Source of the DNA: Candidatus Cloacimonadota bacterium
Lineage (GTDB): Bacteria > Cloacimonadota > Cloacimonadia > Cloacimonadales > TCS61
Direction: 5' to 3'
Length of the DNA stretch: 45,377 bases
Assembly: GCA_016935235.1 (NCBI GenBank)
Contig: JAFGRJ010000124.1
Span: forward strand, 1 to 45,377
Of the stretch, positions 1 through 45,377 are shown piece after piece. The position numbers and the translations under genes were made by a program. Under the pieces are notes generated by a model. The model saw only the letters and a list, made by a program, of their open reading frames with translations. It was not told the origin of the DNA and made no database searches. Each line of letters opens with the position of its first letter. The stretch's first letter is position 1.

Positions 1-7
1 CACCGGT

Positions 8-871
8 GTGGATCCCTATGATGATCAGCCGATGATCCCCTACGACCTGGATGAGGACGGCGTTGTGGACAGCTGGGATGAGAATGGCTTGGTGGAATTC
101 GTTACGGTATGGCCTTCTCATTTCTTCGTGGGCGACTATCAGGACGGCTCTTTTCATGAACATTGTTTCAAAATAACCAAGAATGAAGAAATGGGCTGGG
201 TAGTCGCTTTCTTCATGGATGGTCGTTACCTGATGGAGTCTTATTATGAAACACCGGGCTATGAGGACTGGGCAGAAATTGCTCAGATAGCTGTATGCAT
301 GTCTACTGATCATGGCGCCACCTGGTCCGAACCTGCCTACCTTAATGCCAAGGTTGATGATGTAAACTTTTATCCCGAACTTGAGGGGATGCTGCCCTGT
401 TATATTTATCCCGCCGATGAGATAGAAATCGTCGAAAATAATCACGGCAGGATACCCATTATTTTCTTCAATGATAACAGCTATGGCTCCTATTCTTCAC
501 CAGTGGTTCATGGTCAAAATAATGGTGGAACTATTACCTATGCTGTTCTGGACATCGAAATTGTAACAGACACCGATGATAACACCGTTGCACCTGTTTA
601 CAATCTGGCTCAGAATTATCCCAATCCCTTCAACCCGATAACAACAATTGCCTACAGCCTGAAGGAAGCAGCTAATGTAACACTGGAAGTATTTAACATC
701 AAAGGACAGAAAGTAAAAACGCTCATCAATGAATTCAAGCAACCTAGCGATTACAGCGTGATCTGGGATGGCAGGGATGACCAGGGTCGCCTTCAGGACA
801 GCGGCATCTATTTCTACAAGCTTAATGTCGGAAAATACTCCTCAGCTAAAAAGATGTTATTGCTTAAATAA
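8..871 (+). CDS. Secreted BNR/Asp-box-like protein with C-terminal T9SS/FlgD-like sorting domain (5' end probably outside window)
   Basis: Asp-box-like 'STDHGATW'; C-terminal 'YNLAQNYPNPFNPITTIAYSL...VFNIKGQKVKTL...WDGRDDQGRLQDSGIYFYKL' typical of the Por/FlgD-like C-terminal sorting domain; ORF starts at window edge. Confidence 0.8.
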   Translation: MDPYDDQPMIPYDLDEDGVVDSWDENGLVEFVTVWPSHFFVGDYQDGSFHEHCFKITKNEEMGWVVAFFMDGRYLMESYYETPGYEDWAEIAQIAVCMSTDHGATWSEPAYLNAKVDDVNFYPELEGMLPCYIYPADEIEIVENNHGRIPIIFFNDNSYGSYSSPVVHGQNNGGTITYAVLDIEIVTDTDDNTVAPVYNLAQNYPNPFNPITTIAYSLKEAANVTLEVFNIKGQKVKTLINEFKQPSDYSVIWDGRDDQGRLQDSGIYFYKLNVGKYSSAKKMLLLK

Positions 872-898
872 ATAGAAAGGGAGTTCTACCATTAGACC

Positions 899-930
899 GG
901 GAGCACGGATTTCCGTGCTCCCTTTTTTTT
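899..930 (+). terminator. Rho-independent terminator downstream of the sorting-domain protein
   Basis: gggagcacgg-attt-ccgtgctccc followed by T8. Confidence 0.9.
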
Positions 931-2932
931 ACTTCAGACCGGCATCCCAGTTGAACTGAGAATACCGGGCTATTGGACGAGATTTCTGATAGGCTTCTAT
1001 CAAGCTGTGGATAAGGTATTGCGAGGGAAGCTGATAGGACAGGTCAAGGAGAAATCTGCGGAAACCGGCTTTATAAAGCTCATTTTTATGATGCAGCCAG
1101 GACACTGGTAGTTCGGGCACCAGACTGGTCAGTCCCTGTATCCTGAAACACCGCAGTTTTAACTCCTTACTGTTTATTATGCTATCCCGGCAACTCCTGA
1201 TGGGAACCCGTGAATAGAATAATTCAGGATAATAGAATAAAGGTACAATCCCTCTGCGATCCTTACCAGCAAGGAGATTCTTCCTGTCATTTTCCAGAGG
1301 ATAGACATACAATTCAACATCATGCTCCTTGAGAAATTGAATAGCGGCATCATTGAGTACATAAATGTTTTCAGCGGTGGAAATATGGATTTTAGCAGTT
1401 CTGGGCAGAAGGTCCTTCTGGGAAATATGGCTGAGCATGAATTGATGGAAACCGGAACGGTAAAAGGCCAGACATAATTGCCGATAGTATTCCAGATCGC
1501 TTTCCATGATGAATCTGGGAAGTTGCAGGATAATTCTGTGCCTGTTCTTCTTCAGAGTATAATTAGAGGGATTTAGATTCTCCCAGTCCTTTTTCTGCAG
1601 GTTCAGGATAAGGTAATGAAATTTATCCCAGTTCAATTTCTGGATCCAGCGGAGTGTAGAAATACGAATAAAGAGTTCGGATGAGGTGCAGATTTTCCCG
1701 GAACCTGTTTTCTGGAGAATATTGCTGATTTTTTTTTGTGACAGACGGTAATTTATTTTCTGTCTGTGTTCCGGGAAGCGGTGAGGAAATTTTTTCTGAG
1801 AACGACCGGTCAGGATTACCTGGTCGTTGATCCTGGCTTTAACCTCCTGGGTGAATATAGTGACCTCATTTCCTGCCTGAGCTCTGGTGACTGGCTGTCC
1901 CTGTTCCTGCATCTGGACTATTTTAAAACTCCGGGCATCTTCATCTCCCTGCGAAAGTAAGCGAAGACGGTCCTGAATATTGAGCAGGGTGCTGGTAGTG
2001 AAGGTAAAAGAATCTTTATTCCTTTTGCCAACCCGACCGATGACCTGGCCTGTATAAGGGATTTCAGTAAAGGGTTTCTGTAAATTCTTCCCCAGGAAAT
2101 ACTGGATTTTTTCCCGGCTCAGATCATTCTTAAGAATATCTCTGGCTTCCGGGAGCCGCGCAGGATCGTCGATCACCATGCGATAAGCTCTGGCTGTGAT
2201 ATAAACATATTCTGCGGATTTCATCCTGCCCTCAATCTTCAGTGATTTTATTCCCAGCTTGCAAAGATAGGGAACTAGGTCGATCAGTTGCAGGTCCCTG
2301 AGACTGAACAGATACCCATCTTTGTCCAGCTGCCGGTAAGCACGACGGCAGGGCTGGCAGCATAGTCCGCGATTAGCGCTCATACCACCCATGTAACTGC
2401 TGAACAGGCAGAGGCCAGATACGGAATAACAGAGGGCACCGTGAATAAATAATTCCAGTTCAACGCCGCTGCTTCTGGAAACGTGTTCCAGTTCTTTCAA
2501 GGTTAATTCACGTGCCAGGATTATTCTCTGCATGCCCAGATTATGGAAAAATTTACAGCCTGCTGAATTATGGACGGTCATCTGGGTACTGGCAAAAAGG
2601 GGAATTGAATCATGATATTTATGAAGCAGATGAAGAACTCCCAGGTCCTGGATGATGATAGCGGAGATTTTAATCTGTGAGATTTGATAGAGAATATTCA
2701 ATAATTCAGGCAGCTCATTATTTTTTATTAGGGTATTGAGGGTGAGGTAGACTTTTATTTTCTCATTGGTTGCTTTTTTTACCAGAACCTGCAACTGATC
2801 GATTGTGAAGTTCAGGGCTTTACCTCTGGCATTAAAGGATTTCAAGCCCAGGTAAACTGAGTCGGCACCTCCCTCCAGAGCAGCGTAGAAAGCTTCCGGG
2901 TTGCCGACCGGAAGCAGTAACTCGGGTTTCAT
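929..2932 (-). CDS. Peptidase U32 family protein
   Basis: N-terminal 'PELLLPVGNPEAFYAALEGGADSVYLG'; U32 signature-like 'ELFIHGALCYSVSGLCLFSS'. Confidence 0.9.
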   Translation of the reverse strand: MKPELLLPVGNPEAFYAALEGGADSVYLGLKSFNARGKALNFTIDQLQVLVKKATNEKIKVYLTLNTLIKNNELPELLNILYQISQIKISAIIIQDLGVLHLLHKYHDSIPLFASTQMTVHNSAGCKFFHNLGMQRIILARELTLKELEHVSRSSGVELELFIHGALCYSVSGLCLFSSYMGGMSANRGLCCQPCRRAYRQLDKDGYLFSLRDLQLIDLVPYLCKLGIKSLKIEGRMKSAEYVYITARAYRMVIDDPARLPEARDILKNDLSREKIQYFLGKNLQKPFTEIPYTGQVIGRVGKRNKDSFTFTTSTLLNIQDRLRLLSQGDEDARSFKIVQMQEQGQPVTRAQAGNEVTIFTQEVKARINDQVILTGRSQKKFPHRFPEHRQKINYRLSQKKISNILQKTGSGKICTSSELFIRISTLRWIQKLNWDKFHYLILNLQKKDWENLNPSNYTLKKNRHRIILQLPRFIMESDLEYYRQLCLAFYRSGFHQFMLSHISQKDLLPRTAKIHISTAENIYVLNDAAIQFLKEHDVELYVYPLENDRKNLLAGKDRRGIVPLFYYPELFYSRVPIRSCRDSIINSKELKLRCFRIQGLTSLVPELPVSWLHHKNELYKAGFRRFLLDLSYQLPSQYLIHSLIEAYQKSRPIARYSQFNWDAGLK

Positions 2933-2933
2933 A

Positions 2934-3410
2934 TCAGAGAGTTTTCAGCAGGACCACAGCCGTTGCGGTTACTGCTTTACCGCGTCCTGTTATTCCCAGG
3001 CCTTCTTCGGTGGTTGCTTTGAGGGAAACATTCCACAGGTCAGTATGCAGATCGCTGGCAAGATTCTCCTGCATTTTTTTCAGGTAAGTCTGCAGTTTGG
3101 GCTTTTCAGCGCAGATGGTTGCATCGAGGTTGCCGATCTCATAACCCGTGTTATCCATGAGGTCGGTTATTTCCCGCAGCAGAATACGGCTGTCAATATC
3201 CCGGTAACGTTCGTCAGTATCAGGGAAATGCTGCCCGATATCTCCCTTGGCAAGTGCACCCAGGATGGCGTCTATCACAGCATGGATAAGTACATCGGCA
3301 TCAGAATGTCCCACCAGACCTTTAGGAAAGGGAATGTCCACTCCTCCCAGGATCAGTTTACCCCCGGTATCGCTCAGTTTATGAACATCATAACCATAGC
3401 CTATGCGCAT
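2934..3410 (-). CDS. ispF: 2-C-methyl-D-erythritol 2,4-cyclodiphosphate synthase
   Basis: 'MRIGYGYDVHKL...LGGVDIPFPKGLVGHSDADVLIHAVIDAILGALAKGDIGQHFPDTD'; start trimmed from 3431 to the conserved MRIG start. Confidence 0.95.
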   Translation of the reverse strand: MRIGYGYDVHKLSDTGGKLILGGVDIPFPKGLVGHSDADVLIHAVIDAILGALAKGDIGQHFPDTDERYRDIDSRILLREITDLMDNTGYEIGNLDATICAEKPKLQTYLKKMQENLASDLHTDLWNVSLKATTEEGLGITGRGKAVTATAVVLLKTL

Positions 3411-3423
3411 ACTGTCCTCCCGA

Positions 3424-6141
3424 TCAGTCAACTGTTATGGATTTGGATACATTTTTGGGCACGTCCGGATGGACTCCGTGTTCCATGATACCGAGTTTAT
3501 CCAGTTTTTCCTTTTTCTTGATACTCATCCGCAGAGCCAGAAGCTGCAGCACGATTGTAGCAGAAAAGGTGGTCATCAGGGAATCGCCTGTCTTGGGCAG
3601 GATAATGTAACTCCAGCCGTAGTATCCCTCATCATTGGGATTCATGCGTGCATTTTCCAGTAACTCGTCATTTTCCTCAGCTATGACAAAAGTATCGCCC
3701 CCGCGGATTTTATGAGTGTTGATCTGGGATATGGTCAAATTGATGTCCTGTTCTTCCGGTCCGGTTACATAGATCAATGGGTAATTCCTGTAGACATGGC
3801 TGAAAAAATCACGTTCAGAGACGAAATTCTTGAAGAATTCAGCTCCTTCCCGGGAAAGGTCAAAGGGGAAAGTCCTCTTGAATATATAATTTACCAGAGA
3901 CTGGGTCATGCTTCTGATCTCTAGTTCCGGAATACCTTCCTCCCGGGCGGAAGATTCCAGTTCAATTGTCAACTGATTGTAGTTTTTCAACATTGCCTTC
4001 ATATTTTTAATACCGAAGACAGTATTTCTTCCCAGGATTGTATTGGGACCATGTTTGAATTCGGAAGCTTCACCGCCCTCAGCATGATTTAGAACCGTCT
4101 CCCTTATCTTGAGAGCACCTTCCTTGGCTACACCGGTGAGTTTAGTGGCCAGAATATGCATGGAAGGTTCCATGTATATTTTCCCGGCAGCATATTCGAT
4201 CTGTTCCGCGGTTGTTTCGATTGTTTCTTTGATGAGTTGGGGTATGTCGTTAATGGATTTCAGGCGGGTTGTCAGTTTATGATTGAGGAGAGCTGTTTTC
4301 TCCTGATCTGCAGAACTAATATTCCTGATATTCTGCTCCAGCACCTTGATAGCCAGGTAGTAGAAAAGGGTTATCTGGTTGATGAAACTTTTAGTTGCCG
4401 GTACAGCGATTTCCGGGCCACAGAAAATCGGGATTGAAACATCGCATTTTTCCTGTCCCAGCGTGGAATTCATATTATTAACCAGTACAATGGTTTTAAT
4501 ATCCAGTCCGAGATTCTCCACATAATTGAAGATATCGATCAGATCCTTGGTTTCACCGCTCTGGGATACACCCAGGATAACATCATTATTGCAAAGGCTT
4601 TTGGAGAACTGTCCCCGGAAATTACCGGGGAGCACGGGTATTATGTCCAGATTGGCGATATCATTGAAGAAAATGGAAGCGATCATGGCAGCATGGAAGG
4701 ATGTCCCACAGGCAATGGCATAGATATTACGGTTGAACCTGCAGCTGTTTGCAACTATATCAAGGAAATGTTCGATGCTCTGATTGAACTCCTTGACATC
4801 ATTCATCTCGCTGATCGAATCCAGCGCTTTGGCGAGGAGCAGTTTTTTCTTGTTGAAATATGAGTTCAGGAGTTCAATAAAAGTGTTTTTATTGGCAGAA
4901 AAGAAGTATTTCTTCTCAAAATCTTTCTTTACCAGTTCATTGTAAATGGAAACATACTGTTCTCTGACTTTCTGATAGAATGCATCGGCTTTTACGGAAG
5001 ATTCAAACCTGGAAAACAGGTTCGTCTGTTGGACCGGATCCTCGGTTTTAAGGATGTTTCTGCCCAGATCTTCGATATCATCAAAGAAATTTTCCTTTTT
5101 TAGCAGCTCAATCATACGGGTTCCCGTATTTGAGCCACCCTGGAAAAGCTTGATAAGCTTACCGGAGGTTTCAACTTCCGCATAGATTTCCTGCTCCATG
5201 AAATACTGAAAAGGGGGAACCAGTTCTGTGTCCTCTGCTCTCAGTTTTGATCTTACCGGCTGTTTGGGGATATGGTCACCCGGATTGATTATGAATTCAG
5301 CCTGGTTAGGTCGCTTGATCTTGAGTTTGCGGAGGGCGAAGATCTTATAGTCATCAACTTTGAATTCCACGAACTCACCTTCACGAAGATTAATCAGGGT
5401 TTTGGTGAATTTAAGTACAGCAGTAAGATCGGAAGAAGCCAGTCCAAACCTGTTACCCTCTATTTCACCGATGCCAAAATACAGGCTGCTCCCGCCCTTG
5501 ATAGCGTAAATGAATTCGGTATAGGGGTCCACAATCACAGCGGCATAGGAGCCCACCATCCTGGAACTGGCAATGATTATGGCATTGCGCATGGACTGGC
5601 AGCGAATCTGGGGATTGTGCTGGTCCCTGTCGCCGTGTCTTCCCAGTTCATTATCGAAATAATGCTCAATAGTATGAACCAGCATTTCGCCATCATTATT
5701 GGAAACAACATTATGACCTTCTGAGATCAGGAAACTTTTCAATTCCCGGGAATTGGTGATATTGCCATTATGAGCACCATAAATGTGCTGCTTGCATTTT
5801 ACTTCATGGGGTTGAGCGTTCTTGGGTGTGACAGTGCCAAATGTCGCCCAGCGAACCTGACCACAGAAAATTTTTCCCTGCTGCTTATCGATTCCCAGTG
5901 TTTTGACCAGAGTACTGGGTGCTCCTACATCCTTAAGCAGAATGATATTTTTCTTACCATCCTGGAATACACCGCCCGTGGAATCATAACCCCTGTATTC
6001 AAGGGCTTTTAGCAGTGTGGCAGCGTACTGGCCGAGCTTGACACTCACCCGGGCAAGTCCCAAACCCAGCACACCACAGCCCAGACCGGGGATAGGTATA
6101 TTAATCGTAAAATCAAATTTTCTTAATATCTTTTCTATCAT
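3424..6141 (-). CDS. GlmS-like glutamine--fructose-6-phosphate aminotransferase (Ntn glutaminase plus two SIS domains), enlarged to 905 aa
   Basis: 'CGVLG...LEYRGYDSTG', 'RWATFG', 'HNGNITN', 'CGTSFHAA', 'SQSGET', 'HAEGGEASEFKHGP' and C-terminal 'PKNVSKSITVD' all match GlmS landmarks. Confidence 0.88.
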   Translation of the reverse strand: MIEKILRKFDFTINIPIPGLGCGVLGLGLARVSVKLGQYAATLLKALEYRGYDSTGGVFQDGKKNIILLKDVGAPSTLVKTLGIDKQQGKIFCGQVRWATFGTVTPKNAQPHEVKCKQHIYGAHNGNITNSRELKSFLISEGHNVVSNNDGEMLVHTIEHYFDNELGRHGDRDQHNPQIRCQSMRNAIIIASSRMVGSYAAVIVDPYTEFIYAIKGGSSLYFGIGEIEGNRFGLASSDLTAVLKFTKTLINLREGEFVEFKVDDYKIFALRKLKIKRPNQAEFIINPGDHIPKQPVRSKLRAEDTELVPPFQYFMEQEIYAEVETSGKLIKLFQGGSNTGTRMIELLKKENFFDDIEDLGRNILKTEDPVQQTNLFSRFESSVKADAFYQKVREQYVSIYNELVKKDFEKKYFFSANKNTFIELLNSYFNKKKLLLAKALDSISEMNDVKEFNQSIEHFLDIVANSCRFNRNIYAIACGTSFHAAMIASIFFNDIANLDIIPVLPGNFRGQFSKSLCNNDVILGVSQSGETKDLIDIFNYVENLGLDIKTIVLVNNMNSTLGQEKCDVSIPIFCGPEIAVPATKSFINQITLFYYLAIKVLEQNIRNISSADQEKTALLNHKLTTRLKSINDIPQLIKETIETTAEQIEYAAGKIYMEPSMHILATKLTGVAKEGALKIRETVLNHAEGGEASEFKHGPNTILGRNTVFGIKNMKAMLKNYNQLTIELESSAREEGIPELEIRSMTQSLVNYIFKRTFPFDLSREGAEFFKNFVSERDFFSHVYRNYPLIYVTGPEEQDINLTISQINTHKIRGGDTFVIAEENDELLENARMNPNDEGYYGWSYIILPKTGDSLMTTFSATIVLQLLALRMSIKKKEKLDKLGIMEHGVHPDVPKNVSKSITVD

Positions 6142-6833
6142 ATTTTTTTTCCCTGATGCTTCCTCTTTATGAGAACTTCCGCCATCACAAGATCATCAAA
6201 ATAGGTAATCTTAAAATTAGTGCCGGTCGTTTCCCATCCGAATACGTTATGACCGTAATGCTCGAGAATAGCGGCATCATCTGTGAATTCAAGATGGTCT
6301 GCAACAGACTTCCGATGCATGTCCAAAATAAGTTCATAAGCGAACACCTGAGGAGTCAATGCGTTGAATAATCCCACTCGATCAATGGTTTTCTGAATTT
6401 TATCTCCGGTCATCACCTTTATGGTATCTCTTACTTTTACAACAGGGATAACAGCCTGCTTCAGTTTGACCAGACGAAGTAGATTACTGATATCCTCCGA
6501 CTTAACAAAGGGCCTTACTCCATCGTGGATAAGAACATATGCAGTTTCAGGAGCACATTTTCTCAGGGCGTTGAATACTGATTCCTGACGTGTGTTTCCA
6601 CCAGGGACTATCTGAATTTTAGTGGAGGGGTATTCCAATTTTATTTTATCGGAATAAACGGACATTTCCGGTGCCGGTAGGGTTATGATGATTGAATCGA
6701 TCCCGGGATGAGTGAAAAAAACATCGATGGTCCAGAAAAGCAGTGGTCTGCCGGCAAGGGACAGAAACTGCTTTTTGTGCAGGGTATTCATTCTGTTACC
6801 GCTTCCCCCAGCGGTTATGATGGCAGTATTCAA
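6138..6833 (-). CDS. ispD: 2-C-methyl-D-erythritol 4-phosphate cytidylyltransferase
   Basis: 'AIITAGGSGNRMNTLHKKQFLSLAGRPLLFWTI', 'VLIHDGVRPFV', 'TPQVFAYELI'. Confidence 0.93.
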   Translation of the reverse strand: MNTAIITAGGSGNRMNTLHKKQFLSLAGRPLLFWTIDVFFTHPGIDSIIITLPAPEMSVYSDKIKLEYPSTKIQIVPGGNTRQESVFNALRKCAPETAYVLIHDGVRPFVKSEDISNLLRLVKLKQAVIPVVKVRDTIKVMTGDKIQKTIDRVGLFNALTPQVFAYELILDMHRKSVADHLEFTDDAAILEHYGHNVFGWETTGTNFKITYFDDLVMAEVLIKRKHQGKKI

Positions 6834-6853
6834 TTCTTTTACCTCAAGGGTGT

Positions 6854-8590
6854 TCAGAAGCTAAACCCTTTTTCCTGAAACAGTTTCAAGCAGGCATCCA
6901 CAGTATCTGCATCATACAGGATACCTTTATTCCGGTCAATTTCCTCCAAAGCGCTTTTAATATCCATCTGTGGCCGGTATGGTCTGTGATTGATCATCGC
7001 TTCGGTCACATCCGCTACACATAGTATCCTGGCTTCAGGCAGTATTTCCCCTTTTTTCAGTCCTCGGGGATATCCTGAACCATTCATCAATTCATGGTGC
7101 TGCAGAACAATATCCGCTATGGGTTCTGGGAAGGCAATAGTATTGAGTATTTCATAACCGGTTTGAGGATGCAGTTTTATCAGGTCGAGTTCGGCTTTCA
7201 GCAATTTTCTTCCCTTTGCCAGGATATCGGAGGGGACATTCAATTTACCTATATCATGCAGTTGAGAAGCGGTGTATAATTTTTCTATCTGCTGTTCCGG
7301 CAGATTCATTTCCAGTGCAATTGCTTCCGCCAGCTTTGCCACGCGCCGCTGGTGTTGAGCGGTATAGGGATCCCTGATCTCTATGGCTGCTATAAGACCT
7401 TTAACGGTGTCATGATACAGTTTCCTGGACTTAAGATAACTCATACGCAGCTTTATCTTGTCACTTCTCTTCTCGGTAATGTCATGCAGTATTGCTATAA
7501 ATCCCCGGAATTGCCCATTCTCGCTCATCGGTATGTGAGTAAGTGTGATATATTTTCTTCTTTCCTTTCCTTTTCCCAGAGTAAATTCGCTACTGGTGGT
7601 TGCAGAGGTTTCAGATCTACTGTCGCATATTTCCACAAATCGTTGCAGGTGGCTGAATTCGGAGAGATTTCTGCCCACGGCATCCTGTTCCGGTAATTTA
7701 AGCATCGCAATTGCAGCTTGGTTAATGAAACTCAGTATACCGGAGTCATCAACAATCAGAATTCCTTCTTTTATCGAAGAAACTATATTTCGCAGGTCTT
7801 CCTCTTTTTTCCTGGTATCGACCAGTGTGTTGTAACATTGGGTGATATCGGTTATAATGCCCTGAAGAGCAACTGGTTGTCCTTTGTCCCCCCAGGTAAT
7901 GACATTGGTCTGATGGAACCACCTGGGATTACCAGAGCTATCTATGATCTTGTACTCATAATAGGGAGGTGCTTTCCCCGACACTATTTTCTGCCATTCC
8001 TCTTCATAGTATTTCTTCATATCAGGATGCAATAATTTGCACAATAGATCAGGAGTATCATAGAAAGCCTTCTGATCGTAACCGGTCAACTTCTTACAGG
8101 CGGGATTGATGAATTCGATTTTTCGGTCTGGTATTGAGATCTTGAAAATAATATCACCCAGATCAGCTGTCAGCCGCGAATACATTTCTGTGCTATGATG
8201 CCTTATTTTATCCTGTTCATGCTTGTAAAGGGCGATTTCCATAACCGCTTTAAGTTCAGATACCTCGTAAGGCTTCATTATATAGCCATAGGGTTCTGAG
8301 GTCACAGCCTTCTGGATCGTCTGCCTGTCGGCATGAGCGGTAAGAAAAATTACCGGGATATTCATTTCTTTATACATTATCTCAGCAGCTTGAGTTCCTT
8401 CCATTTTTCCGGACAGCACAATATCCATGATAACCAGGTCGGGTTTTTCCTGCCGGGCTGTGATGAGTGCTTTCTCTGCAGTGTTGACAGCTCCCAGGGC
8501 AACATAACCAAATTGCTTCACATTCATCCGGATTTCTTCTGCAATGATGTTCTCATCTTCCACAATTAATATTTTTTTTCTAGATGACAT
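6854..8590 (-). CDS. Response regulator with REC, two PAS and C-terminal HD-GYP domains
   Basis: REC 'ILIVEDENIIAEEI...PDLVIMDIVLSG'; PAS segments; 'HDIGKLNVP...HHELMNGSGYPRGL' HD-GYP motif. Confidence 0.92.
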   Translation of the reverse strand: MSSRKKILIVEDENIIAEEIRMNVKQFGYVALGAVNTAEKALITARQEKPDLVIMDIVLSGKMEGTQAAEIMYKEMNIPVIFLTAHADRQTIQKAVTSEPYGYIMKPYEVSELKAVMEIALYKHEQDKIRHHSTEMYSRLTADLGDIIFKISIPDRKIEFINPACKKLTGYDQKAFYDTPDLLCKLLHPDMKKYYEEEWQKIVSGKAPPYYEYKIIDSSGNPRWFHQTNVITWGDKGQPVALQGIITDITQCYNTLVDTRKKEEDLRNIVSSIKEGILIVDDSGILSFINQAAIAMLKLPEQDAVGRNLSEFSHLQRFVEICDSRSETSATTSSEFTLGKGKERRKYITLTHIPMSENGQFRGFIAILHDITEKRSDKIKLRMSYLKSRKLYHDTVKGLIAAIEIRDPYTAQHQRRVAKLAEAIALEMNLPEQQIEKLYTASQLHDIGKLNVPSDILAKGRKLLKAELDLIKLHPQTGYEILNTIAFPEPIADIVLQHHELMNGSGYPRGLKKGEILPEARILCVADVTEAMINHRPYRPQMDIKSALEEIDRNKGILYDADTVDACLKLFQEKGFSF

Positions 8591-8724
8591 CTCCTGCTAC
8601 CTTTTTAGCGCATTCTCCTTATTGTTCCCGGATTGGCAAAATGTCAAGAGCAATATTGGAATGAAGATAGGAATGGAAAAGAGATTGGTACTTTCTTAAT
8701 TTATTTTGAAATACCGATAATGAA

Positions 8725-9060
8725 TTAATGATCGCAGGGATTAGTTCCCGTTTCCAGTTTGTTCTCAAGAAAGAGGTTGATCAAATCCTGCGGCAACTGA
8801 CCTGTGGCTCCGGTTATAACCTCGATATTCTGCATGTTGAAATGCTGTCTGGCTCTATGTCCCATGCCACCACATATGACAACACTGATTCCCTTATCAG
8901 CCAGGAAATGAGGATATGCTCCCGGTTCATGGACGGGTGGTATAAGAGTCTCCTCGCTTTTGATTTCTTTATTATCAACGGTGTAAACAGCAAAATTCTG
9001 ACAATGACCAAAATGCTGTGCTAAAAGCCCATTATTCACCGGTATAGCTATTTTCTTCAT
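8725..9060 (-). CDS. NifX/NifB-C-terminal-like Fe-Mo cofactor-binding family protein
   Basis: 'MKKIAIPVNNGLLAQHFGHCQNFAVYTV...VVICGGMGHRARQHF' dinitrogenase FeMo-cofactor family pattern; start trimmed from 9087. Confidence 0.9.
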   Translation of the reverse strand: MKKIAIPVNNGLLAQHFGHCQNFAVYTVDNKEIKSEETLIPPVHEPGAYPHFLADKGISVVICGGMGHRARQHFNMQNIEVITGATGQLPQDLINLFLENKLETGTNPCDH

Positions 9061-9113
9061 TTTATCTCCTTTTAAACTGAAATCCAATATTATCGGAAGA
9101 GCAACAGACGGAT

Positions 9114-9452
9114 TTAAAACTGCTTCAACTTATTATCCTTATACGCACGGTATGCTTCATCGACCGTCATACCACCTGCTCCTACCAATATCCTGACGCC
9201 TGACGTGTTAAGAACTCTGGCAGCATTATTGCCGGGACCATTTCCAGTAATAAGGACACCGACTCCTGCTTCAATAATCTTCTGGGCTGTCCTCGGCCCG
9301 GCTCCATGAGCAACACTGGTTATGGCACTGTTGTCGATAATCTGTTTACTGTTATCTTTCTCGTCAAGGATGATAAAATACTCCGACCGGCCAAAGCGAG
9401 GATCGATCGGTGAATTCATCTCCAAACCCGTTGTACTGAAAGCTATTTTCAT
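9114..9452 (-). CDS. NifX-like Fe-Mo cluster-binding family protein (ORP-like)
   Basis: 'MKIAFSTTGLEMNSPIDPRFGRSEYFIILD...GAGPRTAQKIIEAGVGVLITGNGPGNNAARVL'. Confidence 0.9.
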   Translation of the reverse strand: MKIAFSTTGLEMNSPIDPRFGRSEYFIILDEKDNSKQIIDNSAITSVAHGAGPRTAQKIIEAGVGVLITGNGPGNNAARVLNTSGVRILVGAGGMTVDEAYRAYKDNKLKQF

Positions 9453-10336
9453 GTATCCTCCCCTGATATCTGTTTCAAAATAATATCCCAGGAATTGTTT
9501 ATCTTCAGGATGATATTTTCGGCATCAGTCTCCATAATGGTTTTTCCCGCTATCATCGCGTCTGAGAATGATCTGGAAAAAGGTATTTCAGCCAGCAGGG
9601 CTATTTCCCTGCTGACCAGGAAATCCTTTATTTCTGAGCTTATCTTCTCATTGAGGTCGCATTTATTTATGATACATCCTGCTGGCAGTCCAAACTTGCT
9701 TAACAGTATGTGTACCCTTTGCAGATCGTGAAAGGCGGAGCGACTGGGCTCGGTTACCATGACAACATAACCTGCTCCGGCAAGAGATGATATCACTGGA
9801 CAACCGATACCGGGGGAACCATCTACCAGGATAATATTTATTTTCTCCTTCTCCGCCAGCTTTCTGGCTTCTTTTTTCACTTTTGTGACCAGCTTTCCGG
9901 AATTTTCCGCCCCTATATCAAGTTCTGCATGAACAAGGATATTATCAAATCTGGTCTGTGAAATCTGAAAAATTCCGACTTTTCTTTCCGGTAGTGAAAT
10001 AGCCTGCTCCGGGCATATATGGAAACAATATCCACAACCCTCGCAGGATAGAGGATCTACAGAAAATCCCGTTCCGCCCGCATTGATTGCGTGGAAGCGG
10101 CAGATCTGAAAACATCTGGCACATGACGAGCAGAGGGAAGTGTTTATTTTTGCTTCCACACCACTGAAAAAAATCTCGGAAAGAATAGCCTGTGGCCTCG
10201 TTACAAGATGCATATCGGCAGCATCAACATCGCAGTCAGCCAGGATACAGTTTCCCCCTAATAGATAAGACATGGCGGCAGTGATCGAGGTTTTCCCGGT
10301 TCCACCCTTGCCTGATATAAAAACGATCTCTTTCAT
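9449..10336 (-). CDS. MinD/Mrp-like P-loop ATPase with inserted 4Fe-4S ferredoxin domain
   Basis: Deviant Walker A 'SGKGGTGKTSIT'; 'CSSCARCFQICRF' and 'CEGCGYCFHICPEQAI'; 'ILVDGSPGIGCPVISS'. Confidence 0.92.
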   Translation of the reverse strand: MKEIVFISGKGGTGKTSITAAMSYLLGGNCILADCDVDAADMHLVTRPQAILSEIFFSGVEAKINTSLCSSCARCFQICRFHAINAGGTGFSVDPLSCEGCGYCFHICPEQAISLPERKVGIFQISQTRFDNILVHAELDIGAENSGKLVTKVKKEARKLAEKEKINIILVDGSPGIGCPVISSLAGAGYVVMVTEPSRSAFHDLQRVHILLSKFGLPAGCIINKCDLNEKISSEIKDFLVSREIALLAEIPFSRSFSDAMIAGKTIMETDAENIILKINNSWDIILKQISGEDT

Positions 10337-11187
10337 GCCAGTTGCAGGTTATTCGCTATTACACTCAAGGCTTCCCGGATCACCGGGATCTCCTGATACA
10401 ATAATCTGCCTGCGGAATATAGCTCCGCGGCTCTTCTCATGTAGGGTATACAGGCAATTATTCTGTAATTCGCAGAATGGCAGAATTCAATAATGGTACT
10501 GTCAAATTCATCTCCTGCCTGATTCAGGACAATGCTGAAGGATTTATCCAATTTCTCCATGGTTTTTATGGCCAGCTTCAGGTCATGAAAACCAAAAGGA
10601 GTTGGTTCTGTGACCAGAATTACATGTTCAGCGGATTTTGTGACCTCTAGCATGGGACATGATGTACCCGGGGGAGAATCAAATATGAGAAGATCGTCAC
10701 TTGCTGCAATTCCTTTCAGATAGGATATGGTAGCGGAGATAAGAGGTACTGCTGAGACCTGTCCTATCTCCAGGTGGCTGTCGACCAGCTGGAGTTTCTT
10801 GCTGATTATGGAATGATAGAGAATACCACCTGTTTCACCGTGCATGGGCAGGGATGAAGTGGGACATAATTCCGAACAGGCAAAGCAACTATGGCACAAC
10901 TCCGGGAAAAGCATTATTCGATCCGGTATTTTCAGAACTGCGTTAAATCTGCATAATTCCTGACACTTACCGCACATTATGCAGGTGCGTTCAATCCACT
11001 CCGGGATCATCCTGCATATCTTTTCGGAATGAACCTGCCTTCCTTTTAAAAAAATACCGGAATTCGGTTCTTCCACATCAAGATCAGCCAATATAACCTT
11101 CCGCTTCTCCGCCAGAAATGCCGAGAGATTCACCGCCAGGGTAGTTTTTCCTGTTCCACCTTTACCGCTGGCTATGGCAATGATCAA
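10333..11187 (-). CDS. MinD/Mrp-like P-loop ATPase with inserted 4Fe-4S ferredoxin domain (paralog of the neighbour)
   Basis: 'ASGKGGTGKTTLAVNLSAFLAEKRKVILADLDVEEPN'; 'CIMCGKCQELCRF', 'CHSCFACSELCP'. Confidence 0.92.
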   Translation of the reverse strand: MIIAIASGKGGTGKTTLAVNLSAFLAEKRKVILADLDVEEPNSGIFLKGRQVHSEKICRMIPEWIERTCIMCGKCQELCRFNAVLKIPDRIMLFPELCHSCFACSELCPTSSLPMHGETGGILYHSIISKKLQLVDSHLEIGQVSAVPLISATISYLKGIAASDDLLIFDSPPGTSCPMLEVTKSAEHVILVTEPTPFGFHDLKLAIKTMEKLDKSFSIVLNQAGDEFDSTIIEFCHSANYRIIACIPYMRRAAELYSAGRLLYQEIPVIREALSVIANNLQLA

Positions 11188-11438
11188 TCCACTACCTCAA
11201 TTTCCTTGATCTGCCTGGCAGTGCTTTCAGGTATTTTCCCTTGTTCAGGTTGGCTTATTCTTTGTCTGATGCTATTATAAAGCCGCTTTAATCTGCTTTC
11301 AGGTTTCGTCAGATCCTCGATAATATACCCGGCTAACCCGGAAACTATCGTGAAAAGAAGAGCTCCCGAACTTCGACCTGACTTCCTGCTGTCCCCGCTA
11401 TACCGATTAACCCTTTCTCTCTTTCGCAATCTTAACAT
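11184..11438 (-). CDS. Hypothetical small basic protein of the NifX/MinD cluster
   Basis: ORF with start trimmed to M31 of the supplied ORF; ATGA overlap with the downstream MinD-like gene; no family recognised. Confidence 0.5.
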   Translation of the reverse strand: MLRLRKRERVNRYSGDSRKSGRSSGALLFTIVSGLAGYIIEDLTKPESRLKRLYNSIRQRISQPEQGKIPESTARQIKEIEVVD

Positions 11439-11463
11439 CTGTGTTCTCACGCAGGGGATTTTT

Positions 11464-11772
11464 TTACTTTTCTTTCTTCTTGTTTTCCAGAGCTTCCAGC
11501 CTTGACCGCATTGCGTCCAGTTGACCATTCATTCTCTCGATTTCTTTCTCGAGAAATTCCTTTTCATCGTACTCTACCGGTTCTGGGTAAGGATAATACT
11601 CAGGCATATATCTGCGAAATCCCCCGAAAAAACGGCGAAATCCCATCCTCAGATGACGGCGTGGCTGATAAGGATTGGCATATCCGGGTCGATCATAACC
11701 TGCACAATAACCTGCCCCTCTTCCAGTCATGGGACCAAATCCATCCGGTCCAGTTCTATCTCCTCTTGGCAT
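11464..11772 (-). CDS. DUF5320-like protein
   Basis: 'MPRGDRTGPDGFGPMTGRGAGYCAGYDRPG' Gly/Arg-rich N-terminus and C-terminal coiled coil, typical of DUF5320. Confidence 0.8.
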   Translation of the reverse strand: MPRGDRTGPDGFGPMTGRGAGYCAGYDRPGYANPYQPRRHLRMGFRRFFGGFRRYMPEYYPYPEPVEYDEKEFLEKEIERMNGQLDAMRSRLEALENKKKEK

Positions 11773-11774
11773 AA

Positions 11775-12227
11775 TTACCTCCCTCGTCTTTTTCTTTTTG
11801 CACAACAATTACCATGACCGAAACCACCAGCAAGATCTAGCAGATTTGCCGAATCGCAGGCAGGACAGGAGACAATAGGCTGGGTGAAATCATTTTTGAA
11901 CAAATGCCCACAATCCAGACAACGGATCAGATTTCCCCGGAAATGAATATTTCCTCCCGCGATAACGAGCTCTCTACCTTCTATCAGAAATTCAGCTATT
12001 TTGCTGCGGGCTTTTTCGATCAACCTGGTGAAAGTTGACCGTGAGATTTCCATCTCATCAGCTGCTGACAGATGATCGTGCCCCAGAAAATCAGCAAGCC
12101 GGATTGCCTCGAATTCATCAAGACTGAGCTGAATCGGGGTTAACTGGCTGCGCTGGATCCTTATGGGCTTGAATTCAGTATAGAGCGGTGGCTGTCTCAC
12201 TGTTCTCTCTTTCTGTGGTCGAGTCAT
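11775..12227 (-). CDS. DUF134 family putative DNA-binding protein with C-terminal zinc ribbon
   Basis: 'LTPIQLSLDEFEAIRLADFLGHDHLSAADEMEISRSTFTRLIEKARSKIAEFLIEGREL'; CxxC pairs 'CLDCGHLF...CPACDS'; RBS aaaggag before 12227. Confidence 0.88.
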   Translation of the reverse strand: MTRPQKERTVRQPPLYTEFKPIRIQRSQLTPIQLSLDEFEAIRLADFLGHDHLSAADEMEISRSTFTRLIEKARSKIAEFLIEGRELVIAGGNIHFRGNLIRCLDCGHLFKNDFTQPIVSCPACDSANLLDLAGGFGHGNCCAKRKRRGR

Positions 12228-12318
12228 GCATTCTCCTTTATCATGGGAGGCATTATTTTGCACATATGTTCATTAGTCAAGCAAAAATTTACTGCAGTCA
12301 GTTAAAAGATATCAGAAT

Positions 12319-12555
12319 TCAACGGGAATAGAATTCCTCCAGGATATTTATTATTTCCTGCTGTCTCTGGCTGGCTTCTTCCTCTGTGGGAAAGGACAGG
12401 ACAAATTTAGAGAATTCTTTACTATCGTAACCGAGTTCCAGATAAAATTCTTTCAACTTGTTATTGTAATTGATCATGGAGATATAGGATATCCTGGAAA
12501 GAAGGATTTTATATCCGGCATAGGTAGAATTTGCGAGTTCCAGAAAGACCGACAT
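12319..12555 (-). CDS. Hypothetical protein (78 aa)
   Basis: ORF only, in an otherwise unexplained gap on the coding strand. Confidence 0.5.
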   Translation of the reverse strand: MSVFLELANSTYAGYKILLSRISYISMINYNNKLKEFYLELGYDSKEFSKFVLSFPTEEEASQRQQEIINILEEFYSR

Positions 12556-12595
12556 AGTTACCTCGTATTCTTATATTGGAGCTGATTCCGCCAGG

Positions 12596-12919
12596 TCAGC
12601 TTTGTTTGTTGATTTCTTCCTCCGCCCAGTTCAGGGCAGCTGCCACGTTGGGAAAGCCGATGGTGCTGGTGAGGGCGATAAGAGCGTGGAATATTTCGTC
12701 CTTGGATGCACCGGCTTCTAGGGCACGTCTTACGTGACTGTGCACGGAACCTTCCGATCTGATGGCAGCGGCTCCTCCCAGCTGAATTAGCTGCAGGAAT
12801 TTTTCTTTCAGGGGACCTTCCTGTCGTGCTGTTTTGCCCATTTTTTCAACAGATTTGATAAATTCTGGATATTTTTCTTTAAGATAATTATACCATGCGG
12901 GTGTGTTATGGTCTGACAT
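12596..12919 (-). CDS. Carboxymuconolactone decarboxylase/AhpD-fold family protein
   Basis: 'FLQLIQLGGAAAIRSEGSVHSHVRRALEAGASKDEIFHALIALTSTIGFPNVAAAL'. Confidence 0.8.
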   Translation of the reverse strand: MSDHNTPAWYNYLKEKYPEFIKSVEKMGKTARQEGPLKEKFLQLIQLGGAAAIRSEGSVHSHVRRALEAGASKDEIFHALIALTSTIGFPNVAAALNWAEEEINKQS

Positions 12920-12973
12920 TTTTACCTCCTGCATGTAAATTACAGAGAAGATTAGGATAACACAAGGAAAATA

Positions 12974-13912
12974 TTAGGTCTTGTTAATCAGATAGAAATT
13001 ATTGTTTTTCTGACGCTCCGTTCTGATGATATTTCTCTCCAGAAGATCAGCCAGATATTTGCCGAGTTCATTGGGATGGAGGTTTAAAGCCTTTGCCAGA
13101 TCTTCGCTGGTGGCAGGTCTCCTTTTCAGAAAATCAATGATTGTTCCCTCAAAATCGGAGTCTAATCTTGTGATGTCATCGGTGAAAGTTTTCCTGGTTA
13201 TATATTCTGCAGGTAAGGGGGCAAAGAACCTGACAATTTTCTTTAATTTCTCTTCCGTAGGGTCAGTTACCCATTTTTCTGTTCCGGGTCGATCAAGAGT
13301 ATTGATCTGAATTTTATCGGGTTTGATTTTGTTAACTGCCAGACGGAGATGATGCAATTCCTGTTCGGTATCGTTCAAACCGGGAATTATAAAGATTTCC
13401 AGCCAGATTTGCCCCTGAAATTCATTTCTCAGCTGGATTAATCCCGTAATTATATCGGCAGCGCTTATCCCTGGGGCAGGGCGGTTAATTTTCCGGAAGA
13501 TTTTTTCGCTGGCAGCATCGAGAGAAGGGAGGATGAGATCGATTTTTTTAAGATCCTGCCTTACTTCCGGTTGCGGGAGCAGAGAGGAATTTGTCAGCAG
13601 TGCCAGAGCATATTGAGGAAACTCGGTTTTCAGAAAGGCGGTTATTTCTCTGATGCCACTATGCAGGGTAGGTTCCCCGGAGCCGGAGAAAGTTATGAAA
13701 TCCAGAAGTGGCTTGGACTTCAGATAATCTGTCAATTCCTTGATTAAACCTGCTACCGGGATATATTCCTTTCTGGTGCTGGTAAGATGTGTGGTTGCTC
13801 CCAATTCACAATAAACGCAATTAAAACTGCAGTATTTAAAGGGAACCAGATCCACACCCAGTGATATTCCCAGGCGTCGGGATGGTACGGGTCCGAAGAG
13901 GTGCTTATACAT
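12974..13912 (-). CDS. Radical SAM protein (COG0731-like)
   Basis: 'FGPVPSRRLGISLGVDLVPFKYCSFNCVYCELG' with CxxxCxxC; 'TFSGSGEPTLH'. Confidence 0.9.
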   Translation of the reverse strand: MYKHLFGPVPSRRLGISLGVDLVPFKYCSFNCVYCELGATTHLTSTRKEYIPVAGLIKELTDYLKSKPLLDFITFSGSGEPTLHSGIREITAFLKTEFPQYALALLTNSSLLPQPEVRQDLKKIDLILPSLDAASEKIFRKINRPAPGISAADIITGLIQLRNEFQGQIWLEIFIIPGLNDTEQELHHLRLAVNKIKPDKIQINTLDRPGTEKWVTDPTEEKLKKIVRFFAPLPAEYITRKTFTDDITRLDSDFEGTIIDFLKRRPATSEDLAKALNLHPNELGKYLADLLERNIIRTERQKNNNFYLINKT

Positions 13913-13943
13913 AATTTTTCTGAGAACTTATGGTTGATTTATC

Positions 13944-15608
13944 CTATATCTTTTCTTTGATCTGATTTTCCACGTTCAGAGCGGTATTGTTGATATGGTC
14001 CAGCATTTCCTCCACCCTGGTCATGATCTCGAACTTGAATTTTTCATCCTTAATACCGGACATATTTATTTTAATGTTAAGGTAAGCGCTCTTGGCGGCG
14101 GCGTTAGCGTTTATTGCAGCCACTCCCGCATCGGATAGAGCATTGCTGTTCCCTATCATACTGATCCTGGCTGCCAGATCCACTGCTTCTCCAGCTGACT
14201 GCAGCGTCGCCAGAGGCACCATGACAGCGGCCTTGGTTGCACTCTCCATTATTTGCTCTCTTTCTTCTTGCTGCTCCGGGGTTTGTTTCGGTAAGCGGCT
14301 AGCCTCCATCATTTTGTTGAACGCTTCAGTATCTTTATCAATCAACTCCAGTGCTTTTTTCTGGATTTCCTGACCCTGTTCAGCAATTTGATTAGCTTCC
14401 TGCCAGACTTTCTCGTAATTTTTTTTCCCGAAAGTGAGATTTGCCACCATGGCAGAAAGAGCACCGGACAGAACTGCACAAAGAGCCGCCACACTACCGC
14501 CACCGGGAGCCGGGGAATCGGAAGAAAGTTCGGCGGCGAAATCTTCCACCGGGAGGTTTACCAGATTGTTTTTATTCCTGATAGCGTATTCGATAATCTT
14601 CTCATTGGTGGCGAAAGGTACTAGATCATCCAGTCCCATGGACTGGATGGCAGTTTCGATAATCATCTTTTCAGGGATACCGCTGCATTCCCCCAGGCGA
14701 TTCAGGTAATATTTCCCGGCAGCGATGATGGCAGCTTTGGGGATGAGCCCCACCAACTCGCTTCCGGTGACCTGGATACCCTTCTGCATTGCCAGTTCAC
14801 GGATTTTTTCCAGAACCAGATGAGGAGGAGTTATCTTATAGTTGGTAAGATTAATACTTATCTGAGCTCTTCTGTATTCATCAATGTACCAGCCCACTGC
14901 TTTACAGTGCTTGAAAAAACCCGGTTCCCTGATTCGGGAACCTTCCTCGTCCGTTACTACGTTGCTTTTCCTGTCTCTTTTCAGGCGACCTTTCTCCCTG
15001 ATCATAAGGGCCAGGTCGTGGGCTTTTTTCTTATCACGGGTATTGAGATTGATGTTATAGGCGATAAGAAATTCCCGGGCGCTGATGGCAGTTGCCCCGG
15101 AGCGGACGTTGAATTTCTGGGGACCGTAATCAGGTTTCCAGACGGGATCCTTCATTTTCTCGGGGAGAGCCTCATATTCTCCCTTTCTTACTTCGGCCAG
15201 ATTCCGCCATTCCGGTTTTGTGGCGGCATACTCGTAAAGGTAAACTGGTATTCCCAGTTCTTCGCCTACTCTTTTTCCCAGTTTATGGGCCAGTTGCACG
15301 CATTCTTCCATCGTAATATCGGATACAGGTACAAAAGGACAAACATCAGTTGCCCCCATCCTGGGATGAGCTCCCGAATGTTTGCTCATGTCTATCAATT
15401 CGGCAGCTTTCTTTATGGCCTGAAAAGCACCTTCCACAACACTTTCCGGATCTCCCACAAAAGTAACTACCGTGCGATTGGTATCGGCACCGGGGTCAAC
15501 ATCAAGAAGAGTTACACCTTTCACCGAACGTATCGCATCAGCTATAGCATCAAGGATCTTATGGTCTCTGCCTTCACTGAAATTTGGAACGCATTCAACT
15601 ATTTTCAT
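13944..15608 (-). CDS. ftcD: Bifunctional glutamate formimidoyltransferase / formimidoyl-THF cyclodeaminase
   Basis: 'MKIVECVPNFSEGRDHKILDAIADAI', 'HSGAHPRMGATDVCPFVPV', C-terminal 'SDSPAPGGGSVAALCAVLSGALSAMVANLT'. Confidence 0.93.
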   Translation of the reverse strand: MKIVECVPNFSEGRDHKILDAIADAIRSVKGVTLLDVDPGADTNRTVVTFVGDPESVVEGAFQAIKKAAELIDMSKHSGAHPRMGATDVCPFVPVSDITMEECVQLAHKLGKRVGEELGIPVYLYEYAATKPEWRNLAEVRKGEYEALPEKMKDPVWKPDYGPQKFNVRSGATAISAREFLIAYNINLNTRDKKKAHDLALMIREKGRLKRDRKSNVVTDEEGSRIREPGFFKHCKAVGWYIDEYRRAQISINLTNYKITPPHLVLEKIRELAMQKGIQVTGSELVGLIPKAAIIAAGKYYLNRLGECSGIPEKMIIETAIQSMGLDDLVPFATNEKIIEYAIRNKNNLVNLPVEDFAAELSSDSPAPGGGSVAALCAVLSGALSAMVANLTFGKKNYEKVWQEANQIAEQGQEIQKKALELIDKDTEAFNKMMEASRLPKQTPEQQEEREQIMESATKAAVMVPLATLQSAGEAVDLAARISMIGNSNALSDAGVAAINANAAAKSAYLNIKINMSGIKDEKFKFEIMTRVEEMLDHINNTALNVENQIKEKI

Positions 15609-15795
15609 GAAACCTCCGATCAATCAGTTAATATTCATTTTCCACAGGCAGTAGCACGTTTTACCGATCTTCTCTATGAAATCAACCTGGCTTTATAACC
15701 TGATATATTAAGGATATTCTGCATTTTCAACACCTGTTTGCTAACTTCAATTATCTGACTAAAATCAAGGTCATATCAGTCAAATAATTTATCAA

Positions 15796-17019
15796 TTAAT
15801 TTGCCTGATAGACTGATTTACCGGCTATCCAGACGGATTTTACCCTAAATTTATCTCCCAGAAAGAGAAGATCGGAAAGGAGGTCTTCCTTGCTTTTCTG
15901 TGCCAGGTCGGGTATCTCGATAAAAGTAAGGTCAGCTTCCTTGCCAGCAATGATAGAACCCAGATGATCATCTTTTCCCAATGATGCTGCTCCGGCCAGA
16001 GTAGCTCTATAGAAAGCCTCGCTGGGAGTGACTGTCTGTTCTGGTTGGCGATAATTGTACATTTTCATGGTATTCAGCATTGAAAGGGAGGTGCCAGCGC
16101 CGACATCGGTTCCCAGGGCGAAAGCGATTCCGGCTTTTTTTATCTTGTCCAGGGGGAAAGTACCGCTCTTCAGGAAGAAATTTGAGTCAGGGCAGTGGAT
16201 AATCTTGCTGTTATGATTCCTGATAATTTTCAACTCTGCTTCTTCCATGTGAATAGCATGTGCCAGAAGTGTCCGGGAATGCAGCAGATTGTGTGCTTCA
16301 TAGACTTCGGCGTAATTACGGAAATTCGGAAAAAGCTCTCTGACCATTTTGATTTCCTGCAGGTTCTCGGAAATATGGGTTTGGATGAAGATATTGTTTT
16401 TCGTGGTAAAATCGCCGACCATGTGCAGCAAACGGCTGGAACAGACCGGTGCGAAGCGTGGTGAGAAGGCGTATTCCAGCAGGGGTGTTGCTTTATGCCA
16501 GCGCTCGCAAAGAGTAACACTTTCCTGAAAGGACTGGTCAGTATTTTCCTGCAGGTGGTATGAGTTACTGTTGTCCATCATGGTTTTGCCCATGATGATC
16601 CGTACACCCATTTCAGACGCAGTCTGGAAAGCTATATTACAGGCAGCGAAGAAAGGGGCTGTATAGATAACGGCAGTGGTGGTTCCATTTCTTATTAATT
16701 CATGGAAGAAATCAATACTGATCTGATGGGCAAAATCCAGGTTTTGTGATTTATTCTCTTCGGAAAAAATATGGTCTCTCAACCAGGGCATAAGGCTGGC
16801 ACTGAATCTGCCCCGGGAATGCAACTGGGAAAGATGCACATGAGCATCAATAAATCCTGGCAAACAGAGGTAACCGGAGAGATCGATGTAATCAGGTTCC
16901 GGGCAGTGGGTAATGATCTGTTCTATGCGGGAGCCGGTTATTTTAATGTAAGTGTGCGGGAGATATTCGGTCTGTTCTGGGTCAAGAGGATTCAGAATAT
17001 TGGTTTTAAGCAGTGGCAT
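15796..17019 (-). CDS. Amidohydrolase, guanine deaminase-like
   Basis: 'LPGFIDAHVHLSQ', 'FSPRFAPVCSSRLL', 'QTHISEN', 'HCPDSNFFLKSGTFPL', 'GTDVGAGTSLSMLNTM' follow the GuaD pattern. Confidence 0.8.
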   Translation of the reverse strand: MPLLKTNILNPLDPEQTEYLPHTYIKITGSRIEQIITHCPEPDYIDLSGYLCLPGFIDAHVHLSQLHSRGRFSASLMPWLRDHIFSEENKSQNLDFAHQISIDFFHELIRNGTTTAVIYTAPFFAACNIAFQTASEMGVRIIMGKTMMDNSNSYHLQENTDQSFQESVTLCERWHKATPLLEYAFSPRFAPVCSSRLLHMVGDFTTKNNIFIQTHISENLQEIKMVRELFPNFRNYAEVYEAHNLLHSRTLLAHAIHMEEAELKIIRNHNSKIIHCPDSNFFLKSGTFPLDKIKKAGIAFALGTDVGAGTSLSMLNTMKMYNYRQPEQTVTPSEAFYRATLAGAASLGKDDHLGSIIAGKEADLTFIEIPDLAQKSKEDLLSDLLFLGDKFRVKSVWIAGKSVYQAN

Positions 17020-18277
17020 CAGGTTCTTTTTCCTGGCGGGTCATTTCTACTTTCATGATTTTGGTGCTGGTTGCCTGAACTATTTTGATTTCCCATTCGT
17101 TGATTTTAATGTTAGTATTGCGCGCCGGAATTTTGGCCAGTCTGTCAATAATCAAACCAGCAATGGTTTCGTAGTCTCCTTCTGGAAGGTTCATTTCGTA
17201 TTCATCGTTGAGAAAATCAATCTCGACAAAACCCTGCACCAGAAAAGTATTATCATCAAGTTTCTCGATCTCGCTGGTGGTGGTGTCGTATTCATCCTGG
17301 ATTTCCCCGACAATTTCCTCCAGGATGTCTTCCACTGTGACCAGTCCCGCCGTGCCCCCGAAGGAATCGACAATTATCGCTATACTGATCTTGTGGTTCT
17401 GCATCTGGCTCAGCAGTTTGTTAACATCCATTGCTTCTGGAGCGAAATAAGCTTTGCGCATGAAATCCTTGGCGGTGAGATTATTGGTGGTGGTGGTACT
17501 TTTAAGTAGGTCATAGATGATCAGAATGCCTGTTATGGAATCCAGGTCCTGGTCATAAACAGGGAACCTTGTATATCCTTCTTTCTTGGCTACTTCGATC
17601 ACCTTTTCCAGAGGCATATCCTGGGGGAGGGCAACGATTTCCGTGCGATGAATCATCACATTTTCAGCCTTCAGTTCGCTGAATTCCAGGGCTTCTTCCA
17701 GCATCTCCCGCTGATGAGCATGCAGAATACCGTCATCTTCCGTCTGGGTAAGCATGTAGGATATATCTTCCCTGCTGATGAGGTGATATCCGGGTTGATT
17801 GGGGAGTTTAAAGAGTTTCAGGAGGAAACTGTTCAGCAAGGCTACGATTTTCACAAAAGGTCGCAGCAGCAGGTGCAGCAGATTCAGAAGCGGGAAGAAG
17901 CGCGGCACAATTGTATTTGGTTTTTCCCGGCATACAGCTTTAGGGATTATTTCTGCGAAAATAAGCAGGATCCCGGCCAGGATCAGACTACCCATTTCCT
18001 CGGAAATACCTTTCAAACCGTGTTGTCGGAGGTAATTGAGCAGGTAGATGCTCAGTGATGAGACAATGACTACGGATATATTTGTTCCGAATAAAGTGGT
18101 ACCGAATAACCGGTCAGGATTCTCCAGGAAGTTCAGAATCTGTTTCTTTTTACCACTGTCCTTGGCATCCTGTTCCAGTTTTAACCTGTCGACGGAAATC
18201 AGTCCCGTTTCCATTCCGGAGAAAAAACCAGCCAGAAGGAAAAAAATAACAATAATAAAAATCGAAACGATAATCAT
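17006..18277 (-). CDS. CNNM/CorC (HlyC-like) transporter with DUF21, CBS pair and CorC_HlyC domain
   Basis: N-terminal TM region 'FFLLAGFFSGMETGLISVDRLKL'; 'GGTAGLVTVEDILEEIVGEIQDEYD'. Confidence 0.9.
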   Translation of the reverse strand: MIIVSIFIIVIFFLLAGFFSGMETGLISVDRLKLEQDAKDSGKKKQILNFLENPDRLFGTTLFGTNISVVIVSSLSIYLLNYLRQHGLKGISEEMGSLILAGILLIFAEIIPKAVCREKPNTIVPRFFPLLNLLHLLLRPFVKIVALLNSFLLKLFKLPNQPGYHLISREDISYMLTQTEDDGILHAHQREMLEEALEFSELKAENVMIHRTEIVALPQDMPLEKVIEVAKKEGYTRFPVYDQDLDSITGILIIYDLLKSTTTTNNLTAKDFMRKAYFAPEAMDVNKLLSQMQNHKISIAIIVDSFGGTAGLVTVEDILEEIVGEIQDEYDTTTSEIEKLDDNTFLVQGFVEIDFLNDEYEMNLPEGDYETIAGLIIDRLAKIPARNTNIKINEWEIKIVQATSTKIMKVEMTRQEKEPDATA

Positions 18278-19345
18278 TCAGTTATTGACTTTCTCGTTCT
18301 TATAAGCTAATTTCACTGCCTCGATGAATTCATCGATTTCACCGGCAAGAATGGAATTAAGTTTATACGATGTCAAATTTATTCTGTGATCGGTAACGCG
18401 GGATTGCGGGAAATTGTAGGTCCTGATCTTGGCGCTGCGGTCACCTGTACCAACCTGTGCCCGGCGGGAACGGGCAATCTCGGCTTCTTTCCTGGAAATC
18501 TCGATATCCAGAAGTCTGGAGCGCAAAACCTTGAGGGCTTTGTTTTTATTCTTTAACTGTGATTTCTCATCCTGGCATGTTACTACCAGCCCGGAAGGAA
18601 GGTGGGTTATCCGTACCGCGGAATCAGTTGTATTAACACTCTGGCCACCATGTCCGGTAGAACGGTAGACATCTATTTTCAGGTCCTTCTCATCGATCTC
18701 CACCTCAACTTCGTCTGCTTCCGGCAGAACTGCAACGCTGACGGCGGAAGTGTGAATACGTCCCTGGGATTCGGTTTCCGGAACTCTTTGTACGCGATGC
18801 ACTCCACTTTCAAAGCGCATGGTGCCATATACGTTTTCTCCTGTGAGTGAAAAAATAATTTCCTTGAATCCTCCCACTCCTGTGGGATTGGATGATATAA
18901 CCGTAAGACGCCAGCCCTTCTTTTCAGCGAAGTAGGAATACATCCGGTAAAGGTCGGAAACGAACAGTGCTGCTTCCTCTCCTCCTGTACCAGCACGGAT
19001 CTCCATGATTACGTCCTTTTCGTCATTGGGGTCTCTGGGAAGAAGCAACCCCTTCAGTTTCTCCGTCGCTTCGTTCAGAGTATCCCGAAGTTCACGAATC
19101 TCTTCCTCCGCCAGGTCGATCAATTCCTGATCCTCTTCGGTCTTGATCAGCTTCAGATTATCTTCTATTCTGGAATTTATTTCAGAAATTCCTTCATAGC
19201 ATTTGAGAATTTCTTCCAGTTCCCTGAAACGGCGACTTATTCTGCGATAATAACGCTGATCGGCTATATTGGCCGGATTGCAGATCTTTTCACGCAATTG
19301 ATCGTATTCCAATTGCATGTCATTTATTTTCTTGATGTTAATCAT
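18278..19345 (-). CDS. prfA: Peptide chain release factor 1
   Basis: '[22 protein letters not shown]', '[18 protein letters not shown]', '[16 protein letters not shown]'. Confidence 0.95.
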
Positions 19346-19350
19346 AGGAA

Positions 19351-20298
19351 TTAAAGATACTTGATCTTCTCCTGTGCTGCGGGTTCTATCTCAAGGGCGC
19401 ATTGCATAGCTATTACAGCCACTTCGACCTGCTTGTCATCAGGAGGTTGAGTGGTTATTTTCTGCAGGATAAGACCTGGTGCAGTGATAACCTTGACCAG
19501 AGGATGGTTGATATTACGGGAAGAAAGTTTTAACAATTCATAAGATAAGCCCGAGATCAGCGGTATCAGTAGAAGGTGATATCCCAGCCTGACGAATACC
19601 TGCGGATATCCCCAGAAAGCAGTTACCAGGGTGTCAACTATGGAGAATACAGCAATCGAGATAAGCAATACCAGAAAAATGAAACTGGTTCCGCAACGGG
19701 GATGCCTGGTCGTGAATCTCTGGATCTCTCCGGGAACAAGCCTGCAACCATTCTCATAAGCGTACACTGATTTATGTTCTGCTCCATGGTACTGGAAGAT
19801 TCTATTGATATCCTTAAGCTTGCTGATCAGCCAGATATATACAATGAAGAAGATGATACGGATTGATCCAGCCAGCAGATTGAAATAAAGGTTCCCTTTG
19901 CTCAACCGTAACCACTCGGTTAACTGGTAGGGAAGATAGGCAAAAAGGAGAAAAGCCAGTCCGAAAGCCAGCACGAAACTGAGGATTTCCTGGAATTTTT
20001 CCCTGCTGTCAGATTTTTTTATCTGCCTGTTTTTATCCTCGTTATCCATTTCATAGCGGGATACTGAAAAACTGAGGCTTTTGAAACCGATAATAAGCAT
20101 TTCCACAAGGGAAACAAATCCTCTGATCACCGGTAGAGCCAATATTCGCTTTTTCCTGGTAATGCTCTGGAATTTCTCCCGATGAACTTCTATCGTATCA
20201 TCCTTCCGCCTTACAGCAGTGGCTATGTAGTCAGGACCACGCATCATCACTCCCTCGATTACTGCCTGTCCCCCGATCTGAATTTCTTTCTTACTCAT
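19351..20298 (-). CDS. DUF1385 domain-containing membrane protein
   Basis: '[24 protein letters not shown]', '[15 protein letters not shown]', '[12 protein letters not shown]'. Confidence 0.92.
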
Positions 20299-20308
20299 AA
20301 TGTCTTCT

Positions 20309-20351
20309 TAAAAAAAACGCACCACAAACCATATTGATGATTTTGTGGTGC
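20309..20351 (-). terminator. Rho-independent terminator downstream of rpmE
   Basis: On the minus strand: gcaccacaaa...tttgtggtgc followed by a T-rich run. Confidence 0.85.
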
Positions 20352-20367
20352 AAAAAGGTTTAAGATA

Positions 20368-20577
20368 CTAGTTATCGTTTTCTACACTGTATTTTTTATG
20401 GAATTTCTCTACCCGCCCAGCTTTGGCAACAGCTCTCTGTTTTCCTGTATAGAAAGGGTGGCACTCGGAACAAATCTCAACTTTCAGTTCGGAACTGGTG
20501 GATCTGGTTTCGAAAGTATTCCCGCAGGCACAGGTTACCTTAACTTTCTCATATTTGGGATGAATACCCTTTTTCAT
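20368..20577 (-). CDS. rpmE: 50S ribosomal protein L31 (Cys-containing, zinc-binding form)
   Basis: '[27 protein letters not shown]...[15 protein letters not shown]'. Confidence 0.96.
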
Positions 20578-20668
20578 TTCATTTCTCCTGATTTTTACAA
20601 TTCATTAACAGCTTGATGCAGTTTTTTTTCTGCCATGCATACTGTCAATTATTTTGTAGATTCCGGGA

Positions 20669-21220
20669 TTATCTTATTAACATGGGATTACTTACTTTTT
20701 CTGCCATCTGTTTCCCGAAAAGAAGCTCGATCAGGGTAACAGCAAATTCCAGAACAGTGCCTGGACCGCGACTGGTTATGCAATTTCCGTCTACCACGAC
20801 CCTGTCGGCAATCAGGTCAGCATCGATCAATTTATCTGTCAGAGCAGGATGGACCGTAGCCTTCTTCCCCCTGAGTAAACCATGATGCTGCAGGACAACA
20901 ACCGGAGAAGCGCATATAGCAGCGTACAGCCGGTTGGACTTAGCCTGTTCCCGCAACAGCCTGGTCAAAGGTTCCGAATCCCGTAAATATTCTGCACCAG
21001 GCATTCCTCCGGGTAGAGCGATAAGGTCATATTTTTCCCCGAGACAGTCTGTCAGTTTCCTGTCTGCGGTTATCTTCAGGCCCCGGGAGGCAGTTATCTG
21101 CAGGCCCTGGACTGAAGCAATTGTCACTTCCGCCCCGGCCCGGCGTAATGTGTCTACTATGCCGACGATTTCAATATCCTCGGAACCATTGGCAACCGGG
21201 ACAAGCACTTTTTTTCTCAT
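20669..21220 (-). CDS. DJ-1/PfpI family protein
   Basis: 'KVLVPVANGSEDIEIVGIVDTLRRAGAEVTIASV', 'ALPGGMPGAEYL', nucleophile elbow 'AAICASPVVVL'; start trimmed from 21280. Confidence 0.92.
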   Translation of the reverse strand: MRKKVLVPVANGSEDIEIVGIVDTLRRAGAEVTIASVQGLQITASRGLKITADRKLTDCLGEKYDLIALPGGMPGAEYLRDSEPLTRLLREQAKSNRLYAAICASPVVVLQHHGLLRGKKATVHPALTDKLIDADLIADRVVVDGNCITSRGPGTVLEFAVTLIELLFGKQMAEKVSNPMLIR

Positions 21221-21416
21221 CAGTACCCTCCTCACTGAAACTGCCTGAAAATACGGGCAGGCAGTCTGATAAAATAACATTTTTCGAAAGGAATACCAGG
21301 ATTAAAGAAAGAAACAATCTATTTCATCGAGTTTTTATTATGCTCATGTCTGAGGTGATTAATGTAACTGACAGACTGTCCCTGCATGGCTGGGGATGTT
21401 GCTACTCCAGAGGTTA

Positions 21417-22490
21417 TCATTCATCCAGGTCAATCAGCCGGTAGGATTTGTTTCCCAGGTTGATCTTGCTGGCATATTCGATCTGATTTTTCCCACTGAC
21501 GGAATTCACCTGCAGAAAGGTGTCATCACTCTTGTAATGTTTATCAACAAGGTCATGGCTGGCTTTTTCAATGGCAACGATGTCGGTTGATGCCAGAATG
21601 CATATATCTTCCATGAAGGGGGGGCGGGAGCGGCTGCTGCAGTCACAGTGAGTTGTGATATTTGCCAGTACGTTTATATAGACAGTATTGTAGTTATCAG
21701 ACACTCCTTTGGCATATTCCACCAGCCTCTCCAGGAATACACTGCGGGAAGTGCTGTTCCAGGGGACACCGAAAGCTCGCACCGGGCATATACCTATACA
21801 GGTTCCGCAGCCGATGCACTTATCAGGATCTATGACCAGGGGGTTAAGAGAGATGGCATTTCCGGGGCACTGGTCGACACAGATACCACACAGGATACAA
21901 GCATCGGGATTATAGACGGGGATAGTGGAAGCGTGCAAAGCCATTTTCCCGGCGATTGAAGCCAGCCCCATGGAGGTATTCTTGATGGCACCCCCGAATC
22001 CGCTCAACCCGTGACCCTTGAAATGAGAAAAAATTATGAAACTGTCATAATCATCCATGTGACTGCCTACTTTGATCTCGTGGTAGTGGTTCAGGTTGAC
22101 CGGAATAACCTTTTCTCCTTCAGAATCGAGGATGTCAATAGGAGCAAAATCAAAACCATGATCAATGGCCAGCTTGATATGACTATCAGTATACCTTCTT
22201 TTTCCTACATAGAGGACATTAGTCTCCACCAGAGTAGCATCCAGTTTCAGCACCAGGTCCTTCACCAGTTCCGGTTTCAGATAGGTCTCATTCCCTTCCT
22301 CTCCGAAATGCACCTTTATGGCAACCTTGCCCGTAACTTCTGCAGATATTTTCTCAAATACCTTCAGTACGCCCTCAGGAGAAATATCACTGGTAAAAAA
22401 TACTTCCGCGGGTTCAGGTTTTTCCACTCCGATAAGCAGCAGAAAAAACAGCACACAAATGATCATAACAACAATAGTAAGATTCTTCAT
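21417..22490 (-). CDS. DUF362 domain-containing protein with 2x4Fe-4S motifs and N-terminal signal/anchor
   Basis: 'VAIKVHFGEEGNETYLKPELV', 'FKGHGLSGFGGAIKNTSMG', 'CILCGICVDQCPGNAI', 'CIGCGTCIGICPVRAF'. Confidence 0.9.
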   Translation of the reverse strand: MKNLTIVVMIICVLFFLLLIGVEKPEPAEVFFTSDISPEGVLKVFEKISAEVTGKVAIKVHFGEEGNETYLKPELVKDLVLKLDATLVETNVLYVGKRRYTDSHIKLAIDHGFDFAPIDILDSEGEKVIPVNLNHYHEIKVGSHMDDYDSFIIFSHFKGHGLSGFGGAIKNTSMGLASIAGKMALHASTIPVYNPDACILCGICVDQCPGNAISLNPLVIDPDKCIGCGTCIGICPVRAFGVPWNSTSRSVFLERLVEYAKGVSDNYNTVYINVLANITTHCDCSSRSRPPFMEDICILASTDIVAIEKASHDLVDKHYKSDDTFLQVNSVSGKNQIEYASKINLGNKSYRLIDLDE

Positions 22491-22553
22491 ATTGTCTCTC
22501 TTACCTTTTTAACAAAGATATAAGGTATTACCTCGGGAATTTTCTGTTCTCCA

Positions 22554-22886
22554 TCAAGGCTGGGAAAATTCCTCCTCAAGCCGGGTGAGTTTAAAAATCA
22601 CGGGGCGGAAACCGTCAGTGCAACAGGTAAGGGCAGTACCCTTCTCCTTCATCCATTCCAGATCCCCTCCGCTCATCACTGCAACCAGTTCCCGGTGAAT
22701 ATCCACCCATGCCCAGGCACAGAATCCGGGAGGCATGGTGTTGGCATTTTCCACCAGGAATTGCTGTCCCTCGTTGAATAGCTCGCAGGGTCCAAAACCC
22801 CTGTTCCGGTAATTGTCATTGAGGTAAAGTTCGATGAGATCAGGAGAAATTGTGCGTTTGACCACTGTGATCAGGCATTTATGCAT
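22554..22886 (-). CDS. TIGR04076-like family protein
   Basis: 'GPCELFNEGQQF...PPGFCAWAWVDIHRELVAVMSGGDLEWMKEKGTALTCCTDGFRPVIFKL' pattern. Confidence 0.75.
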   Translation of the reverse strand: MHKCLITVVKRTISPDLIELYLNDNYRNRGFGPCELFNEGQQFLVENANTMPPGFCAWAWVDIHRELVAVMSGGDLEWMKEKGTALTCCTDGFRPVIFKLTRLEEEFSQP

Positions 22887-23607
22887 GCAATTTCCTCTTC
22901 CAGTTGATTATGCTGCGGATATTGGTGTTAATGCGGCGAACAATCTGCAGGCGCATCCTGCTTTCTTCCTGCAGTGCTGTAGATATGTTTTTCTGGAGAG
23001 CAGCCCAGAGCAGGGCTATCAGGAGCAGTAATCCAGCAGAGGAATATATTTCCACGAAGCAGAGGAAATTGAACAGGGCATGAGAAATAATGGCGAGGAT
23101 GAGTCCAGTCAGGATTATGCCTTTCTTTTTATCAGAGGGAAGAAATTTTACTTTACCCAGGGCGTGACCCCAGAAGCCAGAGAACAGGGCGTGACCGGGT
23201 ACAGAAAGCAGGGAGCGGATCAGTACCACGTTGGAAAGGAGTTGCCTGGACACTTCGCTTACCCGGTACAGGTAGATGACATTTTCCAGTGAGGCAAAGC
23301 CCAGGGCAACAGCTGCTGCATAGATAATGCCATCCACTGGTTCATCGAAAGCCGGGTTGCTGAATAATCCTATCCTCACTGCCAGATATTTGGCGCTTTC
23401 TTCCAGAACGGGAGCGATAATCACTGCTCCCAGCAGATAGTTGAGTTTTAAAGGTAACTGGATAATGATAACGAGCAGAGCGGTCAGAATGCCCAGGAAA
23501 TAGGCTTTTATCAGCAATTTCTGCGGTTCTGGACGTAATTTGTCTTTTCGGATAAAATAAAGCAGCCAGTATATTCCGGGAGCAAAACCAAGGATCAGGT
23601 AGAACAT
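22879..23607 (-). CDS. PrsW family intramembrane metalloprotease
   Basis: Multi-TM; 'APVLEESAKYLAVRIGL' (EExxK), 'FDEPVDGIIYAAAVALGFASLENVIYLY'. Confidence 0.88.
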   Translation of the reverse strand: MFYLILGFAPGIYWLLYFIRKDKLRPEPQKLLIKAYFLGILTALLVIIIQLPLKLNYLLGAVIIAPVLEESAKYLAVRIGLFSNPAFDEPVDGIIYAAAVALGFASLENVIYLYRVSEVSRQLLSNVVLIRSLLSVPGHALFSGFWGHALGKVKFLPSDKKKGIILTGLILAIISHALFNFLCFVEIYSSAGLLLLIALLWAALQKNISTALQEESRMRLQIVRRINTNIRSIINWKRKLHA

Positions 23608-23610
23608 TCT

Positions 23611-23889
23611 TTACTCTCTGCTGAGATAGTAATTCTTACCAATGGCGCGTTTTATATCCAGTATCGTTTCATTGTCACGGAACATGTATTCTTCCAGCAG
23701 CAGATATTCCTCGTTATCGATTCTGCCATGATATCTGAACTGAAGCTCCTTCCAGTGGTGCTGATTCTGGATGTGTTCTGTATCGAGAACAAAATACTCC
23801 TTACAGATATCGCCCTCGATATTATCCAGTCGACAGGGGAATCTTTTTTTACTGGCGAGAATTTTTCTTATTACTTCCTGATCTGTCAT
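23611..23889 (-). CDS. Hypothetical protein (92 aa)
   Basis: ORF between prsW-like gene and oxidoreductase; overlaps the upstream gene by 41 nt. Confidence 0.5.
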   Translation of the reverse strand: MTDQEVIRKILASKKRFPCRLDNIEGDICKEYFVLDTEHIQNQHHWKELQFRYHGRIDNEEYLLLEEYMFRDNETILDIKRAIGKNYYLSRE

Positions 23890-25144
23890 TCTCGTATTGA
23901 TGGATTAATTCCTCAGCAGTCTGCCAGCCGTGAGCTGTGGCATAGATGATGGAACGGGTGTGGCCGGAGCAGTCCCCGCTGAAGTAAAGATGCGGGATTT
24001 TCTGGTTACAGAGGCGGTTGGAGTAGAATTTAACTTCCGGAGCATAAACCAGATTATCATCATTGGCGATTCCGGGTATAACTGATTTCAGGTTTTCAAT
24101 GAAATCGATGATACTCTCGATAATCCTTCTGGGGAAAGCCAGATTTATATCGCCGAGAATATACTGGTTTTCCGGCAAGGTCGGCTGTACACGGTAAAGG
24201 TTCTTTGTTCGTTTGGAACTTTTGAAATTGGCATAGGTCTGTAGAATAACTTTGTCCTTGCCAGCCAGGATATTGCTCAGCTTGGCAATATAGGAGCCGT
24301 ATCCGATCGGATCATTGAAAGGTTGGGTCAGCTGGATAGTGGTAAGAACAGCGAAATTCGTATTATTGCTTTTTTCTTTGATTTTGGAATGACCATTCAC
24401 TGTAACGAAATCCTCGTAATGTTCTGTCACTACATAACCGGAAGGGTTATTGCAGAAGGTTCTCACCATATATCCGGTCCTGCTTTTATAGCGCACCTTG
24501 AATTCATACATTTCCTGGTTCAGGTCTGCTACGATATGGTCGGGGAGCTCATATCTTATCCCAAGGTCAACTTTGGTGTTGTCGGTTATCACTTCGGGGA
24601 AACGGGTGATAATTTTTTTAACCAGGTTATGTCCGCTGCGCCCTACAGACACGATCACCTGATCGAAGGCAAATTCCTGGTCAATGATGACCTTGTTTGC
24701 TTTGATAGCTATTTCTTGAACCGGGTGGTTGAAATGGAAATGAATGGCGGGATTACTGCTGTATTCCTTGTAAATGTTGAGCAACACTTCTTTGAGTTGG
24801 TCGGTGCCGATGTGATAGAAATCACTGACAACCGGTTGGAATCCTTTTTCATAGAATTTGTTATAGTATTCTTTTTTTTGGAAGGAGCTGCCTGTTTCGT
24901 ATTTTTTTTCTTCTGTCTTGCTTATATAGAAATCCACAAGTTTTTTCTGCAGTTCAAGATCGAGATCCAGATCACCGCCCATATCACGTGAAACGAACAG
25001 CTTGCCATCTGCCCTGATTCCCGAGATGCTGGAAGAAAAAATATCCTTGCTTTTCTCGAATATGTGTATTTCGGGTGCAATCTCCTTGATTCTCTCAACG
25101 AAACCGATGGAAGAAGCTCCAAAGCCAATAATTCCTATTTTCAT
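23849..25144 (-). CDS. FAD-dependent oxidoreductase
   Basis: N-terminal dinucleotide-binding 'MKIGIIGFGASSIGFVERIKE'; 'LYFSGDCSGHTRSIIYATAHGWQTAEEL'. Confidence 0.8.
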   Translation of the reverse strand: MKIGIIGFGASSIGFVERIKEIAPEIHIFEKSKDIFSSSISGIRADGKLFVSRDMGGDLDLDLELQKKLVDFYISKTEEKKYETGSSFQKKEYYNKFYEKGFQPVVSDFYHIGTDQLKEVLLNIYKEYSSNPAIHFHFNHPVQEIAIKANKVIIDQEFAFDQVIVSVGRSGHNLVKKIITRFPEVITDNTKVDLGIRYELPDHIVADLNQEMYEFKVRYKSRTGYMVRTFCNNPSGYVVTEHYEDFVTVNGHSKIKEKSNNTNFAVLTTIQLTQPFNDPIGYGSYIAKLSNILAGKDKVILQTYANFKSSKRTKNLYRVQPTLPENQYILGDINLAFPRRIIESIIDFIENLKSVIPGIANDDNLVYAPEVKFYSNRLCNQKIPHLYFSGDCSGHTRSIIYATAHGWQTAEELIHQYENDRSGSNKKNSRQ

Positions 25145-25173
25145 TTTATTGAATCTTTATTGGGCCCTGATGT

Positions 25174-26106
25174 TTAAAGAGATTTCAGTATTCTGGCGAC
25201 TTCTTCCACTTTGATGTTCATTTCTTTGGCGATTGCTTCGTTCTCCCAGCCGTTTTCAGCAAGCTTGGCCACCATTTTTTTCCGGAAATCCTCATCGCCA
25301 AAACCATCTGTAGAACGATAGGTTGTTTTTCTGACAGGAGTCTTGGTGGCAGGTTTTCTGTTCAGGAGAAAAATCATCAGAAAAATTATCAGGACGAGAA
25401 TCACCAGTATGATAATCCCCGTATATACATTCAGATGGGTTAATTTATCTACCAGCCGGTTGAAAATATTCCTGCTTGTCCTGGGGACATTACTCTCTGT
25501 TTTCTGTATTTGCTTTTCTGTTTCTTCGGGAGTTATAGGCTGTTCTTGCTGCTCCTTGTCATCAGTGACCTTATCTACGGCTGGCGGGGTTTTAACATCG
25601 GAAGTGCGTAATTTTTCGATAGCCTGTAAATGTTCCTTTGCTTTCTGGGTAAAACCGACCGTATTATAAAAATTTGCAAAACTCTGATGTTCGGCTATGG
25701 TTCTCGGATTACGGGTACTAAAGATGTCCAGAACCAGCTTGAACTCTTCCCGTTCCAGTTCCAGGCTTTCCAGATAGTATTTGGTTTGTTTCTTGGACAG
25801 GAAGGATTCATTCAGGGCTATAGTTATAATTAGATTATTATCATAGGGGTAGAAGGTGAAACTTTGCAGCAAGTTGCTGTCCGTCAGCTTCTGGTTCTGC
25901 ACGGATTCATTTTTGGCACAGTTTAATACCTCTATCTGTATATTGTACTGGTTCTCGATAATACTGTAGATGGGTTTCTGATCAAAGACAAGAACAGTCC
26001 GGTCAATTTCTCCGTAATCTCTATGATAGATTTTGTTGAAATTTGCAGCAGTTAAGAGGTAGAAAGAAATCAGGAACAGTAAAATAATGGTGCCACTTTT
26101 TCTCAT
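25174..26106 (-). CDS. Hypothetical membrane protein: signal peptide, extracytoplasmic domain, TM helix and cytoplasmic HTH-like tail
   Basis: 'MRKSGTIILLFLISFYLLTA'; TM 'VYTGIIILVILVLIIFLMIFLL'; tail 'ENGWENEAIAKEMNIKVEEVARILKSL'. Confidence 0.65.
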   Translation of the reverse strand: MRKSGTIILLFLISFYLLTAANFNKIYHRDYGEIDRTVLVFDQKPIYSIIENQYNIQIEVLNCAKNESVQNQKLTDSNLLQSFTFYPYDNNLIITIALNESFLSKKQTKYYLESLELEREEFKLVLDIFSTRNPRTIAEHQSFANFYNTVGFTQKAKEHLQAIEKLRTSDVKTPPAVDKVTDDKEQQEQPITPEETEKQIQKTESNVPRTSRNIFNRLVDKLTHLNVYTGIIILVILVLIIFLMIFLLNRKPATKTPVRKTTYRSTDGFGDEDFRKKMVAKLAENGWENEAIAKEMNIKVEEVARILKSL

Positions 26107-26188
26107 AATATACTCCAGTTCAAGATTTGAACGTATGCTTATTCTCTACAAGAAATTGAGATAATATATCTTTTGTCAATAATCCTTT

Positions 26189-26842
26189 TTACAGTCCGTT
26201 TAACCGTTTAAGCCTGGAGCGCACGAGATTGAGATTTCTCTGAAAAGTTTTGTTATCAGGGACCAGGCTTAGTGCCTGTTCCAGGTATTTATGGGCTTGC
26301 TGATAGTTTTTCAGTTTCATATGGACGTAGCCGGTATTATGAACTATATTGGGATCGAGGGGCTCATATTCCAGCGCCTTCTGCAGCTGTTCCAGTGCCT
26401 GTTGGTATTTCCTTGCTTCAAGCTCTCTCTGGGCACTGTCGGAAAGTTCCTGCGCGCGCACGTATTTTTCCCGGGCTACCACATCTTCCGCCCGTTCCAG
26501 GTATTTCGATATCATTTTGTTCTGGGGATTTTTATTGAGCAATTGCCGGTACACGGTCGCAACTTCTTTCCATTTGCGCTGTCGCAGCAGAACCTGCGCC
26601 AGGGTAAGGGACGATAGTTCATTATCTGGATATTCCTGGAATAATTTCCTCAGATATTCCTCCGCCTCCGGAAATTTCTTCAGGGCAGTAAGGGCTAGAG
26701 CCAGATTGAAGGTGTTCTCGGGGGTGGGAGCAATAAGCAGGGCTTTCCGAAATAAATGGAGAGCCCGTTCGAATTGGCCCCGGGAAAGATAGCGCTGCCC
26801 CCTGAGCTGCAGTTTCTTCCTTGCAGGGAAAAGGACGATCAT
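26189..26842 (-). CDS. Tetratricopeptide repeat protein
   Basis: Repeated TPR units 'RGQFERALHLFRKALLIAPTPENTFNLALALTALKKFPEAEEYLRKLF', 'KYQQALEQLQKALEYEPLDPNIVHNTGYVHMKLKNYQQAHKYLEQALSLVP'. Confidence 0.88.
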   Translation of the reverse strand: MIVLFPARKKLQLRGQRYLSRGQFERALHLFRKALLIAPTPENTFNLALALTALKKFPEAEEYLRKLFQEYPDNELSSLTLAQVLLRQRKWKEVATVYRQLLNKNPQNKMISKYLERAEDVVAREKYVRAQELSDSAQRELEARKYQQALEQLQKALEYEPLDPNIVHNTGYVHMKLKNYQQAHKYLEQALSLVPDNKTFQRNLNLVRSRLKRLNGL

Positions 26843-26845
26843 TTC

Positions 26846-27835
26846 CTATCTCATCTCAATAGCAGCCTTGGGACATACCTGATAACAGATTTCGCAACCG
26901 ACGCATTTGTCCAGATCGATCTTATGGATCTTCTTGGCTTCTCCGCTGATCGCTTGCACAGGGCATTTCTTAGCGCATACGGTGCAACCGATGCATTTGT
27001 CTTCCAGAATGACTGCTTTTTTGCGTTTTCCCGCCAGGGGATCGATTATTGCCAGGGTGGGACATACGGTTGCGCAGAGTCCGCAACTTACACACTTCTG
27101 ATAATCAATCACTGCCAGGTCCTCCACCATGCTGATCGCCTCAACAGGGCATTTCTTGACGCAAAGCCCGCAGCCTATGCAGGCGGTATTATTACCACAC
27201 CTTTTCCTGGCTTCAGCTCCCTTGTCGTGAGATGTGCAGAGTATGTGTACCTTTTTAGCATATGGCACCAGCTCGATCAGATGACGGGGGCAGGCTTTCA
27301 CACAGGCACCGCAGGCTGTGCATTTCTGGGGATCAATGATTCTCATGCCATTTTTATCCAGATGGATTGCATCGAATTTACAGGCATCGATACAGTCATT
27401 CTGAAACAGACAACCCCAGCTGCAGAGATTGGGACCTTCGGAAACCAGAACAGCTGCCTTGCAGGTTGGGATTCCCTGATAATGGTAGCGAAAGTATGTA
27501 TTGTTGTATCCACCACTCTGGCAGTGAATAACAGCCACCTTCTTCTCCATGCTGGCAGCCTTTATGCCCATGATGGCAGCTATCTGCTTCACTGCTTTTT
27601 CCCCGCCGGGAGCACATTTATTGATCTCTTCGCCCTTACCGGCAATCGCTTCCGCGTAAGCAAAGCAACCGGGGTGACCACAGGCACCACAATTAGCTCC
27701 TGGTAGGATTTCATTGATAAGTTCTATCTTGGGATCGACCTCAACATGGAACTTCCGGGAAGCAAAAGCTAATCCCAGTCCGTAAAATAAACCCAGCACA
27801 CCAAGAGTGGCGATCGCATAAAGTATGATTGTCAT
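26846..27835 (-). CDS. rnfB: Electron transport complex subunit RnfB, extended multi-ferredoxin form
   Basis: N-terminal TM; 'CGACGHPGCFAYAEAI...CAPGG'; multiple CxxCxxCxxxCP motifs; next to rnfA. Confidence 0.94.
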   Translation of the reverse strand: MTIILYAIATLGVLGLFYGLGLAFASRKFHVEVDPKIELINEILPGANCGACGHPGCFAYAEAIAGKGEEINKCAPGGEKAVKQIAAIMGIKAASMEKKVAVIHCQSGGYNNTYFRYHYQGIPTCKAAVLVSEGPNLCSWGCLFQNDCIDACKFDAIHLDKNGMRIIDPQKCTACGACVKACPRHLIELVPYAKKVHILCTSHDKGAEARKRCGNNTACIGCGLCVKKCPVEAISMVEDLAVIDYQKCVSCGLCATVCPTLAIIDPLAGKRKKAVILEDKCIGCTVCAKKCPVQAISGEAKKIHKIDLDKCVGCEICYQVCPKAAIEMR

Positions 27836-27844
27836 GGTAACTCC

Positions 27845-28432
27845 CTAAAACTTTAAACCAGCAAATCCCTGAAAGGCGAGAGCCATGCAGCCGGCAATGA
27901 TCATGGCTATGGGTAGCCCCTTCATGGCTTTGGGCATTTCGGCTTTGTCGAGTTTTTCTCTTATACCAGCCATCAGAATTAATACCAGGGTGAACCCGAG
28001 TCCGGCAAAGAAACCATTCAGGATTGCTTCGATGAAGTTGAGCTTTTCATTTATATTCAGAAGGGCGACCCCCAGGACGGCGCAGTTGGTAGTGATCAGG
28101 GGCAGATAAACACCCAGTGCCTTGTACAAAGCCGGTGCGGTTTTCTGGATGATCATTTCTACCAGTTGTACCAGGGAGGCTATGGTCAGGATGAAGGCGA
28201 TTGTCTGCAGGAATTCGATCTGCAGGGGAATCAGGAGATAAGACTGAATAAGCCAGGTAAAAGTTGATGCCATCGTCATGACAAATATGACAGCCATGCC
28301 CATGCCGAGTGCAGAATCGAGTTTTTTGGAAACTCCGATGTAAGGACACAAGCCAAGAAAACGCATGAGAACGAAATTCTTGACCAGTATGGCTGCAATA
28401 GCCAGGGAAAAAATCTTGCTCATGAATTCCAT
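27845..28432 (-). CDS. rnfA: Electron transport complex subunit RnfA
   Basis: 'NFVLMRFLGLCPYIGVSKKLDSALGMGMAVIFVMTMAS', 'TTNCAVLGVALLN'. Confidence 0.95.
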   Translation of the reverse strand: MEFMSKIFSLAIAAILVKNFVLMRFLGLCPYIGVSKKLDSALGMGMAVIFVMTMASTFTWLIQSYLLIPLQIEFLQTIAFILTIASLVQLVEMIIQKTAPALYKALGVYLPLITTNCAVLGVALLNINEKLNFIEAILNGFFAGLGFTLVLILMAGIREKLDKAEMPKAMKGLPIAMIIAGCMALAFQGFAGLKF

Positions 28433-28446
28433 CTATCTTCTCCGCT

Positions 28447-29031
28447 TTATTTCTTCAATAATTTCATCAGACCCATCAACAGACCCATTACCAGAAAAGC
28501 ACCGGGTGATAAGATCGCCGCCAATACTGGTTTATAGCTGAGAGGGAGGACATTGTAACCGAGAAACTGCCCTGCTCCTATAATTTCTCTGATGCCGCCG
28601 ATTACAATTAGTGCCAGGGTAAAACCGAAACCCATACCAACACCGTCCGCAAGCGATTTGATCACATTATTCTTGCCGGCAAAGGCTTCCGCTCTTCCCA
28701 GTATGATGCAGTTGACCACAATGAGGGGAATGAAAAGACCCAGATTCTTATGTAACATGGGAAAATAGGCATGCATGACCAGATCCACTATGGTAACGAA
28801 GGAGGCTATGACCACGATATAGGAAGGGATGCGGATCTTGGTGGGGATGAAATTCTTGATCAATGATATTATGACATTGGAACAGACCAGAACAAAGGTG
28901 GCGGCTATTCCCATACCTATCGCATTCTGCACGGAAGTAGTTACAGCAAGGGTCGGGCATAGACCAAGAGCCATTATGAAAACCGGATTCTCTTTGATTA
29001 AACCTTTACTGAATTCTTTAATCATGCTCAT
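28447..29031 (-). CDS. rnfE: Electron transport complex subunit RnfE
   Basis: 'FSKGLIKENPVFIMALGLCPTLAVTTSVQNAIGMG', 'IPLIVVNCIILGRAEAFA'. Confidence 0.95.
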   Translation of the reverse strand: MSMIKEFSKGLIKENPVFIMALGLCPTLAVTTSVQNAIGMGIAATFVLVCSNVIISLIKNFIPTKIRIPSYIVVIASFVTIVDLVMHAYFPMLHKNLGLFIPLIVVNCIILGRAEAFAGKNNVIKSLADGVGMGFGFTLALIVIGGIREIIGAGQFLGYNVLPLSYKPVLAAILSPGAFLVMGLLMGLMKLLKK

Positions 29032-29594
29032 CGCTCATTCTCCTCACCTGTTTGCAGATCGGTTTCAGCTATTTTTTTCTCCATGATTTCCATACCACTC
29101 CTTATTGAACTGGCAATGGTTCTGGTTGTAATGGTCGCTCCAGTTATACTGGCAATGCTACCGCCATCCTTGTCCACCTGCATCTCTGTTTTATCCTTTC
29201 CGGAGAACTGCTCCTGGAATTCACTTTTGCTGCAATTAGCTCCCAGGCCTGGTGTTTCTTGCTGTTCGATTATTTTTATTCGGGTAATATGAAAAAGAGT
29301 GTCCAGACCCACCATGGTTTTCACTTCACTGCTGTAACCGTAAAGGGAAGCCACAAAAGTATAACCCACTATTTTGTCTCTATCCAGGGCTATGTAGGCT
29401 GTCTCGCCGTTGAGGAAAGTAAGACTGTCAAATGAGGTTGCCTGAGGAAGAACCTCTTTCCGGGCTTCTTCTTTTTCCCGACGTTTATTTTCATCAATGA
29501 TGGGTTTGGTAATGCTGTTTACATAGGCCAGAATACCACTGGAAATAACTGCTATGACCAGCAGAACAAATCCCAGTCTTATATAGTATTTCAT
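29028..29594 (-). CDS. rnfG: Electron transport complex subunit RnfG
   Basis: N-terminal TM; FMN-attachment region 'SIASITGATITTRTI'; 'QQETPGLGANCSKSEFQEQF'. Confidence 0.94.
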   Translation of the reverse strand: MKYYIRLGFVLLVIAVISSGILAYVNSITKPIIDENKRREKEEARKEVLPQATSFDSLTFLNGETAYIALDRDKIVGYTFVASLYGYSSEVKTMVGLDTLFHITRIKIIEQQETPGLGANCSKSEFQEQFSGKDKTEMQVDKDGGSIASITGATITTRTIASSIRSGMEIMEKKIAETDLQTGEENER

Positions 29595-30640
29595 TTTGCT
29601 GCCTCCCCGAAAGGTCTGGGTATGGTGTAACGATCAATCAATGGAACCGCAATGTTCATCAGCAGTATTGAATAAGATACTCCTTCCGGATAACCGCCCA
29701 CGAACCTTATGATAACCGTCAATATTCCGCAGCCGATACCAAAGATCAACCTCCCCTTTTTGGTGACAGGGGAAGTGACCATATCGGTGGCCATGAAGAA
29801 AGCTCCCAGGATCAAACCACCGGCAAAAATGTGAAAGATCGGCAGGAACAGGGAAGCGGAAAACAGCCCGTTAATACCGCCAAAAATATAGGTCAGGACG
29901 AATACGGTGGTAATGTAGCTGACAGGGATTCTCCATTCGATTATATGTTTATAGGCCAGATAAGCAGCTCCTATCAGCAGGGCGGCTGCCGATATCTCTC
30001 CCAGACAGCCTCCGATATTTCCCCAGAAAACGTTCACTATCGTATCCATATTGGCCAGCTTGTTCATTACCACTTCAGCGATGTCGGGACTTATCTGGGT
30101 TGTATCACGCAGGGCTTTTGCTACTCCCAGGGGAGTTGCCGTAGTTATAACAGCAGGTATATTGGCGGGAAGATTGGAGAGACCGTTTATTGAACCCAGA
30201 CTGGTCTTCTCCCAACCTGCGGTCATCAGTGTGGGCCAGGAGGCTACCAGAAAGGCTCTGCCCAGCAGGGCGGGATTGAAAATATTGTAACCCAATCCAC
30301 CAAAAATCTGTTTGCCTATGGCGATGGCAAAAAAGGCTCCCACGACAGGAATCCACCAGGGAGCGCCAGCATTGATGTTAAAAGCCACCAGCATACCGGT
30401 TACAACAGCACTGCCATCGGTTATTGTTATTGGCACTCTCCGTAATTTCTGGATCAGAGCTTCCGTTATAACAGCAGCAGCAGCACCATACAGGGTCAAC
30501 AGTAAGGCTCTCATACCAAAGAAATACAGAGCTGCCAGCAGTGCAGGTAACAAGGCCAGTACTACCTGCCACATCACTGTCCTTACTGAAATATGCTGCT
30601 TGATATGAGGAGCTGCCGAAACAGAATATACATTATTCAT
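29591..30640 (-). CDS. rnfD: Electron transport complex subunit RnfD
   Basis: 'SVSAAPHIKQHISVRTVMWQVVLALLPALLAALYFFG'; 'MATDMVTSPVTKKGRLIFGIGCGILTVIIRFVGGYPEGVSYSILLMN'. Confidence 0.95.
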   Translation of the reverse strand: MNNVYSVSAAPHIKQHISVRTVMWQVVLALLPALLAALYFFGMRALLLTLYGAAAAVITEALIQKLRRVPITITDGSAVVTGMLVAFNINAGAPWWIPVVGAFFAIAIGKQIFGGLGYNIFNPALLGRAFLVASWPTLMTAGWEKTSLGSINGLSNLPANIPAVITTATPLGVAKALRDTTQISPDIAEVVMNKLANMDTIVNVFWGNIGGCLGEISAAALLIGAAYLAYKHIIEWRIPVSYITTVFVLTYIFGGINGLFSASLFLPIFHIFAGGLILGAFFMATDMVTSPVTKKGRLIFGIGCGILTVIIRFVGGYPEGVSYSILLMNIAVPLIDRYTIPRPFGEAAK

Positions 30641-30675
30641 TGAACCTCCGGGAATTTAAAATAAGATCTGGTTCT

Positions 30676-31998
30676 TCAACTTTTAGCCTTGATCTCGGCA
30701 ATCTTGAGCTTGCCAATGTCTATCCATTGTATAAGCTTGATCTGAGAAGGGCAGACATAAGAACAGCTGCCGCATTTCATACAATCCAGAACACCGTATC
30801 GCTCCGCTTGCGCCCAGTCGTTATAGCGCACACTGTTTGCAATGAGACTGGGAACCAGGTTCATCGGGCAGATATCCACACAACGCCCGCAACGCAAACA
30901 TGTGTGTTCTTTATCTTTTTGGGATTCTCTGTGACTTAAAATAAGAAGACCGGAGCTGCCTTTGGCCAGAGGTGTATCCAGCGTGGGAACAGCAAAGCCC
31001 ATCATAGGTCCCCCCGCCACAATTTTGCCTATTTCTTCGCTGGTGCCACCGCAGTAGGCAACAAGTTCAGAAAACAGCGTTCCCACTCGTGCCAGCAGGT
31101 TTTTGGGATTTCTCACGATCTTACCTGTTACAGTGATTATTCTTTCAATGAGTGGTTTACCAAAACGGAGTGCCTCATATATGGCATAAGCCGTGCCCAC
31201 ATTATGCACTACCACGCCCACATCCATCGGTAGTCCGCCCCGGTTGGGGACCTTTCTTCTGGTAACTGCATATATAAGCTGTTTCTCGGCTCCCTGGGGA
31301 TATTTCAATCTTAATCCGGTGACGCTGATGCTTTCCTCCGCAGCCAAGAGCTGCTGGAAAAGCTTGATGACATCGGGCTTATTAGCCTCAACGCCAATAA
31401 TACCTCTTTTTGCTCCGAGAATTTTCAGGATTATCTTCAACCCGGTGATTATTTCCTCAGGTTTCTCCAGCATGAGCCTGTAATCAGCTGTTAAATAAGG
31501 CTCACATTCTACTCCGTTCAACAGGACAGTATCAATGTTTTTTCCGGCAGGAGGGGATAGCTTTACGTGGGTGGGAAATCCGGCCCCTCCCATGCCACAG
31601 ATTCCGGCATGAGCTATTATCTTCTTCATATCATCAGAAGAAAGCTCAAAAAAGACGGGATTTTCTTTTAACTCTACCCATCTGTCCAGACCGTCACCGG
31701 TGATTTCGATCGCCTCCGACATGATACCGCTGGGATGAGGGAACTTGGCTATCTTTGTCACTTTACCGGAGATTGAGGCATGCATCGGAATGGAAACAAA
31801 TCCGCCCGGCTCCGCTATTTTCTGCCCCGTCAGCACATTATCACCGACTTGGACCAATGCTTTGGCAGGGGCACCAATGTGTTGGGAAAGGGGAATGATA
31901 ACCCTGGAGGGAAGAGGCATTTTTTCCAGGACAGATTTCCTGGAATAAGCCTTGGCATCAGGAGGGTGGATACCACCGGGAAATGTCTTTAATCCCAT
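30676..31998 (-). CDS. rnfC: Electron transport complex subunit RnfC
   Basis: 'MGLKTFPGGIHPPDAKAYSRKS'; 'GMGGAGFPTHVKLSPP'; 'CLRCGRCVDICP', 'CMKCGSCSYVCP'; start trimmed to M75 of the ORF with upstream gggag. Confidence 0.94.
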   Translation of the reverse strand: MGLKTFPGGIHPPDAKAYSRKSVLEKMPLPSRVIIPLSQHIGAPAKALVQVGDNVLTGQKIAEPGGFVSIPMHASISGKVTKIAKFPHPSGIMSEAIEITGDGLDRWVELKENPVFFELSSDDMKKIIAHAGICGMGGAGFPTHVKLSPPAGKNIDTVLLNGVECEPYLTADYRLMLEKPEEIITGLKIILKILGAKRGIIGVEANKPDVIKLFQQLLAAEESISVTGLRLKYPQGAEKQLIYAVTRRKVPNRGGLPMDVGVVVHNVGTAYAIYEALRFGKPLIERIITVTGKIVRNPKNLLARVGTLFSELVAYCGGTSEEIGKIVAGGPMMGFAVPTLDTPLAKGSSGLLILSHRESQKDKEHTCLRCGRCVDICPMNLVPSLIANSVRYNDWAQAERYGVLDCMKCGSCSYVCPSQIKLIQWIDIGKLKIAEIKAKS

Positions 31999-32111
31999 AT
32001 TTTCTCCCAGACTATTGAATTTTTGCTTACGTATTTTTTTTATTGGATTACTACATTTAAAAGTCATAATTTTAAAGCAAGGATTTTTTCTGTTCATAAG
32101 AAAGCGGGGAT

Positions 32112-33485
32112 ATGAATTCAGATAAATATAGACAAAAATCGTGTTATCCAACCTTATGCTCCGCAAATGGTAAGAATCTGGAATATCTGATGAAATTGAA
32201 TCGCCTGGAAAAGCAAACATTTCTACTGCTACTGGGGGCAGCGATTTTTAATGGTTTTGTTACGGGTTCTTTCCAGGTGCAGGATATCATAGCCAAGAAA
32301 GCCCTCCATGCTCTTGACTGGCAGATAACCATTCTGGTCATGCTCTGGCCGGTATCCAATCTTATCTCGATCTGGTGGGGTAAATTGCTGGAACATTCTC
32401 AGAGCATATCCCGCTTTTTCATCCTCACTGCTGTGATGGGAAGGTTACCCCTGCTCCTGATGCTGTTTGTTTCCGGTTTTAATCAGTATCTGTTGATCAT
32501 GGCATTACTCTTTTCCTTCAATGCCCTGATAAGTCCGGCTCAGAATACCATCTATCAATCGAATTTTCAGAAGAAGAACAGAGGCCTCGCCTTTGGTTAT
32601 ATTGCCAGTGTAACCACCCTGATCATCCTTGTTTTCAGTTTTGTCTCGGGTCGTCTTCTGGATATGAATGAGAACTGGTTCCGCCAGATATTTGGCATAG
32701 TGGGCATTATGGGGGTAATTGGGGCTGTATTTTTCGCTGTCATCAGGATTCGCAAAACAAGGTTTCACGATAAGGCTTTTCTGTCCATCAGAGAGCTGTT
32801 TATCAGCCCGGTGCGGAGATCTTTCGAGGTATTGCATAAAAACCGCTATTTCGCTTATTTTGAGAGGAACTTCTTCATTTACGGCATAGCTTACATGATT
32901 CTGTTGCCGGCTATACCCAAATATCTGGTTGAATACCTGAAGATGGATTATTCAGAGACTTTTCTGGCTAAAGGTATCATTTCACAGGTGGGCATCCTGT
33001 TGCTTGCTCCGCTGGCCGGGAAAATCTTCGATCGGAAAAATCCCGCTTACTTCAGTTTCCTCACTTATGCCAGTTTAACCCTTTACCCAGTCTTACTGCT
33101 GCTCTCCAGTTTTTTCATCGGTTATGCAAAGGTAAACTATATTGTCTATTTTGCTTTTCTGCTCTTTGGTATTTCCATGTCAGCCATATTCATTTCCTGG
33201 AATATCAGCTCGATTTTTTTTGCCAACGAGGAAGATGTCTCCATGTACCAGGGACTGCATGTGACCCTCACAGGTTTAAGGGCTTTATTCGCGCCCTTCT
33301 TGGGATATCTGATCATGAGACTGCTGAGTGTGCAGGCGGTATTTGTCTTCGCGGCGATTCTTTTTTTGCTTGCCTCAGCTTTGAGTTATAAATTATATTT
33401 GCATATGATGTATGAAGAGATGAAATTGAACAGCAGGGAAGTAAAACATTTCATCTATCTGAGGAAGATATTTCCTTTTAACTAG
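32112..33485 (+). CDS. MFS transporter (start may be 32190)
   Basis: About 12 hydrophobic segments; 'LLLLGAAIFNGFVTGSFQVQDIIAKKALHALDWQITILVMLWPVSNLISIWWGKLLEHSQS'. Confidence 0.85.
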   Translation: MNSDKYRQKSCYPTLCSANGKNLEYLMKLNRLEKQTFLLLLGAAIFNGFVTGSFQVQDIIAKKALHALDWQITILVMLWPVSNLISIWWGKLLEHSQSISRFFILTAVMGRLPLLLMLFVSGFNQYLLIMALLFSFNALISPAQNTIYQSNFQKKNRGLAFGYIASVTTLIILVFSFVSGRLLDMNENWFRQIFGIVGIMGVIGAVFFAVIRIRKTRFHDKAFLSIRELFISPVRRSFEVLHKNRYFAYFERNFFIYGIAYMILLPAIPKYLVEYLKMDYSETFLAKGIISQVGILLLAPLAGKIFDRKNPAYFSFLTYASLTLYPVLLLLSSFFIGYAKVNYIVYFAFLLFGISMSAIFISWNISSIFFANEEDVSMYQGLHVTLTGLRALFAPFLGYLIMRLLSVQAVFVFAAILFLLASALSYKLYLHMMYEEMKLNSREVKHFIYLRKIFPFN

Positions 33486-33493
33486 GAGGAAAA

Positions 33494-34606
33494 TTGCGCA
33501 GAGCAGTCTTTTTTTTCCTTTTCCTTGTTTATGTACTGAGTACAGATGCTTCTTTACGGGTCGAATATAATACCAGCCTGGCTCCTGAAATTATCAATAC
33601 GGAAAAGATCGAGGGAGAGGAATATTTCAATGTTTTTGAACTTAATAAGGCCTTCAAGGCTCATATCAAAGAGGATATCCTCGATCAGCGTCTGAAAATA
33701 AACATTTATGATAACCAGCTGGTAGTATTGATAAATGCTTCCTACCTTTTCCATGGTAACAAGCTGTACAATTGCGGTCAACCGGTTTTGGCCAGACAGG
33801 GCAAGTATTACCTGCCTGTGAGTTTTCTAACCGATATCCTGCCCCTGCTTTATCCAGAGCAAATCAGTTATGACAGTAATGTTATCAGGGCAGCGACGCC
33901 TGTGGACAGCTCGATCCGTAAGATTGTCATCGATCCCGGGCATGGAGGCAAGGACCCGGGGGCGGTAGGGTTCTCCAAGGAAAATTATGAGAAGGATATC
34001 GTCCTGAGAATAGCTCTTTATCTGAAAAAACTGCTGCGGGAGAAGACTGATCTGGATGTTGTCCTTACCAGGGAAAGTGATGATTTTGTCTCGCTGCAGG
34101 AACGGACTCAACTGGCTAACAGAGCTAATGCGGACCTTTTTGTCTCTTTACATTGCAACGCCAATCTTTCCAACAAGGTGAACGGTATCGAAGTCTACTA
34201 CCTCTCTACGGCGATCACCGATGAAGACAGGGCGGCTGAAGCACTGGAAAACTCTGTTGTATACGACTTTGAGGGTGGCGAGGAAGCAGTCAAGAGATAC
34301 GATGACCTGGCTTTTATCCTGGCGGATATGGCCCAGAACGAACAACTTGTAGAAAGTTATGAACTAAGCAGTATCCTGCAGAATAACCTGGTGTCCAGTG
34401 TTGATTGCAGAAACAATGGTGTCCGCCAGGCAAACTTCTATGTTCTGCGTGGGGCTTATATGCCGGCTGTCCTGGTCGAACTGGGTTACCTCACCAATAA
34501 AGAGGAAGAGAAGAAACTGATCAATGAATCCTATCAGGATAAACTGGCACAAGCTATTTACCACGGTATAAAGAACTTTAAATATAAATTCGATCAGATT
34601 CAGTAA
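33494..34606 (+). CDS. N-acetylmuramoyl-L-alanine amidase (Amidase_3) with N-terminal copper-amine-oxidase-like domain
   Basis: 'KIVIDPGHGGKDPGAVGFSKENYEKDIVLRIALYLKKLL', 'RTQLANRANADLFVSLHCNAN', 'VLVELGYLTNKEEEKKL'; TTG start with upstream aggaggaaaa. Confidence 0.93.
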   Translation: MRRAVFFFLFLVYVLSTDASLRVEYNTSLAPEIINTEKIEGEEYFNVFELNKAFKAHIKEDILDQRLKINIYDNQLVVLINASYLFHGNKLYNCGQPVLARQGKYYLPVSFLTDILPLLYPEQISYDSNVIRAATPVDSSIRKIVIDPGHGGKDPGAVGFSKENYEKDIVLRIALYLKKLLREKTDLDVVLTRESDDFVSLQERTQLANRANADLFVSLHCNANLSNKVNGIEVYYLSTAITDEDRAAEALENSVVYDFEGGEEAVKRYDDLAFILADMAQNEQLVESYELSSILQNNLVSSVDCRNNGVRQANFYVLRGAYMPAVLVELGYLTNKEEEKKLINESYQDKLAQAIYHGIKNFKYKFDQIQ

Positions 34607-34682
34607 AATAATTAAATTTTTATTTGACATATAATAGCCTTAACTTTTTCTGTCGCAAAAAATTATAAAAACGGAGGTAATA

Positions 34683-34958
34683 ATGCCTACTCATAAATCC
34701 TGTGAAAAGAGATTGCGACAGGAAAAGAAAAGGGCTGCCCGTAATCACTACGTCAAGAAGACAATCAAAACACTTGCTAAAAAAATGCAGAGTAACCTGG
34801 CAATGCCAGAAAAGGAAAAGCTTCTGTCAGAGGTTTATTCACAGCTTGATAAAGCCGCCAAGAAAAAGGTCATTCACAAGCGTACGGCATCCCGGCGCAA
34901 AGCCAGGCTGGCTGCCTATTTCAATAAGATAAAAAACAGCGTTTCTGCTTCGGAATAG
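34683..34958 (+). CDS. rpsT: 30S ribosomal protein S20
   Basis: 'MPTHKSCEKRLRQEKKRAARNHYVKKTIKTLAKKM...KKVIHKRTASRRKARLA'; RBS ggagg. Confidence 0.94.
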   Translation: MPTHKSCEKRLRQEKKRAARNHYVKKTIKTLAKKMQSNLAMPEKEKLLSEVYSQLDKAAKKKVIHKRTASRRKARLAAYFNKIKNSVSASE

Positions 34959-34966
34959 ATGTAATG

Positions 34967-34995
34967 GGCAGACGTTGATGCGTCTGCCTTTTTTT
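34967..34995 (+). terminator. Rho-independent terminator downstream of rpsT
   Basis: ggcagacg-ttgatg-cgtctgcc followed by T7. Confidence 0.9.
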
Positions 34996-35011
34996 ATTTC
35001 ATGAGATTTTC

Positions 35012-36037
35012 ATGTCAAAAGAACTTTCTTTTCTCCTTTTAACAGCTCTGCTTGTTCTTGTTGTCCTTATCATCATTTTTTCCCGGCAGCGTCGGCAGAA
35101 GACCACTAAAACAGGTGTTACAGGAAGCCTTTTCTTGGGTATTACCGGGACCAGGCAGAATTTTCTGAGCAGGATTTCTGAATTACTGAATATGTTTCCC
35201 CGGATTGATGATGATGTTCTGGAGCAGCTCGAGAACACATTGATAGCAGCTGATATCGGGGTTAAAACTTCTGCCTGGATAATTGAAGTACTCAGGGAAA
35301 GAATTGCCACCAGAAAGATGGACTCGTCCCGGGAAATTCAGGCGGAACTGGAAGATATCATTCGTAATCTGCTGAAACAGGAATACTCGGATCAGGATCA
35401 TTTCACTGTAAGTGATTCCCGCCCATATGTGATTTTGTTCGCTGGTGTGAACGGTGTTGGTAAAACAACCTGTATCGGAAAACTGGCATATAACCTTAAG
35501 AATAAAGGATACAGTATCTTGTTGATTGCAGCTGATACCTTCCGGGCGGCAGCAGCCGAGCAACTGAAGATATGGGGTGAACGGGCAGGAGTACCGGTTC
35601 ATACCCAGCTGCCCGGTGCAGATCCAGCTGCCGTGGTTTATGATGGTTTGAGTTTCGCCATTGCCAGGAATGTTGATGTGGTGATGATAGACACTGCTGG
35701 CAGGCAACATACCAGGGCTAATCTTATGAATGAGTTGAACAAGATCTGCCGCACAGTGAAAAAACTGGCTCCGCAGGGTCCACAGGAAAGGCTACTGGTT
35801 ATTGATGCCACCACCGGCCAGAATGCCCTCAACCAGGCTGATTTGTTCCACAAGGCAGTTAATTTAACAGGTATTGTACTGACCAAGCTTGATGGTACGG
35901 CAAAGGGCGGTATAGTAATCGGCATCAAGCACCAGTTCAATATCCCGGTGAAATTCATCGGAGTAGGGGAGAAACAGGAAGATCTGCTTGTCTTTAACCC
36001 AGATGCCTTTGTGGATGCCATATTTAGAGAAGGATGA
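35012..36037 (+). CDS. ftsY: Signal recognition particle receptor FtsY with N-terminal TM segment
   Basis: 'GVNGVGKTTCIGKLAYNLKNKGYSILLIAADTFRAAAAEQL', 'DTAGRQHTRANLMNEL', 'TKLDGTAKGG'. Confidence 0.95.
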   Translation: MSKELSFLLLTALLVLVVLIIIFSRQRRQKTTKTGVTGSLFLGITGTRQNFLSRISELLNMFPRIDDDVLEQLENTLIAADIGVKTSAWIIEVLRERIATRKMDSSREIQAELEDIIRNLLKQEYSDQDHFTVSDSRPYVILFAGVNGVGKTTCIGKLAYNLKNKGYSILLIAADTFRAAAAEQLKIWGERAGVPVHTQLPGADPAAVVYDGLSFAIARNVDVVMIDTAGRQHTRANLMNELNKICRTVKKLAPQGPQERLLVIDATTGQNALNQADLFHKAVNLTGIVLTKLDGTAKGGIVIGIKHQFNIPVKFIGVGEKQEDLLVFNPDAFVDAIFREG

Positions 36038-36041
36038 TAAT

Positions 36042-36074
36042 AAAAAAAGGTCGGTTTTTTATTACCGACCTTTT
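36042..36074. terminator. Bidirectional terminator between convergent ftsY and PpiD-like gene
   Basis: aaaggtcggt...accgacctttt with T-rich flanks on both strands. Confidence 0.85.
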
Positions 36075-36098
36075 CCTGTTACTTCCTGATCCAGTATT

Positions 36099-37880
36099 TT
36101 AAATATCGAAGAACATGCTCCGATTGTCTTCTATATTTGCTTCTTTTCTGAGTTCTTGATACCATTCTGAAAAATGCTTATTCTCAGCCTCAGCCTGGGC
36201 ATCTTCCTTGAGCTTCTCCTTGTCACGTTCAAAAACCTCCATATCGGGTTCATACCTTTTCAGCACATAAGCTATGTACGATCCGCGTTCGCCTTCGATG
36301 AGGTCAGTGAATTCCCCGGCATTTTTACTGAGAATGGCTTCATTGAGAGCGGTCTCGTTTCGGATCTTGCCAATGAGAGCATCTTTGGTGATGTTTTCAC
36401 CTTCTACAGTCTCCCAACCTTCTTTGATAGCCTGCATTAAATACATGTTGGGATCGTAAGAGGCATGAAATTCACGAGCTTTTTCCTGAACAGCAGCCAG
36501 CTGCCGTTCGCTTTCAATTTTGCGCTTTATGTTTGTCTTGGCTTCTTCGATATCCTGATAATGTACTCCCAGTTTCTCGGAGATCTCAGCAACCAGATAG
36601 TCTCCCTGCTCCAGTTTCACCGGTTCATGCAGCGTACCTACTTTCTTCTTGAAGGCAAAATCAACCATCTCTTCCTGTTTTCCTATACCGCTGATGAATT
36701 TCGATTCCTGGGTAAACTCTCTTGATTCTGCAACCTCGTAATTATATTCAACTGCTGCAGAGTCCAGTCCCACCTCCTGAGCCCGTGTGTAAAAATCTTC
36801 CTGGATAATTTCCAGATTGGCTTCTGTCTCGGCGGAAATTACAGGTTTGATCAGGATATGGCTTGCTTTGACTTCCTCCTCACCCTTATCATTTTTTCTG
36901 CGGTCAAATAACTTGATTATATGCCAGCCAAACTGGGTAAGAACTGGTTCGGATATCTCTCCGGTGCGCAAGGCGAACACGGCTTCTTCAAATTCAGGTA
37001 CCATCCTACCCCTGGTGAAATAACCCAGATCACCTCCCTGCGGAGCACTGGGACCCTCCGAATACTCCATGGCTGCCTCGGCAAAATCCATGCCGCCTGT
37101 AACAATATTGTATACCGAATCAGCCCTCACCTTCGCCAGGTTTTTATCAGCTTCACTGGGTGCCAGCGGTATTCTTACGTATTTGTACTTGCACATGGGA
37201 TCCCTCTTGAACTCTTCCTTATTCTCCTCGTAATACTGCTGCATGTCTTCATCGGTGATTTCGATGTCGGTGATCTTTTTGGGATCGAAAAAGATAACCT
37301 TGACATCGGCTTTATTGTTCTTATCTATATATTGCTGTTTTACATCTTCATCGGTCAGAGCGACCTCAGCTTTGATGGTCTCGAAAAGAATCTCGTAAGG
37401 CAGATTGCCCCGGAGACGGTTCTCCATATAAGCAGCAAAATTAGGATTCTCGATCAGCATATCCTGATATTTATCATAATCGAACTTGCCATTGGTCTGA
37501 AATTCTTCGATACTTTTTATATCTTCGGGAGGATCTTTCAACTTTTCCAGAACCTTCTGATCGGTCACCCTGATATGCAGTCTCTTTATTTCCTGATTAT
37601 ATATGATGCTGGCAACCAGATTGTTCCAGGTTTCGTTGTTTATCTGCTTGAGAATGGTCTCATCGATCTCTGTTTCAGGATTCTCCTGAGCATAACGGGC
37701 ATAGGCATTTTTCAGATAATTAGAGTATTCCTCGTACTCTATCTTCTTGCCGGCAATTCGCCCCACATATGGCTTGTTGATGAATATGCTGGTTATTCCT
37801 CCAATAGCCATTGATAAAATAAAAACAGCAGCTACAATGAATATGACCAGCTTGGCTTTTTTCCTCATTCCTTCCAGCAT
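36099..37880 (-). CDS. PpiD/SurA-like peptidylprolyl isomerase (SurA_N plus parvulin domain, N-terminal TM)
   Basis: '[25 protein letters not shown]'; parvulin '[55 protein letters not shown]'; RBS ggagg upstream of 37880. Confidence 0.88.
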
Positions 37881-38032
37881 ATCTTTTCCTCCATTATTAT
37901 GCATGTTCCTGTGAATGGTGCAATAACTGTAATAACTGTTTTTTCTTCAAGTTTTTTTTTACAGGATACCTGCAGAGTGAATGGAATCATTGAGAAATCT
38001 TTAGAAAATAATTATTTAGTATATTTTCCAGC

Positions 38033-38061
38033 TTGACAATAAAATATGGTTGTAAACTTTG
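38033..38061 (+). promoter_or_regulatory. Candidate promoter for the rpsU operon
   Basis: TTGACA at 38033-38038, 14-nt spacer, then TAAACTTTG at 38053. Confidence 0.35.
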
Positions 38062-38093
38062 ACCTGATATAGAAAAAAAGGGGGTGAGACTTA

Positions 38094-38306
38094 GTGCCCA
38101 AGGTCGTATCGAGAGATAATGAACCTTTTCAGGTTCTGCTGCGAAGGTTTAAGAAATCCTGTGAAAAATCGGGTCTCCTTTCTGACATCAAGAAGAATAA
38201 CTATTATGAGAAACCCAGCGTGGTCCGCCGCAAAAAGCTTAAGGATGCCCGCAGAAAAGCCCTTAAGCTGCAGCGGAAAATCAATCGCATGAACAAGAGT
38301 ATCTGA
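38094..38306 (+). CDS. rpsU: 30S ribosomal protein S21 (GTG start)
   Basis: 'MPKVVSRDNEPFQVLLRRFKKSCEKSGLLSDIKKNNYYEKPSVVRRKKLKDARRKALK'; upstream ggggg. Confidence 0.93.
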   Translation: MPKVVSRDNEPFQVLLRRFKKSCEKSGLLSDIKKNNYYEKPSVVRRKKLKDARRKALKLQRKINRMNKSI

Positions 38307-38307
38307 G

Positions 38308-38748
38308 ATGATAGACAAGATTTCTCAGAATATTACCACAGCCCTGCGTCAGGGTGAAAAAGAACGGCTTCTGGTTCTGCGTTCGCTGAAAACTGCGCTC
38401 AGAAACAAGGAAATTGAACTGATGCGTAAACTCAGCAATGAAGAAAGTATTATTGTTCTGCAGAGCCAGGTCAAAAGCCGGCAGCAAGCACAGGAATTAT
38501 ATATTCAGGGACAGAGGAAAGACCTGGCAGACAGGGAACAGGCAGAAATCGAAATCATCATGACCTATCTCCCCCAACCACTTTCAGAAACTGAGATGGA
38601 ACAGGAAGTGGAGGCAGCCATGACCGCACTGGCTGCACACTCAATGAAGGATATGGGTTCACTTATGAGACATCTCAAGGAAAAACTTGGCAGCAGGGCG
38701 AACGGAACTGTTTTGAGCTCAATCGTGAAAAAAAAACTCACATCCTGA
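38308..38748 (+). CDS. GatB/YqeY domain-containing protein
   Basis: 'ALRQGEKERLLVLRSLKTALRNKEIE...TYLPQPLSETEMEQEVEAAM...MKDMGSLMRHLKEKLGSRANGTVLSSIVKKKL'. Confidence 0.92.
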   Translation: MIDKISQNITTALRQGEKERLLVLRSLKTALRNKEIELMRKLSNEESIIVLQSQVKSRQQAQELYIQGQRKDLADREQAEIEIIMTYLPQPLSETEMEQEVEAAMTALAAHSMKDMGSLMRHLKEKLGSRANGTVLSSIVKKKLTS

Positions 38749-38772
38749 GAAGTATCTGTTTTTTAATATTCT

Positions 38773-38799
38773 GGGGAGATGTCATGTCTCCCCTTTTTT
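38773..38799 (+). terminator. Rho-independent terminator between yqeY and cvpA, inside the rpsU-rpoD gene set
   Basis: ggggaga-tgtcatg-tctcccc followed by T6. Confidence 0.88.
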
Positions 38800-38826
38800 C
38801 TCTTAAAAATAAGGAGAGGCTGAATT

Positions 38827-39384
38827 ATGAATGTTCTTGATATTATCTTTGGAGTAATTTTATTGCTGTTTCTTCTGAACGGGATCAGAAAAGGCCTTGT
38901 TTCCAGCCTGATTCATCTGCTGGGGCTTGTCCTGGCTGTAGTCCTCATCAGTAAGACAGGTCACCTGGTCAAAGCTGGCCTGATGGACAAATTCAACATG
39001 AGTGAGATTCTGGCGGTAATCATTGCCTATGTGCTGATATTCCTTGTTATAATGATCATCACCCGTATTGCGATCAAGCTGGTTAACCGCATGGTCCAGT
39101 TCCTTAACCTGATGTGGCTCAATCGCCTTCTGGGAGGTATTTTCAGTCTGTTCTGCGGTGTCCTTATTATTGCCATCCTGATAATACTGGCTAATATCTC
39201 CCCCTTTGAAAAGGAGATCAGGGAATTTACCTCGGCATCATACATTATCAGCACTATTCGCACAACAACGGAAAAACTGGAAAGCCGCTATCAGAAAATC
39301 GAAGAGATCAAGAAACCGATTAAAGACACCATTACCGACACCATAGAAAAAGAACAGGAAAAGTTAGAAAACCTGATTGATTGA
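38827..39384 (+). CDS. CvpA family membrane protein
   Basis: 'DIIFGVILLLFLLNGIRKGLVSSLIHLLGLVLAVVLI...VNRMVQFLNLMWLNRLLGGIFSLFCGVLI'. Confidence 0.88.
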   Translation: MNVLDIIFGVILLLFLLNGIRKGLVSSLIHLLGLVLAVVLISKTGHLVKAGLMDKFNMSEILAVIIAYVLIFLVIMIITRIAIKLVNRMVQFLNLMWLNRLLGGIFSLFCGVLIIAILIILANISPFEKEIREFTSASYIISTIRTTTEKLESRYQKIEEIKKPIKDTITDTIEKEQEKLENLID

Positions 39385-39394
39385 GTCTTCCCTT

Positions 39395-41740
39395 ATGTCC
39401 TCTTTAGAGCAACTGGAATTTGATAAGGTCAGAATGCTCATTGCCCGGCAATGTCATTCCGATCTGGGGCAGAAACTGTGTTATGAGTTATACCCTCTGC
39501 AGAACAGAAACATAATTGAAGAAAGGCTGTTGCTGATATCCCAGGCTCAGGCAATGCTGAAGCGGGGAGTAAGTTTCGATCTCAGTTCCCTGACCGACCT
39601 GAGGATACTGTTCGAGGAGACCAGACATGCAACTTTTAATTATCCCGAGTTCAAGAAAATCTACAGTAATGTCAGACTTCTCAATATAATACACGACAGC
39701 AGGGAGAGCTTCACCGATTTTCCGGAACTGCAGGCGCTCCTTCAGGAAACGATTCCTGATCCTGCTTTGCAGAAGAGATTCGAAGAAATTTTCGATCCCG
39801 ATGGCAACGTCCGTGACACGGCTTCCCCCGAGCTGCGCATTATCCGCGATCGCAGGAACGGTTTGCGCATACAGGTCACTACCATCATGAACCGCAAATT
39901 GGAGGAATTTACCGCTTCAAATTTTCTACATGACCAGATTATTACCGAGAGAAACGGCAGGTATGTCATTCCCTTGAAAGAGGGTGCTTCCACTTTTGCT
40001 GCTGGTATCGTTCACGGTCGTTCCTCCAGCCGCTCCTCTGTTTATATCGAACCGGCTGAGACAGTGCCCCTGAACAATGACATCGAATTGCTGGATGGTG
40101 AGGAGAAGGAAGAGATCTACCGCATCTGCAAAGAATATACCACCAGATTACGTCTTAACAGAGATCAGATCCTGAAGAATTCTTCGGTCCTGCAACACCT
40201 GGATTTTCTTTTCGCTTCCGCCAGGTTTGCACTGCACAGTGTGGCTGTGAAACCACAGATCGTGGAAGAAATGATAGTAGAATTGCAGGAAGCGCGTCAC
40301 CCACTGCTGATAGATCATTTTCAGAATATGGACAGGGTGATTCCCTTTTCCCTTTCCCTGGGTAAAGACCATCGTATTCTGCTGATATCTGGACCCAATA
40401 CTGGCGGGAAAACCGTTACCCTGAAAAGTGTGGGACTGCTGGTTATAATGGCTCTGTCTGGCCTGCCTATCCCGGCAGGGGAGAATTCCAGAATCGGGAT
40501 GATCAATAATATCTATGCCGATATTGGTGATAATCAGTCGCTGGAGAGTTCCCTCAGCACTTTTTCATCTCATATGGGGAATATCAGGGAAATGCTGGAG
40601 CGTGGTGATGAGAATACTCTGGTACTCATCGACGAAATCGGAGCGGCCACCGATCCCGAACAGGGCTCTGCCCTGGCACAGGCTATTCTGGAGAAACTCA
40701 CCGTACTGGGGGTGCTGGGAATTATAACCACCCATTATACAGCTCTCAAGATCTTTGCCGAAAATCATCCAGCCCTCGTAAATGCTGCCATGCAGTTCGA
40801 CCCGCAGAAACTTACTCCAACCTACCAGTTTAAAATGGGTTTACCCGGTGACAGCTTTGCCATCGAGGTTGCAGCCGAGCTTGGCCTGGAAGCAGAATTG
40901 ATCGCCAGGGCAAAAATCCTGGCTGGCAGGCAGAATGTCGAGTTGACCGAAATTCTGCGGAAGATGGCACAGGAAAAGAACGAACTTGCCAGGCAGAATT
41001 ACCAGTATAAATTAAAAGTCAGTTTGCTTGATATGAAAATATCCGAACATGACCGCAAACTTGCTGATCTTGATTCGGAAAGCAAAAATATCAGAAAGAA
41101 ATCGGTGCAGGAAGCACGGGATTTTCTCACCAATCTGCAGAAAGAATTCAATGAAGAGCTCAGAAATCTGCGCAAGATAGACCGCGCCAGTAAAAAAGAG
41201 CTGCTGGAAAAAAGCCTGCATAAAGCTGTGAACAAGAACCTTGAATTGCAGGACTTTCAGAAAGAGCTCAGTGATTCCGGCAGAAAAAAGCTGGTCGCAT
41301 GTATGCCGGGAATGAAAGTGTGGATAGCGGATTTTGAAGCTGAGGGAGAAGTGGTCGAAGTGAAGGGTGACCAGATCAAAATTGCCATTAACGGTCTTTA
41401 TTATACAACAGAACTTGATAATCTCTATGAAGCTGCCCCCGGCGCTGAGAATAAGGATCTCCGAGCCCAGAGGCTGCCCCGTCCTGCTCCCCTGGCGAAA
41501 TTCGAGATCAAACTTCTGGGATATCGCTTCGAGGAAGCACTACCGGAACTTGACACTTTCATCGACCAGGCGTATCTGGGTGGACTGGACATGATCAGGA
41601 TCGTACACGGGAAAGGCACAGGAGCTCTCAGGAATAAGATCAGAAAGTACCTGCGTACTCACAATCTGGTCAGAGAATTCTATTCCCCTGCTCCCACTGC
41701 CGGGGGTGAAGGCGTGACGATCGCTGTCTTCAAGGAATGA
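39395..41740 (+). CDS. mutS2: MutS2 family protein (endonuclease MutS2) with C-terminal Smr domain
   Basis: 'LEFDKVRMLIARQCHSDLG'; Walker A 'GPNTGGKTVTLKSVGLL'; 'LVLIDEIGAATDPEQGSALAQAIL'; Smr 'GLDMIRIVHGKGTGALRNKIRKYL'; ATG at 39395 preferred over TTG at 39377. Confidence 0.95.
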   Translation: MSSLEQLEFDKVRMLIARQCHSDLGQKLCYELYPLQNRNIIEERLLLISQAQAMLKRGVSFDLSSLTDLRILFEETRHATFNYPEFKKIYSNVRLLNIIHDSRESFTDFPELQALLQETIPDPALQKRFEEIFDPDGNVRDTASPELRIIRDRRNGLRIQVTTIMNRKLEEFTASNFLHDQIITERNGRYVIPLKEGASTFAAGIVHGRSSSRSSVYIEPAETVPLNNDIELLDGEEKEEIYRICKEYTTRLRLNRDQILKNSSVLQHLDFLFASARFALHSVAVKPQIVEEMIVELQEARHPLLIDHFQNMDRVIPFSLSLGKDHRILLISGPNTGGKTVTLKSVGLLVIMALSGLPIPAGENSRIGMINNIYADIGDNQSLESSLSTFSSHMGNIREMLERGDENTLVLIDEIGAATDPEQGSALAQAILEKLTVLGVLGIITTHYTALKIFAENHPALVNAAMQFDPQKLTPTYQFKMGLPGDSFAIEVAAELGLEAELIARAKILAGRQNVELTEILRKMAQEKNELARQNYQYKLKVSLLDMKISEHDRKLADLDSESKNIRKKSVQEARDFLTNLQKEFNEELRNLRKIDRASKKELLEKSLHKAVNKNLELQDFQKELSDSGRKKLVACMPGMKVWIADFEAEGEVVEVKGDQIKIAINGLYYTTELDNLYEAAPGAENKDLRAQRLPRPAPLAKFEIKLLGYRFEEALPELDTFIDQAYLGGLDMIRIVHGKGTGALRNKIRKYLRTHNLVREFYSPAPTAGGEGVTIAVFKE

Positions 41741-41748
41741 TCATTCTC

Positions 41749-43458
41749 ATGGAACAGGATAAGATAGACCGTATTCTTGAACTCACTAACATAGTGGATG
41801 TAATCAGCAGTTATTTCCCGCTGAAAAAAGCTGGCACCAATTTCAAGGCGCTTTGTCCTTTCCATCAGGAAAAAACGCCATCCTTTCTGGTCAGTGAAAA
41901 AAAGCAGATATACAAGTGTTTCGGTTGTGGCAAAGCCGGTAATGCCGTATCCTTCATCATGGACTACGAGAAAATATCCTTCCTGGAAGCCATGAAAAAA
42001 CTGGCTTCCCGGGTAGGTATCAACATTGAGACAACGGAAGCTGCAGCGAAAAAACATAGCCGGCGCGATCTTATTTATAAGATCTATGAGCTGGCCTGCG
42101 CTTACTACAGACAGAATCTAGAGGAACACGGAGCAGGTGCCTGGAGATATCTGGAAGCGAGAAATATCAGCCGGGAAACCGTGGACAGCCTCCAGATAGG
42201 CCTGGCTCTGAACTCCTTTTCGGGTCTGAAAAACTATCTTCTGCAAAATCACATTAACGAGCAAATCCTGCCCCGTACCGGTCTTTTCTCCAGCGGTGAG
42301 AAGGGTCTGTTCGATACTTTCCGGGATCGGATAATTTTTCCCATTCATTCCGTTACCGGTAAGGTGGTCGCTTTTGGAGGACGAGTCCTGCGGGATGACC
42401 AGCCCGGAGGTAAATATATAAATTCTCCTACAACGGAGATCTATACCAAGGGTAACGAGCTCTACGGATTGTTCCGTACCCGCTTCGAAATATCCCGGCA
42501 GGACAGTGCCATTATCTGTGAGGGATACACCGACTTCCTGAGATTGTACGAGAAGGGCTTTGCCAATACCGTTGCCTCGTTGGGCACCTCATTGACCACT
42601 ACCCAGATCCACCTCCTGGCCCGTTATACCAGCAATGTGTTCCTGCTTTATGACGGAGATCCTGCCGGTATCAACGCAGCTGTGAAAGCTGCTGGAAATC
42701 TGATCAAAGCAGGTATCGCAGCCCGGATCATTTCTCTACCCCCGGAAGACGATCCCGATAGTTTCCTGCTGAAACAGGATCCGGAAAAATTGAGAAATTT
42801 GTTGCAGCAGGCGAAACCTCTGACTGAGTTCCTGGATAAGGATAACCGTACCGGTCTTGATGTAAAAGGTAAGTTGGATCTTCTGGTAGAGATCATCAAT
42901 GAGATCGGGGATGAAATTGGTCGTGAACTTTTTGTCAAGGAAGTGGCGGAGGTCTTCCGGATCTCGGAAAGAGCGCTTTTTTCAAGGATAAAAATTCCCT
43001 ATGTAACCGGCAGGAACAAACCTGCCGAGAGTAAATTGCATAAGTTCCGGGAAGAAAGAGAATTATTGAAACATGTTCTCAATAACAGAGAATACTTTAA
43101 AAAAGTTGCCAAAGAGCTCAATCCGGATTATTTTTTATTCAAAATTTATAAGGATATCTACGAAATATTGATAAAATATCCTGAGAAGATCAACCAGGCT
43201 GGTGCTATGCTTGAATATGCCACAGAAGAGACAACCCGTAATCTGCTTGCTGAACTGCTCATTGAAGATGTTCATGAATACGATTTCATGCAAGCTCTCC
43301 AGGCTGTCAAATTAAGAAAATATCAGAAAGATCTCCAGGTAGTAACTGAACAACTGCGCAGTGATCCCTCCAATAAGGAATTACTCGATAATAAAAATGA
43401 ATTGAAACGTCTTATCCTCACCCTGGATAAGAAAGTCGTCCGTAAGACCCTATATTAA
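41749..43458 (+). CDS. dnaG: DNA primase
   Basis: Zinc finger 'CPFHQEKTPSFLVSEKKQIYKCFGCGKAGNAVSF'; TOPRIM 'IICEGYTDFLRLYEKGFANTVASLGTSLT', 'FLLYDGDPAG'. Confidence 0.95.
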   Translation: MEQDKIDRILELTNIVDVISSYFPLKKAGTNFKALCPFHQEKTPSFLVSEKKQIYKCFGCGKAGNAVSFIMDYEKISFLEAMKKLASRVGINIETTEAAAKKHSRRDLIYKIYELACAYYRQNLEEHGAGAWRYLEARNISRETVDSLQIGLALNSFSGLKNYLLQNHINEQILPRTGLFSSGEKGLFDTFRDRIIFPIHSVTGKVVAFGGRVLRDDQPGGKYINSPTTEIYTKGNELYGLFRTRFEISRQDSAIICEGYTDFLRLYEKGFANTVASLGTSLTTTQIHLLARYTSNVFLLYDGDPAGINAAVKAAGNLIKAGIAARIISLPPEDDPDSFLLKQDPEKLRNLLQQAKPLTEFLDKDNRTGLDVKGKLDLLVEIINEIGDEIGRELFVKEVAEVFRISERALFSRIKIPYVTGRNKPAESKLHKFREERELLKHVLNNREYFKKVAKELNPDYFLFKIYKDIYEILIKYPEKINQAGAMLEYATEETTRNLLAELLIEDVHEYDFMQALQAVKLRKYQKDLQVVTEQLRSDPSNKELLDNKNELKRLILTLDKKVVRKTLY

Positions 43459-43467
43459 GGAGTATGG

Positions 43468-45210
<1,743 letters not shown>

Positions 45211-45300
45211 TGTAATGACCGATGACAAATTATGCTTGACATTAAGTCACTGTAGTTAGTTTTTTACCACTGCTTTAAGTAAAAAAATACATAAATTTCC

Positions 45301-45376
45301 GGGCCTATAGCTCAGTTGGTAGAGCTTCCGGCTCATAACCGGACGGTCAGAGGTTCGATCCCTCTTGGGCCCACCA
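45301..45376 (+). tRNA. tRNA with CAU anticodon (elongator Met or lysidine-type Ile2), CCA encoded
   Basis: 76-nt cloverleaf: acceptor GGGCCTA/TGGGCCC, D-stem GCTC/GAGC, anticodon stem TCCGG/CCGGA with loop CTCATAA, T-stem AGAGG/CCTCT, loop TTCGATC, ACCA. Confidence 0.95.
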
Positions 45377-45377
45377 A

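Follow-up and report, generated by a model that had tools for sequence, protein, structure and literature searches.

The window analyzed here, a 45,377-nucleotide stretch of DNA from a Cloacimonadota bacterium, encodes on its minus strand a long GlmS-like protein situated between ispD and ispF (Table 1), with a start codon that overlaps the ispD stop codon as ATGA. Most Cloacimonadota copies of the long gene sit between these same two genes, often followed by a gene of the U32 family, and a few Cloacimonadota loci were without one of ispD or ispF within the stretch examined. The ispD-X-ispF neighborhood was not seen in the stretches examined around copies from outside Cloacimonadota. An amino-sugar-type enzyme is in this way kept within an isoprenoid cluster (positions 2934-6833 in the window) across Cloacimonadota.

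Also found in the window were a 667-aa U32-family protein (929-2932, minus strand) that resembles the tRNA hydroxylase TrhP, with a score below the TrhP cut-off, and that is conserved after ispF in family f1; a reading frame at 8-871 (plus strand) whose C-terminal domain has, by eye, the look of a sorting signal for type IX secretion (NLAQNYPNPFNP... to a C-terminal KMLLLK); and, at 8725-12263 (minus strand), what appear by eye to be NifX/NifB-type genes together with two ATPases that are MinD-like and carry Cys motifs of the ferredoxin type.

Table 1. Coordinates of the long GlmS-like gene, its parts and its neighbors in the window.
Feature	Position	Strand	Basis or remark
ispD	6138..6833	-	TIGR00453 above cut-off; conserved neighbor; stop overlaps GlmS-like start
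Possible ribosome-binding site AGGG, 5' of ATG	6151..6154	-	
Long GlmS-like protein	3424..6141	-	905 aa; ATG start; stop included
Putative propeptide, residues 1-21, MIEKILRKFDFTINIPIPGLG	6079..6141	-	Removal inferred
Cys22 codon TGT	6076..6078	-	Predicted N-terminal nucleophile; model strand E22-33 starts here
Class II (Ntn) glutaminase domain, ~residues 22-280	5302..6078	-	Pfam GATase_6/7; Foldseek to 1xff (isolated glutaminase domain), TM 0.91 by target
Helical insertion, ~residues 320-468, absent from standard GlmS	4738..5184	-	Alignment, model
First SIS (isomerase) subdomain, residues 471-598	4348..4731	-	Pfam SIS, catalytic residues
Helical insertion in second SIS subdomain, ~residues 711-785	3787..4011	-	Alignment, model
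C-terminal tail PKNVSKSITVD with catalytic Lys (E. coli K603)	3427..3459	-	Alignment; tail invariant among copies
ispF	2934..3431	-	TIGR00151 above cut-off; conserved neighbor; ORF from TTG, ATG at ~3410

Catalysis by class II amidotransferases depends on a Cys at the N-terminus whose alpha-amino group is free. A sequence-only reading of this locus had placed the corresponding Cys at residue 22 of the long protein, behind a GGC codon, and had argued that no re-annotated start could expose it; when the sequence was re-read, the limits of the reading frame, the residue number and the GGC all stood as claimed. The GGC (6081-6079) lies directly before the TGT of Cys22 (6078-6076), so the arrangement that marks GlmS, a Cys directly after the initiator Met, is absent from the long protein. 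The ATG at 6141-6139, 21 codons 5' of Cys22, is the single in-frame start ahead of it, and Gly would still precede the Cys if translation began at a CTG at residue 20.

Alignment to E. coli GlmS confirmed that the landmarks of both catalytic halves are intact, as the same reading had proposed. The glutaminase residues Cys1, R26, G27, R73, W74, T76, N98, G99 and D123 all have matches, as do the isomerase residues T302, S303, S347-S349, T352, V399, K485, E488, H504 and K603; the glutaminase domain, the two SIS domains and the eleven residues by which GlmS is recognized (C1, R26, R73, W74, N98, G99, D123, K485, E488, H504 and K603) are present together. Core catalytic residues of both halves were invariant in 31 aligned copies. 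Three differences from the E. coli enzyme were H77F, H86Q and S401A; the first two, which lie near the glutamine, were found in the propeptide-clade copies aligned, and because the isomerase S401 is Ala, the substrate of the long protein may differ. A structure model matched E. coli GlmS (1jxa) over its whole length (Foldseek, TM 0.84 by target), with the extra length of the long protein mainly in two helical insertions.

The long protein has the same two halves as GlmS/GFAT (TIGR01135), in the same order and with the same fold and core catalytic residues, but is about 300 aa longer (905 vs ~610), carries the two insertions and has a propeptide in place of the Met before Cys. GlmS/GFAT subunits have a published size range of 589-716 (PMC9272926), and GFAT loses its initiator Met (PMC7000685). 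The score of the long protein on the NCBIfam equivalog TIGR01135 was 273 bits, in three stretches, below the cut-off of 418, whereas the canonical GlmS of the same genome, which starts MCGIVG, scored 837 bits. On TIGR01134 (PurF) the long protein scored 71 bits against a cut-off of 350, in the glutaminase part only, which places it outside PurF. The genome's own PurF starts MCGIFG, and since its canonical GlmS and its PurF both start Met-Cys, the leader is specific to the long gene among these three. Sequence comparison thus indicates that the protein is a member of a distinct, longer GlmS-type family (~850-905 aa); the GlmS-like label that it was first given holds for its catalytic landmarks, but not in the sense of a standard GlmS that has acquired a leader.

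The large subunit of glutamate synthase, GltB, also belongs to class II and is likewise synthesized with a propeptide ahead of its Cys; it can be likened to the long protein in this respect, and differs from it in its leader and in its synthase half, which is unrelated. A likeness was also found in PurF with a propeptide, as in B. subtilis and eukaryotes, where a class II glutaminase Cys is likewise located behind a short leader, and where versions with and without a leader coexist within one family, as they do in the long GlmS-like family; the second half of PurF is a phosphoribosyltransferase, whereas that of the long protein is an SIS isomerase. Gln at the H86 position is common to the long protein and its genome's own PurF. 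The PurF leader is present in B. subtilis and missing in E. coli, the propeptides of eukaryotic and many microbial PurF proteins cleave autocatalytically, exposing the Cys, and the Arabidopsis propeptide is processed upon expression in E. coli (PMC7056826). In the openly accessible literature we found no report that GlmS carries a propeptide, and none on the GlmS of Cloacimonadota.

Comparison of N-termini among homologues, which the sequence-only reading had called for, showed Gly before Cys in all 54 distinct Cloacimonadota copies, encoded by GGT, GGC or GGA, with ribosome-binding sites about 21 codons 5' of the Cys in most of them; other relatives start M-Cys. When copies from two additional phyla were counted with those of Cloacimonadota, giving 60 distinct ones with a propeptide (the two sets differ slightly, as duplicates were removed over different lengths), the -1 residue was Gly in 59 and Ala in one, and the Gly was encoded by four synonymous codons, a recurrence far beyond chance. 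Position -3 was Gly or Ala in 60/60 (Gly in 53), position -6 was Pro in 58/60, and hydrophobic residues alternate from -11 to -5. The leader thus has a conserved core from -11 to -1, ending right before the nucleophile Cys as class II propeptides do, and upstream of -12 both sequence and length vary. The distance from start to Cys was mostly 21 residues, with a minimum of 13, far-upstream starts being uncertain. In both structure models residues 8-21 had pLDDT below 50 and no defined place, and the first strand started at Cys22 or Gly23. A deeper alignment raised the mean pLDDT from 78 to 86, the first model having been weak in the second SIS subdomain, and left the leader still undefined.

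Members of the long family that lack the leader, as occur in propeptide-bearing class II families, were found in several phyla. Copies from the phyla of genomes G243, G215 and G355 start M-CGV. A leader is present in most copies from the phylum of G205, but those of G390 and G392 start MCGVLG, and in the DNA upstream of these two a ribosome-binding site lies directly before ATG-TGC, with no leader codons. The copy from G391, a genome of the same genus, has a 24-aa propeptide and, across the first 660 residues of the mature part, is 89% identical to its leaderless sisters. In a tree that was restricted to the mature region, the minimum number of leader changes was two, on a topology that includes long branches and in which the placement of G317 and G175 near G215 is weakly supported; because normal GlmS, with Met-Cys, is the outgroup, these changes are read as one gain and one loss. 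Grouping the leader-bearing copies without G390 was rejected by the AU test (p-AU 7.5e-10). Four GlmS-like proteins of ~600 aa (L117-L120, from G316, G287, G250 and G225) branched beside the long family, not with canonical GlmS; judged by this position, they may be short relatives of the long family's ancestor.

It seems very probable from these comparisons that the long protein is a divergent GlmS-type amidotransferase that is made as a precursor, has its leader cut at Gly21-Cys22, and is active on glutamine in its mature form. That a propeptide is cleaved was one of two options offered by the sequence-only reading, and it is strongly supported by relatives, including two sisters of the same genus as a leader-bearing copy, that begin M-Cys at exactly this Cys, and by the intact catalytic residues. 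Because leaderless relatives start at that same Cys, Cys22 is almost certainly the mature N-terminus. The protein would be translated with residues 1-21 as a propeptide, and cleavage after Gly21, most likely autocatalytic as in PurF, would free the alpha-amino group of Cys22. Cys22 would then hydrolyze glutamine, and the ammonia would reach the SIS isomerase half by way of a conserved Trp gate, for the amination of fructose-6-phosphate or a close sugar phosphate. The cleavage, its autocatalytic nature and the substrate are each inferred.

A separate cellular protease might instead remove the propeptide, leaving a mature enzyme that is otherwise the same, and the conservation of the leader core from -11 to -1, which extends beyond the -1 residue as a recognition site would, is in keeping with this idea. 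We consider it unlikely, as the known class II propeptides (PurF) are autocatalytic, with the Arabidopsis one processed even in E. coli (PMC7056826), a residue as small as Gly or Ala at -1 is well suited to an acyl shift involving the Cys, and no candidate protease was linked to the GlmS-like gene. Self-cleavage is favored because of the PurF precedent and the small residue at -1. It is quite improbable that the leader is retained, with the Cys working without a free amino group or with an inactive glutaminase half and the use of free ammonia: H77F and H86Q do fall in the glutamine pocket, and a conserved leader might belong to the folded structure, but conservation extends to all other residues of the glutaminase and to the W74 gate, no part of the models has lower confidence than the leader, relatives start M-Cys, and one lineage has dropped the leader and kept the rest of the protein.

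Two further explanations for the residues ahead of Cys22 were rejected. The Gly before the Cys is superficially lipobox-like, as it would be if the leader were an export or lipoprotein signal that ran up to the Cys, but the residues at -3 and -6 described above, the lack of a hydrophobic stretch of the signal-peptide type (the highest 15-residue mean hydropathies were 1.35-1.79), and the cytosolic character of an enzyme encoded between ispD and ispF make such a signal highly improbable. A wrong start, or a frameshift or sequencing error (the two that the sequence-only reading had named as outcomes that would overturn it), masking a normal M-Cys start can be dismissed as next to impossible; we found no sign in its support, and it is refuted by the conservation of Gly-Cys, with varying synonymous codons, in the 54 distinct Cloacimonadota copies, which come from dozens of independent assemblies.

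The distribution of the long family bears on what the mature enzyme might do. The long family was found in 95/125 Cloacimonadota genomes and in 57 of the 71 good ones, and canonical GlmS in 58 of those 71; both were present in 44, the long form only in 13, the canonical form only in 14, and neither in none, a zero for which the hypergeometric P was 0.04 without correction for kinship. In family f106, from the phylum of G355, canonical GlmS was found in 0/13 tested genomes and the long form in 11/13. Neither form was detected in G459 and G463, genomes of the same phylum that are 96-97% complete, a gap that may reflect either fragmentation or another source of glucosamine-6-phosphate. This pattern of co-occurrence fits a GlmS-like role, without proving it, and because 44 of the 71 genomes also have normal GlmS, amination of fructose-6-phosphate is not the sole plausible one. 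A single-sequence contig scan matched only Cloacimonadota, probably as a result of over-specific peptide patterns, and members from other phyla were reached with a profile search. Viral contigs yielded no relatives of the long family, and plasmid and phage records all covered less than 80% of the query, the listed matches being only to parts shared with normal GlmS.

One tentative picture, which we regard as possible though rather doubtful, is of a hitherto unrecognized second GlmS-type family with a single gain and at least one loss of a self-cleaving leader; in Cloacimonadota it would act on another sugar phosphate or in a regulated branch, and processing would switch it on in connection with the ispD-X-ispF operon. 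Propeptide processing of the long protein would bring into the GlmS branch a mode of activation known for PurF and GltB. The leader-bearing copy of G391 and its leaderless sisters in G390 and G392 constitute a natural experiment, and with their 89% identity the role of the propeptide is directly testable. The family is widespread, falls below current GlmS cut-offs and can be the sole GlmS-type gene of a genome, and is easily missed in the annotation of cell-wall sugar pathways.
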